Source: Arachidicoccus sp.
GTDB taxonomy: Bacteria > Bacteroidota > Bacteroidia > Chitinophagales > Chitinophagaceae
NCBI GenBank assembly: GCA_028283605.1
Contig: JAPWKH010000008.1
Coordinates: 124,001 to 188,000, forward strand
Direction of reading: 5' to 3'
Length of the DNA: 64,000 bases
The translations under genes were made by a program, and so were the position numbers. This document shows positions 1-64,000 of this stretch, one piece after another (the first letter of the stretch is position 1; the number at the start of each line of letters is the position of its first letter). Below the pieces are notes generated by a model. The model saw nothing but the letters and a program-made list of their open reading frames with translations. It did no database searches and was not told the DNA's origin.

Positions 1-1
1 A

Positions 2-295
2 ACTGCCGTTTCAAATGATTTAACCGGACAATATGTTTTACGGAATGGCTATGTGCAGCAAACCAAAGAACCGGTCGAAGGTTCTTGTATATTTCCTTTA
101 ATCAATCGCCAAGGATTTATATTGATGTATGATATGTATATGAAAGGCAAATATCAATTTACCTATAGCAAAGATTTAACTCATTTCAAGATAATAGATC
201 AATCTATAAGTATGGATTTTCATCCAAGGCACGGCACCGTGATACCTATTACAAAGCAGGAAACAGAACGCTTGAGAAAGGAATGGGAAAATTAA
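2..295 (+). CDS. GH43-like glycoside hydrolase, C-terminal end (partial)
   Basis: The reading frame is open from the window edge, so this is the last ~97 residues of a longer protein. The tail carries a Met-Asp-Phe-His-Pro-Arg-His-Gly-Thr segment followed by Val-Ile-Pro-Ile-Thr, and a preceding Tyr-Ser-Lys-Asp-Leu-Thr-His-Phe phrase. Both are typical of the end of the five-bladed propeller in GH43-type arabinosidases/xylosidases ('the Xth day of treatment' style repeats of the propeller are not visible in so short a piece). The catalytic residues lie upstream of the window, so activity and substrate cannot be assigned. A GTG at base 53 is in frame but is internal, since the frame is open and protein-like before it. 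Confidence 0.6.
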   Translation, partial: TAVSNDLTGQYVLRNGYVQQTKEPVEGSCIFPLINRQGFILMYDMYMKGKYQFTYSKDLTHFKIIDQSISMDFHPRHGTVIPITKQETERLRKEWEN

Positions 296-396
296 ATTTA
301 ATTATGACTTCAATATAATTGTGTAATAATTATTTAAAGACAAATACAGTTACTAATCGTTTAGAAACAGTAACCATAACGCACTGTCAGAGAGTG

Positions 397-420
397 GAAA
401 AGAACGGTTCCTTTTCTTTG
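397..420 (+). terminator. Possible intrinsic terminator after the GH43-like gene
   Basis: GAAAAG-AAC pairs with GTTCCTTTTC around a very short loop, with one bulge, and is followed by a T-rich run. It lies about 100 bases after the stop codon at 295. The stem is AT-rich and bulged, so confidence is modest. Confidence 0.35.
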
Positions 421-476
421 TTTGATCGCTTTGCAGGGAATATTCTTTTATGATCTGGTCAAATTCCCGGAAGAGC

Positions 477-674
477 TCATATTGATTGAGCTATAATAGA
501 AATATCGCCAGTACTTGCTGTAGCATTAAAATTAGGAACAAATTGAGAAAAGGTAAAATTAGAATGTGTAGGAGCATAATTAGAACCCAAACTATTATTA
601 CTCATATCCATATTAAACTCACCCGCGGGCTCATCATCATTTAATCCATCCATTTTATGCGCAGTTCCAAGTCC
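477..674 (-). pseudogene. Orphan gene-tail fragment of unknown family
   Basis: A minus-strand frame is open from just after a stop at 677-675 down to a TGA at 479-477. From the first ATG (653) it encodes 58 residues rich in Asn, Ser and Phe, with internal phrases such as Ala-Pro-Thr-His-Ser-Asn-Phe-Thr-Phe-Ser-Gln-Phe and Thr-Gly-Asp-Ile-Ser-Ile-Ile-Ala. Composition and codon use look protein-like rather than random, yet there is no full-length gene. It may be the surviving C-terminus of a larger secreted or RHS-like protein, or a very small gene. I do not recognise a family. A hairpin lies about 20 bases beyond its upstream end. Confidence 0.3.
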
Positions 675-689
675 TTAATCCTCGGTGTG

Positions 690-728
690 TGTCCGCACGA
701 ACCGAAATAAAAAGTGGTTCGTGAGACA
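690..728. repeat. Hairpin (8-bp perfect inverted repeat) in the gene-poor region 296-995
   Basis: CACGAACC (696-703) is the exact reverse complement of GGTTCGTG (716-723) around a 12-base loop. The outer TGTC/GACA (690-693, 725-728) extends the stem after a small asymmetric gap. It lies between the gene-tail fragment and gldE and has no U-tract on either side, so it is not a simple terminator. It could be a repeat end or a recombination scar. The rest of 729-995 shows no gene. Confidence 0.45.
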
Positions 729-995
729 AGAATCATGGCGGTAAGATTCCTGCATTAGCAAGAATGAGGCGCGAGTGTTTTCAATTTCATCGATTTCTAC
801 TTTCGATTTCCATTCATTTTTATTGTCATCCTCTTAAAGCCTGTTTAAGATTGTAAAGAACTTTAATGTGAATAATAAATTTCGTGTCAGTACGAACTCG
901 TTTCAGCATCTGAAAACGGATTCTATATATCAACTTTATTAATAATCTTAAACCGGATCTTAATCCAAAAAATCTGTACAAATCATCGTTCGAAT

Positions 996-2330
996 TCATT
1001 CTTCCATATCAATCACTACGCGAATTTGCTGCAATCTGTTTTTATAAATCTTTTCTATTTTAAAATTGAAATCGCCGCAATTAATTACTTCACCTTCTTT
1101 GGGTATTTCGCCGGCAAGTTCCAAAATGAGGCCTGCTAATGAATCACTGTCGCCTTTGACTACATCAAAAGTATCTGAAGGAATGCCGATAGCGCGGCAA
1201 ACATCATTGATCATTGCTTTGCCCTCAAATATGTAATTGTAGTCGTTTATTTTTTTATAGGTTTCGGTTTCTATATCGCGCTCGTCTTTTATTTCCCCGA
1301 TAATTTCTTCCTGAATATCCTGCAAAGTTACTATGCCGCTGGTTCCGCCAAATTCATCAACAACTACGGCAAAGCGTAAATGTTTTTCCTGAAATTCTTC
1401 CAGTAATTCTTCCGCCATTTTTTGTTCATGAACAAAGTAAACCGACGAGATATGTTTGTGCCAGTCATAGCCGTCTTTTTCATTAATGAAAGGCAATAAA
1501 TCTTTTACATTGATGATGCCTACCATTTTATCCATTGTTTTTTCATACACCGGCAATCTGGTAAATCTGGTTTCCCTTATTCGTTTTAAAACTTGCGTAA
1601 AGGAAGTGTTATATTCTATGCCGGATACATCGAGGCGAGACCGCATTACTTGCTTTACCGTGATTTTATTAAATTTTAAAACACCTTGTAAAATCCGCTT
1701 TTCTTCCTCCGATGCATCACGTTGCGTAAGGCTGATTGCATTGTCCAGCTCAACATTGTAGTAAGAGCCAGTATCTCTTTTGAAAAGTGCGGCTTCCAGC
1801 GAATTGGTAGTAACCAGCAACCATGCGCCCATTCTTTTAAATAAATAATATATAATCTCGGTAAGCATACCGAAATCTTTGGCGAACCTGATGTTTTCCT
1901 GCGCGGCGTATGTACGCGGCAAGGTTTCCCCTAACAAGAATATAGCCGTGAATATGATAATGACTTTCAATACAAGCATCCAACCCAAACTTACATCCAC
2001 AACGATAAGATGGTCGATGAGATAGCTGAAAGTGAATATGATGGCGAGATATAAAAACCAGTTGGCAATTTGTAAAGCATACAGCAATTCCTGCGGGCGT
2101 TCCAGTAAATCAAGAATGCGTTTATAAGCAGGTTGTGCTTTTGTTTTTATAAGATTAATATCTTTTATCCCGAAAGAAAAGAAAGCAACCTGCGAGCCTG
2201 AAACAGCAAATGAGAAGATGAATAAAATGACTAATAAAATTCCCAAAATGGTTGCCATTTTGGAATCTACCGCATCTAAATGCACTAATTGAGATGTGGA
2301 AATATTGTTGATGGTTGATATTAAAGTCAC
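996..2330 (-). CDS. gldE: GldE-like CNNM/CBS-domain membrane protein
   Basis: The 444-residue protein has an N-terminal CNNM (DUF21) membrane domain with hydrophobic segments at about 27-47, 95-115 and 120-145. A CBS pair (about 215-340) includes the Asp-Glu-Phe-Gly-Gly-Thr-Ser-Gly-Ile-Val-Thr phrase of CorC/HlyC relatives, and a CorC-type C-terminal domain occupies about 355-440. Length and domain order match the gliding-motility-associated GldE of Bacteroidota; the wider family includes Mg/Co efflux-like proteins. No other gld genes are nearby, so a motility role is inferred from the family only. The ATG at 2330 is followed by a short hydrophilic lead before the first membrane segment. It reads away from exbD, with a 96-base gap, and may be co-transcribed with it. 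Confidence 0.7.
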   Translation of the reverse strand: MTLISTINNISTSQLVHLDAVDSKMATILGILLVILFIFSFAVSGSQVAFFSFGIKDINLIKTKAQPAYKRILDLLERPQELLYALQIANWFLYLAIIFTFSYLIDHLIVVDVSLGWMLVLKVIIIFTAIFLLGETLPRTYAAQENIRFAKDFGMLTEIIYYLFKRMGAWLLVTTNSLEAALFKRDTGSYYNVELDNAISLTQRDASEEEKRILQGVLKFNKITVKQVMRSRLDVSGIEYNTSFTQVLKRIRETRFTRLPVYEKTMDKMVGIINVKDLLPFINEKDGYDWHKHISSVYFVHEQKMAEELLEEFQEKHLRFAVVVDEFGGTSGIVTLQDIQEEIIGEIKDERDIETETYKKINDYNYIFEGKAMINDVCRAIGIPSDTFDVVKGDSDSLAGLILELAGEIPKEGEVINCGDFNFKIEKIYKNRLQQIRVVIDMEE

Positions 2331-2426
2331 AGGAGCCTGAAATTTGAAAATTGAAGATAAAAAATATGCAGTAAATCTTCGAATAATTCAAAGTATATTT
2401 TTTGCCATGAGGAAAATTTGAGCCGA

Positions 2427-2828
2427 TTATTGCACATTCGCTACCACTCTCGCGCCGGCGCGCTTTGCAGATTGCATTATTTTAAATACTTCGCCGTAAT
2501 AGGAAACCGTATCTGCATTAATCACCACAGATGGCGTATCGGAAAGATTTCTTAATTTATTTACTTCCGTGATCAGCAATGTATCCAACTGATTGATATC
2601 GGATACCTGACTTTGTCCTATATATATTTTCTGGTCTTTATCGATGGATACTACAATATTTTGTTTTGCCTTAGTATCTTTTTGCCCTTTAGGGTTATTT
2701 ACTTTAATTACATTCGGGTTGGCAAGTGTGGAAACGATCAGAAAAAACAACAGCAATATAAACAAGATATCGTTCAACGATCCTGTATATACTTCCGGCC
2801 TTTCTCTTAATCGTTTTCTAATGTTCAT
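2427..2828 (-). CDS. exbD: ExbD/TolR-type biopolymer transport protein
   Basis: This 133-residue protein has one membrane helix near the N-terminus (about 17-38). A conserved-type Asp sits at the start of the helix (Ser-Leu-Asn-Asp-Ile), followed by a periplasmic domain. That layout is standard for ExbD/TolR, the partner of ExbB/TolQ in proton-driven energy transfer to TonB or the envelope. The periplasmic part ends with a Val-Val-Ile-Asn-Ala-Asp-x-x-Val phrase and an Ala-Lys-Arg-Ala-Gly segment seen in the family. It follows exbB on the same strand with an 87-base gap. The many TonB-dependent receptors in this window are plausible clients, although the tonB gene is not here. Confidence 0.85.
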   Translation of the reverse strand: MNIRKRLRERPEVYTGSLNDILFILLLFFLIVSTLANPNVIKVNNPKGQKDTKAKQNIVVSIDKDQKIYIGQSQVSDINQLDTLLITEVNKLRNLSDTPSVVINADTVSYYGEVFKIMQSAKRAGARVVANVQ

Positions 2829-2915
2829 TTTTAAATTAAGAATTGTTGAGTGTAAGTAATGATTTGTAATTAATGTATAACATCGAATTATTAAATACTA
2901 ATTTTTAATTATTAA

Positions 2916-3605
2916 TTATTTCGTCGGCTCTTGTAAAATATCAATAAATTCCGTTGAAGCCACTTCCATTTTATTTGCAGTTTTATCTACTTGTGTGGAA
3001 AGATAATTATGCATAATATACGCAACCAAACCAATTACCAAACCTGTTCCCGATGTAATCATTTTTACATAAATCCCTCCTGCAATAGTGCTTAATTCAA
3101 ATTGGCCTGTGCTGTTAATTTCGAAGAACAGCTGAATCATTCCTACAATCGTACCGAGAAAGCCAAACATAGGCGCAATGCCCGCTACAAGAGATAATAT
3201 ATTCAGGTTGCGCTCCAGTTTATACAATTCCTGACGGCCAACACTTTCCATGCTTTTTTCGATAACATCGATGGGTTTTCCAATTCTTTTTAATCCTTTA
3301 TCAATAATTCTTGCTACCGGTGTAGTTGTGTTTTTGGCCAAACTTTTTGCAGCAGCAAGATTGTTCGAATGTATGTTATCGCGAATCATATTCATAAAGT
3401 TCGGATCGATACGTGATGCTTTACGAATAGCGATGAGCCTTTCAAAGAAAATGAATATGGCGATGAACAACAGCAAATACAACGGATACATTATAACGCC
3501 GCCTTTGCCCAATAAGCCCCACAGAGAAATTTTTGAAACTGCCTGCTGAGCCGTTTGTGCACCATGTGTGATTGCCGTGTCTGCAACTTGCAATAAAAAA
3601 CTCAT
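2916..3605 (-). CDS. exbB: ExbB/TolQ/MotA-type proton channel protein
   Basis: The protein has 229 residues from the ATG at 3605. The frame continues upstream to 3695, but the extra 30 residues are Phe/Tyr/Leu-rich and overlap the hairpin region after secA, so the internal start is preferred. It has three hydrophobic segments. The two C-terminal ones contain the family pattern Gly-Ile-Ala-Pro-Met-x-Gly-Phe-Leu-Gly-Thr-Val-x-Gly-Met and a later Ile-Thr-Ser-Gly-Thr-Gly-Leu-Val-Ile-Gly-Leu. It forms the inner-membrane pentamer with ExbD, whose gene follows directly. The pair powers TonB-dependent uptake or a Tol-like system; sequence alone does not say which. Confidence 0.85.
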   Translation of the reverse strand: MSFLLQVADTAITHGAQTAQQAVSKISLWGLLGKGGVIMYPLYLLLFIAIFIFFERLIAIRKASRIDPNFMNMIRDNIHSNNLAAAKSLAKNTTTPVARIIDKGLKRIGKPIDVIEKSMESVGRQELYKLERNLNILSLVAGIAPMFGFLGTIVGMIQLFFEINSTGQFELSTIAGGIYVKMITSGTGLVIGLVAYIMHNYLSTQVDKTANKMEVASTEFIDILQEPTK

Positions 3606-3671
3606 GAATAATGATTTACAGCTAAAATAATAATTGAGCAGGTAGAAAAATGTTAATGTGTATAAATTTGC

Positions 3672-3723
3672 CGAAAAATAGAAAGAAATGAACATTTATA
3701 CTTCTAATATTCATTTCTTTCTA
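3672..3723 (-). terminator. Intrinsic terminator downstream of secA
   Basis: TAGAAAGAAATGAA (3679-3692) and TTCATTTCTTTCTA (3710-3723) are perfect 14-bp reverse complements with a 17-base loop. On the minus strand the stem is followed by a T run (TATTTTTC). It sits 24 bases past the secA stop and before the preferred exbB start, separating the two transcription units. Confidence 0.75.
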
Positions 3724-3747
3724 CAAAATTTTCTATAATAAATTCAA

Positions 3748-6700
3748 TTATGCATCTTTACCGTGGCAGTTCTTGTATTTCTTTCCGCTGCCGCAAGGAC
3801 AAGGATCGTTGCGCCCCACTTTCGGGCCTACAACAACCGGCTGTTGCTTCACGGGTGTAGGATCGTAATAATCGTTTTCGTTTGCCGCATAATCATTTCC
3901 TGCTGCATCTATTTCGTCTTTATTCTCACGCATGCGGCTCATGTCCGTTCTGCCGGTGCGCTTCGCTTCCTGTACTTGACCGTTTTGCTGCGCCTCTACA
4001 GGAATCTGAGAATGAGTAAGGAAAGTAACAATTTCTACATTCACTTCACGATTCATCTTTGCAAATAAGCCGAACGCTTCCTGCTTGTAAATGACCAACG
4101 GATCTTTTTGCTCATACTGTACAGTGCGTACACTTTGCTTTAAATCGTCCATCGCGCGTAAATGTTCTTTCCACGCATCGTCGATAAAACCAAGCATTAA
4201 TGTTTTTTCCAAAGCATTTACCAATTCAATTCCTCCGGTATCCAAAGTTTTTTGCATGTTTGCTACAACTTGCAATGCTTTGCGCCCGTCTGCAAAAGGT
4301 ACTACTACGTTTTCAATATGTGCACCTTGTACCTGACGGATATTTTGGAAAACAGGCAATGCATTTTTAGCAATTTCTTCCTTATGTTTTTGATAATTTT
4401 CGGAAGTTTCGTTGTATAATTTTTCTGCTAATTGCGGTACGTTATTCTTCTGAAACTCGTCTTCCGTAATTTTTGTATCTAATGCCAGATGAACAATACA
4501 GTTCAACTTAAAATTTTCGTAATCGTTTATTTCTTTATGATTGGCAACAATAGATTCTGCAACAGAATAAAACGCATTATCAATATCCAAAGCCAAACGT
4601 TCTCCGAACAAAGCATGATTTCTTTTTGTATAAATCACAGTGCGTTGTTTGTTCATCACATCATCGTATTCAAGCAAATGCTTACGAATACCGAAGTTGT
4701 TTTCTTCCACTTTCTTTTGCGCACGCTCAATAGATTTGGTAATCATACCGCTTTCGATAGCTTCGCCTTCTTTATAACCGGCAAAACTCATCACTTTAGC
4801 GATGCGCTCGCTGCCGAACATACGCATCAAATCATCTTCCAAAGAAACATAGAAAAGCGAAGAACCGGGATCTCCCTGACGCCCGGCACGGCCACGCAAC
4901 TGCAAATCCACGCGGCGGCTGTCGTGCCTTTCCGTACCGATGATAGCCAAACCGCCTGCGTCTTTTACGCCTTCGCCTAATTTAATATCCGTACCGCGTC
5001 CGGCCATATTTGTTGCAATCGTAACCGCACCTCTCAAACCAGCTTCCGCAACCACCTGCGCTTCTCTGGCATGCTGCTTTGCGTTTAATACATTGTGCGG
5101 AATTTGTTTTTGGCGCAACATGCGGCTAAGCAATTCGCTGATTTCCACAGAAGTTGTCCCTACTAAAACAGGCCGGCCGGCATTGCGGTATTCTTCAATT
5201 TTATTGATAACAGCGCCGTATTTTTCACGTTTGGTTTTATATACCAAATCGTGCTGATCCTGGCGTGTAACCGGCACATTTGTAGGAATGTTTACAACAT
5301 CTAATTTATATATCTGCCAGAACTCTGCAGCTTCAGTTTCTGCAGTTCCCGTCATACCGCAAAGTTTGTGGTACATACGGAAATAATTTTGCAAAGTAAC
5401 CGTTGCATAAGTTTGTGTGGAAGCCTCTATTTTTACATTTTCTTTCGCTTCCAAAGCCTGATGCAATCCGTCGGAATATCGGCGGCCTTCCATAATACGG
5501 CCGGTTTGTTCGTCTACTATTTTTACCTGTCCGTCAATTACCACATATTCATCATCGCGGTCAAACAAAGTATAGGCTTTGAGCAATTGCTGAACAGTAT
5601 GAATACGTTCCGTCTTAGCGCTGTATTCATTAAAAAGCTTTTCTTTCAATTCCAGTTTTTCTTCTGGAGAAAGCGTATCGTCTTTATCTACTTTTGCCAG
5701 ATTAGTAGCAATATCCGGCAGAACGAAGAAATCCGGGTCTTCGTTCATTCCCGTAATAGTTTTAATTCCTTTATCTGTTAAATCTACCTGATTATTTTTT
5801 TCATCTATATAAAAAAGCAATTCGGCATCAGCTTTCGGCATTTCGCGTTGTTGGTCTGCCAAGTGATGATTTTCTATTTTTTGGAGAATCTGCCGCATGC
5901 CCGGCTCGCTCAAAAATTTAATCAGACTACCGGTTTTCGGCATACCGCGATGTGCACGAAAAAGCGCTAAGCCCCCACCGCCTTCTTTGGCATCATCATT
6001 GCCTTCGGCAATTTTCTTTTTGGCTTCTACAAGAAAGTTGTTTACCAATTGTTTTTGCTTGGCAACAAGTGAAGCTACTCTGTCTTTAAATTCAAAAAAC
6101 AACTGTGTGGACGTGTCTTTTCCTACCGGGCCGGAAATGATCAATGGCGTACGCGCATCGTCGATCAACACGCTGTCCACTTCATCGACCATTGCGTAAT
6201 GATGTTTGCGCTGCACCATTTCCTCAGGCGAATGCACCATATTATCGCGGAGATAATCAAAACCAAATTCATTATTGGTTCCGTAAGTAATATCGGCAAG
6301 ATAAGCGTTGCGGCGAGCAGGCGAATTGGGCTGATGCTTATCAATACAATCAACTTTCAAACCAAGCCATTCGTATATCGGGCCATTCCATTCGCTGTCG
6401 CGACGAGCCAAATAATCGTTTACCGTAACGATATGAACGCCTTCGCCGGCAAGTGCATTTAAGTATGCGGGCAAAGTAGAAACGAGCGTTTTACCTTCAC
6501 CGGTTGCCATTTCGGCAATTTTTCCCTGATGCAACACGATACCGCCTATCAACTGCACATCGTAATGCAACATGCTCCAGGAAACCTTCATTCCGGCTGC
6601 TTCCCAGGCAGTATTGTAAGTAACGGTTTCACCATCTACAAGGATATAATTTTTCTTAACGGCCAGTTCCCGATCAAGATCGGTCACTTTGGAAATAATC

Positions 6701-7080
6701 TGATCGTTTTCCTTAAAGCGGCGTGCCGTTTCTTTTATTACTGCGAAAGCTTCGGGTAAAAGTTTGTCGAGGATTTCTTCAATCTTTTTGTCGCGCTCTT
6801 TTCCCAATTCATCCACATCGTGGTAAATAGAATCGCGACCTGCCATATCGCTTACAGGCAAAGCCTCAGCTTCTGATTTAAGGGATTGAATTTTATCATC
6901 AATTTCTTTCAGATAATCCTTTATGCGGGACTTAAACTCAGCCGTTTTGGCACGCAGCTCATCATTCGAAAGCGTATTGTATTGTTCGTAATATTCGTTT
7001 ATCTGTTTTACAATCGGTTGAAGTATTTTAATATCTTTTTCCGATTTGTTGCCGCCGAGCAGCTTGCTTAAGAAACCCAT
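3748..7080 (-). CDS. secA: Preprotein translocase ATPase SecA
   Basis: The 1110-residue SecA is the motor that drives unfolded preproteins through SecYEG at the inner membrane. Visible landmarks are the Walker A Ala-Thr-Gly-Glu-Gly-Lys-Thr (about residue 195), a DEAD-box-like Asp-Glu-Val-Asp segment, and the helicase motif Gly-Thr-Thr-Ser-Val-Glu. The arginine-finger region reads Gln-x-x-Gly-Arg-Ala-Gly-Arg-Gln-Gly, and the C-terminal zinc-binding SEC-C motif reads Asp-Pro-Cys-Pro-Cys-Gly-Ser-Gly with a later Cys-His. It is longer than the ~900-residue proteobacterial protein, as is normal in Bacteroidota, which carry insertions in the nucleotide-binding domain. A -7 box at 7192-7185 is a likely promoter, and a strong hairpin follows the gene. 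Confidence 0.97.
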
Positions 7081-7184
7081 TATTTCTTTATTTTAAAAAA
7101 TATTCTTATATAATACTATTCGTAATTTTCAGTCAAAAACCATACAGAAATATTTCAATGGTCAAATTGACAGATTTAAGTGGG

Positions 7185-7192
7185 CAAATGTA
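7185..7192 (-). promoter_or_regulatory. Candidate -7 element for secA
   Basis: On the minus strand the bases read TACATTTG, an exact match to the Bacteroidota -7 consensus TAnnTTTG, about 105 bases before the secA ATG. The expected -33 TTG/TTTG is weak. The rest of the gap 7193-7399 shows an imperfect AT-rich hairpin at about 7337-7371 but no recognisable gene. Confidence 0.45.
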
Positions 7193-7399
7193 GGGAAATT
7201 AGTCGGAAGAAGGAAGTGTGAAAGCTAATTAGGTGGTGCGAGAAGAAGTATAACTATTTTTTCATTCATTTCTTTCTTGCTATATTTTTAATAAACTGCT
7301 TTTGCTTTCTCAAGTTTTTCAGCGAACAATATTTTCTCCCCATATTTTCGCGTTTCTTGCGAGAAAATATTCATCATCTTATCCAATCTCAATGCCCAT

Positions 7400-7921
7400 C
7401 TACTCGCCTTTGTATTTATCGGACAATGCTTTAAATATCTGCGCCATTTCATTTTCTAAATATGGAACAAGTTTAACTATCACTACATCTTTCTCATCTT
7501 TGGCCGGCTCTTCCAAATCGGCAAACTGACTTTTCAATAAACTTGGCGGCATAAAATGGCTGCTTCTATTTTCGACCCATTTATGAATTAAATCATAAGA
7601 ACCTTTTAGATAAATGAATAAAATATTATCGATGCTTTTTCGCAAAACAGCTCTGTATTTGATTTTGAGTGCAGAACAAGAAACGACACAATCTTTTCCT
7701 TCGGTCGTTATTTGCTCAATAAGAGCATGTATTTTTTTCAGCCATCCTTCACGGTCTTCATCGTTTAGAGGAATGCCGTGTTCCATTTTATCAATATTTT
7801 CTTTCGGGTGCAAACTGTCGCCTTCAATAAACAGCGCATTCATTTTTTGTGCAACCGCCGCCGCAACGGTAGATTTTCCACTGCCCGAAACGCCCATGAC
7901 GATGACACATTTCCCTTGCAT
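7400..7921 (-). CDS. gntK: Gluconokinase
   Basis: This 173-residue P-loop kinase has Gly-Val-Ser-Gly-Ser-Gly-Lys-Ser at residues 10-17. The gluconokinase signature follows, with Gly-Asp-x-Leu-His-Pro, a Gly-Ile-Pro-Leu-Asn-Asp-Glu-Asp-Arg stretch, and Arg-x-x-His-Phe-Met-Pro-x-x-Leu-Leu-x-Ser-Gln-Phe. It phosphorylates D-gluconate to 6-phosphogluconate in the cytoplasm, feeding the pentose phosphate or Entner-Doudoroff pathway. Length is normal for the GntK/IdnK family. It stands alone; no gluconate transporter or dehydratase is adjacent. Confidence 0.93.
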   Translation of the reverse strand: MQGKCVIVMGVSGSGKSTVAAAVAQKMNALFIEGDSLHPKENIDKMEHGIPLNDEDREGWLKKIHALIEQITTEGKDCVVSCSALKIKYRAVLRKSIDNILFIYLKGSYDLIHKWVENRSSHFMPPSLLKSQFADLEEPAKDEKDVVIVKLVPYLENEMAQIFKALSDKYKGE

Positions 7922-8050
7922 TTAAACAAATATTAATACAAACAAAGATATTGAGTGAATATAATAAAAACGTTTCTTTGTGTGGTGAAATATGAAGCGG
8001 AAAAATGTTTATTGGATTTAAAATAAATATTAATGTAGACTTTACAAATA

Positions 8051-8504
8051 AAACCACATAGAGACATAGCATGATAACGAAAAAATATCTGGATAAGCTT
8101 ACCTATGAAGTTATTGGAAGTGCCATTGAAGTACATAAGTTTATGGGTAGTGGATTATTAGAAAGCGTTTATCATAAATGCCTAAAAGAAGAATTAGGAC
8201 ATAGGAAAATAAATTTTCAAACAGAGATGAGCGTCCCTGTGATGTATAAAAATAAAATCCTTGATATAGATTTTAGATGCGACTTTTTTATAGAACAATG
8301 TATTGTCGTTGAATTGAAAGCCGTGCAGGAAATGGTTCATGCTTTTGAAGCGCAGCTTCTAACTTATATGAAACTTTTAAAAGCGCCGAAAGGTATTCTT
8401 ATTAATTTCAATTGTTCAAATATTTTCAAGGAAGGGCAAAAAACTTATGTCAATGAGTATTTCAAGGGTTTGCCTGAATGTTAGACTATGTTTCTATGTG
8501 GTTT
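8051..8504. repeat. Inverted-repeat-bounded GxxExxY cassette
   Basis: The left repeat AAACCACATAGAGACATAG (8051-8069) is the reverse complement of the right repeat CTATGTTTCTATGTGGTTT (8486-8504) at 18 of 19 positions. The left copy ends one base before the start codon (8071), and the right copy begins one base after the stop codon (8482-8484), so the repeats bracket exactly one gene. A degenerate half-copy in the right-hand orientation (GTTTCTTTGTGTGGTGAAA) lies at 7972-7990. There is no transposase and I see no clear target-site duplication. A mobile or mobilised single-gene unit is an inference. The repeats could also form a long-range mRNA stem or act as paired terminators. Confidence 0.7.
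8071..8484 (+). CDS. GxxExxY family protein (PD-(D/E)XK-like)
   Basis: This 137-residue protein has the family-defining Gly-Ser-Gly-Leu-Leu-Glu-Ser-Val-Tyr motif at about residues 27-35. An Asp-Phe-Phe-Ile core strand and a Val-Val-Glu-Leu-Lys-Ala-Val strand follow. The Glu-x-Lys there resembles the catalytic triad of the PD-(D/E)XK nuclease fold, to which this family is usually related. Biochemical function is unknown. It is a complete single-domain protein between gntK and argH, two unrelated housekeeping genes, and is immediately flanked by inverted repeats, which suggests insertion as a unit. Confidence 0.85.
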   Translation: MITKKYLDKLTYEVIGSAIEVHKFMGSGLLESVYHKCLKEELGHRKINFQTEMSVPVMYKNKILDIDFRCDFFIEQCIVVELKAVQEMVHAFEAQLLTYMKLLKAPKGILINFNCSNIFKEGQKTYVNEYFKGLPEC

Positions 8505-8552
8505 GAATTAAGCAATTATAATTAAACGTATAAATCCAATCAATATTTACGA

Positions 8553-9884
8553 ATGAAACTCTGGCAAAAAAATACGGCATCATTAAAAGAAGTTGAAAAT
8601 TTTACGGTGGGAAAAGACCGCGAACTCGATGTATTGCTCGCGCCTTTTGATGTACTTGGCAATATGGCGCATGCGGAAATGCTTTCGACGATTGGATTAT
8701 TGACGATTGATGAAAAAAATGATTTGTTGAATGAATTGAAAAACATTTATGCGACTACACAGAACGGAACATTTGTAATTGAAGAGGGCATTGAAGATGT
8801 GCATTCGCAAGTGGAATATTTGCTGACTAAAAAACTCGGCGATACAGGAAAGAAAATTCATTCCGCGCGCAGCCGCAATGATCAGGTTTTGGTGGATATA
8901 AAATTGTATTTGCGCAGCGAAATTGAAACAACCGTAAACGCGGTAAAGCCATTATTCGATCTACTGATTGAAAAAAGCAATCAATATAAAAATGTGCTAT
9001 TGCCCGGCTATACACATTTGCAAATTGCCATGCCTTCCTCTTTCGGATTGTGGCTCGGCGCTTATGCGGAAAGTCTTGTGGATGATTTAACGGTTTTGCA
9101 ATCGGCTTATGAAGTAGTGAATAAGAATCCTTTGGGTTCGGCTGCGGGCTATGGTTCTTCGTTTCCGATAAACAGAACTTTGACAACAAAATTATTGGGC
9201 TTTGCCGATTTGAATTATAATGTAGTGTATGCTCAAATGGGACGCGGGAAAGCGGAAAGAATCACTGCGCAAGCGCTGGCAAATATTGCCGAAACAATCG
9301 GACGATTATCCATGGATGCAACTTTATATTTATCCCAAAATTTTTCTTTTATTTCTTTCCCTCCGGAATTGACGACGGGCAGCAGCATTATGCCGCACAA
9401 AAAAAATCCTGATGTTTTTGAAATTGTGCGCGGCTATTGCAACCGGCTGAAAGCTTTGCCCAATGAGATTTTGATGATGACTTCAAATCTTCCGTCCGGT
9501 TATCATCGCGAGTTGCAATTGTTGAAAGAGCATTTATTTCCTGCATTTAAAACATTAAGAGATTGCATTGAAATGGTTGGTTTGATGCTGAGCAATATGG
9601 AAGTAAAACAAAATATTGTAGAAGACGAAAAATATAAATATATATTCAGTGTAGAAGAAGTAAACAAATTGGTATTAAGCGGTGTTCCTTTCCGCGATGC
9701 TTATAAACAAGTTGGCTTAGCGATAGAAGATGGCAAGTTTGATTATTCAACCAAAGTCAATCATACGCACGAAGGCAGTATCGGTAATTTGATGAACGAT
9801 AAAATCGAAACCAATATGAATAATGTGGTTGAGCGTTTCGATTTTGAAACATATCACAAAGCAATTGAGAAATTGATAAAATAG
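8553..9884 (+). CDS. argH: Argininosuccinate lyase
   Basis: The 443-residue enzyme cleaves argininosuccinate to arginine and fumarate, the last step of arginine synthesis. The fumarase/aspartase superfamily signature Gly-Ser-Ser-Ile-Met-Pro-His-Lys-Lys-Asn-Pro-Asp lies at about residue 278. The N-terminal Ser-Arg-Asn-Asp-Gln-Val segment and the Thr-His-Leu-Gln substrate-binding stretch are present. Length is normal. No other arg genes are adjacent. It converges on the DUF3857 gene with only six bases between the stop codons. Confidence 0.95.
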   Translation: MKLWQKNTASLKEVENFTVGKDRELDVLLAPFDVLGNMAHAEMLSTIGLLTIDEKNDLLNELKNIYATTQNGTFVIEEGIEDVHSQVEYLLTKKLGDTGKKIHSARSRNDQVLVDIKLYLRSEIETTVNAVKPLFDLLIEKSNQYKNVLLPGYTHLQIAMPSSFGLWLGAYAESLVDDLTVLQSAYEVVNKNPLGSAAGYGSSFPINRTLTTKLLGFADLNYNVVYAQMGRGKAERITAQALANIAETIGRLSMDATLYLSQNFSFISFPPELTTGSSIMPHKKNPDVFEIVRGYCNRLKALPNEILMMTSNLPSGYHRELQLLKEHLFPAFKTLRDCIEMVGLMLSNMEVKQNIVEDEKYKYIFSVEEVNKLVLSGVPFRDAYKQVGLAIEDGKFDYSTKVNHTHEGSIGNLMNDKIETNMNNVVERFDFETYHKAIEKLIK

Positions 9885-9890
9885 ATTGAA

Positions 9891-11820
9891 TTACTCATCT
9901 TCTTTGATCAACACAATTTTTTCGTCCAGATCGTCCAAAACTTTTGCGGCAAATTTTGATAACTTGTTGTAATCGGAAGCTGACGCCACTTTTTTATTAA
10001 CGGAAAACTTTGTGATTACAGTAATTATATGCGCAGCAATATCTGATATATAAATGCTTGCGTAAGAAGTATAAGGCGTTTCTAAAACTTTATTTGTCGG
10101 CATATCCTCAACCTTATAGCCTGCAGGATAATGTAATATTGTAGTATCCGTTTTCTGATACGGATAATCAAAATAATAATCTTGTTTTCTTGCCGTATCT
10201 TCCGGAAGGTATTCTCTGAATATTTCATACAACCGTGAGGGGATAAACACTTTTGTGCCGGAAGTAAAATCCGGCAATTGACTATAATTTAATTTCAAAT
10301 TATATTGAAACGGATTTTGGAATTTATCTCCCAAAGAAACTTGCAGAGAATCCGCTTGTTTGAATTTCATCATATCGAAAATATAAGACCTTTTTCCTTC
10401 TTCGGACGCATTGTACAAATAGCTGTAAGAAATGAATTTCATTTCTCCTTTTACATTTATAGTTGAATGCGCAATTGCGCTTCCGTCCTTGTCCATATCA
10501 ATTACTGTTTTTACGCTTCGCGTATTATCTTCGGCTTTATCTTCCGGCGTTCTTACCAGCTCTCCTCCGTTTTCCGTAACCAAAAGCGCAGGATGATCTT
10601 TTGTTTCTGCATATAATTCTCCGAAGGAACAAACAACGCCTGAAACGGTACTTGTACATTCGACCCATATACTGTCTTTTTGTTGCGGAATACACAGCAG
10701 CACATGATTAAAAGCATTGATAGTAAAATCTTTTTCGATAGGCAATGTCAGTTCTCCCGAATGATTAATCACCGGATAACTTTTAATGCCGACTGCACTT
10801 AATGCGGCTTGCATATAATTTACCAATGCTTTGCAATCGCCGTATTTCTTAATATTTACAAAAGATGCAGCAAATGGTTTCCATCCTCCGATGCCTAACT
10901 GTATGCTTACATACCGCATATTGTTTTGCAAATAATGATAAATGGTTTCTGCTTTTTCCATGCCTGTTGTTTTCCCGCTTACAAGATTTTGATAAAAAGC
11001 CTGCTCCTGTGGAGACAAAGTATTTGTAGTACTGATTAAATTTTCGTACCATTTTCCCAAGCCCTTCCATGTACGCATATCTCCGTTATACTCATCCATA
11101 CGAAATTGATTGGGCGCTAATATTATTATTGGAAGGTGTAAATAAGACGGCCCGGCATTATTATCGATTTTTTTGGCTTTTACATTTTTTATATTCCACA
11201 CATAATTTATTTCAGAAGCATTGTCGCTCTTTAAACAATTGTCTTGAAAATTCAATGTCTTATACCGAAGACCTATATTTTTTGGAACGCTTACCTGCAT
11301 GGAATAATTTTCTACAGATTGATTTTCTCTTTGTATATAACCTTACTGGATAATTTAATATCCCCGAAAATTTTTCGGTATAATTCACTTCTATGGTAAT
11401 AGGATAAACTGTGGGCGTTACGGAAAAAGAATAAAATTTGCCATCGTCCACAAATTCGCCTCCGTAATTATTTAATGTCATATCTTTCAAAGAATATGTT
11501 TTCAGCTTCGTTCCATTGGAGTCATATACAACAACGGAGGCATCGGTAAGCTTATCGAATCTGGAAGTATGATCTGAAAAAGTAAGATAGCGTTTTGCTT
11601 TGGCGTTGAGAATGGTTATAACAGAATGATCGTTGTAAACAGCATCGCCTGCATCTTTTACCATGAACTGTTCCGACTCTTCGCGTACTACAGAATTGGC
11701 GTTTTCACGCAATAACGACGGAATATTTTTCGTTGCATATTTTAAATCCTGTGAAAAAAGATTCAGGGAAATAAAAAGCAATAATCCAGATATAAATATT
11801 GATCGTATAGTTTTTGGCAT
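9891..11820 (-). pseudogene. DUF3857/transglutaminase-like exported protein, frameshifted
   Basis: Two overlapping minus-strand frames make up one gene. The upstream frame (start ATG 11820, preferred over 11841 because it begins a clean signal peptide ending Leu-Phe-Ser-Gln) encodes the N-terminal half of DUF3857 up to Gly-Ile-Leu-Asn-Tyr-Pro. The homologous continuation (Tyr-Ile-Gln-Arg-Glu-Asn-Gln-Ser-Val-Glu-Asn) is in the next frame. It runs through the rest of DUF3857, a transglutaminase-like core (Lys-Tyr-Gly-Asp-Cys-Lys-Ala-Leu, then Asn-His-Val-Leu-Leu) and a C-terminal domain. The break lies at about 11338-11352. Removing one base in the AGTAAGG stretch restores the frame, so this is either a recent mutation or an assembly error. 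The intact protein would be about 645 residues and periplasmic. Its function in Bacteroidota is poorly known. Confidence 0.75.
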
Positions 11821-11849
11821 AAAACAATTATAATAATTCAAATTGCTAT

Positions 11850-12116
11850 TTATAATGTAAGCCTGTTAAAGGTACAAGCGATAATGAACATCAATATTTT
11901 CAACAGAAAGCCTTTAAAAGTTAAGGCGTATATCTTTCTTAGGAACAGATTCCTGATTTCACTAAATGTTTTTTCAATTCTTTTTCTACTATGTTCTTTC
12001 AAAAATCTCATACAAGATTCATCCTTTCTTTTACTGTCGGATTTTCTATTGATGATTCTTAAATGAATATTTTCTGCTGCGAACATAAGGGAAATATAGA
12101 TTCCATAAAGCAACAA
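11850..12116 (-). pseudogene. IS982-type transposase, C-terminal remnant (minus strand)
   Basis: The frame encodes a run including Ser-Arg-Lys-Arg-Ile-Glu-Lys-Thr-Phe-Ser-Glu-Ile, then Leu-Arg-Lys-Ile-Tyr-Ala-Leu-Thr-Phe-Lys-Gly-Phe-Leu-Leu-Lys-Ile. This is the usual C-terminal pattern of IS982-like DDE transposases, where a Lys/Arg-Arg-Ile-Glu precedes Thr-Phe-Ser and His-Ala-Val-Thr-x-Lys-Gly-Phe. The upstream catalytic two thirds of the gene are missing, and the ATG used by the open frame is probably chance. It lies directly upstream of the DUF3857 gene. Confidence 0.6.
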
Positions 12117-12194
12117 TGGGATTTATATTATTCCATCGTAAAAAATGAGTGTAACTCATCACAGGTATTTGCAGTAATATGAAAAAATAAACTG

Positions 12195-12323
12195 ATGAAT
12201 ATGACACAAAAATTATTGCTCAAAAAACGCGGCATTATTGAATTGATCAACGATATTCTGAAAACTGTTTCTGATATAGCAGCACACTGTTCAATGAAGG
12301 TTATTTTACATTGTACGAATTAG
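12195..12323 (+). pseudogene. IS982-type transposase fragment (first plus-strand copy)
   Basis: The 42-residue frame contains Lys-Leu-Leu-Leu-Lys-Lys-Arg-Gly-Ile-Ile-Glu-Leu-Ile-Asn-Asp-Ile-Leu-Lys. This aligns by eye with the Arg-Lys-Arg-x-Ile-Glu-x-Val-Asn-Asp-x-Leu-Lys-Asn element near the end of IS982 transposases. It is truncated on both sides and overlaps the start of the next fragment. Confidence 0.5.
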
Positions 12324-12594
12324 GCAAAATTATTACCAAAATAAAGAAGAATATGAAGAATGCTATGATGCTGCTCAAAGATAAAATCATGCCCATGAAA
12401 AGAGCCTTAATCGAAAGCGTAAATAATAAATTGAAGAATATCTGCCAAATAGAACACATACAAGACACAGAAGCTTTGAGAATTTCATCGTTAATATGCT
12501 CTCAGATCTTGCATCTGGTTCATTCTTCGATAAAAGACCTTCTGTCAGTCTCAAACCTGAATTCCTTGATGAAAGCAAACTTATTGCTACTTAA
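12275..12594 (+). pseudogene. IS982-type transposase fragment, frameshifted (second plus-strand copy)
   Basis: The first part reads Ile-Thr-Lys-Ile-Lys-Lys-Asn-Met-Lys-Asn, then Lys-Arg-Ala-Leu-Ile-Glu-Ser-Val-Asn-Asn-Lys-Leu-Lys-Asn-Ile-Cys-Gln-Ile-Glu-His, a hallmark of IS982 family transposases. After this the expected Thr-Arg-His-Arg-Ser-Phe-Glu-Asn-Phe continues one frame over, ending at a TAA at 12592-12594. The single-base slip is at about 12460. The N-terminal catalytic region is absent. Together with the two preceding fragments this marks a graveyard of repeated IS982 insertion; I could not delimit terminal repeats. Confidence 0.75.
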
Positions 12595-12696
12595 ATCGAA
12601 CTCACATTAAATTAATTTGCAAAATTTTTTATTGCAATTGCACTGCTTCTTACGTTTGAAATCATACATTTATTCTGTTGATATAAAAACTGAAAA

Positions 12697-13716
12697 ATGT
12701 TGTTTTCCCACTTACAAATAGATCCGTACGCTGCCACTCCAAAATATTCGCAACTTGCAAATGCCATTCTTTCCGGCATTGAAGAAGGAGAACTCAGGTA
12801 TAACGATTTGCTGCCATCGATCAATGAATTAAGTGCAGAGCTGGATATTTCAAGAGATACCGTTGAGAGATGTTATAAGTATTTAAAACAACAAAAAATA
12901 ATTGATTCCGTACCCGGCAAAGGCTATTATATAAAATCAAAAGAAAATAAAAAAAGGCTAAAGATATTTTTACTGTTCAATAAGCTAAGCACGCATAAAA
13001 AAATTATTTATGATTCTTTCATTGAAACACTCGGTTCGGAAGCCATTGTTGATTTTTATATTTATAACAACGACTACAAACTTTTTGAAAAAATTATTAC
13101 TGAAAGAAAGGAGGGGTATACGCACTATGTGATAATTCCGCACTTTATCGAAGGGAGCAATTATGCTCATAATTTGATCAATACATTACCTAAAGAAAAA
13201 CTATTGCTGCTTGATAAAAAATTGTCTTTTATTGTAGGAAATTATGCCTCTGTATACCAGCGTTTTGAAGATGATATTTATGAAGCGCTGGAGCAGGCAC
13301 TGGAACGCCTTGGTAAATACAAAATGCTCAGGTTGATATTTCCCAAAGAAAGCTATTATCCCAAAGAAATTGTAAGCGGTTTTTTGCGCTTCTGCCACCA
13401 ATACACATTTAATTATACAGTTTCAGATAAATTCAATGAGAAAGATTTGGAAAAAGGAAGTGTTTATATAACTGTACTGGAAGACGACCTTGTATCATTA
13501 ATCGAAAAAATAAAAGACAGTAAATTAAAAATAGGAAAAGATGTAGGCGTAATATCATACAATGAAACTCCGTTAAAAAGAATCATTATGAATGGAATTA
13601 CAACGATTTCAACCGATTTTAAGCAAATGGGAATAGAAACTGCAAAAATGATTATTAATAATGAAATTAAATCTGTGGAAATACCTTTTAATATCTTCCT
13701 GAGAGATTCTTTATAG
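12697..13716 (+). CDS. GntR-family regulator with LacI-type sensor domain
   Basis: The 339-residue protein has an N-terminal winged helix (about 8-75). The GntR signature includes Leu-Pro-Ser-Ile-Asn-Glu-Leu-Ser-Ala-Glu-Leu and Ile-Ser-Arg-Asp-Thr-Val-Glu-Arg-Cys-Tyr-Lys-Tyr-Leu. It is followed by about 250 residues resembling a periplasmic-binding (LacI/GalR) sensor. This GntR+LacI architecture is common in Bacteroidota, where such proteins sense sugars and usually sit beside the catabolic genes they control. No sugar genes adjoin it, so the target is unknown. It lies just after the IS982 remnants, and insertion or loss may have separated it from its original partners. Confidence 0.85.
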   Translation: MLFSHLQIDPYAATPKYSQLANAILSGIEEGELRYNDLLPSINELSAELDISRDTVERCYKYLKQQKIIDSVPGKGYYIKSKENKKRLKIFLLFNKLSTHKKIIYDSFIETLGSEAIVDFYIYNNDYKLFEKIITERKEGYTHYVIIPHFIEGSNYAHNLINTLPKEKLLLLDKKLSFIVGNYASVYQRFEDDIYEALEQALERLGKYKMLRLIFPKESYYPKEIVSGFLRFCHQYTFNYTVSDKFNEKDLEKGSVYITVLEDDLVSLIEKIKDSKLKIGKDVGVISYNETPLKRIIMNGITTISTDFKQMGIETAKMIINNEIKSVEIPFNIFLRDSL

Positions 13717-13720
13717 CAAA

Positions 13721-14119
13721 TTACAAATCTGAAATCTGTGCTCCCTTTTTTTCAGGGAACATTCTCCTGCACAATTTGAAATTAATATAATGGGACAACA
13801 CAATTAATACAACTGCAGGGATTAATAATATAACGGAGTATTGATGCCATACTTCTTTTGCCAACAGAAAAAACATACCCGAAAAAAATAAGATAAACGG
13901 TACAATATTTTTGTGATGTTTCTTGTAGCCGTGCGAAAGCGCATACGCACCAATAGCACATGCAAGCCCTATCATAAAAAACTCAAAACCTTTATTATCC
14001 ACAATATTAATACCGAATACAGGCAATGAACTCAATACCAATGGGAGCAATGCACAATGTATTGCACATGCCAGCGAAGCGCCTATGCCCAATGCATCCC
14101 AATTAATCTTTAATTTCAT
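13721..14119 (-). CDS. MerC-like small membrane protein
   Basis: The 132-residue protein has four hydrophobic segments. A Cys-Ala-Ile-His-Cys-Ala-Leu-Leu-Pro motif in the first helix is the metal-binding pattern of MerC-domain proteins. MerC imports Hg(II) in mercury operons, but the Bacteroidota homologues lack other mer genes and are more likely linked to metal homeostasis. It is divergent from the SCO gene. The intergenic region has a good promoter for this gene whose -33 box is overlapped by a palindrome, and a Fur-family regulator gene lies two genes away on the other strand. Confidence 0.75.
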   Translation of the reverse strand: MKLKINWDALGIGASLACAIHCALLPLVLSSLPVFGINIVDNKGFEFFMIGLACAIGAYALSHGYKKHHKNIVPFILFFSGMFFLLAKEVWHQYSVILLIPAVVLIVLSHYINFKLCRRMFPEKKGAQISDL

Positions 14120-14194
14120 CTGTTTAATTTTATCTTTTTAATTGTCGGATAGAATGCTCCCTATAATTCTGCTTGTGAGCGAACAATTAAAATG

Positions 14195-14235
14195 CAAATA
14201 TAAAATAAAGAATTATAGTATGCAACTAAGTTGCA
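14195..14235 (-). promoter_or_regulatory. MerC-gene promoter with an overlapping operator-like palindrome
   Basis: On the minus strand TATATTTG (14202-14195) matches the Bacteroidota -7 box exactly. TTG at 14225-14223 lies 20 bases upstream as a -33 element. The palindrome TGCAAC-TAA-GTTGCA (14221-14235) covers this -33 box, so a bound dimer would block the promoter. The half-site spacing suits a Fur-family dimer such as the one encoded at 15002-15418. Binding is inferred. Confidence 0.6.
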
Positions 14236-14300
14236 AATTTCATTGTTAAGGCTTTCCCAAGTGATTATTGCAAAAAATCAAACTGTTGTAACTTTACAAG

Positions 14301-14963
14301 ATGAATCTCAAAAAAATATTTTTCTATATTGGGTTTTTCGTGCTCGTGATTATCGGTTTTTTGTTTTTGACATTTGCCGGAACAGATAAATGGAAAACAA
14401 GATTACCCACATTAAATGCTGTGCAACCTTTTAGTTTCATCAATCAGGACAATAAAACATTTACGCAGGAAGATGTAAAAGGTAAAGTGTATGTTACGGA
14501 TTATTTCTTCACCACTTGCCATGGTATTTGCCCAAGCCTGACGAATAATATGAAGAAGATATATGAAGCATTTAAAGACGACCCGGATTTTATGATAGTG
14601 TCGCACACTTGCCTGCCGGAAGTTGATTCTGCAGTAGAGTTAAAGCATTATGCCGATTCAATCGGTGTAGATACAAAAAAATGGATCTTTGTAACAGGAA
14701 GTAAAATAGATTTATATAACGCTGCAAGAGACAGCTATCTGCTGGACGATAAAAAGAATGCGGTAGGCAATATTAATGACCAGTTTATACATACGCAATT
14801 CTTCGCACTTGTAGATAAAAACGGAAACGTGCGGGGAGAAATTTTTGACGGTTTAAAAGAAGAAGACCTTGCTAAATTGAAAGAAGATATTTCAATTTTA
14901 TTGAAAGAAAAACAAGGAACAAGTTCTAATTTTGCAAATAACATTTTTGGAAATAACATGTAG
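14301..14963 (+). CDS. SCO family copper-binding protein
   Basis: The 220-residue thioredoxin-fold protein is anchored by an N-terminal membrane helix (about 7-26). The copper-binding Cys-His-Gly-Ile-Cys-Pro is at residues 73-78, and the third ligand His is at about 164 (Phe-Ile-His-Thr-Gln). SCO proteins deliver copper to the CuA site of cytochrome c oxidase or act as thiol-disulfide reductases; all three copper ligands are present. It lies 12 bases downstream of a TAACTTTA box, a near match to the -7 consensus, so the mRNA may be almost leaderless. It reads into the Fur-family gene 38 bases further on, a likely operon. Confidence 0.88.
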   Translation: MNLKKIFFYIGFFVLVIIGFLFLTFAGTDKWKTRLPTLNAVQPFSFINQDNKTFTQEDVKGKVYVTDYFFTTCHGICPSLTNNMKKIYEAFKDDPDFMIVSHTCLPEVDSAVELKHYADSIGVDTKKWIFVTGSKIDLYNAARDSYLLDDKKNAVGNINDQFIHTQFFALVDKNGNVRGEIFDGLKEEDLAKLKEDISILLKEKQGTSSNFANNIFGNNM

Positions 14964-15001
14964 CTGACTTTAAATTGTTTTTTCAAAATAAAGGAGGAAA
15001 T

Positions 15002-15418
15002 ATGAACGCGGTAATTGACATATTGAAAGAAAACAATCTTAGTATTACGGATGGAAGAAAACAAATATTGTCTTTGTTTCTAAAAACAGATGGTGCATTA
15101 TCACATGCCGATATTGAAAAAGAAGCCCATAAAAAATTGGACAGGATTACGATCTATCGCACACTTCAAACATTTGTAAATAAAGGTATTATCCATGTAA
15201 TACCTACCACAGATAATTCCATTTTATATGCCTTGTGCAGGGACGAATGCAGCGAAGGGCATCATCATGACAAACATGTACACTTCGTATGCAATGAATG
15301 TCATACAACGTATTGCCTCGAACAAATTGATGTGCCGCAAGTAAGCCTGCCGAAAGGATTTTCAGAAGTACAAACCGATGTAGTCGTAAACGGGTATTGT
15401 GCAAAATGTAAACCCTAG
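15002..15418 (+). CDS. Fur-family transcriptional regulator (Zur/Fur-like)
   Basis: The 138-residue protein has an N-terminal winged helix (about 1-75, with Asp-Arg-Ile-Thr-Ile-Tyr-Arg-Thr-Leu as the recognition segment). The dimerisation/metal domain has His-rich Gly-His-His-His-Asp-Lys-His-Val-His and structural Cys pairs at 97/100 and 133/136. The start is set at 15002 rather than the upstream in-frame ATG at 14975, because a strong Shine-Dalgarno sequence AAAGGAGGAAAT directly precedes it. Such a sequence is unusual in this window. The regulated metal cannot be read from sequence. The MerC/SCO context and the palindrome in the divergent promoter suggest metal-responsive autoregulation. 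Confidence 0.85.
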   Translation: MNAVIDILKENNLSITDGRKQILSLFLKTDGALSHADIEKEAHKKLDRITIYRTLQTFVNKGIIHVIPTTDNSILYALCRDECSEGHHHDKHVHFVCNECHTTYCLEQIDVPQVSLPKGFSEVQTDVVVNGYCAKCKP

Positions 15419-15453
15419 ATATAATTTAAATTGTAAGACTATAAAATATTTTC

Positions 15454-16215
15454 ATGAAAAGACTGATTGCCTTGGCTTTCTTATTGCCTGTTTATATTTG
15501 TAAAGCCCAGAATAATGGTAAAAGCAATACGCCAAGTGAAAAAGCAATAGCTTATTATACATCAAGAAAAAAAATCAGCATTCCGAATTATGACTATAGC
15601 AAAATTGAAAAGATTATAAATAAAATAAAACCCACCAGCGAAGAAGACGCTGACGGCGAAAATTATATACTAAACAGCAACATTTATAATCGCTTATCTC
15701 TCCGGGAAAAATTTACTTACAATATGATTCATCCCGAAAAATATGTTCAAAACTATGATTCGCCGCAAATAGAAGAGGATGCCGATAAAAAAATTTATGC
15801 TTATCCGCCCGAAGCATTTAATAACAGCTACTGGAGCAAAAGGCAAACCGATTTTTTTAAAAACAACAGAGATTCTATTCTTTTTTTAACGAAGGAATGT
15901 ATTGAAAATAATAACAGAATTGGCAGCAATTATAAACAGGTAATCATTGATCTTAATGCAATAGAATTAATACCTGTATTAATCAAAACTGTAAAAGAAA
16001 CAGAAACCGATCATGACATTCTCACGGTTTTAAATTTATTAATGAAATACGGAAATTACGTACCTTTTACAAAATCTCAGATGTATGAAACACTATATGG
16101 AAGCGACGATGCTTCCTCCGATTCTTTTATTTCTTTCAATAAAGAAAATGAAGATTTGATTTTAAAAAACGCGATGGATTTTTACAATGAAAATATTAAA
16201 AAACCTTCGGAATAA
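15454..16215 (+). CDS. Hypothetical exported protein
   Basis: I do not recognise this 253-residue protein. It has a signal peptide (Lys-Arg, then a hydrophobic stretch ending Cys-Lys-Ala-Gln at about 17-20). The mature chain is charged and Asn/Lys-rich with a run of acidic residues near 65 and no membrane segments. Predicted helices in the C-terminal half have repeat-like spacing. It follows the Fur-family gene by 35 bases on the same strand and may ride on that transcript, but nothing links it to metals. Confidence 0.6.
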   Translation: MKRLIALAFLLPVYICKAQNNGKSNTPSEKAIAYYTSRKKISIPNYDYSKIEKIINKIKPTSEEDADGENYILNSNIYNRLSLREKFTYNMIHPEKYVQNYDSPQIEEDADKKIYAYPPEAFNNSYWSKRQTDFFKNNRDSILFLTKECIENNNRIGSNYKQVIIDLNAIELIPVLIKTVKETETDHDILTVLNLLMKYGNYVPFTKSQMYETLYGSDDASSDSFISFNKENEDLILKNAMDFYNENIKKPSE

Positions 16216-16247
16216 GGTTATGTATAATGAATAAATCTTTAATTTAT

Positions 16248-17378
16248 TTATAGTAATTCCTTTAGCTTTTCAACCACAATATCTATTTCCTCTTTTGTAT
16301 TTTCTTTTGAAAAAGAAAATCGTATAGCTATTTCATTAGCATCCGGCTTGAATGCAGAAATTACATGCGACGCTTGATTAGCGCCGCTTGTACAAGCGCT
16401 TCCGCCAGATACACAAATATTATTTATGTCAAGATTTAGCAATATCATTTCTGATTTTTCTGTTTTTGAAAAGCCTACATTTAAAACGGTGTATAAGCTT
16501 TTACCCATCGGATCTCCGTTGAATACAACATTAGGAATTTCGGCAACAAGTTTGTCGTACATATATTTTTTTAACCCAAAAACATAAGCGCTGTCTTGTT
16601 CATAATTGTCCATTGCCAATTGCAATGCTTTTGCAAAGCCTACAATACCATAAATATTTTCAGTTCCGGCACGCATATCTCTTTCCTGTGAGCCGCCGCT
16701 GATAAATGGTTTTATTTTAATATTTTCATTTACATACAGAATGCCAACACCTTTAGGCCCGTGAAATTTATGTCCGGATCCATTTAAAAAATGAACTTTA
16801 ATATCCTTTACATTAATGGGATAATGGCCTACAGTCTGCACTGTATCGCAATGGAAAATGGCATTATATTTTTCACACAGTTCGCCTACTTTTTTTATAC
16901 TTAATAAATTGCCGATTTCATTATTCGCATGTAATAATGTTATTAAAGTTTTTTCGCTGCTGCCGGCCAATAATTCTTCAAGATTATCTATATCGATATG
17001 TCCGTTTGGCAATACTTTTACGTAACTTACTTTTGCTTCGCCGCGGTATTGCAACAAATCCACCGTATGCATGGTTGCATGATGTTCCGTTTTTGAAGTA
17101 ATGATATGCCTGCATTCCAAATCGCGTACAGAAGCCGTTATTGCTGTATTGGAACTTTCCGTGCCGCCGCTTGTAAAAAATATTTCGGAAGGGTGCGCAT
17201 TCAGAATTTTAGCTACCGACTTGCGTGCATTTTCTACAGCCAGTCTTGTTTCCCTGCCATAGCTGTATATTGATGACGGATTGCCGAAATGCGTGGTCAG
17301 ATAAGGCATCATTGCTTCTAATACTTCTTTGTCTAATGTAGTGGTAGCAGCGTTATCCAAATAAATTCTCTTGCTCAT
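16248..17378 (-). CDS. Cysteine desulfurase (NifS/IscS family)
   Basis: The 376-residue PLP-dependent enzyme removes sulfur from L-cysteine to form a persulfide for Fe-S clusters and thiolation. It has the N-terminal Asp-Asn-Ala-Ala-Thr-Thr, the Gly-Gly-Thr-Glu-Ser cofactor-binding stretch, and Ser-Gly-His-Lys-Phe-His-Gly-Pro-Lys-Gly with the PLP lysine at 204. The C-terminal Ser-Gly-Gly-Ser-Ala-Cys-Thr-Ser-Gly holds the persulfide cysteine. Length and the short active-site loop fit the IscS/NifS group rather than SufS. No iscU or sufE gene is adjacent; it is followed by a convergent hypothetical gene and lies 144 bases from lipB. Confidence 0.92.
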   Translation of the reverse strand: MSKRIYLDNAATTTLDKEVLEAMMPYLTTHFGNPSSIYSYGRETRLAVENARKSVAKILNAHPSEIFFTSGGTESSNTAITASVRDLECRHIITSKTEHHATMHTVDLLQYRGEAKVSYVKVLPNGHIDIDNLEELLAGSSEKTLITLLHANNEIGNLLSIKKVGELCEKYNAIFHCDTVQTVGHYPINVKDIKVHFLNGSGHKFHGPKGVGILYVNENIKIKPFISGGSQERDMRAGTENIYGIVGFAKALQLAMDNYEQDSAYVFGLKKYMYDKLVAEIPNVVFNGDPMGKSLYTVLNVGFSKTEKSEMILLNLDINNICVSGGSACTSGANQASHVISAFKPDANEIAIRFSFSKENTKEEIDIVVEKLKELL

Positions 17379-17521
17379 TATTCAAAATTATTAATACACA
17401 GGTCCTTTATAGTATAATTAAAAAAGCATACATCAGGAATATATATATGCAATTTGAGGTGCAAAGTTATGCGATAGTATTCTATTAATTGAGTGCACAA
17501 CCATTTTCGGTTGCTTGGAAT

Positions 17522-18205
17522 TTATATAAATTCCAAATCGAATACTTCTGAAAAATGATGTTTAATTTTTGATTTCACTTCTTCAGAAGAAATTTCCCTG
17601 CCTAATTCTTTTTTAATGGAGGTAACTTGTTTTCCTTGTATGCCACAGGGAATAATAAAGTTAAAAAAATCGAGATTCGTATTAACGTTCAGCGCAAAGC
17701 CGTGCATTGTAACCCACCGGCTGCAGCGAATGCCCATTGCGCAAATTTTTCTTTCATACCCTTTCTTGCCGGGTTCTATCCATACGCCGGTTTCTCCTTT
17801 GCTGCGTTCGCCGCTAATGTCATATTCTGCAATGGTACGAATGATGACTTCCTCAAGGCTGCGCAAATACCAGCCAAGATCTGTTTTAAATTGTTCCAGA
17901 TCAAAAATCGGGTAGCCAACAATTTGACCGGGCCCGTGATAAGTAATATCGCCGCCGCGATTGCTGTGAAAAAATTCTATGCCGTTTTTATTAAGTTGCT
18001 CTTCAGACAACAATACATTCTCCGGATGGCCGCTTTTGCCAAGCGTAAGTACATGCGGATGCTCTACGAATAAAAGTTCATTGGTAATTAAAGCTCCGCC
18101 CCCATTTCGTTTTAAAGAAGTTTTATGTTGAATTTTTTCTTCCTGTAAACTCCATGCAGATTTGTATGATAACACCCCAAGATCTTGTAAAGTAGCCTTA
18201 TGCAT
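17522..18205 (-). CDS. lipB: Octanoyltransferase LipB
   Basis: The 227-residue enzyme transfers octanoate from acyl carrier protein to lipoyl domains, the first step of endogenous lipoate synthesis. The family patterns are clear: Arg-Gly-Gly-Asp-Ile-Thr-Tyr-His-Gly-Pro-Gly-Gln at about 83-94, Lys-Ile-Cys-Ala-Met-Gly with the catalytic lysine at 153, and Ile-Pro-Cys-Gly-Ile with the catalytic cysteine at 187. A -7-like TAAATTTG (18217-18210) ends four bases before the ATG, so the message may be leaderless. The gene is divergent from the SusC leader region. Confidence 0.95.
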   Translation of the reverse strand: MHKATLQDLGVLSYKSAWSLQEEKIQHKTSLKRNGGGALITNELLFVEHPHVLTLGKSGHPENVLLSEEQLNKNGIEFFHSNRGGDITYHGPGQIVGYPIFDLEQFKTDLGWYLRSLEEVIIRTIAEYDISGERSKGETGVWIEPGKKGYERKICAMGIRCSRWVTMHGFALNVNTNLDFFNFIIPCGIQGKQVTSIKKELGREISSEEVKSKIKHHFSEVFDLEFI

Positions 18206-18318
18206 TTTGCAAATTTACAAAAAAATAATGTGGAAAATATTGAGTATGCTTTGTAAAATGAAGCCATATATATACATCAAAAGGAATCAAATTTTTTTAA
18301 AATAAAATAGTCTACAAA

Positions 18319-18350
18319 TTTGGTAGAATTAATGCTGTTAATTATTTTTG
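18319..18350 (+). promoter_or_regulatory. Promoter of the SusCD-sulfatase leader
   Basis: TTTG (18319-18322) and TATTTTTG (18343-18350) are separated by exactly 20 bases, an excellent fit to the Bacteroidota -33/-7 promoter. Transcription should begin near 18354, about 16 bases before the polycysteine uORF and about 250 bases before susC. The long untranslated region left of susC is therefore transcribed leader. Confidence 0.7.
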
Positions 18351-18369
18351 CAATCTGTTAATCATATAT

Positions 18370-18441
18370 ATGATGCGAATAACAAAAATATCTCGTCCTT
18401 TAATGTCTTCAATTTTTGAATATTGTTGCTGTTGTTGTTAG
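18370..18441 (+). CDS. Polycysteine leader peptide (uORF)
   Basis: A 23-codon frame starts with two ATGs and encodes Met-Met-Arg-Ile-Thr-Lys, a middle containing Ser-Arg-Pro-Leu-Met-Ser-Ser-Ile-Phe-Glu-Tyr, then five successive Cys codons (TGT TGC TGT TGT TGT) and TAG. It sits about 16 bases after a strong promoter and 161 bases before the susC start, where a leader-peptide attenuator would be expected. The genes downstream include two sulfatases, so cysteine is a meaningful signal for sulfur limitation. Cysteine-codon-rich uORFs acting as cysteine-responsive attenuators have been reported in mycobacteria; a Bacteroidota counterpart is my inference. The run could be a chance repeat of TGT, but promoter, position and downstream function all argue against that. 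Confidence 0.7.
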   Translation: MMRITKISRPLMSSIFEYCCCCC

Positions 18442-18551
18442 TAGTGAGGCAATTGCAGAGCAATCTTACAATCATTTTACTTAACTCAATTTATTTCTGA
18501 ATGACTCAAAAGAAACTTTGCCCTTTGGGCTGCTAAGATTAATATAAAAAA

Positions 18552-18580
18552 GCCGGAAACTGTTGCAGCAGTTTTCCGGC
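18552..18580 (-). terminator. Strong hairpin in the susC leader, terminator-like on the minus strand
   Basis: GCCGGAAACTG (18552-18562) pairs with CAGTTTTCCGGC (18569-18580) with one bulged base and a six-base loop. On the minus strand the stem is followed by TTTTTTATA, a textbook intrinsic terminator; on the plus strand no T run follows. No minus-strand gene lies just to the right. It either stops antisense transcription toward lipB or acts as a structural element of the sense leader near the susC start at 18603. Confidence 0.65.
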
Positions 18581-18602
18581 GGGATATAAACAAAGATTTT
18601 CC

Positions 18603-21600
18603 GTGAAAGAAAAAAGCTACCGAAAATATCGGGAGCATTCCATTATTCATATCAAAACAAAATTAATGAAATTAGCTTTAAAGGCATGTATTTTATACAG
18701 CATATTAATATATCCTTTTTATTTATTTGCACAAGTAAATCAAGCGCCGCCGGCAAATATTCAAGCGGTTTTGCATGGAACTATTATAGATAGCGCAACC
18801 AAAGCGCCGGTTTCTGGAGCAACTATACAAATCATCGGTACAACGCATAGTGTCATTAGCAATAGTTTAGGAAAATTCGAATTTGTTACCGGGCAAAAAT
18901 TACCGTTTGAATTAAAAATTAGCTCGGTCGGATATAAAACAATTCAGATAGAAGTAACCAAAGATCATGTAGTAATTCCAATATCGGAAAATCAAAACAA
19001 CTTAAATGATGTTGTAGTTGTAGGATACGGTTCCCAGAAAAAGAGCGATGTTACAGGTTCCATAGCTACAGTTCCCACCGAAAATTTCAGCCGTCCGTCC
19101 ACATCGTTTGACAACCTGTTGCAAGGCGCGGTAGCCGGCGTGCAAGTAAGTCAAAGTTCAAGCCAGCCGGGTTCTACATCGACCGTAAGAATACGAGGAG
19201 GAAATTCGCTGAGTTTTGGTAATGATCCATTATATGTTATTGACGGATTTATTTATTACAACGATAATAACCTTACCAATCTTGCACCGCCCTCCGGAAC
19301 AAGCGTTACCGGCGCAACCAGCAATGCGTTATCAACTATTAACCCAAATGATATTGAATCTATCGACATTTTGAAAGATGCCTCTGCGACTGCCATTTAC
19401 GGATCGCGTGGTGCAAATGGAGTAGTTATTATCACAACTAAAAGAGGCGTGAGGGGAAGCAATAATGTAGAATACAGCGGTTATTATGGCTGGGGAAATG
19501 TAGCAAAGCAAGTTGGTGTGCTTAATGGGCCTCAATGGGCAAAATACTTTGACGATTTATATAATAACACACCTTCTATTCAGGGTGCGTTAGCGTCTAA
19601 TAAACATATCATTGACTCTTTAGGCGCAGCAGGTGTAAATAACGATTGGGCAAATGCTGCCCTCAGAACAAGCCGGGTACAAAATCATGAATTATCTATT
19701 TATGGCGGAGATGATAAATCTAAATACGCCATTTCCGGCAATTATTTTCATCAGATAGGCGGTGTGCTGAATACAGATTTTACAAGGTATTCCGCAAGAT
19801 TTAATTATGAAAGAAATGTATCGACTAAGCTAAAAGTTACCACAAGCATTTACGGAAGCAACTCTGTAGAAAACAAACTTACAGGAAGCTCTTACAATGC
19901 CATCAATTCTTCCAACTCATATTCGGCGTTATATAGTGTGGTTCCCTTGCAAAATATCTATAATGCAGATGGTACATACAACACAACATATCAACCGGCT
20001 GTTTCGAGTACATCCAATACCATTAACGGGCAATTATTTTCAGACAATCAGATACTGGACATTGCCAGTACAAAGAATCAGTCAAATATTACCAGAGTAT
20101 TGGGAAATATAGCCGGGGAATATAAAATCTTGAAAGAGCTTACATTCAAAACAACATTCGGGGCTGATATTATCAGCACTAAGCTGAATTATTATGCGCC
20201 ATCCTATACAAGTGCAGGCAACGGATCAGGCAGTACAACAGGTTATGGTTCTGTGGGCAATATTTCTTATCTCAGTTGGCTGAATGAAAATACATTGACT
20301 TATACACATACATTCAGTAATAACCATTTTTTAGATGTTCTTGCAGGCTATACAACACAATATCAGCATGCTGAAAATTCTTTTGCGGCGGCTGCCTCTT
20401 TCCCGTCTGACTATACTTCGTACGAATATTTATATTCAGGATCGGCTCGTCAGGTAACAGGAAGCGGAGAATCGCAAACTGTATTTAATTCATGGTTAGG
20501 CAGAATCAATTATTCTTACAAACATCTTTATAATTTAACCTTATCCGGCAGAGCCGATGGCGCATCTGCAGCAGGCGCCAATCACAAATGGGGTTTCTTT
20601 CCAGCCGTTGGCGTGTCATGGAATGCTTCGCAGGAAAGTTTCTTTGATAAATTCAAAAATGTTGTAAGCAATCTAAAGTTGCGTTTTTCTACAGGCACAA
20701 TCGGCAACGCAAATTTCCCTGCATTCAGCTCATTGGCAACAATCAATACATCGGGTTATTATTTCGGAAGTCCGATAAGCGCTGTTAATGGCTTATCACA
20801 ATCGCAATTAAGCAATCCGGACTTAACTTGGGAAAGCACTACACAATATGATCTGGGACTTGATGCAGGATTCGTTCAAAACCGTATCAATCTTACGGCA
20901 GATGTTTACTTAAAAAAGACAACCCACTTGTTTGTTAATACAAGCGGATTAATTCCATTATCTACCGGTTACGCATCCGCCGCCGAAAATATCGGAAGTA
21001 TTCAAAACAAGGGATTGGAATTGACATTAACAACAGTCAATATCAAATCAAAAGACTTCAGTTGGAAATCAACAATTCTTTATGCAACGAATATCAATAA
21101 GATATTAAACCTTGGGCCAAGTTCATCTTTTCAGCCGATAGCGCAAACGGGTCAAGTGTCGCCGGTTATCGTAAAAGTAGGATTACCGGTAGGAACTTTC
21201 TGGGGTTATAAAACAGACGGGTTATTAACGAGTGCAGATGTAAGCGGCAGCAATCCGGCGCCATTATTAACAGGCGTATCCCAGCAAGTGGGCGACCGCA
21301 AATATTTACACGCACCGGGTATTACAGGAGCAACAATTACCACAGCAGATAAACAAAACTTAGGAAGCGCGCAGCCGAAATTTACAGGAAGCTTTTCCAA
21401 CACGGTTACGTATAAAAACTTTGATCTGTCAATATTCTTACAAGGAACATACGGCAACAAAATATTCGACTTGCAGCAACAAAACTTAGACAAAACTACA
21501 ACCACAGGAAATGTATCTGCCGATCTGCTAAATAGATATGATGCGGTTTCCAATCCAAAAGGAACTTTCCCTAAGATAGTAAATGCGCCTGTAATGCAAA

Positions 21601-21869
21601 TGGAAGATACCTATATACATAACGGTTCTTATTTAAGATTACAAAATGTATCGCTTGGATATATTTTGCCTGCAACAGCTGCATCAAAATTATTGGCAAA
21701 GCAAATCAGAATATATTTTTCAGCGCAAAACCTATTCACAATAACGAAGTATCCGGGCTTAAATCCTGAAGCAAATTTCTTTGATCAAAATAATCTGCAA
21801 CCGGGAATTGATCTTGGTATATATCCAAATTTCAGAACGTATCAGGCAGGTGTTGATGTTACTTTTTAA
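18603..21869 (+). CDS. SusC/RagA-type TonB-linked outer-membrane protein (sulfatase locus)
   Basis: The 1088-residue receptor has a signal region ending Leu-Phe-Ala-Gln and a carboxypeptidase-regulatory-like domain (about 57-130). A plug domain follows, with Val-Val-Val-Gly-Tyr-Gly and Asp-Ala-Ser-Ala-Thr-Ala-Ile-Tyr-Gly-Ser-Arg-Gly-Ala-Asn-Gly-Val, and then a beta-barrel ending in Phe. It imports ligands captured with the SusD lipoprotein encoded next. The start is a GTG at 18603, giving a basic N-terminal extension seen in some SusC proteins. An ATG at 18666 would give a conventional signal peptide and is the main alternative. The following sulfatases suggest the ligand is a sulfated organic compound or oligosaccharide. 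A promoter, a uORF and a hairpin precede it. Confidence 0.93.
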   Translation: MKEKSYRKYREHSIIHIKTKLMKLALKACILYSILIYPFYLFAQVNQAPPANIQAVLHGTIIDSATKAPVSGATIQIIGTTHSVISNSLGKFEFVTGQKLPFELKISSVGYKTIQIEVTKDHVVIPISENQNNLNDVVVVGYGSQKKSDVTGSIATVPTENFSRPSTSFDNLLQGAVAGVQVSQSSSQPGSTSTVRIRGGNSLSFGNDPLYVIDGFIYYNDNNLTNLAPPSGTSVTGATSNALSTINPNDIESIDILKDASATAIYGSRGANGVVIITTKRGVRGSNNVEYSGYYGWGNVAKQVGVLNGPQWAKYFDDLYNNTPSIQGALASNKHIIDSLGAAGVNNDWANAALRTSRVQNHELSIYGGDDKSKYAISGNYFHQIGGVLNTDFTRYSARFNYERNVSTKLKVTTSIYGSNSVENKLTGSSYNAINSSNSYSALYSVVPLQNIYNADGTYNTTYQPAVSSTSNTINGQLFSDNQILDIASTKNQSNITRVLGNIAGEYKILKELTFKTTFGADIISTKLNYYAPSYTSAGNGSGSTTGYGSVGNISYLSWLNENTLTYTHTFSNNHFLDVLAGYTTQYQHAENSFAAAASFPSDYTSYEYLYSGSARQVTGSGESQTVFNSWLGRINYSYKHLYNLTLSGRADGASAAGANHKWGFFPAVGVSWNASQESFFDKFKNVVSNLKLRFSTGTIGNANFPAFSSLATINTSGYYFGSPISAVNGLSQSQLSNPDLTWESTTQYDLGLDAGFVQNRINLTADVYLKKTTHLFVNTSGLIPLSTGYASAAENIGSIQNKGLELTLTTVNIKSKDFSWKSTILYATNINKILNLGPSSSFQPIAQTGQVSPVIVKVGLPVGTFWGYKTDGLLTSADVSGSNPAPLLTGVSQQVGDRKYLHAPGITGATITTADKQNLGSAQPKFTGSFSNTVTYKNFDLSIFLQGTYGNKIFDLQQQNLDKTTTTGNVSADLLNRYDAVSNPKGTFPKIVNAPVMQMEDTYIHNGSYLRLQNVSLGYILPATAASKLLAKQIRIYFSAQNLFTITKYPGLNPEANFFDQNNLQPGIDLGIYPNFRTYQAGVDVTF

Positions 21870-21890
21870 TTAAATCAAATTATTCAAATA

Positions 21891-23552
21891 ATGAAACCAA
21901 GTATAAAAACAGCAGGTATTTTTATTATTTTCACAGGAATATCGGTCTTTATTTTTTCATGTAAAAAACTTTCAGAAAATCCTCAGAGTAGCTTAACGCC
22001 GGATGAATTCTTCCAAACGCAAGCGGATGCTATTTCGGCTGTTACTTCCGTATACAGCACACTTGTAACTGATATCAATAATGATTTTCCAATTTACGGA
22101 AGAAATCTCAATTTGTTAATCGATAATACAAGTGATGAAGAACAGTATAGCCCTTCCAATACCAATCCTGATGTACGGGCATTAGGAACGGCAACGTATG
22201 TAAATACCAACGACCGGGTTCACAAAATATATGCACAATTATATTGGGGAATCGATAAAGCAAACCTCGCAATTGATGGTATTCAAACAATTCCTGATAA
22301 TCTGTTTACTAATTACAACAAAAATAATTTAATCAGAGAAGCCCGCTTTATACGCGCATTATATTACTTCAATCTCGTTCGCTTATTCGGCGGCGTACCG
22401 CTTGTATTGCATGATGCAAATACTATCGCAAATGCCAATAATCTTCCGTCGCGCACCTCAAAAGATTCGGTGTACCTGCAAATCATTGAAGACTTGGATT
22501 CTGCAACCAATTTACCGGCAACGCAAGCGGGCGCTAATACAGGAAGAGTTACTTCCGGTGCAGCTTATGCATTGCTTGGTAAAGTCTACGCAACGAAGCA
22601 TGATTGGGCCGATGCGGCAACGGCATTAAAAAAAGTAATCACCGTGGGCACAGCAGGATTATCCGGAACAGGAAATTACGGCTACGATTTATTCCCCAAA
22701 TATTCAGATATATTTCTGCCTGCATCAAAAAATGGTAAAGAACACATTTTTTCCGCGCAGTTCAACGCCAATATCGGCGGTGGTTTTACGGCAACCAGCA
22801 CCCTCAGTGGCTTTTCCTGGAGCAATGCTGCTTACCTTGCTGATGTTCCTTGGCCTTTAACTACGGACGCGAACGCATTGCCGGTTAAATTATTTAATAT
22901 CAATGACCAACGCAGAAGTGCTACATTCTACGATTCGTTGTTCAACTCTTCAACAAACGCATGGGTTAAATGGCCTTATTTTAACTACCTTAAATGGGTG
23001 GATTTAAGTGTAGGATTTACTTCCACATTGACGGGAAGCAGCCAAGCAAACGCTAAAGTAAATTTCCCGGTAATTCGCTACACCGATGTGCTGTTGCTGT
23101 ATGCAGAAGTATTAAATGAAATAAACAACGGGCCAACTGCCGAAGCGTATGCAGCCATCAATATTGTAAGGGCAAGAGCGTATGCGCCAATCACTTTATA
23201 CGATCCAAAAACTGTTTCTTTCAGCAGTTATAATTACAGTTCAAACGGAAATTATACTGACCACACTTTCGATCTTTCAGGATTAAATTATTTACAATTC
23301 AAAGATTCTGTATATGAAGAAAGAAACAGAGAATTGTTTTTTGAAGCCAATCGCTGGTTCGATTTAGTAAGGCGCGTGCCCGATGCCGAATATGCTTCAG
23401 GACAATTTTATTTGACCAAAGTACAGGCTCAATATGGCAATCCGAAAGCTTCAGCAAGTTTGAAAGACACACTATTCCCAATTCCATATACAGAAATACA
23501 ATTATATCAGGCAAGCGGAAAAACATATCCGCAAAATCCGGGTTGGGAATAA
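21891..23552 (+). CDS. SusD/RagB-family nutrient-binding lipoprotein (sulfatase locus)
   Basis: The 553-residue surface lipoprotein has its lipobox Cys at residue 24 (Ile-Phe-Ser-Cys). It has the SusD alpha-helical TPR-like N-terminal region (Glu-Ala-Arg-Phe-Ile-Arg-Ala-Leu-Tyr-Tyr-Phe-Asn-Leu-Val-Arg). Its C-terminal region includes Tyr-Glu-Glu-Arg-Asn-Arg-Glu-Leu-Phe-Phe-Glu-Ala-Asn-Arg-Trp-Phe-Asp-Leu. It binds substrate and closes over the SusC barrel. It follows susC by 21 bases, so the two are co-transcribed. Ligand specificity cannot be read directly. Confidence 0.93.
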   Translation: MKPSIKTAGIFIIFTGISVFIFSCKKLSENPQSSLTPDEFFQTQADAISAVTSVYSTLVTDINNDFPIYGRNLNLLIDNTSDEEQYSPSNTNPDVRALGTATYVNTNDRVHKIYAQLYWGIDKANLAIDGIQTIPDNLFTNYNKNNLIREARFIRALYYFNLVRLFGGVPLVLHDANTIANANNLPSRTSKDSVYLQIIEDLDSATNLPATQAGANTGRVTSGAAYALLGKVYATKHDWADAATALKKVITVGTAGLSGTGNYGYDLFPKYSDIFLPASKNGKEHIFSAQFNANIGGGFTATSTLSGFSWSNAAYLADVPWPLTTDANALPVKLFNINDQRRSATFYDSLFNSSTNAWVKWPYFNYLKWVDLSVGFTSTLTGSSQANAKVNFPVIRYTDVLLLYAEVLNEINNGPTAEAYAAINIVRARAYAPITLYDPKTVSFSSYNYSSNGNYTDHTFDLSGLNYLQFKDSVYEERNRELFFEANRWFDLVRRVPDAEYASGQFYLTKVQAQYGNPKASASLKDTLFPIPYTEIQLYQASGKTYPQNPGWE

Positions 23553-23597
23553 AAAATTTTTCAACAAATAATTATTCCATCATAAAAAAATACAACT

Positions 23598-23714
23598 ATG
23601 AATTTTAAAGATGTATCGCTTCTTTCCAAAAAAATTCTTGTAGGAATTTTAGTATTTCTTATTCCATTGCTCATATTTTTTGGTGGGCTGTGGGCAATTT
23701 CTCATTTTCTGTAA
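23598..23714 (+). CDS. Small single-pass membrane protein, 38 residues
   Basis: An ATG at 23598 opens a 38-codon frame: a charged start (Met-Asn-Phe-Lys-Asp-Val), then Leu-Ser-Lys-Lys, then one hydrophobic helix rich in Leu/Ile/Phe ending Trp-Ala-Ile-Ser-His-Phe-Leu. It fits the 182-base gap between susD and the hydroxylase gene, with 45 and 20 bases on either side, and all genes run in one direction. No known family is recognised. A role as a small partner of the membrane hydroxylase is possible but unproven. Confidence 0.6.
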   Translation: MNFKDVSLLSKKILVGILVFLIPLLIFFGGLWAISHFL

Positions 23715-23734
23715 AATAAAAAAATAAAAAAACT

Positions 23735-24826
23735 ATGGCACAGCAAAAACAAGCTTCACTAAACATTCGCAGAGATGCACTGATAAGCGTTGGTATCTAT
23801 CTCCTGCCTATTGTTTTAATGTTTATCGTATTTTCAATTACAGGCCAAAAACCTTGGTTAAAACCGGCAACGGAAAGTATCTCTTTCAAAGCCCCTAAAA
23901 TCATAGAAGATGTATTTAAAAATCTTCGCACATGGGGCTTGCCGGCAATTACGCTTGTATTGGGAATATTGGAATTTTCGTTTGGTTTATATGGAAAAAA
24001 ATGGACAAAAAATAATATTCTTACAGACGTTGCTTGCTATTTTCTCCCGCATGTAATAGTTCGCCCTGCAGTTGTTTTTTTTAGTTTAAAATTATTGCCT
24101 TTACTATTGCCCGCCCTGGCAAATAAATTTGAGTGGGTTCCTTTTTGGTGGGCATGTTTAATTATTGCAATTGCTGATGATCTTACGCAATACTGGTATC
24201 ACAGGTTGCATCATCAGGTAAGGTGGCTTTGGCGTTTTCATCGTACACACCACTCTGCACCATATATGGGCATGGCAATGGCGAGCAGACAAAATATAAT
24301 TTATACAATATTTTTCTCTCAAATTTATCTTACTGCAGCGCTTACTTATCTTGGATTGGGCTATGCTGCACTGTTTGTAGGCGGCGTTAAATCGCTGATA
24401 ACATTAGGCGCACATTCCAGCATTCCGTGGGACAAACCATTTTATAAATACAAAGCTTTACATCCTGTCGCATGGGTTTTGGAAAGATTGATTTCCACAC
24501 CGGCCACACACCATGCACATCATGCTGATACTGACGGAGACGGCGTTGGCCATTACAAGGGCAACTTCGGCAATATGTTTTTCTTGTGGGATATAATTTT
24601 CAGGACCGGTATTATAACACGGAAATATCCTCAGTCATTCGGTATTAAACATTATAAGGAAGAAGAATGGTATGCACAAGTCTTATGGCCAATTTTCAAA
24701 TCCAAAAAACCGGGTAGCGAATTATCGGCAAATGGTCCGGTAGTTGGTGGTGAAGAGTCTGAAGAAAAACACCTGCAACAAAATGAAAAGCTGTCTCAAC
24801 TACAGTCCGCATTTCAATTAAATTAA
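23735..24826 (+). CDS. Sterol desaturase/fatty acid hydroxylase superfamily membrane protein
   Basis: This 363-residue integral membrane protein has the histidine clusters of the non-haem di-iron hydroxylase superfamily: His-Arg-Leu-His-His, His-Arg-Thr-His-His, and Thr-His-His-Ala-His-His-Ala-Asp. Five hydrophobic segments surround them. Members oxidise or desaturate lipid-like substrates using O2. Its place between susD and two sulfatases suggests it modifies the hydrophobic product or substrate of desulfation, for example a sulfated lipid or sterol; this is inference. The last ~35 residues are hydrophilic and Gln/Glu-rich. Confidence 0.85.
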   Translation: MAQQKQASLNIRRDALISVGIYLLPIVLMFIVFSITGQKPWLKPATESISFKAPKIIEDVFKNLRTWGLPAITLVLGILEFSFGLYGKKWTKNNILTDVACYFLPHVIVRPAVVFFSLKLLPLLLPALANKFEWVPFWWACLIIAIADDLTQYWYHRLHHQVRWLWRFHRTHHSAPYMGMAMASRQNIIYTIFFSQIYLTAALTYLGLGYAALFVGGVKSLITLGAHSSIPWDKPFYKYKALHPVAWVLERLISTPATHHAHHADTDGDGVGHYKGNFGNMFFLWDIIFRTGIITRKYPQSFGIKHYKEEEWYAQVLWPIFKSKKPGSELSANGPVVGGEESEEKHLQQNEKLSQLQSAFQLN

Positions 24827-24844
24827 AATTTAATCATTTATAAA

Positions 24845-26707
24845 ATGAAAATGAAAAATTGGTTTCTTCGCAAAACTGTGATTCTTGGGATAGGAGTCTT
24901 TTCTACAATACAGCTATTTTCACAATATACGCAACAACCTTTTCAAGGGACTATCGGTAAAACATTAAACGATTCCAAAGAATGGTGGGCACCGGTTCCA
25001 AAACCGCCGAAAGGCGCACCAAATGTGGTTCTGATAATCATCGATGATGAGGGATTCGGAACTTCAGGTGCGTTCGGAGGCCTCATTCATACACCTACAA
25101 TCGACAGCCTTGCCAACAATGGGTTGCGTTATACAAACTTCCACACGACTGCAATCTGCGCACCTACAAGATCAGCTTTATTAACGGGGCGAAACAGTGC
25201 TTTTGTTCACGAAGCAGGATTTTCTCATATTAGTATGTCAGCCGGATTTCCCGGATGGGACGGAAGAATTCCATCCAGTGACGGAACAATTGCAGAGATT
25301 CTAAAAGATAATGGATATAACACATTCGCCGTAGGTAAATATGGGTTAACGCCCGATGAAGAAGCTACCGATGCCGGTCCATTTGACCACTGGCCAAGCG
25401 GTAAAGGCTTTGAACATTTCTTCGGTTTTCTTGGTTCTGCTACTGATCAATATAAACCTGATTTAGTTGAAGATAATGCACATGTAGCGCCTGATGGAAG
25501 GCATTTAAATGAGCAAATAACCGATAAAGCAATTGCATATATCGCTCGTCAGCAAAAGAACGCGCCGGGTAAGCCATTTTTCCTGTACTATGCACCGGGC
25601 GCAACGCACGCACCGCATCAGGTAGATAAGTACTGGAGCGACCAGTACAAAGGAAAATTTGATGAAGGCTGGGATGTGTACAGGGAAAAGGTATTTGAAA
25701 ACCAAAAAAGATTAGGAATTATTCCGGCAAATGCAAAATTACCGGAAAGAAACTCACGTGTACAAGCCTGGAATTCTTTAAGTGCAGACCAAAAGAAACT
25801 ATTCGAGCGTTTCTTTGAAGTATATGCAGGCTATCTCACTTATACCGATTATCAAATCGGCAGACTAATAAATTATTTAAAAGAGAATAAATTATTGGAT
25901 AATACTTTGGTGTACGTTATTCTGGGAGATAATGGAGCAAGTAAAGAAGGCACCACTGAGGGTACAATTGAACCGAAAACAAACAATTCCAGAACACAGT
26001 CCGAAACAGATTATCTGAAAAAAAATCTGGAAGATATTGATTCAATCGGCACCGCAGCCGCACAAACCAATTATCCTTTAGGCTGGGCGCAAGCAGCGAA
26101 CACTCCTTTCAGAGAATGGAAAACCAACGCCGATGCAGAAGGCGGCACACACAATCCTTTAATTATTTTCTCTCCAAAATTAATTAAAGACAAAGGCGGT
26201 ATCAGAAACCAATACGGGCATGTAATTGACATTTTGCCTACAACTTTAGAGCTTATAGGAATCGAAAAACCCCAATATATAAAGAGTGTAAAGCAAGATA
26301 GTATCGAAGGAACATCATTGGCATATTCCATCAGCGATGCAAGTGCAGCTTCTCGCCACAAAGTGCAGTATTACTATATTTTCGGCAACAGGTCTATCTA
26401 CTACGATGGCTGGAAGGCAGAAGCAGCGCACCGTCCGGATAATGTAGATTTTAATTTTATTGGCAATAATCTTCCAATGGATAAAAGTTTTGATGAGGAC
26501 GACTGGCAATTATACAATCTAAAAGATGATCCGACTGAAACAAATAATCTTGCCAAAAAAATTCCTGAAAAGCTGGAAGAGTTGAAAAAACTGTTTGATG
26601 AACAGGCCAAAGAAAATCACTTATATCCGTTGATAGATTGGTATGATGTAAATACTAAAAGCGTTCATCATCCGAATGGAAGCGATACGCAAGGCCCGAT
26701 CAAATAG
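24845..26707 (+). CDS. Sulfatase 1 (arylsulfatase type, S1 family)
   Basis: The 620-residue secreted enzyme hydrolyses sulfate esters. It has a signal peptide (about 1-27, ending Phe-Ser-Gln) and the metal-binding Ile-Ile-Asp-Asp at 65-68. The sulfatase signature Cys-Ala-Pro-Thr-Arg-Ser-Ala-Leu-Leu-Thr-Gly-Arg begins at Cys105, which would be converted to formylglycine. His residues are in Tyr-Ala-Pro-Gly-Ala-Thr-His-Ala-Pro-His, and there is a second metal Asp-Asn in Gly-Asp-Asn-Gly-Ala. The overall layout resembles the arylsulfatase (Pseudomonas AtsA-like) group. No formylglycine-generating enzyme is in this window, so maturation must rely on a gene elsewhere. It is about 19 bases after the hydroxylase gene. 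Confidence 0.93.
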   Translation: MKMKNWFLRKTVILGIGVFSTIQLFSQYTQQPFQGTIGKTLNDSKEWWAPVPKPPKGAPNVVLIIIDDEGFGTSGAFGGLIHTPTIDSLANNGLRYTNFHTTAICAPTRSALLTGRNSAFVHEAGFSHISMSAGFPGWDGRIPSSDGTIAEILKDNGYNTFAVGKYGLTPDEEATDAGPFDHWPSGKGFEHFFGFLGSATDQYKPDLVEDNAHVAPDGRHLNEQITDKAIAYIARQQKNAPGKPFFLYYAPGATHAPHQVDKYWSDQYKGKFDEGWDVYREKVFENQKRLGIIPANAKLPERNSRVQAWNSLSADQKKLFERFFEVYAGYLTYTDYQIGRLINYLKENKLLDNTLVYVILGDNGASKEGTTEGTIEPKTNNSRTQSETDYLKKNLEDIDSIGTAAAQTNYPLGWAQAANTPFREWKTNADAEGGTHNPLIIFSPKLIKDKGGIRNQYGHVIDILPTTLELIGIEKPQYIKSVKQDSIEGTSLAYSISDASAASRHKVQYYYIFGNRSIYYDGWKAEAAHRPDNVDFNFIGNNLPMDKSFDEDDWQLYNLKDDPTETNNLAKKIPEKLEELKKLFDEQAKENHLYPLIDWYDVNTKSVHHPNGSDTQGPIK

Positions 26708-26742
26708 CACATCATCTAATTTTTATAAAACTTCATTCATAA

Positions 26743-28575
26743 ATGAAAACTAAACATACAAAGTATCGTAAAGCGATTGTAACAAGTGCGATTGCATTTA
26801 TTGCGTTATCTTCTACGGCACAAATAAATAATACCGCTCAAGCTGTAATTGGTAACACCTTCGCAGACTCGAAAGAATACTGGGCTGCAAGACCAAAAGC
26901 GCCTCAAGGGGCATCCAATATCATCTGGATTTTATTGGATGACGTAGGCTTTGGAGCAAGTGACGGATTTGGCGGATTAATTCCTACACCAAATTTTGGT
27001 TCGCTTGCCAACAACGGATTGCGATATACAAATTTTCATACTACCGGTATTTGCGCCCCTTCGCGGGCAGCCTTATTAACAGGGCGAAATTCAAGCCGTG
27101 TACATGAAGCCGGATTTTCACACGTTTGGGGAGCATTTGGCTTTCCGGGATGGGACGGAAGAATTCCATCCACGGCTGGCACCATTGCAGAAATTTTAAA
27201 AGCAAACGGCTATAATACATTTGGCACCGGAAAATGGGGATTAACGCCGGATCAGGACACTTCTGATGCAGGCCCTTTTGATTATTGGCCAAACAGTAAA
27301 GGGTTCGAACATTATTTCGGATTTTTATATTCGCAAGACGATCAGTACAAAACACATTTGTTTGAAGACAATGCAAATATTAAACCCGACGGCAGGCATT
27401 TTAGCGAACAGATAACTGACAAAGCCATCAGCTATATTGATAAACAACAAAACGCTAACTCCGGTAAACCCTTTTTCTTGTATTATGCGCCCGGCGCTAC
27501 ACACGCACCGCATCAAGTGCCGGATGAATGGCGCGATATTTATAAAGGAAAATTTGATAAAGGCTGGGATTGGTATCGAGAAGAAGCATTTAAAAGACAA
27601 AAGCAATTGGGCATAATACCCAAAGATGCTGTATTGCCGGCGCGCAACCCGAACATCAAAGCGTGGGATTCTTTATCGGTAGATGAAAAAAGATTATATG
27701 CACGTTTCTTTGAAGTATATGCAGCGTATCTTTCTTATACAGATCATGAAATAGGGAGATTGATTCAGCATTTAAAAGATAAAAATGTTTTGGATAATAC
27801 GCTGGTTGTTGTAATGATCGGAGATAATGGGGCAAGCAAAGAGGGCAATGATAATGGAATAGTAGATCAAAACATTATTGGCGGAAATACAAAAGGACCT
27901 CAAAGCTTAGCTTATAATTTAGCTCATATCAATGACATAGGCAAGCCGGAAGGCACACAAGTAAATTATCCGTTGGGCTGGGCGCAGGCTGCCAATGCGC
28001 CTTTCCGTTTTTGGAAATCAGATGCTAACGCAGAAGGCGGAACCCGCAATCCTTTGATAATATATTTCCCCCAAAGAATTAAATCTACAGGCATTCGCAA
28101 TCAATACGCCCACATCATAGATATATTGCCTACTACATTAGAAATTGCAGGCATACATGCTCCCGAAAAAATCGGCGGCATAGCACAAGATACTATTCAA
28201 GGCACTTCATTGGTCTATAGCTTTGAAAATCCAGGAGCGCCGTCGCGGCATACTGTACAGTATTATTATATCTACGGTTCGCGCGCTATTTATAAAGACG
28301 GATGGAAAGCCAGTTTTGCTTTTGAAACCAAGTCGCCTTTCTTAATCAATAATTATAGTGTTGAAAGTCCGGGACATAACGATTGGCAACTTTATAATGT
28401 AGATAAAGATTATACAGAAAGAATAGATCTCGCAAAAAAATATCCGGAAAAACTTACAGAGCTAAAAGCTTTGTTCGATGAGGAAGCTAAGCGTAATAAT
28501 TTATATCCGCTTATTACCTGGGATGATGTAATTCAACAAGGAATAAAAGTTATGAAATCGCAAAATAAAAAGTAG
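26743..28575 (+). CDS. Sulfatase 2 (tandem paralogue of sulfatase 1)
   Basis: The 610-residue secreted sulfatase has the same architecture as its upstream neighbour: signal peptide (about 1-26), metal residues Leu-Leu-Asp-Asp at 64-67, and the Cys-Ala-Pro-Ser-Arg-Ala-Ala-Leu-Leu-Thr-Gly-Arg signature from Cys104. Large blocks are shared, for instance the regions around Asn-Asn-Gly-Leu-Arg-Tyr-Thr-Asn-Phe-His and Trp-Asp-Gly-Arg-Ile-Pro-Ser, showing an old tandem duplication. Differences are concentrated in the C-terminal subdomain, so substrate range may differ. It runs two bases before the DUF1254 gene. Confidence 0.93.
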   Translation: MKTKHTKYRKAIVTSAIAFIALSSTAQINNTAQAVIGNTFADSKEYWAARPKAPQGASNIIWILLDDVGFGASDGFGGLIPTPNFGSLANNGLRYTNFHTTGICAPSRAALLTGRNSSRVHEAGFSHVWGAFGFPGWDGRIPSTAGTIAEILKANGYNTFGTGKWGLTPDQDTSDAGPFDYWPNSKGFEHYFGFLYSQDDQYKTHLFEDNANIKPDGRHFSEQITDKAISYIDKQQNANSGKPFFLYYAPGATHAPHQVPDEWRDIYKGKFDKGWDWYREEAFKRQKQLGIIPKDAVLPARNPNIKAWDSLSVDEKRLYARFFEVYAAYLSYTDHEIGRLIQHLKDKNVLDNTLVVVMIGDNGASKEGNDNGIVDQNIIGGNTKGPQSLAYNLAHINDIGKPEGTQVNYPLGWAQAANAPFRFWKSDANAEGGTRNPLIIYFPQRIKSTGIRNQYAHIIDILPTTLEIAGIHAPEKIGGIAQDTIQGTSLVYSFENPGAPSRHTVQYYYIYGSRAIYKDGWKASFAFETKSPFLINNYSVESPGHNDWQLYNVDKDYTERIDLAKKYPEKLTELKALFDEEAKRNNLYPLITWDDVIQQGIKVMKSQNKK

Positions 28576-28577
28576 AG

Positions 28578-29979
28578 ATGAATCCTTTAAAGAAAGTTTT
28601 GACAATTGCCGGTTGTGGTATATTGCTACATGCAAATGCTCAGCAAGAAGTAAAAATTCATTTACCGAAAGATTCCGTACTTGCCATTGCCCGGGATGCT
28701 TATATTTACGCCGCTCCATTGGTTTATACGGACGCTACAAGACTAAAGTTATCTTCCGCAGACAACGTGTTTTTTCATCAGCGGTTTTTCCCGGACTATA
28801 CTTTTCGTGCAGTAGTAGCGCCAAATAATGATACCAATTATTCCATAGCATTTTTAGATTTAAGCAGTGACCCTGTAATTATAGAAACGCCGGATACAAA
28901 AGGAAGATATTTTGTAATTCCTTTTTTGGATGCATGGACGAATAATTTTGAATTGATCGGAAAAAGAACAACCGGCACAAAAGCACAAAATCTTTTTGTA
29001 TCCGGTCCAAACTGGAAAGGGAAAGTGCCCGAAGGATTCCGGCACATAAAATCGCCTACCAATTTAGTTTGGGTTATAGGAAGAATTCAGGTAAATAATA
29101 AAGAAGATCAAAAATCTGTAGTAAGCCCATTGCAAGATAAAATACGGCTGACCACTTTGGCTAAATGGCTTGTAAAAGATACATCTGCATTGCCACACGT
29201 GCAAAAGCAATATTACTCAATTACAAAAGATCAGTTTAAAAATGGGGTTGCACAAGGAATAAAAGCTTTGCCGATAGAAGAATTTTTCAATTATACAAAT
29301 GCTTTATTAGAAGACAATCCGCCGGCTGCATACGACGAAAAAATTGTGAAAGCAAATAGCGCAGATTAATGTTGGCAAAGGATTAAAATTTTCTCTTTCT
29401 GATTTTGATGAGGCCACAAAACTTGCACTTGATTCTTTAACCGGAAATATATATAAAGAATTGGATTCCGGTGGAATTACAGTAAATGCTGAAGAACAAA
29501 AAAAGCGTAGTATTATTTTAGGAAACTATGGCACAGATTACTATTATCGGACTTTGGTTGCCTATTATGGACTCGGCGCACTTCCTCCGCAAGAAGCAAT
29601 TTATATAGATTTAAAATCAGATGCTGCAAAACAGCAGCTTAACGGAAATTATAATTACATAATTCATTTCGATAAAGGGAGATTGCCTCCGGCAAAAGCC
29701 TTCTGGTCATTAACGGTTTATGATAAAGAAAGATATCTTTCAAAAAATGACATCAACCGTTACGCAATCGGAGACCGCGATAGCTTGAAATACAATGCCG
29801 ATGGCTCTTTGGATATTCATATCGGGCATCAAAAGCCGGGTGCTGCAAAAGTTTCAAATTGGTTACCCGCGCCTGCCGATCAATTCTATCTGATTTTTAG
29901 AATTTATGTGCCGAAAGAAAATTATGTCAAAAACCGTTCTGTATGGAAAAACCCTCAGCTACAGAAAATAACGGAGTGA
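28578..29979 (+). pseudogene. DUF1254/DUF1214 exported protein, split by a frameshift
   Basis: The first frame (28578-29369, 263 residues) has a signal peptide and a DUF1254 domain, with Ala-Pro-Asn-Asn-Asp-Thr-Asn-Tyr and Asp-Thr-Lys-Gly-Arg-Tyr. The next frame opens by about 29351 with Gln-Ile-Ala-Gln-Ile-Asn-Val-Gly-Lys-Gly and continues through a DUF1214 domain (Phe-Trp-Ser-Leu-Thr-Val-Tyr-Asp) to 29979. These two domains normally form one protein of about 450-470 residues. A single extra base near 29346-29352 explains the split. Function is poorly known; homologues are exported proteins often found with catabolic genes. It starts two bases after sulfatase 2 and is the last gene of the operon. 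Confidence 0.75.
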
Positions 29980-30192
29980 TATTGCATCAATAATGGCTGC
30001 ACTTTCCTTATTGCAAACACTGTAATACCAATGAAGAAAATACAACCTGTATTTGTACTAATTCAACATATCTAATTAAGTTTTACACGAAGATTATTTT
30101 GTTCTCTTTGCGAAATTTTTTAAGCATTTTGCGGTAAAACAAATCTTTATAATCATTCTTTGATAATTAAATTAAACAACTTCTAATTATCT

Positions 30193-31275
30193 TTAAAATA
30201 AACTTAATTGCTCTCCCGGCCTTTTAAAAAGCGATGTGTTCAATTCCCAGCGCTCGTCATTTAAGTGATACAGTTTATTGTATTTTACATATTGCTGCCG
30301 CACTAAATCTGCAATCGGCCCTTCGCCGCGCATGCGTACGCCCCAGCGCGAATCGTTTACTTTGCCGCCATGCCCTTTTTCGATCAAATGCCATACTTTA
30401 TCTGCCCTGTCGGTAAAATTTTTATATAGCCAGTCATGAAATAATAATTTTATTGCGCCATTCAATCTGATAAAAGTATAAGCAGAAAATACTGCGCCTG
30501 CTTCGCTTGCTGCTTTCATGATGCGCTGCATTTCATGCTCGTTCAATCCGGGAATCATCGGGCCGAGCATTACGCCCATACGCACGCCGGCTTTGCTCAA
30601 TTCTTCAATTACTTTCAATCGTTGTTTACCGGTTGTAGTACGCGGTTCCATTGTGCGGCGGATTTCTTCGTCAAAAGAAGTGACGGATATGAGTATGCTT
30701 ACCAGTTTCTTCTTCGACATTTCGATTAATATATCCTTATCCCTCAGTATTGAGGCGTTTTTTGTAATCATACCTACAGGTTGGTTAAACTCGTTGCAGA
30801 CTTCCAGCATTTGCCGTGTAAGCCTGAATTTTTTTTCTGCAGGCTGATAACAATCTGTGTTGCCGCTTAGCGAAATGGGAATGCATTGATAATTTTTATT
30901 CATCAAAAATTTACGCAGCAATTGCGGCGCATTCTTCTTTACCAGAATTTTGCGCTCAAAATCAAGCCCGGCGCTATATCCCCAATATTCGAACGAATTG
31001 CGCGCATAGCAATAAATACAACCATGCTCGCAACCTTGGTAAGGATTCATGCTGTACATCATACTGAGATCGGGGCTGTCCACTTTGTTCACAATACTCT
31101 TGGCATCTACATCTATAAATTGCGTAGCAATGTTCGGCTCGCTCCAATCATCAATGCCTTCAACATGCTCGCGTACTTGCTCGGTTTTTGAAAAACGATT
31201 TTTTGTATTGATTTGCGCACCACGCCCTTTGAAATATTTTTCTTCCTGTAAATCATCTGTATTTTCTTCATTCAT
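30193..31275 (-). CDS. PA0069-family radical SAM protein
   Basis: The 360-residue protein has Gly-Cys-Glu-His-Gly-Cys-Ile-Tyr-Cys at 81-89, the Cys-x3-Cys-x2-Cys site for the 4Fe-4S cluster. An N-terminal Tyr-Phe-Lys-Gly-Arg-Gly-Ala-Gln-Ile-Asn segment is typical of this subgroup, which is distantly related to spore photoproduct lyase. Substrate and reaction are unknown. It is followed on the same strand by a 2H-type phosphoesterase gene upstream at 31291-31902, with only 15 bases between them, so the two are probably co-transcribed. Confidence 0.88.
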   Translation of the reverse strand: MNEENTDDLQEEKYFKGRGAQINTKNRFSKTEQVREHVEGIDDWSEPNIATQFIDVDAKSIVNKVDSPDLSMMYSMNPYQGCEHGCIYCYARNSFEYWGYSAGLDFERKILVKKNAPQLLRKFLMNKNYQCIPISLSGNTDCYQPAEKKFRLTRQMLEVCNEFNQPVGMITKNASILRDKDILIEMSKKKLVSILISVTSFDEEIRRTMEPRTTTGKQRLKVIEELSKAGVRMGVMLGPMIPGLNEHEMQRIMKAASEAGAVFSAYTFIRLNGAIKLLFHDWLYKNFTDRADKVWHLIEKGHGGKVNDSRWGVRMRGEGPIADLVRQQYVKYNKLYHLNDERWELNTSLFKRPGEQLSLF

Positions 31276-31290
31276 TTTATAATAATTTTT

Positions 31291-31902
31291 TTAGAATAAT
31301 GTTGCCTGAATTGTTTTTTCTTTTATTCCTTTAAACTTAAATTCAGCCAATTTTATACATGGGCTTGAACTTGTTTTTCTTCTCAGTAAAATCATATTAT
31401 TTACAGTGAAAGCAGCATTAAAATCGCGCCGGCTCCATTCGAGCCAACCCTTCTCATATTGCCATGGCTCCAGCCTGCGTGCTAATGTGATGTGCGGCTC
31501 CATGATATAATGGGGATGCCGTTCTTTATCTATTTTTATGGGAAATTTTAAGTCGCGCATATCTTTTACCATTTGTACAATATTATTTTTGGTTTGTATA
31601 TTAATGAAAATAGTATGTGAAGGAAAACTGCCGAAGTTGTATAAACTGATTGAAAAAGGTTTAATACCAATGGCAAATTGCTCCATACGAAGCATAAACC
31701 TTTTTTCCATTGTTTTGTATTGTACAAAATTGATTAATGTGATATGCGGCTTTATATGCAGGCAGGACGGGCATTCCAGCTTTTCGGCAAAGATTTCTTT
31801 TTCTTGTTTTATCTTTCCGCAAACAGACTCGTCGGGACTGAGAAGCAATAAATATTCATGCAACAGATCTTCAGAAAGAAAGCGGTTAATATCTTTTTTC
31901 AT
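31291..31902 (-). CDS. 2H phosphoesterase (2'-5' RNA ligase-like)
   Basis: The 203-residue protein has two His-x-Thr motifs, Lys-Pro-His-Ile-Thr-Leu-Ile and Glu-Pro-His-Ile-Thr-Leu-Ala, spaced by about 95 residues. They form the bilobed active site of the 2H superfamily, which hydrolyses or ligates 2'-5' or cyclic phosphodiesters in RNA or nucleotides. The physiological substrate is unknown. It is the promoter-proximal gene of a two-gene unit with the radical SAM protein; this pairing may point to nucleic-acid damage processing, an inference only. Confidence 0.78.
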   Translation of the reverse strand: MKKDINRFLSEDLLHEYLLLLSPDESVCGKIKQEKEIFAEKLECPSCLHIKPHITLINFVQYKTMEKRFMLRMEQFAIGIKPFSISLYNFGSFPSHTIFINIQTKNNIVQMVKDMRDLKFPIKIDKERHPHYIMEPHITLARRLEPWQYEKGWLEWSRRDFNAAFTVNNMILLRRKTSSSPCIKLAEFKFKGIKEKTIQATLF

Positions 31903-31961
31903 AGCTAAATATTTTAGCTAAGTTATACTAAAATATTTAGTAATTAAAGATTGGCATTCAA

Positions 31962-32819
31962 TTATTTTATTTGCCGGAATGCTACAACAGAGTGTGCTTT
32001 TTCGTTTATTAAGAATTTGATGTATAGATTATTGGCAGGATTATACACTTGCATAATCGTATTGGTATTCATAAAGGTTTCATTATACAGGAAATAATGC
32101 CTTTTGATATGATAAGTAAAGCTTCCTGTGCCGCTACCCGATCCTTGCCCGTTCACTATCACCGCCTGACTGTTTGGAAATTTTATCCTTACAATGTATT
32201 TCAAATCAAAATAAGCAATATTCTTTTTAACAGCAATCAATTTATAATTAGTGCTGATATTATAATATAACCGAATACCTAAAAGTCCGGACGGTATAAT
32301 TGTATTTGTAGAAATTGTATCTCCGATATGAAAGAAATAATGAGGCGGGTTTAAATAATGGAAAGCATTTTTAAAGAGTTGAAGAGATTGTTCCTTATAC
32401 ATATTATTTAAAGATGCATTTTTAGGAATGAATTCAATACTATCCATTTGTGGGATTGAATCTTCATGTGCAGCGCCATATAAAATTACCGTAGGAAAAT
32501 TGCTTACATTATTGCCCGGCAAGTGTACTTCCATAACGATGGGATATTCTTTTGTTTTGTTTAATCTGCCTGTAGAAACAATAGCATTTGAACTAAAAGT
32601 ATCGCGCTCCATTATCGGCCGAAAAAGTTTTCTCGGCATACCTTCTTCAACTAAAGTGCTATCGCCTTCGGGCTTGATGTCCAATAGGTGTTCGCTCCAA
32701 ACGGTATTTTGATATTTGCTTTTAGGTTTGTATGGGCCTTGCAGCAACACAGTATGCTGGCAAAAGCAAATTGTATATATTGAATTCAGCATTAATATCA
32801 AGAGCAGTTTTTTAATCAT
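31962..32819 (-). CDS. Hypothetical exported protein
   Basis: I do not recognise this 285-residue protein. It has a clear signal peptide (Lys-Lys-Leu-Leu-Leu-Ile-Leu, cut near Cys-Phe-Cys-Gln) and no further membrane segment. The mature part alternates short hydrophobic strands with Asn/Ser/Thr-rich loops, suggesting a beta-rich periplasmic protein. A Gly-Gln-Gly-Ser-Gly-Ser-Gly-Thr-Gly-Ser stretch lies near residue 225. It is divergent from the MATE gene and separated by 60 bases from the 2H gene. Confidence 0.55.
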   Translation of the reverse strand: MIKKLLLILMLNSIYTICFCQHTVLLQGPYKPKSKYQNTVWSEHLLDIKPEGDSTLVEEGMPRKLFRPIMERDTFSSNAIVSTGRLNKTKEYPIVMEVHLPGNNVSNFPTVILYGAAHEDSIPQMDSIEFIPKNASLNNMYKEQSLQLFKNAFHYLNPPHYFFHIGDTISTNTIIPSGLLGIRLYYNISTNYKLIAVKKNIAYFDLKYIVRIKFPNSQAVIVNGQGSGSGTGSFTYHIKRHYFLYNETFMNTNTIMQVYNPANNLYIKFLINEKAHSVVAFRQIK

Positions 32820-32886
32820 AATGCAATTTTTTCAAAACTAAACTAAAGAATAATGTCGGATATGTTTTTTAATATACTCATTATCT

Positions 32887-32894
32887 TAAATTTG
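32887..32894 (+). promoter_or_regulatory. -7 element for the MATE gene
   Basis: TAAATTTG matches the -7 consensus and ends eight bases before the ATG. Transcription should start within about five bases of the start codon, so the 5' untranslated region would be nearly absent. The -33 element is weak. Confidence 0.45.
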
Positions 32895-32902
32895 CTTCCC
32901 CT

Positions 32903-34246
32903 ATGTTAAAACAAGAAGCCATAAAAACATGGAAATTATCTTTGCCGATCATCTTCGGGGAAATTACGCAAATGTCACTTGGATTGATTGATTCCGCGAT
33001 GATAGGTGCTATCAGCTATAAACAATTAGCTGCATCTGCTTTGGTCAATAGCGTACTCGTGATTCCTTTTGTATTCGGTATTGGCCTTACGATGTCCATC
33101 TCCCAGAAAGTAGCTGCGGCACATGGAAGAAAAGATGCACAACAAGTATCGCATTTTTTGTACAACGGGTTTCTGCTTTGCACCATAGCAGCTATTATTA
33201 TTTCATTATTACTGGAAGCAGGGAAAAAGATTTTATATCATTTGCATCAGGATCCTGAAGTAGCGCATTTTGCTGAACCTTATTTAAGGATAATAGGTAT
33301 TTCCATTATTCCGTCATTAATGTTTATAGCTTTAAAACAATTTACTGACGGATTAGAGAAAACAAAAACTGCCATGATGCTTTCTTTGCTTGCTATGCCA
33401 ATGAATATATTTTTGAACTGGATTCTGATTTACGGAAGGTTCGGATTTCCGAGAATGGAATTAAAAGGCGCTGCGATGGGTACGCTGATTACAAGAATGA
33501 TTATTCTTATTGCACTAATACTGACGATTTGCTTCCATTCAACATTCAGACAATACATCCTTGTGAGAAAATACCAATGGAAATTTAATTTCAACAGCAT
33601 AAAAGAATTGCTCAGGATCGGCGTGCCAAGTGGCTTACAGGCTGTGTTGGAAGCAGGCGCGTTTGCTGTATCGGCCATTATTGTAGGCACTATAAATGCG
33701 GTATCGCAGGCTGCTCATCAAATAGCTTTACAATGTGCCTCGTTTACTTTTATGGTATCCTTGGGTTTGGCGCAGGGCACAGCTATCAGAATAGGCAACG
33801 CGTTCGGAAGAAAAGCATGGAAAGAAATCAGCAATATCGGTAAAAGCTCATTCTATTCAGGCATTTTATACGGCTTATTTGGCGCAATGATTTTCATAAT
33901 ATTCCGCAGGCAATTATCTTTATTATTCAACGATGATAAAGATGTTGTATTGCTTGCATCTACGCTTATGATTTTTGCTGCCGTCTTTCAGATATCAGAT
34001 GCAACACAAGCTATTGCCGTGGGCAGTATGCGTGGCATCAATGATGTGAAAAAGCCTACGCTATACATGATACTTTCTTATTGGATAATAGGTGTACCTG
34101 CTGGTTGCATATTTGCCTTCGTTTTTCACTTAGGTGCAAAAGGTATTTGGATAGGATTTGTTTTAGGATTAAGTATCGTATCATTCTTATTAAACAGAAG
34201 ATTTAATAAAATGATACAAGTAAACAGCAATGCAATAAATACTTAA
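32903..34246 (+). CDS. MATE-family efflux transporter
   Basis: This 447-residue membrane protein has about 12 hydrophobic segments in two similar halves, the layout of MATE (NorM/DinF type) cation-coupled exporters of drugs and organic cations. N-terminal Trp-Lys-Leu-Ser-Leu-Pro-Ile and the Ala-Ala-His-Gln-Ile-Ala stretch in the second half fit the family. Length is typical. Substrate is unknown. It lies just upstream of the GH25 gene on the same strand. Confidence 0.88.
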   Translation: MLKQEAIKTWKLSLPIIFGEITQMSLGLIDSAMIGAISYKQLAASALVNSVLVIPFVFGIGLTMSISQKVAAAHGRKDAQQVSHFLYNGFLLCTIAAIIISLLLEAGKKILYHLHQDPEVAHFAEPYLRIIGISIIPSLMFIALKQFTDGLEKTKTAMMLSLLAMPMNIFLNWILIYGRFGFPRMELKGAAMGTLITRMIILIALILTICFHSTFRQYILVRKYQWKFNFNSIKELLRIGVPSGLQAVLEAGAFAVSAIIVGTINAVSQAAHQIALQCASFTFMVSLGLAQGTAIRIGNAFGRKAWKEISNIGKSSFYSGILYGLFGAMIFIIFRRQLSLLFNDDKDVVLLASTLMIFAAVFQISDATQAIAVGSMRGINDVKKPTLYMILSYWIIGVPAGCIFAFVFHLGAKGIWIGFVLGLSIVSFLLNRRFNKMIQVNSNAINT

Positions 34247-34269
34247 GATATTTGTTGCCTCATTATTCT

Positions 34270-35049
34270 ATGCCGCGCAAAAAGAAATCAAAAAAGAAAG
34301 GAAAATTTTGGATAATAATTACTTGTATTACAGGCGTATTGGTGCTTGCAGCCATTGCACAGTATATATGGAAGTCGCATGGATATGATGCGCATTTTGC
34401 GATTTATAAAGATTTTGGCATAGACATACCTGAAAATTTCCCCATTCACGGTATTGATGTAAGCAGCTATCAGGAAAAAATAGACTGGCAAAAAGTTGCA
34501 GCCATGCAATCGCAAAACATAAAAATTGGTTTTGCATTTATTAAAGCCACAGAAGGATTAACCGGAGAAGATAAATCTTTTAAATACAACTGGGCTTCCG
34601 CACATCAAGCAGGTATTGCATGTGGCGCTTATCATTATTTTATCGCTGGAAAAAGCGGCGCAATACAAGCTATTAATTTTATAAAAAATGTACGCCTTAC
34701 TAAAGGTGATTTACCGCCTGTTGTGGATGTAGAAGAACTATACAATACAACGCCTGAAACAATGCGCAGCGAGCTTAAAGAATGCATAAGCACGATTGAA
34801 AAATTTTATCATGTAAAGCCGGTTATTTATTCGAGCGCTTCATTTTATAATGATTATCTGCATGGAGAATTTGATGAATATTGTTTGTGGGTGGCACATT
34901 ACTTCGAAGAAAGGAAACCGCGTATTCACAGAAGCTGGAGCTTTTGGCAGCATAATGAAAATGGACATGTTTACGGCATTCTACCTCGAGTGGATTTTAA
35001 TGTATTTAATGGCGACAGCATGGCATTCAGAAGTTTTTTAGTACAATAA
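34270..35049 (+). CDS. GH25 lysozyme-like glycosidase, membrane anchored
   Basis: The protein has about 259 residues from the ATG at 34270; an in-frame TTG at 34252 is less likely. A basic Lys-Arg-rich start is followed by one membrane helix (about 13-33). The GH25 domain then has Gly-Ile-Asp-Val-Ser-Ser-Tyr-Gln, Phe-Ala-Phe-Ile-Lys-Ala-Thr-Glu-Gly, and the catalytic Asp-x-Glu in Pro-Pro-Val-Val-Asp-Val-Glu-Glu. GH25 enzymes cut the glycan chains of peptidoglycan. The membrane anchor suggests action in the periplasm, perhaps in cell-wall remodelling. It follows the MATE gene closely. Confidence 0.88.
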   Translation: MPRKKKSKKKGKFWIIITCITGVLVLAAIAQYIWKSHGYDAHFAIYKDFGIDIPENFPIHGIDVSSYQEKIDWQKVAAMQSQNIKIGFAFIKATEGLTGEDKSFKYNWASAHQAGIACGAYHYFIAGKSGAIQAINFIKNVRLTKGDLPPVVDVEELYNTTPETMRSELKECISTIEKFYHVKPVIYSSASFYNDYLHGEFDEYCLWVAHYFEERKPRIHRSWSFWQHNENGHVYGILPRVDFNVFNGDSMAFRSFLVQ

Positions 35050-35063
35050 TCCAATTCTATTTT

Positions 35064-35089
35064 AAGGAATAAAAGATATTCTTTTTCTT
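35064..35089 (+). terminator. Weak AT-rich terminator-like hairpin
   Basis: AAGGAATA (35064-35071) pairs with TATTCTTT (35077-35084) with one G-T pair, followed by a short T-rich tail. It sits 15 bases after the GH25 stop. The stem is AT-rich and weak. Confidence 0.3.
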
Positions 35090-35220
35090 GTTATAACTCC
35101 TTTGTTAAATTTCCTTATCTCGTTAAATCTTTTTCCCGAAATCGAAAATGATTGAAAAATAGCATACGCAACTTTGCGGTATAAAAAAAGGACAACTCCT
35201 GATTTTAAACTTAAAAAAGT

Positions 35221-35559
35221 ATGTGCGATTTTAAACAATTGTATTGTGGTATAGAAGGCTATGTATTTCGTTGCAATCAATGCGGATATTATCAGATCGG
35301 TTTTTCATCGCTGATGATTACTTTAAGTGAAACTGATTATCAATGCATGTATGAATCTGTCATAATAGCCTGCCGACGCGTGGAATATTTTGAAGATGAT
35401 TATCTGAAACAGATTGTATTGCCTACTCCATATCCCGGAGTAAATATTTTTCTGAATGTTTTAGAATTAAAATCATTTACACAAATGCTGGATGCCGCTA
35501 ACAATGAAATTGTATCGCTGGAATTTATAAACATGTTCGAATCGAACAGAAAACATTAA
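35221..35559 (+). CDS. Small zinc-ribbon-like protein (resembles DUF6686)
   Basis: This 112-residue protein has an N-terminal Cys-Asp-Phe and a Cys-Asn-Gln-Cys-Gly pair near 18-22, followed by Tyr-Gln-Ile-Gly-Phe. The general pattern resembles DUF6686, a Bacteroidota-specific family of unknown function, but I assign that with limited confidence. It has no signal peptide or membrane helix and is probably cytoplasmic. A near -7 element (CAACTTTG at 35169-35176) precedes it. Confidence 0.6.
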   Translation: MCDFKQLYCGIEGYVFRCNQCGYYQIGFSSLMITLSETDYQCMYESVIIACRRVEYFEDDYLKQIVLPTPYPGVNIFLNVLELKSFTQMLDAANNEIVSLEFINMFESNRKH

Positions 35560-35612
35560 GCCCGGAGCGGAGGATGTTGCTAATCTTATAAAAAAAATCC
35601 ATCCGTTCCGGC
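35560..35612. repeat. Imperfect inverted repeat directly after the DUF6686-like gene
   Basis: The 16 bases at 35560-35575 and those at 35597-35612 pair with two bulges and one G-T pair, around a 21-base AT-rich loop. The left arm starts at the base after the stop codon. There is no T run on the plus strand, so it may be a 3'-end stabilising structure rather than an intrinsic terminator. The remaining bases up to the TonB receptor (35613-35811) hold no gene. Confidence 0.35.
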
Positions 35613-35811
35613 ACTAAGTAACCTTTACAAAATTTCCGCATTTCGTAAGCATTTTTATTTTTCATCTTTCAATTTTGCACTCTAAAATTTATTTACTGTA
35701 TGAAATGAGCCATAAGAATTTTCCTTAACCAAAGCAATAATTATTTTGGCGAAACCGAGTTCGGCGAAGCCAATTAATTCCATACGACAATAAAAAAAAT
35801 AAAAATAACAA

Positions 35812-38262
35812 ATGAAAATATCTACTTTATTAAAAACCATTCTATATCTTTTATTACTCGTTAAAAGTGTATTTGTTTTTGCTTATGACGAAATTCCGTC
35901 AGGGGTCATCAAAGGAAAAATTACCACAAGCGATGGCAAGCCTGCTGCATATATTTCTGTATCTGTAGATAAATTAAATAAAGGTGCGGTAACAGATGAA
36001 AATGGAGAATACATTATCAAAAAAGTTCCGGTTGGAACATGGACAATCAGAATAAACTCCGTAGGTATAGCTTCTGAAAAAAGAACAGTAACCATTCAGG
36101 CAAACGAAACTGTTGAAGCAGATTTTGTGATTGAAGAAAATGCACAACAACTTCAGGAAGTAGTGGTAAATGCTCAACGACAGAAAATAAATGCAAGTGA
36201 ATATGCAGCAAAGATGCCGTTGAAAAATATTGAAAATTCACAAGTATATTCAACAATTTCTAATCAGTTAATATCAGAACAATTACTTACGTCTGTGGAT
36301 GATGCAATGCGCAACGTGACAGGATTACAACCCATGTGGACGGCTACGGCACGAGCAGGCGACGGGGGTTCTTATTATAATTCTCGCGGATTTACGTTAC
36401 AAAGTAAATTACGTAATGGAATAGCAGGCATTGTTACCAATACAACAGATGCTGCAAATATTGAATCAATCGAAGTACTAAAAGGGCCTTCCGGCGCATT
36501 ATTCGGAAGCGTACTTACTTCTTACGGCGGGCTCATTAACAGAGTTACAAAAAAGCCTTATGAAAATTATGGCGGAGAAGTTTCTGCTATGGCAGGAAGT
36601 TATGATTTCTCAAGAGTAACGCTGGATATAAATACACCTTTGAACAATAGAAAGAGTGTATTGTTCAGATTAAATACCGCATATAATTATCAAGGCAGCT
36701 TTCAGACAGAAGGGTTTTCTAAAAGAATATTCGTTGCACCCAGCTTATTGATCAAAGCAAATGATAAATTGACTTTTTCTTTCGATGCCGAACTTTCTTA
36801 CGGCACCAGCATGATGCAGCCATTCTTTTTCTTTTATTTTCCCGCGGCTACATTAGGAATTACAAGCGCAGATAAAATAAAAAATATTGATTATAAAAAT
36901 GCATATACGGGAAGCGGGCTAAATCAAACTGCACGCAGCGGCAACTACTTTGCACAGGCACAATATAAAATATCAAATTCATTTACTTCTATCACAAGCA
37001 TATCGTACAGTCATAGTTATTCAGAAGGTGCAGGGCCGTATTTTTATCTCATACCGGATTCGGCAGTAACACACAACCCGGCAGATATAGGAAAATCAAA
37101 TTATTTTGTAAGAGAAAGCCAATCAACGCTGAATAATAGTTACAAAAATTATTTAGAAGTACAACAAAATTTTAATGCTTTGTTTAACATTGGTTCATTG
37201 CAAAATAAATTTTTATTCGGGTTAGACTATTTGCACTCAAGAGGGCATATAACGTATTTTGATTACGGTCCGTTTGATATTGTAAAACTTGGAGATCCTA
37301 CTTTTGATTATAGCGCATTTAATGGAACGTCTCTCAAAAATTTTATAAATAATGTTCCTGCAAGTTTTTCTCCTTACATGGATAATGCTTCAGTAAATAC
37401 TTACAGTGCATATGCATCAGATGTATTAAATATTACAAAACAGCTTAGTGTACTTGCCGCTGTACGTTTAGATCATTTTTCAAATTTGAATCATTCGACT
37501 GATGCTAAATATAATCAAACTGTTCTTTCTCCTAAATTCGGTATTGTATATCAGCCGGTTTTAGACAGGGTTTCTTTATTTGCAAATTACCAAAATAGTT
37601 TTTCTAATCTTGGTACATACAATGCGGTTGGAGATAACGGAGATATTGTTTCCCGCAACGCAAAAGCAGAACAAGCAAACCAATGGGAAGCAGGCGTAAA
37701 GACTGATCTTATAAATAATAAATTGACTGCAACATTCAGCTATTACAATATTAAAGTAAAAAACACTTTAAGAACCGATTTGAGAAAGGCGAACACCAGC
37801 ATACAAGATGGAACGCAAGTAAGCCGCGGAGTTGAATTTGATATAAATGCAAATCCTTTTACGGGATTTGAAGCCGTTGCCGGCGTTTCGTATAATGATT
37901 CTAAATATGAAAAAGCCGATGCAGATGTAGAAGGTTTTAGGCCTACTACCGCAAGCTCTCCATGGTTGGCACATTGGTGGCTTAGTTATCAATTGCCAAA
38001 AAATACTACATTGAAAGGTTTGCGAATTGGCTTCGGAGGAAACTATGCAAATGATAATAAAATTCTGAATAGTGTAAGCATGGGCAAGTTTATATTGCCA
38101 TCTTACATTGTATTAAATGCAATGATAAGTTATGAATACAAAAAAATCATATTCGGATTTAAAGCAGATAATCTTACCAATAAACATTACTGGACAGGAT
38201 ACACTACGATGAATGCGCAAATGCTAAGGCAGCTAGTGGCAAGCGTTTCGTATAAATTTTAA
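35812..38262 (+). CDS. TonB-dependent receptor, siderophore type
   Basis: The 816-residue outer-membrane receptor has a signal peptide (about 1-24), then a carboxypeptidase-regulatory-like domain (about 30-110) as is usual in Bacteroidota. The plug includes Leu-Lys-Gly-Pro-Ser-Gly-Ala-Leu-Phe-Gly and Gly-Gly-Leu-Ile-Asn-Arg-Val-Thr-Lys-Lys-Pro, motifs of FhuA/FecA-type siderophore receptors, and a barrel ends in Phe. A PepSY membrane protein follows after a terminator-like hairpin; that pairing usually means iron-siderophore uptake with reductive release. The ligand is not determinable, and no Fur box was recognised upstream. Confidence 0.88.
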   Translation: MKISTLLKTILYLLLLVKSVFVFAYDEIPSGVIKGKITTSDGKPAAYISVSVDKLNKGAVTDENGEYIIKKVPVGTWTIRINSVGIASEKRTVTIQANETVEADFVIEENAQQLQEVVVNAQRQKINASEYAAKMPLKNIENSQVYSTISNQLISEQLLTSVDDAMRNVTGLQPMWTATARAGDGGSYYNSRGFTLQSKLRNGIAGIVTNTTDAANIESIEVLKGPSGALFGSVLTSYGGLINRVTKKPYENYGGEVSAMAGSYDFSRVTLDINTPLNNRKSVLFRLNTAYNYQGSFQTEGFSKRIFVAPSLLIKANDKLTFSFDAELSYGTSMMQPFFFFYFPAATLGITSADKIKNIDYKNAYTGSGLNQTARSGNYFAQAQYKISNSFTSITSISYSHSYSEGAGPYFYLIPDSAVTHNPADIGKSNYFVRESQSTLNNSYKNYLEVQQNFNALFNIGSLQNKFLFGLDYLHSRGHITYFDYGPFDIVKLGDPTFDYSAFNGTSLKNFINNVPASFSPYMDNASVNTYSAYASDVLNITKQLSVLAAVRLDHFSNLNHSTDAKYNQTVLSPKFGIVYQPVLDRVSLFANYQNSFSNLGTYNAVGDNGDIVSRNAKAEQANQWEAGVKTDLINNKLTATFSYYNIKVKNTLRTDLRKANTSIQDGTQVSRGVEFDINANPFTGFEAVAGVSYNDSKYEKADADVEGFRPTTASSPWLAHWWLSYQLPKNTTLKGLRIGFGGNYANDNKILNSVSMGKFILPSYIVLNAMISYEYKKIIFGFKADNLTNKHYWTGYTTMNAQMLRQLVASVSYKF

Positions 38263-38271
38263 TAATTGTCA

Positions 38272-38312
38272 AGATGTCTGGATATGTTATAATTCAGGCA
38301 TCTTTTTATTTA
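38272..38312 (+). terminator. Terminator-like hairpin between the TonB receptor and PepSY gene
   Basis: AGATGTCTG (38272-38280) pairs with CAGGCATCT (38295-38303) with one T-G pair and is followed by TTTTTATTT. It lies between two genes expected to work together, so it may lower rather than abolish expression of the second gene. Confidence 0.6.
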
Positions 38313-38320
38313 AGAAAAAT

Positions 38321-39544
38321 ATGCCCATCAATAAAAAATCTAAAGTAAACAATGTCATTACCTGGCTGCATTTGTGGCTGGGTTTGGTGTCGGGCATTAT
38401 TGTATGTTTATTAGGAATTACGGGATGTATATATGCATTTGAGAAAGAATTATCAAGTGTTTTTTACAAAAAAATAATTTACATTGATAATCCTTCGGGG
38501 TATACACAAACACTTGCGTTTAGTGTAATTAAAAATAACGCGCAGCAATATTTAGGTAAAGACAAGCCTGTCTCTTTTGCTACTACTTTCCCGAACGATC
38601 CGCATCACGCATGGGAGTTCATGTGTTATCAACAGGGAGATAATAAAGCATTATGGATGTCGCAAACCATCAAAACCTATGAGTCGGTTTTTGTAAATCC
38701 TTACACCGGAAAAATTACCGGGCATTTAGATTACAAGCACGAATTTTTTGCATTGGTAAAAGGCTTGCATATAAGCCTGCTGTTAAATACAAAGTATGGA
38801 GAAATAATTACAGGCACTGCGACGCTGCTGTTTGTCATTATTTTAATTACCGGCTTTGTAATGTGGTATCCTAAGAAATGGAATAAAAAAAATATTGACA
38901 ACAGTTTTAAAATAAATTGGAAAGCCAAATGGAAAAGGATTAATTATGATCTGCATAATGTATTGGGATTCTATGTCTGCATCATTGCATTTATCATAGC
39001 TTGTACAGGGCTTACAATGGCATTCAACTGGTTCCGGGCAATAGTGTATGTTGCGGCCTCAGCCAGTATCACAGCGCCTGATTTTAAAACATATAAATCC
39101 GATACCACAAAGCCATATCCTACAAATGCTTATGATATATCTTTTGAAGAAGTAAAAAAAATTTATCCTAAAGCTCAGAGAATAGGCGTTTCTATTTCTT
39201 CAAAAAATTCCGACGCCATAAGCATGACAGCTTATCACCTGAAAGATGTATATTATAATGATGATAAGTTATATTTCGACAAAGCCTCCGGAAAAAAATT
39301 AGGCGCTGTGTTATATGATCGAGAAAATAATGGGGTGAAGTTTTTGACTATGAATTATGATATTCATATTGGTGCTATTGGTGGAATTATCGGTAAAATA
39401 ATAGCTTTTTTGATAAGCCTCGTTTGCGCAAGCCTTCCCATAACAGGATTTATTATCTGGCTTAACAAAAAGAAAAAATTAAAAAAGAAAAATACAAACA
39501 AATTTTATCGCATAAATAATTCAAACACATCTTCGATTGCTTAA
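38321..39544 (+). CDS. PepSY-domain inner-membrane protein
   Basis: This 407-residue protein has four membrane segments (about 12-37, 165-190, 210-240, 350-375) around a periplasmic PepSY region. A conserved Trp-Leu-His-Leu-Trp-Leu-Gly-Leu opening and a Tyr-Asp-Leu-His-Asn-Val-Leu-Gly motif are typical of iron-regulated PepSY proteins, which are thought to be ferric-siderophore reductases. It follows the siderophore-type receptor. The C-terminus is very basic (Lys-rich). Confidence 0.82.
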   Translation: MPINKKSKVNNVITWLHLWLGLVSGIIVCLLGITGCIYAFEKELSSVFYKKIIYIDNPSGYTQTLAFSVIKNNAQQYLGKDKPVSFATTFPNDPHHAWEFMCYQQGDNKALWMSQTIKTYESVFVNPYTGKITGHLDYKHEFFALVKGLHISLLLNTKYGEIITGTATLLFVIILITGFVMWYPKKWNKKNIDNSFKINWKAKWKRINYDLHNVLGFYVCIIAFIIACTGLTMAFNWFRAIVYVAASASITAPDFKTYKSDTTKPYPTNAYDISFEEVKKIYPKAQRIGVSISSKNSDAISMTAYHLKDVYYNDDKLYFDKASGKKLGAVLYDRENNGVKFLTMNYDIHIGAIGGIIGKIIAFLISLVCASLPITGFIIWLNKKKKLKKKNTNKFYRINNSNTSSIA

Positions 39545-39617
39545 AATTCTTTTCTGCGCTTCGATTTGCTTGCCTTTCATAATTATTTTCCATAAAAATA
39601 TTCTTATATCTTCGCGT

Positions 39618-39800
39618 CAGATTAAGGTTTTTGCTTTTGCAAAATGAAAAGGGAAGTTGGTGAAAATCCAGCGCTATGCCCGTAGCCGTAACAGAGCCGT
39701 TTCATCGATGAATGAAACAAGTTGTTGAAGTTTTACCACTGTTTCGCTTTAAGAAATGGGAAGGTTTCAATAATGCTTCCAGCCGGAAGACCTGCCTTGA
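39618..39800 (+). promoter_or_regulatory. Cobalamin riboswitch
   Basis: The conserved cores are visible in order: AAAAGGGAAGTTGGTGAAAA, then ATCCAGCGC, then TGCCCGTAGCCGTAA, and a distal GGAAGACCTGCC close. These are the invariant adenosylcobalamin-type riboswitch elements. It precedes a BtuB-type receptor and a BtuG-like lipoprotein, so high B12 should switch these genes off. The expression platform probably lies at about 39800-40010. The remainder of the 470-base gap contains only this element and a plausible promoter with a TATCTTCG -7 box at 39607-39614. Confidence 0.9.
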
Positions 39801-40016
39801 TCCGATATTGTTTACCTGGCTTTCGGGATGAAAAGTTGAAGGGCGAATTGTTATATTTGTATTCATCTGTTTACTTTTTTAATTAGCAGATGGAATTCGC
39901 AAATAATCATTAAGAACAAAGTATATAAATGGTAATAAATTTACCAGACTCTTTGTTTCTATAAGTGAAATTTAAATTTGCTTACCTCTACCACCGGAAG
40001 CCGCTATTTATAAGGC

Positions 40017-42020
40017 GTGCGGCAATCATTGATTATTTTTTTATACTTATTTTTTTCTTCTTTCCTGCATGCGCAGGAAGACTCCTCGCATCATTTAAAA
40101 GAAGTAGAAGTCAAAAGCATAAAAAGCAATTACGCCGCCCAATCCATTACGCCCGTACAAATTTTACAACACAGCGAAATACAAAATATAAATGGAAATA
40201 ATATTGCAGACGCAGCGCGTTATTTTTCCGGTGTGCAAATAAAAGATTACGGCGGCATCGGTGGATTGAAAACAATATCTGTAAGAAGTCTGGGAGCAAA
40301 TCATACGGGTGTAAGCTATAATGGAATTTTTCTCAATGATGCTCAAAACGGACAGATAGATTTAGGAAAATTTTCTTTGGATAATGTGGAACAGATTGCT
40401 TTGTATAATGCACAGCCTGCAAACTTGCTGCAAACTGCCCGCGCGTTTTCTTATGCATCTGTATTGGAATTAAAAACAATAATTCCGGAATTTAATGATA
40501 GGGAAAAAATAAAATTAAAAGCATCTTTTAATACCGGTTCTTTCGGATTGATCAATCCATCAATTACGATGCAAAACAAAATCAACAATAAACTTACAAG
40601 TTCGTTGAATACCGATTGGCAGAAAGCAAACGGCGAATATGATTTTACTTATCTCAATGGTTCCGTAACAGAAAAAGGAAGAAGAACGAATGCGAACATC
40701 AACGCGTTCCATGCAGCCTATAATCTTCGATACCACGTGAACGACAGCAATGTTGTAAATGTGGATGCTTATTATTATCACTCACAAAGAGGCTTGCCCG
40801 GCGCGATAATTTTAAATGGAGGAAAAGGAACACAGCGCTATTGGGATGATAATTTTTTTGCGCAAGCGATATGGAGGAAAAAATTATCTCCAAAAAGCGA
40901 ATTTCTGATTAATGGAAAATACAATTATGTATATAATCATTATTTAGACACTTCCTCGTTTTATCCAAATGGTAAGGATGAGGATATCTTTAGGCAAAAT
41001 GAATTTTATGTAAGTGCGGTGTATTGTTATCGTCCGTTTTCTTTTGCTCAATTGGCGTATGCAAGCGATCTGTTTTATAATAATTTTTTCGGAAAAGACA
41101 GCTCATTTACAAAGCAGATAGGCGAGCCGGCCAGGCTTACAATATTAAACAATATCAGCGCAAAACTTTTTTTTGACCGTATAGAAATTGAAGGAAATTT
41201 ATTAAGTACATCTATTCAAAATTATTCTGACAAAAGTTATAATGTGCGAAGTTATCAGGCTTTTGCGCCAACCGTTGCTTTAGTATATCAGCCCATAGAA
41301 AATATTCCTTTAAGAATAAGAGCTTTTTATAAAAACATTTTTCGTATACCTACTTTCAACGATTTATATTATTCTGAAGTTCCCAATACTACATTGAAAC
41401 CGGAATATGCAAAGCAATATAATATAGGATTAACTTGGATGCAAAACCTGGTAAATACTTTTCTTCAAAATATTTCTTTAACGGCAGATGGTTATTATAA
41501 TCATGTGAAAGATATGATTGTTGCGCGCCCCGGAACAAACATCGGACGATGGAGCATGCACAATGATGGTTCGGTGGATATAAAAGGGATAGATGTAAAT
41601 GCAAAGCTTTCTTTTCTCCCAATCGGGAAACTGTCTTATTCATTAAATGCAAATTATACATTTCAGAAGGCTTTGAACATGGATAAAACGTATGAACAAA
41701 CTTATAAAAATCAAATACCGTATATGCCGAAAAATTTCGGTTCGTTCAATATACAGGCCAATTATTTATCTTTTTCATTTGCCTATAATGCAGTATTTTC
41801 AGGATACAGGTATGCTTTAGACCAAAATCTTTATAGCAATTTATTGCAAGCATGGCATACACAGGATGTTTTGTTTAGTTACAAAATTCAATCATCAAAG
41901 TATTCTTCATGGAGAATAGTATTTGAACTGAATAATTTATTTAATAAGCAATACCAGATTGTATGGTATTATCCGATGCCGGGAAGAAACAGCAAAATCG
42001 GACTTTACTGGAACATATAA
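40017..42020 (+). CDS. btuB: BtuB-type TonB-dependent vitamin B12 receptor
   Basis: The 667-residue outer-membrane receptor has a short signal peptide (ending Leu-His-Ala-Gln) and no extra N-terminal domain. Its plug carries Val-Glu-Val-Lys-Ser and Ser-Val-Arg-Ser-Leu-Gly-Ala-Asn-His-Thr-Gly-Val-Ser-Tyr-Asn-Gly-Ile-Phe, followed by a barrel ending Gly-Leu-Tyr-Trp-Asn-Ile. The start is GTG at 40017, the only in-frame candidate after a stop at 40011-40013 that yields a full signal peptide. The upstream riboswitch and the BtuG-like gene downstream assign it to corrinoid uptake. Confidence 0.85.
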   Translation: MRQSLIIFLYLFFSSFLHAQEDSSHHLKEVEVKSIKSNYAAQSITPVQILQHSEIQNINGNNIADAARYFSGVQIKDYGGIGGLKTISVRSLGANHTGVSYNGIFLNDAQNGQIDLGKFSLDNVEQIALYNAQPANLLQTARAFSYASVLELKTIIPEFNDREKIKLKASFNTGSFGLINPSITMQNKINNKLTSSLNTDWQKANGEYDFTYLNGSVTEKGRRTNANINAFHAAYNLRYHVNDSNVVNVDAYYYHSQRGLPGAIILNGGKGTQRYWDDNFFAQAIWRKKLSPKSEFLINGKYNYVYNHYLDTSSFYPNGKDEDIFRQNEFYVSAVYCYRPFSFAQLAYASDLFYNNFFGKDSSFTKQIGEPARLTILNNISAKLFFDRIEIEGNLLSTSIQNYSDKSYNVRSYQAFAPTVALVYQPIENIPLRIRAFYKNIFRIPTFNDLYYSEVPNTTLKPEYAKQYNIGLTWMQNLVNTFLQNISLTADGYYNHVKDMIVARPGTNIGRWSMHNDGSVDIKGIDVNAKLSFLPIGKLSYSLNANYTFQKALNMDKTYEQTYKNQIPYMPKNFGSFNIQANYLSFSFAYNAVFSGYRYALDQNLYSNLLQAWHTQDVLFSYKIQSSKYSSWRIVFELNNLFNKQYQIVWYYPMPGRNSKIGLYWNI

Positions 42021-42047
42021 ATTTTTATAAATATTAAACAAAAAGAT

Positions 42048-43121
42048 ATGAAACATTACAAACTTTTATGGACTTTAACTGCATCAATTTTTTTAGCATC
42101 GTGCAGTAAAAATGATTCTGCACCCACGCAAACGGCAATTCAACCGGCAAACGGATTTTTTATTTTAAACCAAGGTGGTTATCCTGATAATAACAGTTCG
42201 CTTACTTATTATGATTTCACAACAAATAGTGTTTCCAATGATTTGTATCAAGCGGCAAATTCCAAACAGCTTGGCAACCTTGCGCAGGACTTTATTATAT
42301 ACGGAAGTAAAATTTATATAACGCTCAACGGTGGTACAAGCGCCGTCAATACGTTAGCAGTTTTGGATGTAAATACACAAAAACTTTTAAAGTCTGATAC
42401 TATAAATGTGCCTCGGTACATTGTATCCTACAACGGTAAAATATTTGTTTCATCCTGGGATAATAATGTTTATGAAATCGATACGGCAACTTATTCTGTT
42501 GATAAAAAAATTCCGGTTAGTGGCGTTGGCCCAGAAGGAATGGCAATTGTTGGAAGTTCGTTATATGTGGCAAATTCCGGCGGATACGGTACAGATTCTA
42601 CTGTTTCTGTAATTGATTTAAATTCATTAACCGAAATTAAAAAAATACAAGTAGGCTACGGTGCATCAAGAGTTGTTGCCAATGCAAATGGAGATGTGTA
42701 CGTTACTTGTCAGGGAAATTATACCGATACAAGTCTGTCGCATGTTGCAGTAATTGACAGCAAACAAAACGCTTTGAAAACAACAGTTAACGTGCTTGCA
42801 AGCCAAATAGATATTTATAATAATAATGCTTTTATTTCCGCAATTATATATGATGCGAATTATAATTCTGCTATTGCATACCCTGAGATAGATTTGTCGG
42901 GCAATACAATTATCAAACAAAATTTCATTACGGACGGTACGAAAATAACTTACCCTTATGGTATTGATGTTGATGCTCAAAACGGCAATATATATGTAGA
43001 TGACGCCTCAACGTTTTCGCAGAATGGTTCAATTTATTGTTTTACTGAAGATGGCGCTTTGAAATTCAAAACGTCGTCAAATGGAATTGGCCCTTGTAAA
43101 ATTGTATTTGTACGCAGCTAA
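42048..43121 (+). CDS. BtuG-like surface lipoprotein (beta-propeller)
   Basis: The 357-residue lipoprotein has its lipobox Cys at 19. The mature chain holds repeated blades of the YncE/DUF5074-like propeller type, such as Thr-Leu-Ala-Val-Leu-Asp-Val-Asn-Thr and Ser-Val-Ile-Asp-Leu-Asn-Ser. Bacteroides BtuG is a propeller lipoprotein that captures corrinoids and passes them to BtuB. The adjacency and the shared riboswitch support the same role here, although sequence identity to BtuG cannot be measured by eye. The gap to btuB is only 27 bases. Confidence 0.7.
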   Translation: MKHYKLLWTLTASIFLASCSKNDSAPTQTAIQPANGFFILNQGGYPDNNSSLTYYDFTTNSVSNDLYQAANSKQLGNLAQDFIIYGSKIYITLNGGTSAVNTLAVLDVNTQKLLKSDTINVPRYIVSYNGKIFVSSWDNNVYEIDTATYSVDKKIPVSGVGPEGMAIVGSSLYVANSGGYGTDSTVSVIDLNSLTEIKKIQVGYGASRVVANANGDVYVTCQGNYTDTSLSHVAVIDSKQNALKTTVNVLASQIDIYNNNAFISAIIYDANYNSAIAYPEIDLSGNTIIKQNFITDGTKITYPYGIDVDAQNGNIYVDDASTFSQNGSIYCFTEDGALKFKTSSNGIGPCKIVFVRS

Positions 43122-43165
43122 AACACAAATAATTTAACAATTACGTTTTTTCACAAAAAGCATTA

Positions 43166-43173
43166 TAACTTTG
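43166..43173 (+). promoter_or_regulatory. -7 element for the agmatinase-like gene
   Basis: TAACTTTG matches the -7 consensus exactly. A T-rich stretch (43145-43150) could serve as a degenerate -33 element. The ATG is 23 bases further on. Confidence 0.5.
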
Positions 43174-43195
43174 CGGGAATATTTATTTATACATC

Positions 43196-44242
43196 ATGGT
43201 AGACTTATCGTCTTTCGATCCAAATGAAGTTTGCAATCCCGAAAATGGCTTATTCGGACTCCCGTTCAACAATATAGAAGATGCGAAACTTGTAGTACTT
43301 CCCGTGCCTTGGGAAACTACCGTAAACACAGGAGGCGGCACGGCCCGTGCAATTGAACATATATTAAAAGCAAGCCAGAAAATAGATTTATATGATCTTG
43401 ATTTTAAAGATACATGGAAGCAGGGTTTTCATATGTTGGACGTAGATAAAAAAATTCTTACAAAGAGCGATTATTTACGAAAAGAAGCTGAACTGTTTGT
43501 AGATTATATATGTCACGGAGATGAGATGGAGAAAAACACTTTTATGTGCAAAAGTTTCCGCGACATCAATCAGGGGGGTGAATATTTGAATAACTGGGTT
43601 TACGAGCATTCAATCGATTTACTGAATAAAGGGAAATTATTAGGCGTACTTGGCGGAGATCATAGCACGCCTTTTGGTTGTATTAAAGCATTAGCGGAAA
43701 AGAAAAGCGATTTTGGAATACTTCAGATAGATGCGCACTGTGGTTTACGGAAAGCATACGAGGGCTTTAAATATTCGCATGCATCAGTAATGTATAATGT
43801 ATTGCAGGAAATTCCGCAGGTAAATAAAATTGTGCAAATCGGCGTGCGCGATTTTTGCGAAGAAGAGTGGGAATATTTACAAAACAATCAGGATAAAATT
43901 GTTACCTTCTTTGACAGGAATATAAAAGAAAGGCTTTACGAAGGCGATACCTGGAAAAATATTGCCGACCAAATAATTGCACAGTTGCCGGACCATATTT
44001 ATATCAGCTTCGATATAGACGGACTGGATCCTAAGCTTTGCCCTTCTACGGGAATGCCGGTGCAAGGCGGTTTTGAGTCTTGCCAGATATTCTACTTAAT
44101 CAAAAAAATCATTGCGGCAGGTAAAAAAATTATCGGCTTTGATCTGGTGGAAGTAGGCTACAACAATAATTCCATGGATGCCAATGTAGGAGCACGCATT
44201 TTGTGGCAATTATGTAATTGGATTACTATAAGCAACAATTAG
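43196..44242 (+). CDS. Agmatinase/arginase-family ureohydrolase with an altered metal ligand
   Basis: The 348-residue protein has the ureohydrolase metal motifs Gly-Gly-Asp-His-Ser (His156), Asp-Ala-His (179-181) and Ser-Phe-Asp-Ile-Asp-Gly-Leu-Asp-Pro (Asp273, Asp275). In the family the second motif is Asp-Ala-His-x-Asp, and the last Asp bridges the two manganese ions. Here position 183 is Gly (codon GGT at 43742-43744), one transition from GAT. The surrounding Leu-Arg-Lys-Ala-Tyr-Glu-Gly is conserved. The change should impair binuclear metal binding, so the enzyme may be inactive, use one metal, or carry a sequencing error. Intact homologues split agmatine or arginine to urea for polyamine synthesis. 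Confidence 0.85.
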   Translation: MVDLSSFDPNEVCNPENGLFGLPFNNIEDAKLVVLPVPWETTVNTGGGTARAIEHILKASQKIDLYDLDFKDTWKQGFHMLDVDKKILTKSDYLRKEAELFVDYICHGDEMEKNTFMCKSFRDINQGGEYLNNWVYEHSIDLLNKGKLLGVLGGDHSTPFGCIKALAEKKSDFGILQIDAHCGLRKAYEGFKYSHASVMYNVLQEIPQVNKIVQIGVRDFCEEEWEYLQNNQDKIVTFFDRNIKERLYEGDTWKNIADQIIAQLPDHIYISFDIDGLDPKLCPSTGMPVQGGFESCQIFYLIKKIIAAGKKIIGFDLVEVGYNNNSMDANVGARILWQLCNWITISNN

Positions 44243-44244
44243 CA

Positions 44245-44820
44245 ATGGCTTCGAAAAAATATGATTATCTGGTAACGCTTAGATCAAATACGGCGGTCAT
44301 TGCCAATATTATATCACTGCTTTTGTTGGCCATAGCATTTGTGATATTTATATATTTAGGATTCAGATTCATTGATATATCAGCCTCTTCCAATGCATGG
44401 AAATCTTTTGCTGTTGCAGCTTTCATCGCTGTGTGGGTAATTATCCGGCTTTTATCCGTAAAAAAATCTTATTTCCGGTTTGCCCTATTGGTGGCAGGCG
44501 TATATTTTATATTTTCTCCAGTGCTGTTTTCCTGGATTGGCATATTGTACATCATTGCAGGCCTGTTGGAGAAACAAGCTAAAATACCGCAGGAATTAGG
44601 TTTTGATGAAGATGGAATTACCACCAACTCAATTATCCCAAAGCATTACAATTGGGATGATCTTACCAACGTGCTTATAAAAGATAATCTGCTGACTATT
44701 GATTTTAAAACAAACAGGCTATATCAAAAAGAGTTGCAAAACGCGATCTCGAAAGAATTGGAAACAGAATTCAATACTTTTTGTTTGAGTTGCTTACGAA
44801 AAGCCAATGTACTGATATAA
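44245..44820 (+). CDS. Hypothetical membrane protein
   Basis: The protein has about 191 residues from the ATG at 44245, two bases after the preceding stop; a TTG start at 44218 would overlap that gene. Four hydrophobic segments in two hairpins (about 20-45, 55-75, 80-115) are followed by a soluble C-terminal part with beta strands (Gly-Phe-Asp-Glu-Asp-Gly-Ile-Thr-Thr-Asn-Ser-Ile-Ile, then Tyr-Asn-Trp-Asp-Asp-Leu). This pattern resembles small PH-like membrane proteins. No family is assigned. Confidence 0.55.
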   Translation: MASKKYDYLVTLRSNTAVIANIISLLLLAIAFVIFIYLGFRFIDISASSNAWKSFAVAAFIAVWVIIRLLSVKKSYFRFALLVAGVYFIFSPVLFSWIGILYIIAGLLEKQAKIPQELGFDEDGITTNSIIPKHYNWDDLTNVLIKDNLLTIDFKTNRLYQKELQNAISKELETEFNTFCLSCLRKANVLI

Positions 44821-44875
44821 GAAAACACAACAGCAAAACCAATTATTTACATTTTTAAGGTAGAGAATATTATAT

Positions 44876-45586
44876 TTATATTCCCAGTTTTTCAGTAGCT
44901 AATTTGGCAGCAATCTGGCTTGCATCTTTTTTGCTGTAGCCTTTTCCTTCGGCAATCACAACTTCATCTACAAGTACAGCAATCGTAAATACGCGGCGGC
45001 GGCGATCTACAATTTCGTCGATTGTTTCGAACCTGATCGTTTTATTATTTTTATTGGCCCAGCCAATCAATCTGTTTTTCATATTTATTTCCACCAGTTC
45101 CAGGTCATCTACGGAAAGGTGTGGAATAAGAATATATTGCAATATCCAGTCTTTCGTTTTCGGGTATCCTTTATCCAGATAAACTGCGCCTATCAATGCT
45201 TCCAACGTGTTACCAAAGATTTGACTGTTGCGCAATCCCGAATCGTCTTTATTAAAAAAAGTGAGCTTTTGCAATCCTATTTTTATGGCAATATCATTCA
45301 GTTGCTGGCGGTTTACAATTTTGCTTCGCATTTCCGTCAGGAAACCTTCGTCTTTATAAGGATATTTTTTAAACAGGTAATCGGCAACTATTACGCCTAA
45401 TACGGCATCGCCTAAATATTCAAGCCTTTCATTGTTATCTGTAGTATTTTCTTTTATGGAACGATGGCTAAGCGCTTGTTTGTATAAAATTGTCTTGCCG
45501 GGTTTGATGCCCAACATTAAAGAAAGCTGATTTTTAAAAGATGGCTTTTGTAATCTCTCTACAATTTTATTGACAGTTTTTCGCAA
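44876..45586 (-). CDS. rnc: Ribonuclease III
   Basis: The 236-residue double-strand-specific endonuclease has the signature Asn-Glu-Arg-Leu-Glu-Tyr-Leu-Gly-Asp-Ala-Val-Leu-Gly in its nuclease domain. The second acidic cluster is in Leu-Ile-Gly-Ala-Val-Tyr-Leu-Asp, and a C-terminal double-strand RNA-binding domain ends Ala-Ala-Lys-Leu-Ala-Thr-Glu-Lys-Leu. It processes rRNA and structured mRNAs. It follows fabF with three bases between the stop of fabF and its own start, in the acpP-fabF-rnc order. The strong hairpin between acpP and fabF could be one of its own substrates. Confidence 0.95.
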   Translation of the reverse strand: MRKTVNKIVERLQKPSFKNQLSLMLGIKPGKTILYKQALSHRSIKENTTDNNERLEYLGDAVLGVIVADYLFKKYPYKDEGFLTEMRSKIVNRQQLNDIAIKIGLQKLTFFNKDDSGLRNSQIFGNTLEALIGAVYLDKGYPKTKDWILQYILIPHLSVDDLELVEINMKNRLIGWANKNNKTIRFETIDEIVDRRRRVFTIAVLVDEVVIAEGKGYSKKDASQIAAKLATEKLGI

Positions 45587-45589
45587 ATG

Positions 45590-46843
45590 CTAAGAAATAT
45601 ACTTTTTGAAAATAATAGCCGCATTGTGCCCCCCAAATCCGAAAGTATTGCTCAGTGCAGCATTGACGGTTCGTTGTTGGGCTTTGTTAAATGTAAAATT
45701 AAGTCGTGAGTCAAGTTCATCATCATCAATAAAATGATTAATGGTTGGCGGCACTATATCATGCACCACGCTCTGTATTGCGGCAATTGCTTCAATAGCG
45801 CCTGCTGCACCGAGTGCATGACCTGTCATAGATTTTGTAGAACTGATATTGAGTTTAAATGCATCTTCGCCGAATACCTGCATAATTGCTTTAACTTCTG
45901 CTACATCGCCCAATGGAGTTGATGTGCCGTGCGTGTTGATATAATCAATATCTTCCGTTTGCATATTGGCATCTTTTAATGCCGCATGCATTACATTTTT
46001 AGCGCCTAACCCTTCAGGATGCGGAGCGGTGATATGATAAGCGTCTGCAGTAGCACCGCTTCCGGCAACTTCACAATAAATTTTTGCGCCGCGTTCAATT
46101 GCATGTTCCAGGGTTTCCAATACCAATATAGCTCCCGCTTCGCCTAATACGAAACCGTCTCTTTCTTTATCATAAGGGCGGCTGGCAGTTTTAGGGTCAT
46201 CGTTTCGTTCACTCATTGCCTTCATGGCATTAAAGCCGCCTACGCCAGCTTCGCTGATAACAGCTTCGCTTCCGCCTGTAACCATAATATCCGCTTTGCC
46301 AAGGCGCAACAAATCTAATGACACGGCTATTGCATGCGTGCTGCTTGCACAAGCGCTTACAGTAGAAAAATTCGGCCCGCGCAAGTTGTAGCGCATAGAT
46401 ACATGGCCCGGAGCAATATCCAATATCATTTTAGGAATAAAAAACGGGCTGAAACGCGGAGTGCCATCGCCTCGTGCAAAATCAATTACTTCGTTTTGAA
46501 ATGTTGTCAACCCTCCGATTCCGCTTCCTAAAATTATTCCTATTCTGTCGGGTTCTATGTTTTCTTTATTAAGTCCGGCATCTTTCATGGCTTCGTCAGA
46601 TGCGGCTATGGCCAGTTGTGTAAACCGATCCATTTTACGGGCTTCTTTTCTGTCTATATAGTTCGTGGGATCAAAATTCTTTACTTCACAGGCAAATTTT
46701 GTTTTGAATTTTGATGCATCAAAGAGTGTGATTTCTGCAGCGCCGGATACACCGTTTATCAATCCGTTCCAGTATTCTTCTAAATTGTTTCCTAAAGGCG
46801 TAAGGCAGCCAATACCTGTTACTACTACTCTTTTAGTTTGCAT
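45590..46843 (-). CDS. fabF: Beta-ketoacyl-ACP synthase II (FabF)
   Basis: The 417-residue condensing enzyme extends fatty acyl chains with malonyl-ACP. It has the active-site Cys165 in Ser-Ala-Cys-Ala-Ser-Ser-Thr, a catalytic His in Asn-Thr-His-Gly-Thr-Ser-Thr-Pro-Leu-Gly-Asp, and a second in Thr-Gly-His-Ala-Leu-Gly-Ala-Ala-Gly. The N-terminal Val-Val-Val-Thr-Gly-Ile-Gly and the full length are typical. It is the middle gene of acpP-fabF-rnc. A -7 box (TAAATTTG, 46888-46881) just after the hairpin may give it an additional start point. Confidence 0.96.
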   Translation of the reverse strand: MQTKRVVVTGIGCLTPLGNNLEEYWNGLINGVSGAAEITLFDASKFKTKFACEVKNFDPTNYIDRKEARKMDRFTQLAIAASDEAMKDAGLNKENIEPDRIGIILGSGIGGLTTFQNEVIDFARGDGTPRFSPFFIPKMILDIAPGHVSMRYNLRGPNFSTVSACASSTHAIAVSLDLLRLGKADIMVTGGSEAVISEAGVGGFNAMKAMSERNDDPKTASRPYDKERDGFVLGEAGAILVLETLEHAIERGAKIYCEVAGSGATADAYHITAPHPEGLGAKNVMHAALKDANMQTEDIDYINTHGTSTPLGDVAEVKAIMQVFGEDAFKLNISSTKSMTGHALGAAGAIEAIAAIQSVVHDIVPPTINHFIDDDELDSRLNFTFNKAQQRTVNAALSNTFGFGGHNAAIIFKKYIS

Positions 46844-46889
46844 AATTTTTAATGTGTTTCTTCTGAAATTTCATTTCTTACAAATTTAA

Positions 46890-46934
46890 TATAAGCCCGC
46901 CCACGATAATGATTTACCGCGTGACGGACTTATA
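46890..46934 (-). other. Strong stem-loop between acpP and fabF
   Basis: TATAAGCCCGCCCACG (46890-46905) and CGTGACGGACTTATA (46920-46934) form a stem of about 15 pairs with one bulge and two G-T pairs, around a 14-base loop. No T run follows on the minus strand, so it is more likely an RNA processing or stability element than a terminator. RNase III, encoded downstream in the same operon, is a natural candidate to cut it. Confidence 0.65.
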
Positions 46935-46970
46935 TAAAAATGGAAATATCCTCAAATATTTTCAGAAATA

Positions 46971-47207
46971 TTACTTGGCGTGTTCTTCCAAATAAGATAT
47001 TGCCTGGCCCACGGTTGTGATGGTCTCAGCTTGTTCATCGGGAATAGAAATGTTGAATTCTTTTTCAAATTCCATTATAAGTTCCACCGTATCCAAAGAG
47101 TCGGCGCCTAAATCGTTTGAAAATGAAGCTTCGTTGGTTACTTCTGATTCTTCTACTCCCAGTTTGTCAACAATAATTTTTTTTACTCTTGTTGCGATGT
47201 CTGACAT
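46971..47207 (-). CDS. acpP: Acyl carrier protein
   Basis: The 78-residue acidic carrier protein holds growing acyl chains on a phosphopantetheine arm. The attachment serine is Ser37 in [10 protein letters not shown]. Length and helix pattern are normal. It is the first gene of acpP-fabF-rnc with a good promoter 26 bases upstream. The hairpin that follows may let acpP mRNA accumulate above fabF, which would suit the high demand for ACP. Confidence 0.97.
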
Positions 47208-47232
47208 TGTAAATAATTTTTAGTTACGGGCA

Positions 47233-47261
47233 CAAAAATATAATTTTTAATCAATTGACAA
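47233..47261 (-). promoter_or_regulatory. Promoter of the acpP-fabF-rnc operon
   Basis: On the minus strand TTG (47261-47259) lies 18 bases upstream of TATTTTTG (47240-47233), close to the ideal Bacteroidota -33/-7 layout. Transcription should begin near 47229, giving a leader of about 22 bases. Confidence 0.6.
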
Positions 47262-47428
47262 TGCATTACAGGGTTTTTGTTTTTCAATAAAAACAATCCG
47301 TTGCTGTTTGCCGTGCAAAACGGCATCCTAAGCACAAATTAAGGAAGATTTACCTAAAGTACAATTATTTATAGTAGAAAATAATTAATTTTATTCCCTT
47401 ATTTATCAGCTTATTATTTCTCTTTGCA

Positions 47429-47869
47429 ATGGCGATACAGATTATAGATTATGGCACACCCGAATATTCCCAAATGATACAGCTGAGACATGCGGTATTG
47501 AGAAAGCCATTGGGCATTGAATTTGAAGAAGGCGAGCTGGAAAAAGACAAAGAGGATATTCTTATCGGATGTTTTGAAAACGATAAATTAATCGGTTGTT
47601 GTTTGCTAAAAAAAGAAAATAACAACATTATCAGGCTAAGACAAATGGCCGTACACAACGGATTGCAGGGTAAAGGCATCGGCAGAGCCCTTTTGGGATT
47701 CGCAGAAAATCTTGCACATGATTTCGGATACAGAAAAATGATTATGCGCGCCCGGAAAGCTGCAATCGGTTTTTATGAACGATTAGGCTATGAATGTGTT
47801 GGAGACGAATTTATTGAAGTAACAATTCCACATTATATAATGGAGAAAAACCTGAAGAGAAAAATTTAG
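47429..47869 (+). CDS. GNAT-family N-acetyltransferase
   Basis: The 146-residue single-domain protein has the acetyl-CoA-binding motif A Gln-Gly-Lys-Gly-Ile-Gly-Arg-Ala-Leu (about 76-84), preceded by Met-Ala-Val-His, and the Ala-x-x-Phe-Tyr-Glu-Arg-Leu-Gly-Tyr motif B (about 110-121). Acetyl-acceptor unknown. It converges on the next gene with seven bases between stops. Confidence 0.88.
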   Translation: MAIQIIDYGTPEYSQMIQLRHAVLRKPLGIEFEEGELEKDKEDILIGCFENDKLIGCCLLKKENNNIIRLRQMAVHNGLQGKGIGRALLGFAENLAHDFGYRKMIMRARKAAIGFYERLGYECVGDEFIEVTIPHYIMEKNLKRKI

Positions 47870-47876
47870 TGGATGG

Positions 47877-48362
47877 CTAATATTTGCCGTAGCGTAATTT
47901 TTCGTTCAAAAGCACTCTCAAAGACCCTATAAAATCATTGCTCATGCCGTCTTTCGGAAAAAGAAAAAAAGAGCGGGCATTAAAGTATAAATGAAAAAAT
48001 TGTCCTGATTCGAAATAATTGGAAAATTTTTCCCATTCCCAATGGACATATCCTTGAATGTTTTCTAAAGTAATTCCCTGCTCATTAAACGTTGCCTTAA
48101 ATCTCTCGGTAAAAGTTTTATTGGCTTTGCGAAAAATAATGTTTGGCATTACAAACCAAAAGATAATAACAAGCGAAATCCATAATAACGAACAAAGCAA
48201 AAACGCTTGCGGGCGAATCTTATGCAAACCGTACATCACCGCCGCTATAATGGCGAAAATATTTACTGCATAAGCCAGCACCTTAATTTCCGGACGGGAG
48301 ATAAAATGCAGCCGCAGCGCTTGTAAAACTTTTGATTTGTTGTACTGAAAATCGTATTGCAT
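47877..48362 (-). CDS. YcxB-like membrane protein
   Basis: The 161-residue protein has two membrane segments (about 27-47 and 52-73) followed by a soluble domain with Asn-Glu-Gln-Gly-Ile and Trp-Glu-Trp-Glu-Lys-Phe-Ser-Asn-Tyr. It ends with Phe-Leu-Phe-Pro-Lys-Asp, a general layout shared with YcxB-like (PH-fold) proteins of unknown function. No operon partner is evident. Confidence 0.65.
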   Translation of the reverse strand: MQYDFQYNKSKVLQALRLHFISRPEIKVLAYAVNIFAIIAAVMYGLHKIRPQAFLLCSLLWISLVIIFWFVMPNIIFRKANKTFTERFKATFNEQGITLENIQGYVHWEWEKFSNYFESGQFFHLYFNARSFFLFPKDGMSNDFIGSLRVLLNEKLRYGKY

Positions 48363-48468
48363 TATGCGTTCAAAAGTAAAGGATAATTTTTATTAAGAAT
48401 ACCATTCATCAAAAAGATATTTGACAATTCGGCTATATAAGTATTTTCGTTTTTAGTAAACCAAAAAC

Positions 48469-49120
48469 ATGATTATGACTCAATCTAAAAACAACAACCT
48501 GCAAACAATCGGAGGAATTTCATTATTGATTATTTTTTATTTGCTTGCTATTTATTCAGGATATTTAGGGAAATTATTTCTGCATACAAAGGATAAAAAC
48601 ATATGGACAACATGGTCTTTAATTCTTTCACAAACAGCAACGTGGTCAACGCTTGGAATTGTCGCACTCTATGCTCGAAAAGTTGAAAAACAGCCATTCT
48701 TATTATGGAAGACAAATATGTATGGTGGCAATTATACTATTCGCACTCATTATTATTCTCGTATCGCTTTTTTAGTACCCACTTTGTCAATTCATTATAA
48801 GCCATTTAGGCACAGTGAACTGCTTCCAATTATCATTGCTCTTGACATATTTTATTCTTATATGACCTACAACAGCGGGTATTGCAGAGACTTTATTCAG
48901 AGGTATTTACTTTCACGTTACTTTTTTTCGTCCGACACTTTCGATAATTATTGCAGCGTTAATTTTCAGTTCATTTCATCTTGGTTGGGGTTCATTACAA
49001 GAATTAGTATCATCTTTCTGGATTGGATTGGTCTTTGGATTTTTTTATTGGAAATATAGAAATTTAAAACTGCTGATTACTATTCATTTTTTATGGGATT
49101 TAATAAAATACATTAATTGA
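48469..49120 (+). pseudogene. CPBP-family intramembrane protease, frameshifted remnant
   Basis: The first frame (from 48469) encodes an N-terminal membrane helix and a basic loop. The protease core lies in another frame toward the 3' end: Thr-Ala-Gly-Ile-Ala-Glu-Thr-Leu-Phe-Arg-Gly, then Ser-Ser-Phe-His-Leu-Gly-Trp-Gly, then Thr-Ile-His-Phe-Leu-Trp-Asp, ending at TGA 49118-49120. These are the three CPBP motifs, with Glu-Thr in place of the usual Glu-Glu. Homology shifts frame at least twice between about 48710 and 48880, including an in-frame TGA before motif 1, so it is probably not functional. It ends 18 bases before the M1 peptidase start. Confidence 0.75.
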
Positions 49121-49137
49121 TAATTCAATCTTATTTT

Positions 49138-51078
49138 ATGAAAAAAGTATATCTCTGCCTATCTCTTGCAAGCCTTATCAGCACAGCTTTTACGCAAACC
49201 GATACTTCGAAATATAATCACAACGAAGCTTTTGCACCGGGCTTTTATACCTATAACGGCAATGAATACAGAAGTGCGAAAGGCGCACCGGGCGCAAGTT
49301 ATTGGCAAAATAAAGTTGATTATAATATTGATGTAAAACTCGACACTTCCAAAAAACGCATCGATGGTTCGGTACAAATCAATTATACTAATAACAGCCC
49401 GGATAATTTATCTTATTTATGGCTGTATGTGGAGCAAAATATTTACCGGGAAGACAGCCGAGCAGAAGCTACTGCAGATATTCGTGGCAATATGAAAAGA
49501 TATGCTGCAAAAACTTTTACGCAAGGCGATGAAATAAAATCTGTTTCAATTACCATAAACGGAAAAACGCTTCATCCGAAATATACTATTACAGATACGC
49601 GAATGCAAATTCTATTACCTGAAGAATTAAAAGCAAAAGGCGGCAAACTGCAAATTAATATTGATTATGGTTTTGATATTACTGAAAAAGGAACGGACAG
49701 AATGGGGAGAATGAATACCAAAAACGGTTGGATATACGAACTGGCACAATGGTATCCGCGCATGTGTGTTTATGACGATATCGAAGGCTGGAACACATTG
49801 CCATACTTAGGCGCAGGTGAATTTTATCTGGAATACGGAAATATTAATTATACTATAACTGCTCCTTCAGACTTGGTGATCGTAGGATCCGGCGTACTGC
49901 AAAATCCATCTGAAGTTTTAACCGCACAGCAACAACAAAAACTGGCGCAGGCAAAAAACAGCGATGCTGCCGTAACAATTCATTCTTTGCAAGATGTACA
50001 AAGCGGAAAAGATAAATTAAACAAAGCCGAACTTACCTGGAAATTCCAGTGCAACAACACGCGCGATGTAGCATGGGCTGCTTCCAGAGCTTTTATCTGG
50101 GATGCCGCAAGAATTAAAATGCAAAGCGGCAAAATTATTTTAGGGCAATCCGTTTATCCCGAAGAATCAAAACCTGTATGGGACAGTTCTACTTATTTCA
50201 CACAACAGTCCATTGCCATCAATTCCATGTGGTGCGATTTTCCTTATCCCGTAGCTACAAATGTTGCCGGCATTGTCGGCGGTATGGAATATCCCGGCAT
50301 TGTATTCTGCGAAGCAAAGCAAGACAGCTACAAAGAATTCTGGTTTGTAACGGAACATGAGTTTGGGCACAACTGGTTCCCGATGCTGGTAGGATCTAAC
50401 GAAAGAAAATATGCATGGATGGATGAAGGCTTCAATACTTTTACAAACTATGTTACATCAAGAATTTTTGAAAACGGCGGTTATAACAACGAGCCGGATA
50501 AATATAAAATTGCCAAAAGATTTTTCAGCGGAAGAGAAGAATCTTTGATGACCATTCCCGATGTAGTACAGCCTTACACATTGGCCGATGTCGGTTATTA
50601 CAAACCCGCAGTCGGCTTGCTGATTTTACGAGATGTAATTTTAGGCCACGATAGATTTGATTTCGCTTTTAAACAATACATAAAAAACTGGTCGTATAAG
50701 CATCCTGCGCCTTACGATTTTTTCCATGCAATGGACAATGCTTCAGGAGAAGATTTATCATGGTTCTGGCGCGGCTGGTTCTATAATACATGGGTAATTG
50801 ACCAAAGTGTAAACAGCGTAAAATATAACAATGAAGACACGGCAAAAGGCGCATTGATAACAATAGAAAACATCGGGCAAATGCCACTACCCATAAAATT
50901 AAAAATAGATGAAAGCAACGGCAAAACAACAGAAATACAATTACCCGTAGAAATATGGCAACGCGGCAGCAAATGGACATTCAAAGCAAATACAACCTCT
51001 GCCATTAAACAAATAATCATCGATCCAAAGCATGAATATCCCGATGTAAATCCGGATAATAATGTGTGGATAAAGTAA
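49138..51078 (+). CDS. M1-family zinc metallopeptidase, secreted
   Basis: The protein has about 646 residues from the ATG at 49138; an in-frame ATG at 49117 lacks a clean signal peptide. The signal peptide ends near Ala-Phe-Thr-Gln. The gluzincin site His-Glu-Phe-Gly-His (about 407), with the third zinc ligand Glu 19 residues after the second His, is complete, so an active aminopeptidase is expected. The N-terminal beta domain is of the M1 type. It is probably periplasmic or exported and used in peptide breakdown. No operon partner. Confidence 0.9.
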   Translation: MKKVYLCLSLASLISTAFTQTDTSKYNHNEAFAPGFYTYNGNEYRSAKGAPGASYWQNKVDYNIDVKLDTSKKRIDGSVQINYTNNSPDNLSYLWLYVEQNIYREDSRAEATADIRGNMKRYAAKTFTQGDEIKSVSITINGKTLHPKYTITDTRMQILLPEELKAKGGKLQINIDYGFDITEKGTDRMGRMNTKNGWIYELAQWYPRMCVYDDIEGWNTLPYLGAGEFYLEYGNINYTITAPSDLVIVGSGVLQNPSEVLTAQQQQKLAQAKNSDAAVTIHSLQDVQSGKDKLNKAELTWKFQCNNTRDVAWAASRAFIWDAARIKMQSGKIILGQSVYPEESKPVWDSSTYFTQQSIAINSMWCDFPYPVATNVAGIVGGMEYPGIVFCEAKQDSYKEFWFVTEHEFGHNWFPMLVGSNERKYAWMDEGFNTFTNYVTSRIFENGGYNNEPDKYKIAKRFFSGREESLMTIPDVVQPYTLADVGYYKPAVGLLILRDVILGHDRFDFAFKQYIKNWSYKHPAPYDFFHAMDNASGEDLSWFWRGWFYNTWVIDQSVNSVKYNNEDTAKGALITIENIGQMPLPIKLKIDESNGKTTEIQLPVEIWQRGSKWTFKANTTSAIKQIIIDPKHEYPDVNPDNNVWIK

Positions 51079-51171
51079 TTAATGGAGATAAGCAATTTAT
51101 ATTAATATTTTATATATGTGGAATAAATCAAAATCTTCCTAAGGTTATTCTGATAATAAGCAATGTTTTTT

Positions 51172-51179
51172 TAAATTTG
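51172..51179 (+). promoter_or_regulatory. -7 element for the sugar nucleotidyltransferase gene
   Basis: TAAATTTG matches the consensus and lies 20 bases before the ATG. The -33 element is weak (TTATTCTG region). Confidence 0.45.
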
Positions 51180-51198
51180 CATTTTCCATTACTCAATA

Positions 51199-52191
51199 AT
51201 GAAAGCAATTATTCCGGTTGCCGGTACAGGCGCACGATTAAGACCGCATACGTATACACAACCAAAAGCATTATTGCCATTGGCAGGAAAAACCATACTT
51301 GATTTTATTATAGATCAGTTATCCGGCGCAGGTATCAGCGAATTTATTTTTATAATAGGCTATCTTGGCGAAAAAATTGAAGAATACGTATCACAAGCAT
51401 ATCCTTCTTTACAATGCCATTACGTGTTTCAAGCCGAAAGAAAAGGAACAGGGCAAGCTGTTGCATTAGCAAAAGATATTGTAGGCAACGATGAAGTTTT
51501 TATTATAATGGGCGATACCATTTGCGATTTCGATATCAAAGAAGTATTGAACAGCCCTACTTCGATGATTGGTATTCAGAAAGTAGGCGATCCGCGCGGC
51601 TTTGGCGTAGCAGAAATTGATGAAAACGGTTTTGTAACTTCACTGATAGAAAAGCCAAGAATCCCGCTCAGCAATATGGCGCTCGTAGGATTATATAAAA
51701 TCAAAGAAACGGATATATTGTTCCGCTGCTTATCACATATTTATTCTGAAGATATTACCACAGAAGGCCAGTATCAACTTACAGATGCTTTGCATTGCAT
51801 GATTAATAATGGCGCTCAGATAAAAAGTTTTAAAGTAAAGCATTGGTATGATTGCGGAAGGAAAGAAACTTTATTAGAGACAAACGCGCTGCTCTTAAAA
51901 AAGTATGGCAACAATATTCACAGTACGGCATCTATCAATAATTCCATTATTATTCCACCGGTCAGTATCGGCGCAGATAGTGAGATAACTAATTCCATTG
52001 TAGGCCCGCATATCGCCATAGGCGCTAATTCCAATTTGGAATATTCAATAGTGAGAGATTGTATCATCGGTTCTTTTTCAACTTTGCATGAAGTAGTATT
52101 GGATAATTCTTTAATTGGAAATGATGCAAGCGTAAAAGGATTGATAAGAACACTTAATATAGGCGATAATACAGAAATAGATTTCGGGTAG
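51199..52191 (+). CDS. Sugar-phosphate nucleotidyltransferase
   Basis: The 330-residue enzyme activates a sugar 1-phosphate with an NTP, giving an NDP-sugar for glycan synthesis. The N-terminal Rossmann-like half has Gly-Thr-Gly-Ala-Arg-Leu-Arg-Pro-His-Thr and Pro-Lys-Ala-Leu-Leu-Pro. The C-terminal part has hexapeptide repeats of a left-handed beta-helix (Ile-Ile-Ile-Pro-Pro-Val-Ser-Ile-Gly-Ala, then Ile-Gly-Ala-Asn-Ser). The sugar specificity cannot be decided. It precedes the GH76 gene by 44 bases. Confidence 0.85.
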   Translation: MKAIIPVAGTGARLRPHTYTQPKALLPLAGKTILDFIIDQLSGAGISEFIFIIGYLGEKIEEYVSQAYPSLQCHYVFQAERKGTGQAVALAKDIVGNDEVFIIMGDTICDFDIKEVLNSPTSMIGIQKVGDPRGFGVAEIDENGFVTSLIEKPRIPLSNMALVGLYKIKETDILFRCLSHIYSEDITTEGQYQLTDALHCMINNGAQIKSFKVKHWYDCGRKETLLETNALLLKKYGNNIHSTASINNSIIIPPVSIGADSEITNSIVGPHIAIGANSNLEYSIVRDCIIGSFSTLHEVVLDNSLIGNDASVKGLIRTLNIGDNTEIDFG

Positions 52192-52235
52192 AACTTCTCT
52201 CTTAGTTTCTGCGTTTAAAAATAAAATAGACACCT

Positions 52236-53525
52236 GTGAAAAAATATATAGCAGTAATATATTTTGTACTCGGAGGATTCTGTGCAAATGCGCAAAATAA
52301 ATCAGATAATAAACAATATTTCGCCGACCGCGATGTTTTTCCTTCTTATACCATAACCGACACATGGGCAGCGTATGATGCCTTCAACCAATATTTTTTT
52401 GACAAGCAAACGCATACTTACAAGTTGAATACCGATACGCAAGACGGCGCCAATACCAAAGCCACTTTAGGAGCAGTATGGACACAAGCAACGTATTGGG
52501 ATATGGCAATGAATGCCTATAAACTGGCAGTTAAAGAAAAGGATTCAGATAAGCAGGCAAAGTATAACTATTTAGTAAATCAGATATTTCAGGGAGATAG
52601 CACTCATTACGTAAGTTTTGACTGGAATAATCAGGACTCACAAAACGGATGGTTCATATATGATGATATTATGTGGTGGACAACTTCGTTCGCACGCGCA
52701 TACGGCATTTTTAAAGATTCTAAATTTCTGACACTCGCCGACCAAAGTTTCTGCCGCGTATGGCACGGCTCTTACATTTTAAAAGACAGAGGTTCGTATG
52801 ATAAAAAGAATGGTGGAATGTTTTGGCAATGGAATTCGAGAAATCCACCGGATAATAGCGATAATGGTAAAATGTCCTGCATTAATTTCCCTACGGTTGT
52901 AGCGGCCGTTACCCTTTATAACAATATACCGCTATCGGACAGGCAACATAAAACCGATGATAAAAAAGGTTTTAACGGCGATCCGAATTACCCAAGGTGG
53001 CACAGCCGTAATACATATCTTAAAAATGCAAAGGAAATTTATGAATGGGGCGTAAACAATTTGTTTGACAAAAGTACAGGAAACATTGCCGACAACCGGC
53101 ACGGAAACGGTGTAGACTGGAAGGCTACAATGTACAACCAAGGTGCATTTATAGGAGCTTCCTGCATGCTGTATAAAGTTACAGGACAAAAGTACTATCT
53201 TGACAATGCAATACTGGCTGCAAACTATGCAATGAATGTGCTGTCTGCACCGCTTTATATATTCCCTTATAAAGATGGTGAAGAACAAGGTATTTATACC
53301 GCCATTTTTGCACAGTACATGAATTTGCTGGTAAATGACTGTAAGCAGACACAATACTTAAAATGGATACAACGTACCATTGGTTATGGATGGAGTCATC
53401 GGGACGGTCGCGGACTTACAGGAAAAGATTACACCAAAACTCCGTCTTCCGGCATTTCCTGTTATGATGCTTCGGGTATTCCAGCACTTATGCTGCTGTT
53501 TCCTGAGGCAAAGAAAAATTTTTAA
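52236..53525 (+). CDS. GH76-family glycosidase (alpha-1,6-mannanase type)
   Basis: The 429-residue exported protein starts with GTG at 52236. The signal peptide ends Cys-Ala-Asn-Ala-Gln. The (alpha/alpha)6 barrel carries the GH76 acid pair in Ile-Tyr-Asp-Asp-Ile-Met-Trp-Trp (about residue 136), plus Met-Tyr-Asn-Gln-Gly-Ala-Phe-Ile-Gly. GH76 enzymes act on alpha-1,6-mannan, and in Bacteroidota many lie in mannan-utilisation loci. It ends seven bases before the response-regulator gene on the opposite strand, so it may be linked to the next PUL, but no other mannan genes are seen. Confidence 0.85.
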   Translation: MKKYIAVIYFVLGGFCANAQNKSDNKQYFADRDVFPSYTITDTWAAYDAFNQYFFDKQTHTYKLNTDTQDGANTKATLGAVWTQATYWDMAMNAYKLAVKEKDSDKQAKYNYLVNQIFQGDSTHYVSFDWNNQDSQNGWFIYDDIMWWTTSFARAYGIFKDSKFLTLADQSFCRVWHGSYILKDRGSYDKKNGGMFWQWNSRNPPDNSDNGKMSCINFPTVVAAVTLYNNIPLSDRQHKTDDKKGFNGDPNYPRWHSRNTYLKNAKEIYEWGVNNLFDKSTGNIADNRHGNGVDWKATMYNQGAFIGASCMLYKVTGQKYYLDNAILAANYAMNVLSAPLYIFPYKDGEEQGIYTAIFAQYMNLLVNDCKQTQYLKWIQRTIGYGWSHRDGRGLTGKDYTKTPSSGISCYDASGIPALMLLFPEAKKNF

Positions 53526-53531
53526 GACATT

Positions 53532-54377
53532 TTAATATGGACTTGGGTAAGTTCCTGTGAACGATTTTACTCTTTCTTTGTACTCTGATGGTGCCATGTT
53601 GAACTGCTTTGAAAAATGACGGCCAAACTGACTTAATGAATTATATCCAACCTGTTCGGCAACTTCGCTGATGCGCATTTGCCCTCCGGCAATTAATTCG
53701 GCTGCTTTGTTTAAACGAATATGATGAATTAATTCGTTTGGCGCTACTTGAAATACAGATTTAATTTTTCTGTACAGGGTTGGCCGGCTCATGTGGAGCA
53801 AATCTGCCATCTGGTTTACATCAAATTCGAGATTATTCAGATGTTCAAAAATTACATTTTGTATTTCTTCTAAAAATTGCTCCTTGTTTTTGTTCATATC
53901 CATTGAATAAATATGAGACATGGGCGAACTTGTATAAAATTCTTTTATTAAAAATCTGTTTTGAAGCAGGTTTTCAACCTGTACTTCTAAATGTTCGGTG
54001 GAAAAAGGCTTTTCAATATATACGTCTGCTCCTTTTTTAAGCCCGTCTATTTTTGATTGAAAAGCATCTTTGGCTGTTAACAAAATAACGGGGATGTGAG
54101 CAAAATCAGGCCGATTCTTTATCCATGAACAAAGCTCAAAGCCATCAATATCCGGCATCATGACATCACTTATAACGAGATGTACGCATTGGCTTTCCAG
54201 TATGGCACAGGCTTCTTTTCCGTCTATGGCAGTAAGTATATGATAATTGGCTTTAAACAAAACAGATAAGAAAAATAAAATGTCTTCATTATCGTCTACC
54301 AATAATATGGTGGGCAAAACAGTGCCGTTCTTTTTTTCCATATTAGAAAATATTTGTGGTGTAAATTTATTCATCAT
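53532..54377 (-). CDS. Response regulator with AraC-type output (HTCS partner)
   Basis: The protein has about 281 residues from the ATG at 54377. A TTG start at 54416 would overlap the kinase gene by four bases, and the extra sequence is AT-rich and not protein-like. The N-terminal receiver domain has Leu-Leu-Val-Asp-Asp-Asn-Glu-Asp, the phospho-acceptor Asp in Ile-Ser-Asp-Val-Met-Met-Pro-Asp, and the Lys in Ile-Glu-Lys-Pro-Phe. The C-terminal AraC helix-turn-helix includes Gln-Met-Ala-Asp-Leu-Leu-His-Met-Ser-Arg-Pro-Thr-Leu-Tyr-Arg-Lys. It should be phosphorylated by the kinase encoded directly upstream and activate the SusCD genes at 59436-64000. Confidence 0.88.
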   Translation of the reverse strand: MMNKFTPQIFSNMEKKNGTVLPTILLVDDNEDILFFLSVLFKANYHILTAIDGKEACAILESQCVHLVISDVMMPDIDGFELCSWIKNRPDFAHIPVILLTAKDAFQSKIDGLKKGADVYIEKPFSTEHLEVQVENLLQNRFLIKEFYTSSPMSHIYSMDMNKNKEQFLEEIQNVIFEHLNNLEFDVNQMADLLHMSRPTLYRKIKSVFQVAPNELIHHIRLNKAAELIAGGQMRISEVAEQVGYNSLSQFGRHFSKQFNMAPSEYKERVKSFTGTYPSPY

Positions 54378-54412
54378 AATAAATAGGTTTTTTATTAATT
54401 TATTAAGTAAAA

Positions 54413-57400
54413 TCAAAGCTGCTTAACAGGAGTTCGTGCTTTGAAGGAATGTGCTTCTTTGGGTAATATTAATTGAAAACAGTTATACTTCTCTTCTGTG
54501 TTTGAATAGGCTAAAACACCACCATGCATTTGGGCAAGGGAATGTGAAACAGATAACCCGATCCCGGAGCCTTTAATTTGTCTCTTTTTATTCCACCGGA
54601 AAAACGGTTCAAATATTTTTTTATGAAATTCTGCGGGTACAAGCAAGCCATCGTTTTCGATTTGTACACTAAATGCTTTTTTGTCCGGCATTATAAACAG
54701 ATTAATGATAATAATCGATTCTGCATATTTTAGCGCATTGTCCAATAAATTATTGATTATTTTGGAGAATGCGGTTTCATCTACGGCCGCAACAATTTCT
54801 TCTGCCGGTTTCTTGTATATAAAATCGATATGTTTCTGTTCCGCTATCAGTTGATAAGGTTCAATGAAAGAATTAAGCCATGCAGGTATTTCCAATTGCT
54901 TTAATTCCAGTTTAATCATATCCGTTTCTATTTTCCTGAAGTCCAGCAAATCATGAGTAAGTGTGAGCAAATGTTTTGTATTACGCTCTATTAGGTCAAG
55001 ATAGCCTTCCAAATGAGGGAAATGATCTTTGGATTCCAGAATTTTATCGACAGGCCCTTTGATTAATGTTAGCGGTGTACGTATTTCATGTGCTATATGT
55101 GTAAAAAAATCAATTTTAGATTGGTACAATTCTTTTTCGTGCCGTAATTTATATAATGCCACTTCCCTTTGATTTTTTTGAGAATGATAACGAGTGTACA
55201 TTAAGATAATAATACAAATCAGCAGGGATAGAATAATTGCATACATAACATATGCCGTTTTAGACTTCCAGAATGGCGGCAAAATTTTGATGGACAATAC
55301 TCTTTCGTTGTTTACCCAATTGCCGCTGCTGTTGGTTGAACGAATACGTAATGTGTAATTGCCGGGGGCTAAATCTGTAAAATATATGCCAGGAGCATTA
55401 TTCTGAATTAATGTCCAGTCCGGCCGCACTTCATCAATTTTATAGGAGAATTTTAAGTGTGTGGGTGCACTGTAGCTTAATGCTGCAAAATTCAGGCTAA
55501 AAGTTGATTGCAAATGGTTTAAGGTTATGGAATTTGTAAATAACATAGATTCACGCTGTTGTAAATTCAATGAATCCGCAGGCGTTTGCTGGTTATAAAT
55601 ATGTAAATCGGTAAAATACAATGGCGGTGTATAATGGTTCAAATTTGACTGATACGGATTGAAACGGATCAAGCCTTTTACGCTCCCAAAATACATTAGC
55701 CCTTTATCGTCCTGATAAACAGACTGATAATTGAATTGATTGCTTAAAACGCCATCGCTTTTATCATATATTTGAATATTATCGTTTGATGAGGCAATTT
55801 TTACGAGCCCTTTAGAGGTAGAAAGCCACATATTATTAAGGCTGTCAGGCATTAAGGCATATATTATATTACTAGGAAGCCCGTTTTCATTATTAAAAAT
55901 TTTGACTGCACTATTCTGTGTTACTCTGAATAGCCCGTTTTCTGTAGCAATCCACATTCTGTTTTCTTTGTCTTCTTTTAAATAAAGAATGCGCGTATTG
56001 CACAACAGATTATTTTTTTTATTGGAGTTGGAATAAACAGTAAGTTGCCGCCAACTGCCGTTTTCAAAAAAATATACGCCTTTTGTGTGAGTGCCTATCC
56101 AGATGTTTCCTTCATGGTCTTCAGTTATCGCAGAATAAAATTCTTCTAATGGCAAATCCTTAATGTTTTCAAATGTACTGTTTTTAGGATAAAAATAATA
56201 AAGCCCCATGGACGTGCAAATGAATATTTTCCCCGATTTGGTTTTCCGGATAGCATTGATAAAATTGCTTTTAAGCTGATTGTCTGCAATGCCTGCATGA
56301 TAATTATGAAGCAGCTTTCCTGAAATATCTAAAACATCCATACCGTGATTGAAAGTGCCTGCATATATTTCTGAACCATTTGCAAGAAGCCCATGTATAT
56401 TGGAATGGCTTGCTTCCCCCGGTTGTTTGACTAAAATATGCTTAAACTGTCTGGTGTTAAAATCAACTTTATTGATTCCTGCATCTTCTGTCCCTATCCA
56501 GAAATTTCCCAAAGAATCTCTTACAATTTCCCTGATAACATTTCCTGTTAAAGAAACCTCACGGGATTGTGGAAAAAACCGCTCAAACTGAAAAGGCTGG
56601 TAGGGAAGATAATTGATACCGCCAAAATAGCTTCCTATCCATACGCCGCCTTCTTTGTCTTTGCATAATGTGTATAAAGCGTTATCAGAAAGGGAGAACG
56701 GATTGGTATAGTTTTTCTGTAAATGAGATTTGACTGTTATTGCCGGTGCGGATGATTTATTCAATGCAACGGTAAACAAACCTTCTTCTGTTGCAATCCA
56801 ATATTCATTGTTTTGATAATGAAGAATATTTCTGACAAAAATTTCGGAATTTTCATTTCTGCTTTTGAGAAATGAACCGGTAATGATATGTGATTGCAGG
56901 TTCATACACAGAAGCCCTGTGCGGGAACTGCCAATTAATAATTGATTGTCCGGTGCAGCCAAAACTGTTTCCACAGCAGCTTCTTTTAAAACAGGAAAAT
57001 GGTAAGATATTATTTTATCCGAATCGGGATGTAATACCAGCAACGCGCCTTGTTCTGTACCCATCCAAATATCATGATTCTTTGCTTCTGAAAAACAGGT
57101 AATACTGTATTGATTGTCTAAGTTTACCCGATAAACCGACGCATCGGGGAAATAATTTAATGAGAATGCTTCTCCAAGAGGGGAATAAAGCGAGGAAAGT
57201 GATATCCGGAATAAATTATTTGCATCTGCAAACCATAATTTACCTAAAACATCATCATGTACAGTACGTATATATTTCCCTTTTGTAAAAGGAAGCCCGA
57301 TGAAACGTTCATATCGGGCATCATAAAGATAAAGGCCTTTGCCAGTTCCAACCCAGAGTCTTTTTTGCCTGTCCTGAAACAAGCACGTAATAGCTTGATT

Positions 57401-57673
57401 GCCTATGGAAAAATGTATATGATTGTTTGGACGAAAAGTTTTAAAAACATTTCCATCAAAACGGTTCAACCCGTCCGATGTGCCAAACCAAAGAAAGCCT
57501 TGATCGTCCTGAAGCGAACAGATAACCGAATTATTGGACAGCCCGGCCTCTACTTCGTAATGACGGAAATTTTCTTGTTGTCCTTTGCTTGTGAGACCAA
57601 AAAAAATAAGACACATAGCCAGGAAAATCTTTAACCTCACCTTGAACCAATTACATTTCTTTTCCCAAAACAT
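54413..57673 (-). CDS. Periplasmic-propeller sensor histidine kinase (split HTCS)
   Basis: The protein has about 1086 residues from the ATG at 57673. A start at 57703 would add ten residues. After a signal/anchor come two seven-bladed-type propellers built of Reg_prop repeats (Trp-Ile-Gly-Thr and Leu-Trp-Phe-Gly-Thr phrases), a Y_Y_Y domain (about 735-800) and one membrane helix (about 810-830). The kinase core has the phospho-acceptor His in Ala-His-Glu-Ile-Arg-Thr-Pro-Leu (about 870), the N box Asn-Asn-Leu-Leu-Asp-Asn-Ala-Leu-Lys-Tyr and the G box Gly-Ser-Gly-Ile-Gly-Leu. In most Bacteroidota HTCS proteins the receiver and AraC domains are fused on; here they are the next gene. It likely senses an oligosaccharide in the periplasm. 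Confidence 0.9.
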   Translation of the reverse strand: MFWEKKCNWFKVRLKIFLAMCLIFFGLTSKGQQENFRHYEVEAGLSNNSVICSLQDDQGFLWFGTSDGLNRFDGNVFKTFRPNNHIHFSIGNQAITCLFQDRQKRLWVGTGKGLYLYDARYERFIGLPFTKGKYIRTVHDDVLGKLWFADANNLFRISLSSLYSPLGEAFSLNYFPDASVYRVNLDNQYSITCFSEAKNHDIWMGTEQGALLVLHPDSDKIISYHFPVLKEAAVETVLAAPDNQLLIGSSRTGLLCMNLQSHIITGSFLKSRNENSEIFVRNILHYQNNEYWIATEEGLFTVALNKSSAPAITVKSHLQKNYTNPFSLSDNALYTLCKDKEGGVWIGSYFGGINYLPYQPFQFERFFPQSREVSLTGNVIREIVRDSLGNFWIGTEDAGINKVDFNTRQFKHILVKQPGEASHSNIHGLLANGSEIYAGTFNHGMDVLDISGKLLHNYHAGIADNQLKSNFINAIRKTKSGKIFICTSMGLYYFYPKNSTFENIKDLPLEEFYSAITEDHEGNIWIGTHTKGVYFFENGSWRQLTVYSNSNKKNNLLCNTRILYLKEDKENRMWIATENGLFRVTQNSAVKIFNNENGLPSNIIYALMPDSLNNMWLSTSKGLVKIASSNDNIQIYDKSDGVLSNQFNYQSVYQDDKGLMYFGSVKGLIRFNPYQSNLNHYTPPLYFTDLHIYNQQTPADSLNLQQRESMLFTNSITLNHLQSTFSLNFAALSYSAPTHLKFSYKIDEVRPDWTLIQNNAPGIYFTDLAPGNYTLRIRSTNSSGNWVNNERVLSIKILPPFWKSKTAYVMYAIILSLLICIIILMYTRYHSQKNQREVALYKLRHEKELYQSKIDFFTHIAHEIRTPLTLIKGPVDKILESKDHFPHLEGYLDLIERNTKHLLTLTHDLLDFRKIETDMIKLELKQLEIPAWLNSFIEPYQLIAEQKHIDFIYKKPAEEIVAAVDETAFSKIINNLLDNALKYAESIIIINLFIMPDKKAFSVQIENDGLLVPAEFHKKIFEPFFRWNKKRQIKGSGIGLSVSHSLAQMHGGVLAYSNTEEKYNCFQLILPKEAHSFKARTPVKQL

Positions 57674-58007
57674 ATTTGTACTTATAGGTATTCCTATTCC
57701 CAAGAAAATAAGGATATAAAGATATTATTTGCAAAAATATTCGCACTATCGTTCATTTGTTTTTTAAATATATAGATAAAATAATTACGAGAGTAAATTG
57801 TTTTTGAAAAGTTAATAAAATGAATCAAATACGCTAAACTATGATTAAATATGACTAACTGTTAGTTTTTGAATACCTCAATTTTGTTAAACTTTTTTAA
57901 AGTACTAATGGAAGTTTGTAAAATATGGGAAAATATAATGTTGCACTAAGAAGCCAAACTATTTGTGAATATAGAATTCATTATCATACAATTTTTAAGG
58001 TTAACCT
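57674..58007. promoter_or_regulatory. Divergent regulatory region between the HTCS kinase and the TIG/NHL-SusCD operon
   Basis: This 334-base gap has no gene. On the minus strand TATTTTTG (57739-57732) is an exact -7 match for the kinase gene. On the plus strand a TTTG and a TAATGTTG about 17 bases later (around 57914-57942) form a weaker promoter for the lipoprotein-SusCD operon, which suits a promoter needing the AraC-type activator. No operator repeat was recognised. Confidence 0.4.
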
Positions 58008-59423
58008 ATGAATTACATAAAAAGAATACAGATGGCACATCTGTGTATTTCATTGCTTTTACTGATTAGCGGATCCAGTTGTAAAAAGAGCTCAGACTCA
58101 AATGCTGCCGAAACCACAGCATATAATCCGGCAGAAGCAGTAGTGGTGTCGGATTTTTTCCCTAAAACAGGAGGAAGTGGTCAGCAACTGGTTATTTATG
58201 GGGAAAATTTCGGTAATGATAAATCGATTATTTCTGTCACGATAGGAGGCATTCCCGCTACAGTGATTAATGTGCACAACGATGCAATATACTGTCTTGT
58301 TCCGAACAAAGCTTATACCGGGAAGATAGAAGTAAATATAGGAACAGAACCCAATCAACAAATTGCCATGGCTAAAGATACCTTCGGTTATCAGAGAAGA
58401 ATGGTCGTAACTACGCTGGCCGGTAAAAAAGATGATAGAGGAAACTATGATATCAAAGACGGCACTTTTGCAGATTGCGGCGGATTTTTAAATCCTACAT
58501 GGCTCATCTTCGATCCTACGGATCCAAATTTGTTATATATGGGTCAGGATGGCGGTGATGTGCGATTATTAAATTTTAAAGACAGTTTAGTAACTACGCC
58601 AATTACAAGAGGTATAGGTAATTGGAGCCGCATTAGAACAATCGCCTTTACGCTGGATAAAAAATATATGATTATTGCTAATGATCAGAATGATGTAAAT
58701 GGCATTAGCACCTCTATCTTATCCCGCACAAGCGGTTTTAAAGACCCAAAGGTTCTTACTTCTTATAAGCAATGTAATGGCGCATCTGTCCATCCTGTAA
58801 ACGGAGAGCTATATTTCAACAGTTATGAAAAAGGTCAGTTTTACAGATTTGATTTGATCGATTATTTTGAAAACAATGATTTAGGTATAAAAGATTACCA
58901 ATTATTATACTTGATTCAGGACAATAATTGGGAGTTCCAAATCGACATCGCTCCAACGGGAAATTACGCTTATATCGTAGTTATCAATCAGAATTACATC
59001 TTAAGAACCGATTATAATTGGCAGACTAAAACTTTTTTACAGCCCTATGTAGTTTGCGGCGAAGAGCCTAACTCAGGTTGGGTTGATGGCGTGGGCACAT
59101 CAGCCAGATTAAACGGTCCTTATCAGGGTGTATTTGTCAGAAACCCTGACTATGCGGGCAAGAAGGATGAGTATGACTTTTATTTTACCGAACAAGGCAA
59201 TAATGATATTCGTATCCTCACTCCCGAAGGAAAGGTTACCACTTTTGCAGGAAGAGGAAGCACGAGTATTGATGCAAATTCAAATGGTCATATTGATGGA
59301 GGACTTCGTACCGAAGCCAGGTTTGACGCACCGAGAGGATTGGCTTATGACTCAACAAATCAGGTGTTTTATATAGGTGATTGTAACAATCATTGTATCA
59401 GAAAAATTTCATTAGAAAACTAA
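58008..59423 (+). CDS. Surface lipoprotein with TIG/IPT domain and NHL-type propeller
   Basis: The 471-residue lipoprotein has its lipobox Cys at 25 (Gly-Ser-Ser-Cys). An IPT/TIG domain (about 45-125) contains Phe-Phe-Pro-Lys-Thr-Gly-Gly and Gly-Gln-Gln-Leu-Val-Ile-Tyr-Gly. NHL/propeller repeats follow, with Gly-Gln-Asp-Gly-Gly-Asp-Val-Arg and a closing Asp-Ala-Pro-Arg-Gly-Leu-Ala-Tyr. It lies directly before susC in many PULs, acting as a surface glycan-binding protein. It is 12 bases upstream of susC. Confidence 0.82.
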   Translation: MNYIKRIQMAHLCISLLLLISGSSCKKSSDSNAAETTAYNPAEAVVVSDFFPKTGGSGQQLVIYGENFGNDKSIISVTIGGIPATVINVHNDAIYCLVPNKAYTGKIEVNIGTEPNQQIAMAKDTFGYQRRMVVTTLAGKKDDRGNYDIKDGTFADCGGFLNPTWLIFDPTDPNLLYMGQDGGDVRLLNFKDSLVTTPITRGIGNWSRIRTIAFTLDKKYMIIANDQNDVNGISTSILSRTSGFKDPKVLTSYKQCNGASVHPVNGELYFNSYEKGQFYRFDLIDYFENNDLGIKDYQLLYLIQDNNWEFQIDIAPTGNYAYIVVINQNYILRTDYNWQTKTFLQPYVVCGEEPNSGWVDGVGTSARLNGPYQGVFVRNPDYAGKKDEYDFYFTEQGNNDIRILTPEGKVTTFAGRGSTSIDANSNGHIDGGLRTEARFDAPRGLAYDSTNQVFYIGDCNNHCIRKISLEN

Positions 59424-59435
59424 AATATTATTGCC

Positions 59436-62400
59436 ATGAAGAAAGCGTTAATGAGAAATGCTTTTACTTTTTTCTTGTTACTTTTTACCTGTATAACTGC
59501 TTTTTCCCAAGACCGGATAACCGTTACGGGAAAAGTAACTGATGCAGAAACGGGAGAGTCTTTATCGGGAGTAAGTATTTCTGTTATAAACTCAGCCGGA
59601 TTGGGCACCTTTTCAACAAAAGATGGTTTTTATACCATAAAGGTGGAAGCGTATCATAAATTGTTGTTCTCCTATATCGGTTATGACACAGTGGAAGTGC
59701 AGGTAAAGGATAAAGATACTGTGAACGTATTGATGAAGAAATCAAATGCCAATTCCATAGATGAGGTTGTAGTTACCGGGTATACTGCCCAGAAAAAAAT
59801 CAATGTTACCGGGGCTATTACTACAGTAGATATGGACGAGATCAGGAAATCCGCCGCCACTTCCAGTGTTGTAAATACATTAGCAGGTAATGTACCGGGC
59901 ATTTTGGCAATGCAAACTTCCGGGCAACCTGGAAAAGATATTTCGAACTTTTGGGTCCGGGGCATAGCTACCTTCGGCGCCAGCAGCAGCGCACTGGTGT
60001 TAGTGGACGGATTTGAAAGAGATATTAATGAAGTAAATATTGACGATATTAAGTCATTTACAGTACTCAAAGACGCCTCTGCCACTGCAATGTACGGAGC
60101 TAAGGGCGCAAACGGTGTACTTTTGATAACTACGAAACATGGTACAGTCGGCAAAACCGATATAAACGTCAAAGCTGAATCCTCTTATAACACCCGTACC
60201 ATTACGCCTAAATTTGTGGATGGTATCACATACGCCAATTTACTCAATGAAGCGCAGATAACGCGGGATAAAGCAGCTATTTACAGCCCTGTCGAGCTGG
60301 AAATATTACGGTTAGGACTTGACCCGGATTTATATCCCAACGTGGATTGGTCTAAAAAATTATTGAAAGATGGGGCAATGACCAATAATGCGAATCTTAG
60401 CCTGAGCGGAGGCGGTACGACTGCCCGTTATTTTGTTTCCGGCAGTTACCTGGATGAACAAGGTATGTATAAAACCGATGACGCAATAAAAAAGGATTAT
60501 AATACGAACGCCGATTATCAAAAATGGACATACCGGTTAAACACCGATGTGAATGTAACTAAAACAACTATATTAAAATTAGGTGTTTCAGGTTCCTTAA
60601 TAAAGAGAAACAGTCCGGGATTGGGAGATAACGACGTTTGGGGGGAGTTATTTGGTTATACGCCGGTTCGCACACCGATTACATATTCTAACGGATATAT
60701 ACCGGCTGTTGGTATAGGCAATCAAACGAATCCTTGGGTAGCTGCGACGCAAACAGGATTTAATGAAGTATGGGATAATAATATTCAAACAAATCTTACC
60801 GTAGATCAGGACCTAAACTCTTTAATTAAAGGATTAACATTTGAAGGTAGCTTTGGTTACGACACCTATAATACAAATACGATTGAACGTCATAAATGGC
60901 CCGAACAGTGGGAGGCGGAACGCTACAGAGATCAGGATGGCAATCTTATTTTTACACATATCACTGATCCGAGTGAATTAACGCAATTCGATACTTCTGA
61001 CGGCAGCCGCAGGGAATTTCTTATTGCCATGCTGAACTACAGTCATGCCATAAAAGGCCATCACATAGGTATGGATTTGAGGTATAATCAGGAATCCAGC
61101 ACATTTACTCAAAATCTGGGAACCGATATTAAAAACGGTATCTCGAAGAAGAATCAGGGACTTGCAGGACACGTGTACTATAACTGGAAAAACAGATATT
61201 ATGCGGATTTTAATTTCGGGTATACCGGATCGGAAAATTTTGCACCCGGGCATCAGTTCGGCTTCTTTCCTGCAGTCTCCGGTGCATGGAATATTGCCGA
61301 GGAAAATTTCATAAAAAATAATTTAAAATGGATCAATTTATTTAAAATCCGTTACTCTTACGGTAAGGTAGGTAATGATAATCTCGGAGATGCTAACAGA
61401 TTTCCGTATTTATATACAATAGCGGAAGGATTGGGCGGTTATCAGTGGGCCGAATTTGGCCTTGACAAGAATTATGGTGGATTAGGATATTCTCAAGTTG
61501 CTTCGCCGTATGTTACCTGGGAAATGGCAACAAAACAAGACTTAGGTCTCGATTTATCGCTTTGGCACGATGACTTCACTATGACACTCGATGCCTTTAA
61601 GGATGAACGTACGGGTATTTATATGCAAAGGGATTTCTTACCTGCTTACGTTGGGCTTACAAGCACCCCAAGCGCGAATGTAGGGGCTGTAAGTTCTACC
61701 GGTATTGACGGTAATTTTACGGTAAGGCATCAGTTCAACAAGGTAAACGTAACCTTGCGCGGTAATATAACATTAAGTAAGAATGAAGTATTGGACAGGG
61801 ATGAGGAAGAAAGCGTGTATCCTTATCAGTTGCAAAAAGGCTATCGTGTTAATCAGACCAGAGGCTTGATTGCATTAGGATTGTTCAAAGATTACAATGA
61901 CATCCGTAATAGTCCAACCCAAACATACGGCGACTATCAACCCGGCGATATTAAATACAAGGACGTAAATGGTGACGGCGTAATCAATGATGATGATATT
62001 GTAGCTGTCGGCTCTACCAGCACGCCAAATTTAATATACGGAATGGGTGCTTCAGTCAGTTGGAAAGGATTTGACGCGAGTGTTTTATTTCAGGGAGAAG
62101 GGAAATCCAGTTTCTTTATATACGGCAAAACAGTCTATGCATTCAGTGAAGGGGAATGGGGAAACATTCTGCAAGGTATGGTTGACCACAGATGGATATC
62201 TGCTGATATATCCGGGAATCCGGCAACCGAAAATCCGAATGCTCCATATCCAAGATTAAGTTATAACGGGAATGCCAATAACTACCGCAATTCAACCTAT
62301 TGGTTACGTGACGGAAAATATTTAAGGCTTAGAAATGTGGATATAGGCTATACGCTTCCTAAAGAAATGCTCAATAAAATTCATGTAAACAGTATTCGCA

Positions 62401-62531
62401 TTTATTGTATAGGCACTAATTTATTGACCTGGGCGCCATTCAAATTGTGGGATCCGGAAACGGCAGACCCGAGAGGCGAAACGTATCCTTTAGCCAAGTC
62501 TGTCACGCTCGGAATAACCATCAATTTATAA
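59436..62531 (+). CDS. SusC/RagA-type TonB-linked outer-membrane protein (PUL 2)
   Basis: The 1031-residue receptor has a signal peptide ending near Ala-Phe-Ser-Gln and a carboxypeptidase-regulatory-like domain (about 30-110). The plug has Val-Val-Val-Thr-Gly-Tyr and Asp-Ala-Ser-Ala-Thr-Ala-Met-Tyr-Gly-Ala-Lys-Gly-Ala-Asn-Gly-Val, and the barrel ends Gly-Ile-Thr-Ile-Asn-Leu. It imports oligosaccharides with the SusD protein encoded next. The regulator, TIG lipoprotein and a nearby GH76 suggest a polysaccharide substrate, possibly a mannan, which is a weak inference. Confidence 0.93.
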   Translation: MKKALMRNAFTFFLLLFTCITAFSQDRITVTGKVTDAETGESLSGVSISVINSAGLGTFSTKDGFYTIKVEAYHKLLFSYIGYDTVEVQVKDKDTVNVLMKKSNANSIDEVVVTGYTAQKKINVTGAITTVDMDEIRKSAATSSVVNTLAGNVPGILAMQTSGQPGKDISNFWVRGIATFGASSSALVLVDGFERDINEVNIDDIKSFTVLKDASATAMYGAKGANGVLLITTKHGTVGKTDINVKAESSYNTRTITPKFVDGITYANLLNEAQITRDKAAIYSPVELEILRLGLDPDLYPNVDWSKKLLKDGAMTNNANLSLSGGGTTARYFVSGSYLDEQGMYKTDDAIKKDYNTNADYQKWTYRLNTDVNVTKTTILKLGVSGSLIKRNSPGLGDNDVWGELFGYTPVRTPITYSNGYIPAVGIGNQTNPWVAATQTGFNEVWDNNIQTNLTVDQDLNSLIKGLTFEGSFGYDTYNTNTIERHKWPEQWEAERYRDQDGNLIFTHITDPSELTQFDTSDGSRREFLIAMLNYSHAIKGHHIGMDLRYNQESSTFTQNLGTDIKNGISKKNQGLAGHVYYNWKNRYYADFNFGYTGSENFAPGHQFGFFPAVSGAWNIAEENFIKNNLKWINLFKIRYSYGKVGNDNLGDANRFPYLYTIAEGLGGYQWAEFGLDKNYGGLGYSQVASPYVTWEMATKQDLGLDLSLWHDDFTMTLDAFKDERTGIYMQRDFLPAYVGLTSTPSANVGAVSSTGIDGNFTVRHQFNKVNVTLRGNITLSKNEVLDRDEEESVYPYQLQKGYRVNQTRGLIALGLFKDYNDIRNSPTQTYGDYQPGDIKYKDVNGDGVINDDDIVAVGSTSTPNLIYGMGASVSWKGFDASVLFQGEGKSSFFIYGKTVYAFSEGEWGNILQGMVDHRWISADISGNPATENPNAPYPRLSYNGNANNYRNSTYWLRDGKYLRLRNVDIGYTLPKEMLNKIHVNSIRIYCIGTNLLTWAPFKLWDPETADPRGETYPLAKSVTLGITINL

Positions 62532-62543
62532 TATAAAAAATAT

Positions 62544-64000
62544 ATGATGATGAAAAAAATAATAGCTATATCCATTTTCATTATGATGGTGACGCTAATA
62601 ACTTCCTGCAAAAAATATCTCAAGTCCGATCAATATTTTAAAGATCGGCTGGATTTGAACCAATCATTTAATAATGAAAAATACATTGAAGAATGGTTAG
62701 CTAATTCCTACTCATACCTTACCGGTGTAAATGCTGATGTTGCAAGTAAAGGCTTTGAGCCGTTCAATTTTGCCGATGATATTTATTACGGCGACAGGGA
62801 TGTAGATTATGATCCGTCGAATGCCGGAGCATTGTCTTATAACAGATTTAGCCTCGGAGGCTACCATGAAGGCGAAGTCAATTCCTGGACGGCATGTTAT
62901 CAGGGTATAAGAAGCGCATCAATATTTATACAAAATATAGATCAGACAACTGTATTAAGTGCGCAGGATATTGCAGATTATAAGGCGCAGGCAAGGTTTG
63001 TACGGGCTTATTATTATTGGCTTCTGCTGAGAAAATACGGGCCTGTACCAATTATTCCCGATCAAGGCGCCGATTATACCGACAGTTATGAAGACTTAGC
63101 TTTTCCGAGAAGCTCTTATGAGGAGTGCGCCGAATATATCGGCAAAGAAATGGCGCTGGCAGCTAAAGATTTGCCGCAAAGCCGCGGCCAGCTGGACATT
63201 GCCAGGCCTACCAAAGGCGCAGCCTTAGCCGCACGCGCAAAAGTGTTTTTGTATGCCGCGAGCCCTTTGGTAAATGGCGGTAAAGTAAGCATGAATTTTA
63301 AAGAAAAACTTACTGATGATAAAGGCAACCCTTTACTTTCACTTACCTATGATGAACAAAAATGGGCAAGAGCTGCCGCAGCGGCAAAAGATGTAATGCA
63401 GTTAGGAGTTTATTCTTTATTTGTAGCGCCATACAGTAATTCAGGTACTGTAACTCGTCCTGCGACAATCTCTCCCCCTTACAATGCAGATTATTCGGAT
63501 AAGGCATGGCCCGACGGTTGGGCTGATATAGATCCCTATGAATCTTACCGGGAGTTGTTTGACGGTGAATTGTCTGCTGCGGAAAACCCCGAATTGATTT
63601 TTACACGCGGACAGAATCAATCCAGCGAAGGTATTAATGTCATGGTTGTTCACCAATTACCTCGAATAGCATCGGGATGGAACACACACGGTATGACATT
63701 GAAACAGTGCGATGCATATTATATGAACGACGGCTCTGATGTGCCGGGAAAAGATATGGAATACGGAAAGGGAAACGGCAGCCAAAGAGTACAAGGTTTT
63801 GTAACCGATCAGGATGTTACAGATGGGAAATACAAACCTCTGGCATCAGGCGTTTCTTTGCAATTTGCGAATAGAGAACCAAGATTCTATGCTTCGGTAG
63901 CTTACAACGGCAGCGTGTGGCACATGACCAATGAGTCGCAAGTAAATAACAGAGAGCAGCAGGTGTTTTATTACCGCGGTTCGGGGAACGGTTATACAAA
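62544..64000 (+). CDS. SusD/RagB-family lipoprotein (PUL 2), partial
   Basis: The frame opens at the first of three ATGs at 62544, 12 bases after susC, and stays open to the window edge, so the 3' end is missing. It has a lipobox Cys (Ile-Thr-Ser-Cys-Lys-Lys), a SusD N-terminal region with Phe-Val-Arg-Ala-Tyr-Tyr-Tyr-Trp-Leu-Leu-Leu-Arg-Lys-Tyr-Gly, and a late Ala-Asn-Arg-Glu-Pro-Arg-Phe-Tyr-Ala-Ser-Val-Ala-Tyr. At least 485 codons are present. It binds glycan at the cell surface and caps the SusC barrel. The rest of the PUL, probably the glycosidases, lies beyond the window. Confidence 0.9.
   Translation, partial: MMMKKIIAISIFIMMVTLITSCKKYLKSDQYFKDRLDLNQSFNNEKYIEEWLANSYSYLTGVNADVASKGFEPFNFADDIYYGDRDVDYDPSNAGALSYNRFSLGGYHEGEVNSWTACYQGIRSASIFIQNIDQTTVLSAQDIADYKAQARFVRAYYYWLLLRKYGPVPIIPDQGADYTDSYEDLAFPRSSYEECAEYIGKEMALAAKDLPQSRGQLDIARPTKGAALAARAKVFLYAASPLVNGGKVSMNFKEKLTDDKGNPLLSLTYDEQKWARAAAAAKDVMQLGVYSLFVAPYSNSGTVTRPATISPPYNADYSDKAWPDGWADIDPYESYRELFDGELSAAENPELIFTRGQNQSSEGINVMVVHQLPRIASGWNTHGMTLKQCDAYYMNDGSDVPGKDMEYGKGNGSQRVQGFVTDQDVTDGKYKPLASGVSLQFANREPRFYASVAYNGSVWHMTNESQVNNREQQVFYYRGSGNGYT

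Follow-up and report, generated by a model that had tools for sequence, protein, structure and literature searches.

The short upstream open reading frame (uORF) in front of a susC-susD-sulfatase operon of Arachidicoccus sp. is, on the evidence of its sequence and its relatives, a real and conserved Cys leader; among the papers listed in our literature searches we found no earlier one from Bacteroidota or from a scavenging operon of the SusCD type. It lies in the window, as we call the whole stretch of 64,000 nucleotides of contig JAPWKH010000008.1 that was analyzed, and its 23 codons encode MMRITKISRPLMSSIFEYCCCCC-stop by ORF translation. The case is built on the ORF itself, a promoter match, conservation of Cys codons next to the stop with drift elsewhere, and recurrence of such uORFs before sulfur and cysteine genes. 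We consider it very probable that the uORF is a cysteine-responsive leader peptide, at which stalling for want of Cys-tRNA would raise expression of susC, susD and the sulfatases.

In our model, transcription would start a few nucleotides before the uORF, and ribosomes would translate the uORF first. Scarcity of Cys-tRNA would make them stall on the closing Cys codons of the uORF, and the stalling would raise expression of the operon, with sulfate esters then imported and cleaved for their sulfur. That the leader is transcribed and translated, that ribosomes stall on it and in which direction expression then responds are all inferred, the rise at low cysteine by analogy.

The leader and the operon behind it

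The elements of the leader and the genes that follow are collected in Table 1. The promoter is one that we take to be of Bacteroidota type, from its likeness to the consensus, and its -7 box ends 19 nt 5' of the uORF ATG. A preliminary description of this DNA had pointed to the well-spaced -33/-7 promoter, to the uORF with its five terminal Cys codons and to a 7-bp complementarity further down the leader, and all three are present. The palindrome that overlaps the -33 element has one exact copy (CTACNAAWTTNGTAG) in the genome, at the window promoter; with one mismatch, a genome scan found 12 places beyond the exact one, compared to 8 for a control, so that near copies are not in themselves unusual. 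By eye, similar palindromes can be seen in several leaders of the susC clade. No Rfam cis-regulatory family reached its gathering score at the leader, and a cobalamin riboswitch elsewhere was the only such match in the window.

Table 1. Leader elements and operon genes, in positions of the window
Feature	Position	Strand	Basis
15-bp palindrome CTACAAATTTGGTAG, overlapping the -33 element, candidate operator	18312..18326	.	sequence
Presumed Bacteroidota-type promoter: TTTG (18319-18322), 20 nt, TATTTTTG (18343-18350)	18319..18350	+	sequence match
uORF	18370-18441	+	ORF translation
Five successive Cys codons, immediately 5' of stop TAG	18424-18438	+	
7-base complement AATCTTA / TAAGATT	18462-18468 / 18534-18540		
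A6 tract and CCGG hairpin; hairpin plus T6 on the minus strand, candidate antisense-RNA terminator	18546..18580	-	
Hairpin GCCGGAAACTG..CAGTTTTCCGGC within the preceding feature	18552-18580		
Candidate -7 box (TAATTTTG) of antisense RNA	18658..18665	-	box/hairpin spacing in susC loci
SusC/RagA TonB-dependent receptor	18666..21869	+	Pfam Plug, NCBIfam TIGR04056
SusD	21891..23552	+	
Fatty-acid-hydroxylase superfamily protein	23735..24826	+	
Sulfatase, active-site motif CAPTRSALLTG (Cys-type)	24845..26707	+	
Sulfatase, active-site motif CAPSRAALLTG (Cys-type)	26743..28575	+	
DUF1254 and DUF1214 genes	28578..29979	+	gaps 2 and 91 nt

The listed start of susC at 18603 is a GTG, and the first in-frame ATG is that at 18666, from which the N-terminus resembles a signal peptide by eye; we count from this ATG, which places susC 224 nt beyond the uORF stop. 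The susC-led operon with two sulfatases that had been proposed is there, in the order susC, susD, hydroxylase and the two sulfatases, and the DUF1254 and DUF1214 genes probably belong to it. A search of viral contigs for relatives of SusD found none.

The same genome encodes cysH, cysD and a sulfite reductase. Upstream of its own cysH, with cysD as the next gene, stand a one-mismatch copy of the promoter palindrome, the TATTTTTG box and a uORF that reads MKIFFQYNFLKAASSIRLHSCCYGAMCC-stop, Cys-rich with no long run. No Cys leader was found upstream of its own cysS.

Conservation of the Cys run and its recurrence before sulfur genes

Taken alone, the Cys run of the window is not significant, because the pattern (TGY)4TRR, which has a single copy in the 3.59-Mb genome, at the window uORF, is matched by a backward control pattern that also occurs once. 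It is the homologous loci that make the run significant. The SusC protein was searched against 195 family genomes and upstream regions were read for 30 of the 40 listed matches, the window included; these 30 take in every match of at least 52% identity, 11 besides the window. Omission of L349, with only 199 nt upstream, gives a set of 29 susC regions. Within 600 nt upstream, nine of the 11 close relatives have at least three Cys codons followed by a stop, where dinucleotide shuffles lead one to expect 0.02, and their runs are three to six codons long, all with an in-frame ATG. The close relative L348 ends in CCCCMCC, its in-frame starts before the run being TTG and GTG with no ATG, and L344, also close, has a Cys-rich ORF with no run. 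Two loci at 42-43% SusC identity, both of one genus, end in CCC. The remaining lower-identity loci that were assessed do not have three or more Cys codons at the stop, L350 having an internal CCC. Over the whole set of 29 regions there are 12 Cys-ending loci, the window included, against 0.04 expected from dinucleotide shuffles.

It had been predicted that the Cys run would be kept while the rest of the peptide drifts, and this is the pattern in the susC clade. The N-termini of the leader peptides diverge, except between species of one genus, and the 23-residue peptide used as a protein query against the 195 genomes returned, beyond the window, only weak matches that look like chance. The run length differs between loci, and over 13 runs TGT is used 39 times and TGC 15 times in mixed order. 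When ATG ORFs ending in at least three identical residues were counted in the 29 regions, Cys accounted for 12 loci and Leu for one.

Three other readings of the uORF bear on these data. A short random ORF may happen to end in TGY codons, as might be argued from the genome, where the single (TGY)4TRR equals the backward control count, and from the 80 four-Cys places among the family places listed, 69 of which lie inside ORFs of at least 140 aa. The close susC relatives and the same device before cysS, metY and cysH speak against it, and as judged from these homologous sequences chance is refuted, which leaves it extremely improbable. The tract could act as an RNA or DNA repeat or structure instead of as codons, and the runs are indeed TG-rich repeats that are partly paired in predicted folds; yet codon choice and length vary, the Cys codons stay in frame up to the stop, and a single Leu run is the only other homopolymeric ending of three or more residues in the 29 regions, so that we give this reading very little credence. 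Finally, the peptide itself may be the product, as a RiPP precursor or a metal or thiol peptide. Two ORFs at L194, which share an acidic leader and have seven or eight Cys residues at the C-terminus, do resemble precursors, but the susC clade shares the Cys run while its N-termini drift, and for the window peptide a product role is highly improbable.

Operon content was read at 20 SusC loci fetched at up to 16 kb. Sulfatases are present in 11 of the 12 fetched susC operons with a Cys leader (the CCCCMCC case L367 included); leader-bearing L367 has the hydroxylase but no sulfatase within the fetched stretch. Among the eight other fetched loci, sulfatases also occur in L368, where the leader is not assessable, and in L369, L372, L375 and L379, which have no Cys run at the stop, L372 and L375 having other Cys-rich uORFs. 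L378, L380 and L381 gave no sulfatase by BLAST and motif. The association of leader and sulfatase tracks the clade; in these 20 loci it is inseparable from shared ancestry and is not independent evidence.

The device recurs outside the susC clade. A scan of prokaryote genome contigs for six Cys codons followed by TAA or TAG gave at least 118 stretches, which we called leader-like when they lay outside any ORF of at least 140 aa and had an in-frame ATG. Among the matches listed, 29 of the 53 stretches that their record titles place in Bacteroidota are leader-like, as against 5 of the 65 not assigned to that phylum; one of these five, L159, precedes metY. Two Flavobacterium stretches, where the run overlaps an ORF and the next gene is the same as in relatives, were added to make 31. 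Classified genes follow 29 of these 31 leaders among the matches listed: metY-type O-acetylhomoserine sulfhydrylase (9), cysS (7), a PhyH dioxygenase in Flavobacterium (5), TonB receptors (3), sulfite reductase (2), and cysH, a pyridine-nucleotide reductase and OsmC (1 each), the classes resting on BLAST against proteins of the same loci and the window, with ten proteins checked by Pfam. The two others are the RiPP-like L194 and L218, which has no gene in reach. One of the receptors, L237, adjoins genes that look, on inspection by eye, like cysN, cysD and cysH.

Shorter Cys runs are mostly noise. With four Cys codons and TAA or TAG, 11 of the 80 family places listed lie outside ORFs of at least 140 aa and 7 have an ATG; these precede cysS (L301, L330), susC (L300) and genes of no obvious sulfur role (L289, L310, L312, L317). 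TANNTTYG -7 boxes stand 5' of 39 of 62 Cys leaders of all classes, with 8.8 expected, in a set that was chosen by hand, does not include L367 and counts at least one locus (L149/L450) two times.

We also sampled cysS by protein instead of by Cys pattern, with matches in 144 of 147 family genomes. The list was ranked by likeness to a leader-bearing cysS, and the 50 loci examined are its first 30 entries and 20 of the 21 that come after. A Cys-rich uORF lies within 260 nt of cysS in 24 of the 50 (19 among the first 30 and 5 among the 20 lower down), a proportion that follows a biased ranking and is not a fair prevalence. In 21 of the 24 the Cys cluster ends at the stop, which stands 45-80 nt before cysS. 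In 12 of 14 cysS leaders, 4-10 nt separate the end of the -7 box from the uORF ATG, so their mRNAs may be leaderless or nearly so.

Sensing of Cys-tRNA by this device is well supported by these comparisons and would be the simplest account of them, because the runs are kept at the level of codons, differ in length and stand before cysteine and sulfur genes.

Readout and the hairpin before susC

How stalling would be passed on to susC is a separate matter. In a classical transcription attenuator, stalling on the Cys codons would flip a terminator and an antiterminator, and the preliminary description had cast the strong hairpin before susC as one arm of such a switch. The hairpin is present and GC-rich; its attenuator role did not hold up, and we dropped it, as a plus-strand terminator would need the A6/T6 tract on the other side of the hairpin, the T tract being on the minus strand. 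An A tract with a CCGG...CCGG hairpin precedes susC in 11 of the 15 susC-clade loci examined, including L369 and L375, and a similar hairpin is found at a more distant susC, L040, three loci that have no stop-proximal Cys run. An intrinsic terminator elsewhere in the window leader was dropped as well, as no plus-strand terminator-like site was found there, and in the susC clade such sites occur in 1 of 13 leaders with 0.93 expected. Likewise, plus-strand terminator-like hairpins were seen in 0 of 10 metY, 0 of 5 PhyH and 0 of 3 cysH leaders and in none of three receptor leaders. On the other side, the genes at L106 (siroheme synthesis), L207 (sulfite reductase) and L172 are separated from their Cys leaders by such hairpins. 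Of 21 cysS leaders, 6 have one too, against 0.5 expected, and in four of these the stem takes in Cys codons. As for a mutually exclusive antiterminator, the 7-base complement exists and folding gave no clear switch. For the window we consider the classical attenuator decidedly unlikely, and the readout in the susC operon is probably not an intrinsic terminator.

Translational attenuation of the mycobacterial kind, where the ribosome stalled on the uORF would unpair the start of the next gene or deliver ribosomes to it, would fit the short and constant spacing of some leaders, 45-80 nt before cysS and 51-55 nt in eight PhyH leaders. However, when 39 leaders were folded with a ribosome placed on the Cys codons, the pairing of the gene start did not change consistently, and in the window the spacing to the susC ATG is long. 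Sequestration of the start codon, relieved by a stalled ribosome, was dropped on the folding result, and we hold translational attenuation as a whole to be possible but rather unlikely.

Our preferred guess, a tentative one that we would place somewhat short of even, is that stalling at the stop-proximal Cys run would leave the ribosome covering the start of the untranslated spacer, and that Rho loading would thereby be blocked. In Escherichia coli tnaC, a stalled ribosome blocks Rho loading in this way. Compared with the 26 other cysS loci, the 24 leader-bearing ones have less G and more C in the 50 nt before the gene (p ~1e-4 for C minus G, relatedness ignored), and such a C-rich, G-poor stretch would suit Rho loading. 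Effects on translation or on mRNA stability are the alternatives to a readout by Rho.

The hairpin may have another use. Our best guess, from its orientation and spacing, is that it ends an antisense RNA of ~105-110 nt, similar to those named DonS, which would run across the susC start. Within 230 nt of the hairpin, 9 of 11 hairpin loci have a minus-strand -7 box, with 2.5 expected; at 70-98 nt, a range set post hoc, the count is again 9 of 11, against 0.43 expected and with 0 of 2000 shuffles as high. By a simple rule, 9 of 13 leaders have minus-strand terminator-like sites, a count that includes other hairpins and has no computed expectation. No -33 element was seen for the candidate minus-strand promoter in these loci. 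In several loci the minus-strand -7 box touches the susC ATG, and the match may partly reflect start-codon context.

Known leader peptides and the proposed sulfur control in Bacteroidota

Short leader ORFs with a run of codons for the sensed amino acid are familiar from the classical trp, his and leu attenuators. Unlike these, the window leader has its Cys run directly at the stop and no terminator/antiterminator switch was found in the window.

The closest likeness is to Actinobacteria. As described in the relevant passages of PMC1262725, Cys leader peptides were predicted for actinobacterial cys operons, with a Cys run near the stop and no conserved terminator hairpin, and Rho-dependent termination, as in tna, was proposed for them. 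Like that type, so far as those passages describe it, the leaders here are short uORFs that carry their Cys codons in a run close to the stop and precede sulfur or cysteine genes, and they lack a conserved intrinsic terminator, judged by the window and susC-clade counts given above. They differ in phylum and in their targets, which include cysS, metY, sulfite reductase and an outer-membrane SusCD-sulfatase operon. In Mycobacterium smegmatis, Cys leader peptides were tested by Canestrari et al. 2020, as relayed by passages of PMC9031893 and PMC13236596. The mycobacterial uORF is leaderless, whereas the window uORF would have a 5' end of ~13-15 nt by prediction.

In the part of PMC8632094 that treats the uORFC-8-2 motif, cysS of Rhodobacterales is preceded by an intrinsic terminator and by a uORF whose two tandem Cys codons are mostly its codons 14-15. 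The Bacteroidota cysS leaders share with this motif, as portrayed there, a tandem-Cys uORF before cysS; they are unlike it in that the motif has two Cys codons plus an intrinsic terminator and is reported from Rhodobacterales alone. The candidate antisense RNA over the susC start is comparable in turn to the DonS-type antisense RNAs of Bacteroides susC genes, given as 78-128 nt in the passage seen of PMC7366714, but ours is a prediction from sequence, in another family and beside a Cys leader. For Flavobacterium psychrophilum, a passage of PMC9723704 notes leader-peptide attenuation upstream of amino-acid operons; the principle has thus been suspected in Bacteroidota, and that passage names no cysteine case. 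Among the papers listed in our literature searches, none showed a cysteine leader peptide in Bacteroidota.

It is tempting to take these leaders together. They may form a phylum-wide and undescribed cysteine-attenuation regulon, in which stop-proximal poly-Cys leaders would govern cysS, cysH, sulfite reductase, O-acetylhomoserine sulfhydrylase, siroheme synthesis and TonB/SusCD operons, and in which the leader of the susC-sulfatase operon would be stacked with a palindromic operator, present also before cysH, and with a DonS-like antisense RNA; we see this as evenly poised between right and wrong.

Beyond the window, the Cys codons at a uORF stop offer a signature with which to find sulfur-scavenging genes of unknown function across the phylum, such as the PhyH-type dioxygenase in Flavobacterium, and the Bacteroidota leaders make the mechanism of terminator-less Cys leaders testable in a new group. 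Amino-acid leader peptides are a textbook control of biosynthesis, and work on how SusCD systems are regulated mostly concerns their response to glycans. A leader peptide on an outer-membrane scavenging operon would tie loci of the polysaccharide-utilization type to the sulfur status of the cell. If the regulon reading is true, ribosomes would meter the import of sulfated compounds by the charging of Cys-tRNA.

Promoter palindrome and the susC start

The palindrome CTACNAAWTTNGTAG overlaps the -33 element of the window's Cys leader, and a copy with one mismatch precedes cysH of the same genome (L414). Further one-mismatch copies lie upstream of two genes, at L415 and L421, that by eye encode TonB receptors; genome-wide, such copies exceed the control only moderately. 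We regard the palindrome as a candidate operator of a sulfur regulon. Opposite the start of susC, a predicted terminator and -7 box outline a candidate antisense RNA resembling DonS, and the spacing of these elements is similar in 9 of 11 related loci in the susC-clade comparison. Elsewhere in the window lies a cobalamin riboswitch.

Features of the window and of locus L317
Feature	Position	Strand	Basis or context
Palindrome CTACNAAWTTNGTAG	window 18312-18326		overlaps -33 element
Candidate DonS-like antisense RNA	window 18546-18665	minus	terminator and -7 box, predicted
Its terminator	window 18546-18580	minus	sequence prediction
Its -7 box	window 18658-18665	minus	sequence prediction
Cobalamin riboswitch	window 39608-39813		97.7 bits
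Cys leader MNNKSFYMTSAFTAVYYRCCCCC	L317:8001-8072	minus	upstream of glutamate dehydrogenase (by eye)

Cys leaders at other loci

The L317 leader has a promoter palindrome similar to that of the window, and a sulfur role for the gene behind it is not obvious. By eye, GGAAATATAAA or a near variant stands closely upstream of the leaders at L172, L210, L256, L230, L221 and L182, which precede genes for metY, sulfite reductase, a reductase and OsmC, and may be their common promoter. Between leader and sulfite reductase at L207:4027-4271 are a second short Cys-rich ORF, read by eye, and a predicted terminator with a possible antiterminator partner.

Separately, two tandem ORFs at L194:3200-3615 share an acidic leader, carry seven or eight C-terminal Cys residues and look like RiPP precursors.

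Leaders of PhyH-type dioxygenases

In Flavobacterium and further genomes, leaders with an MRMC6-9 ending lie upstream of a PhyH-type dioxygenase (L154, L167, L191, L204, L244, L101 and L103-L105), an arrangement suggesting that the enzyme's function is linked to sulfur.
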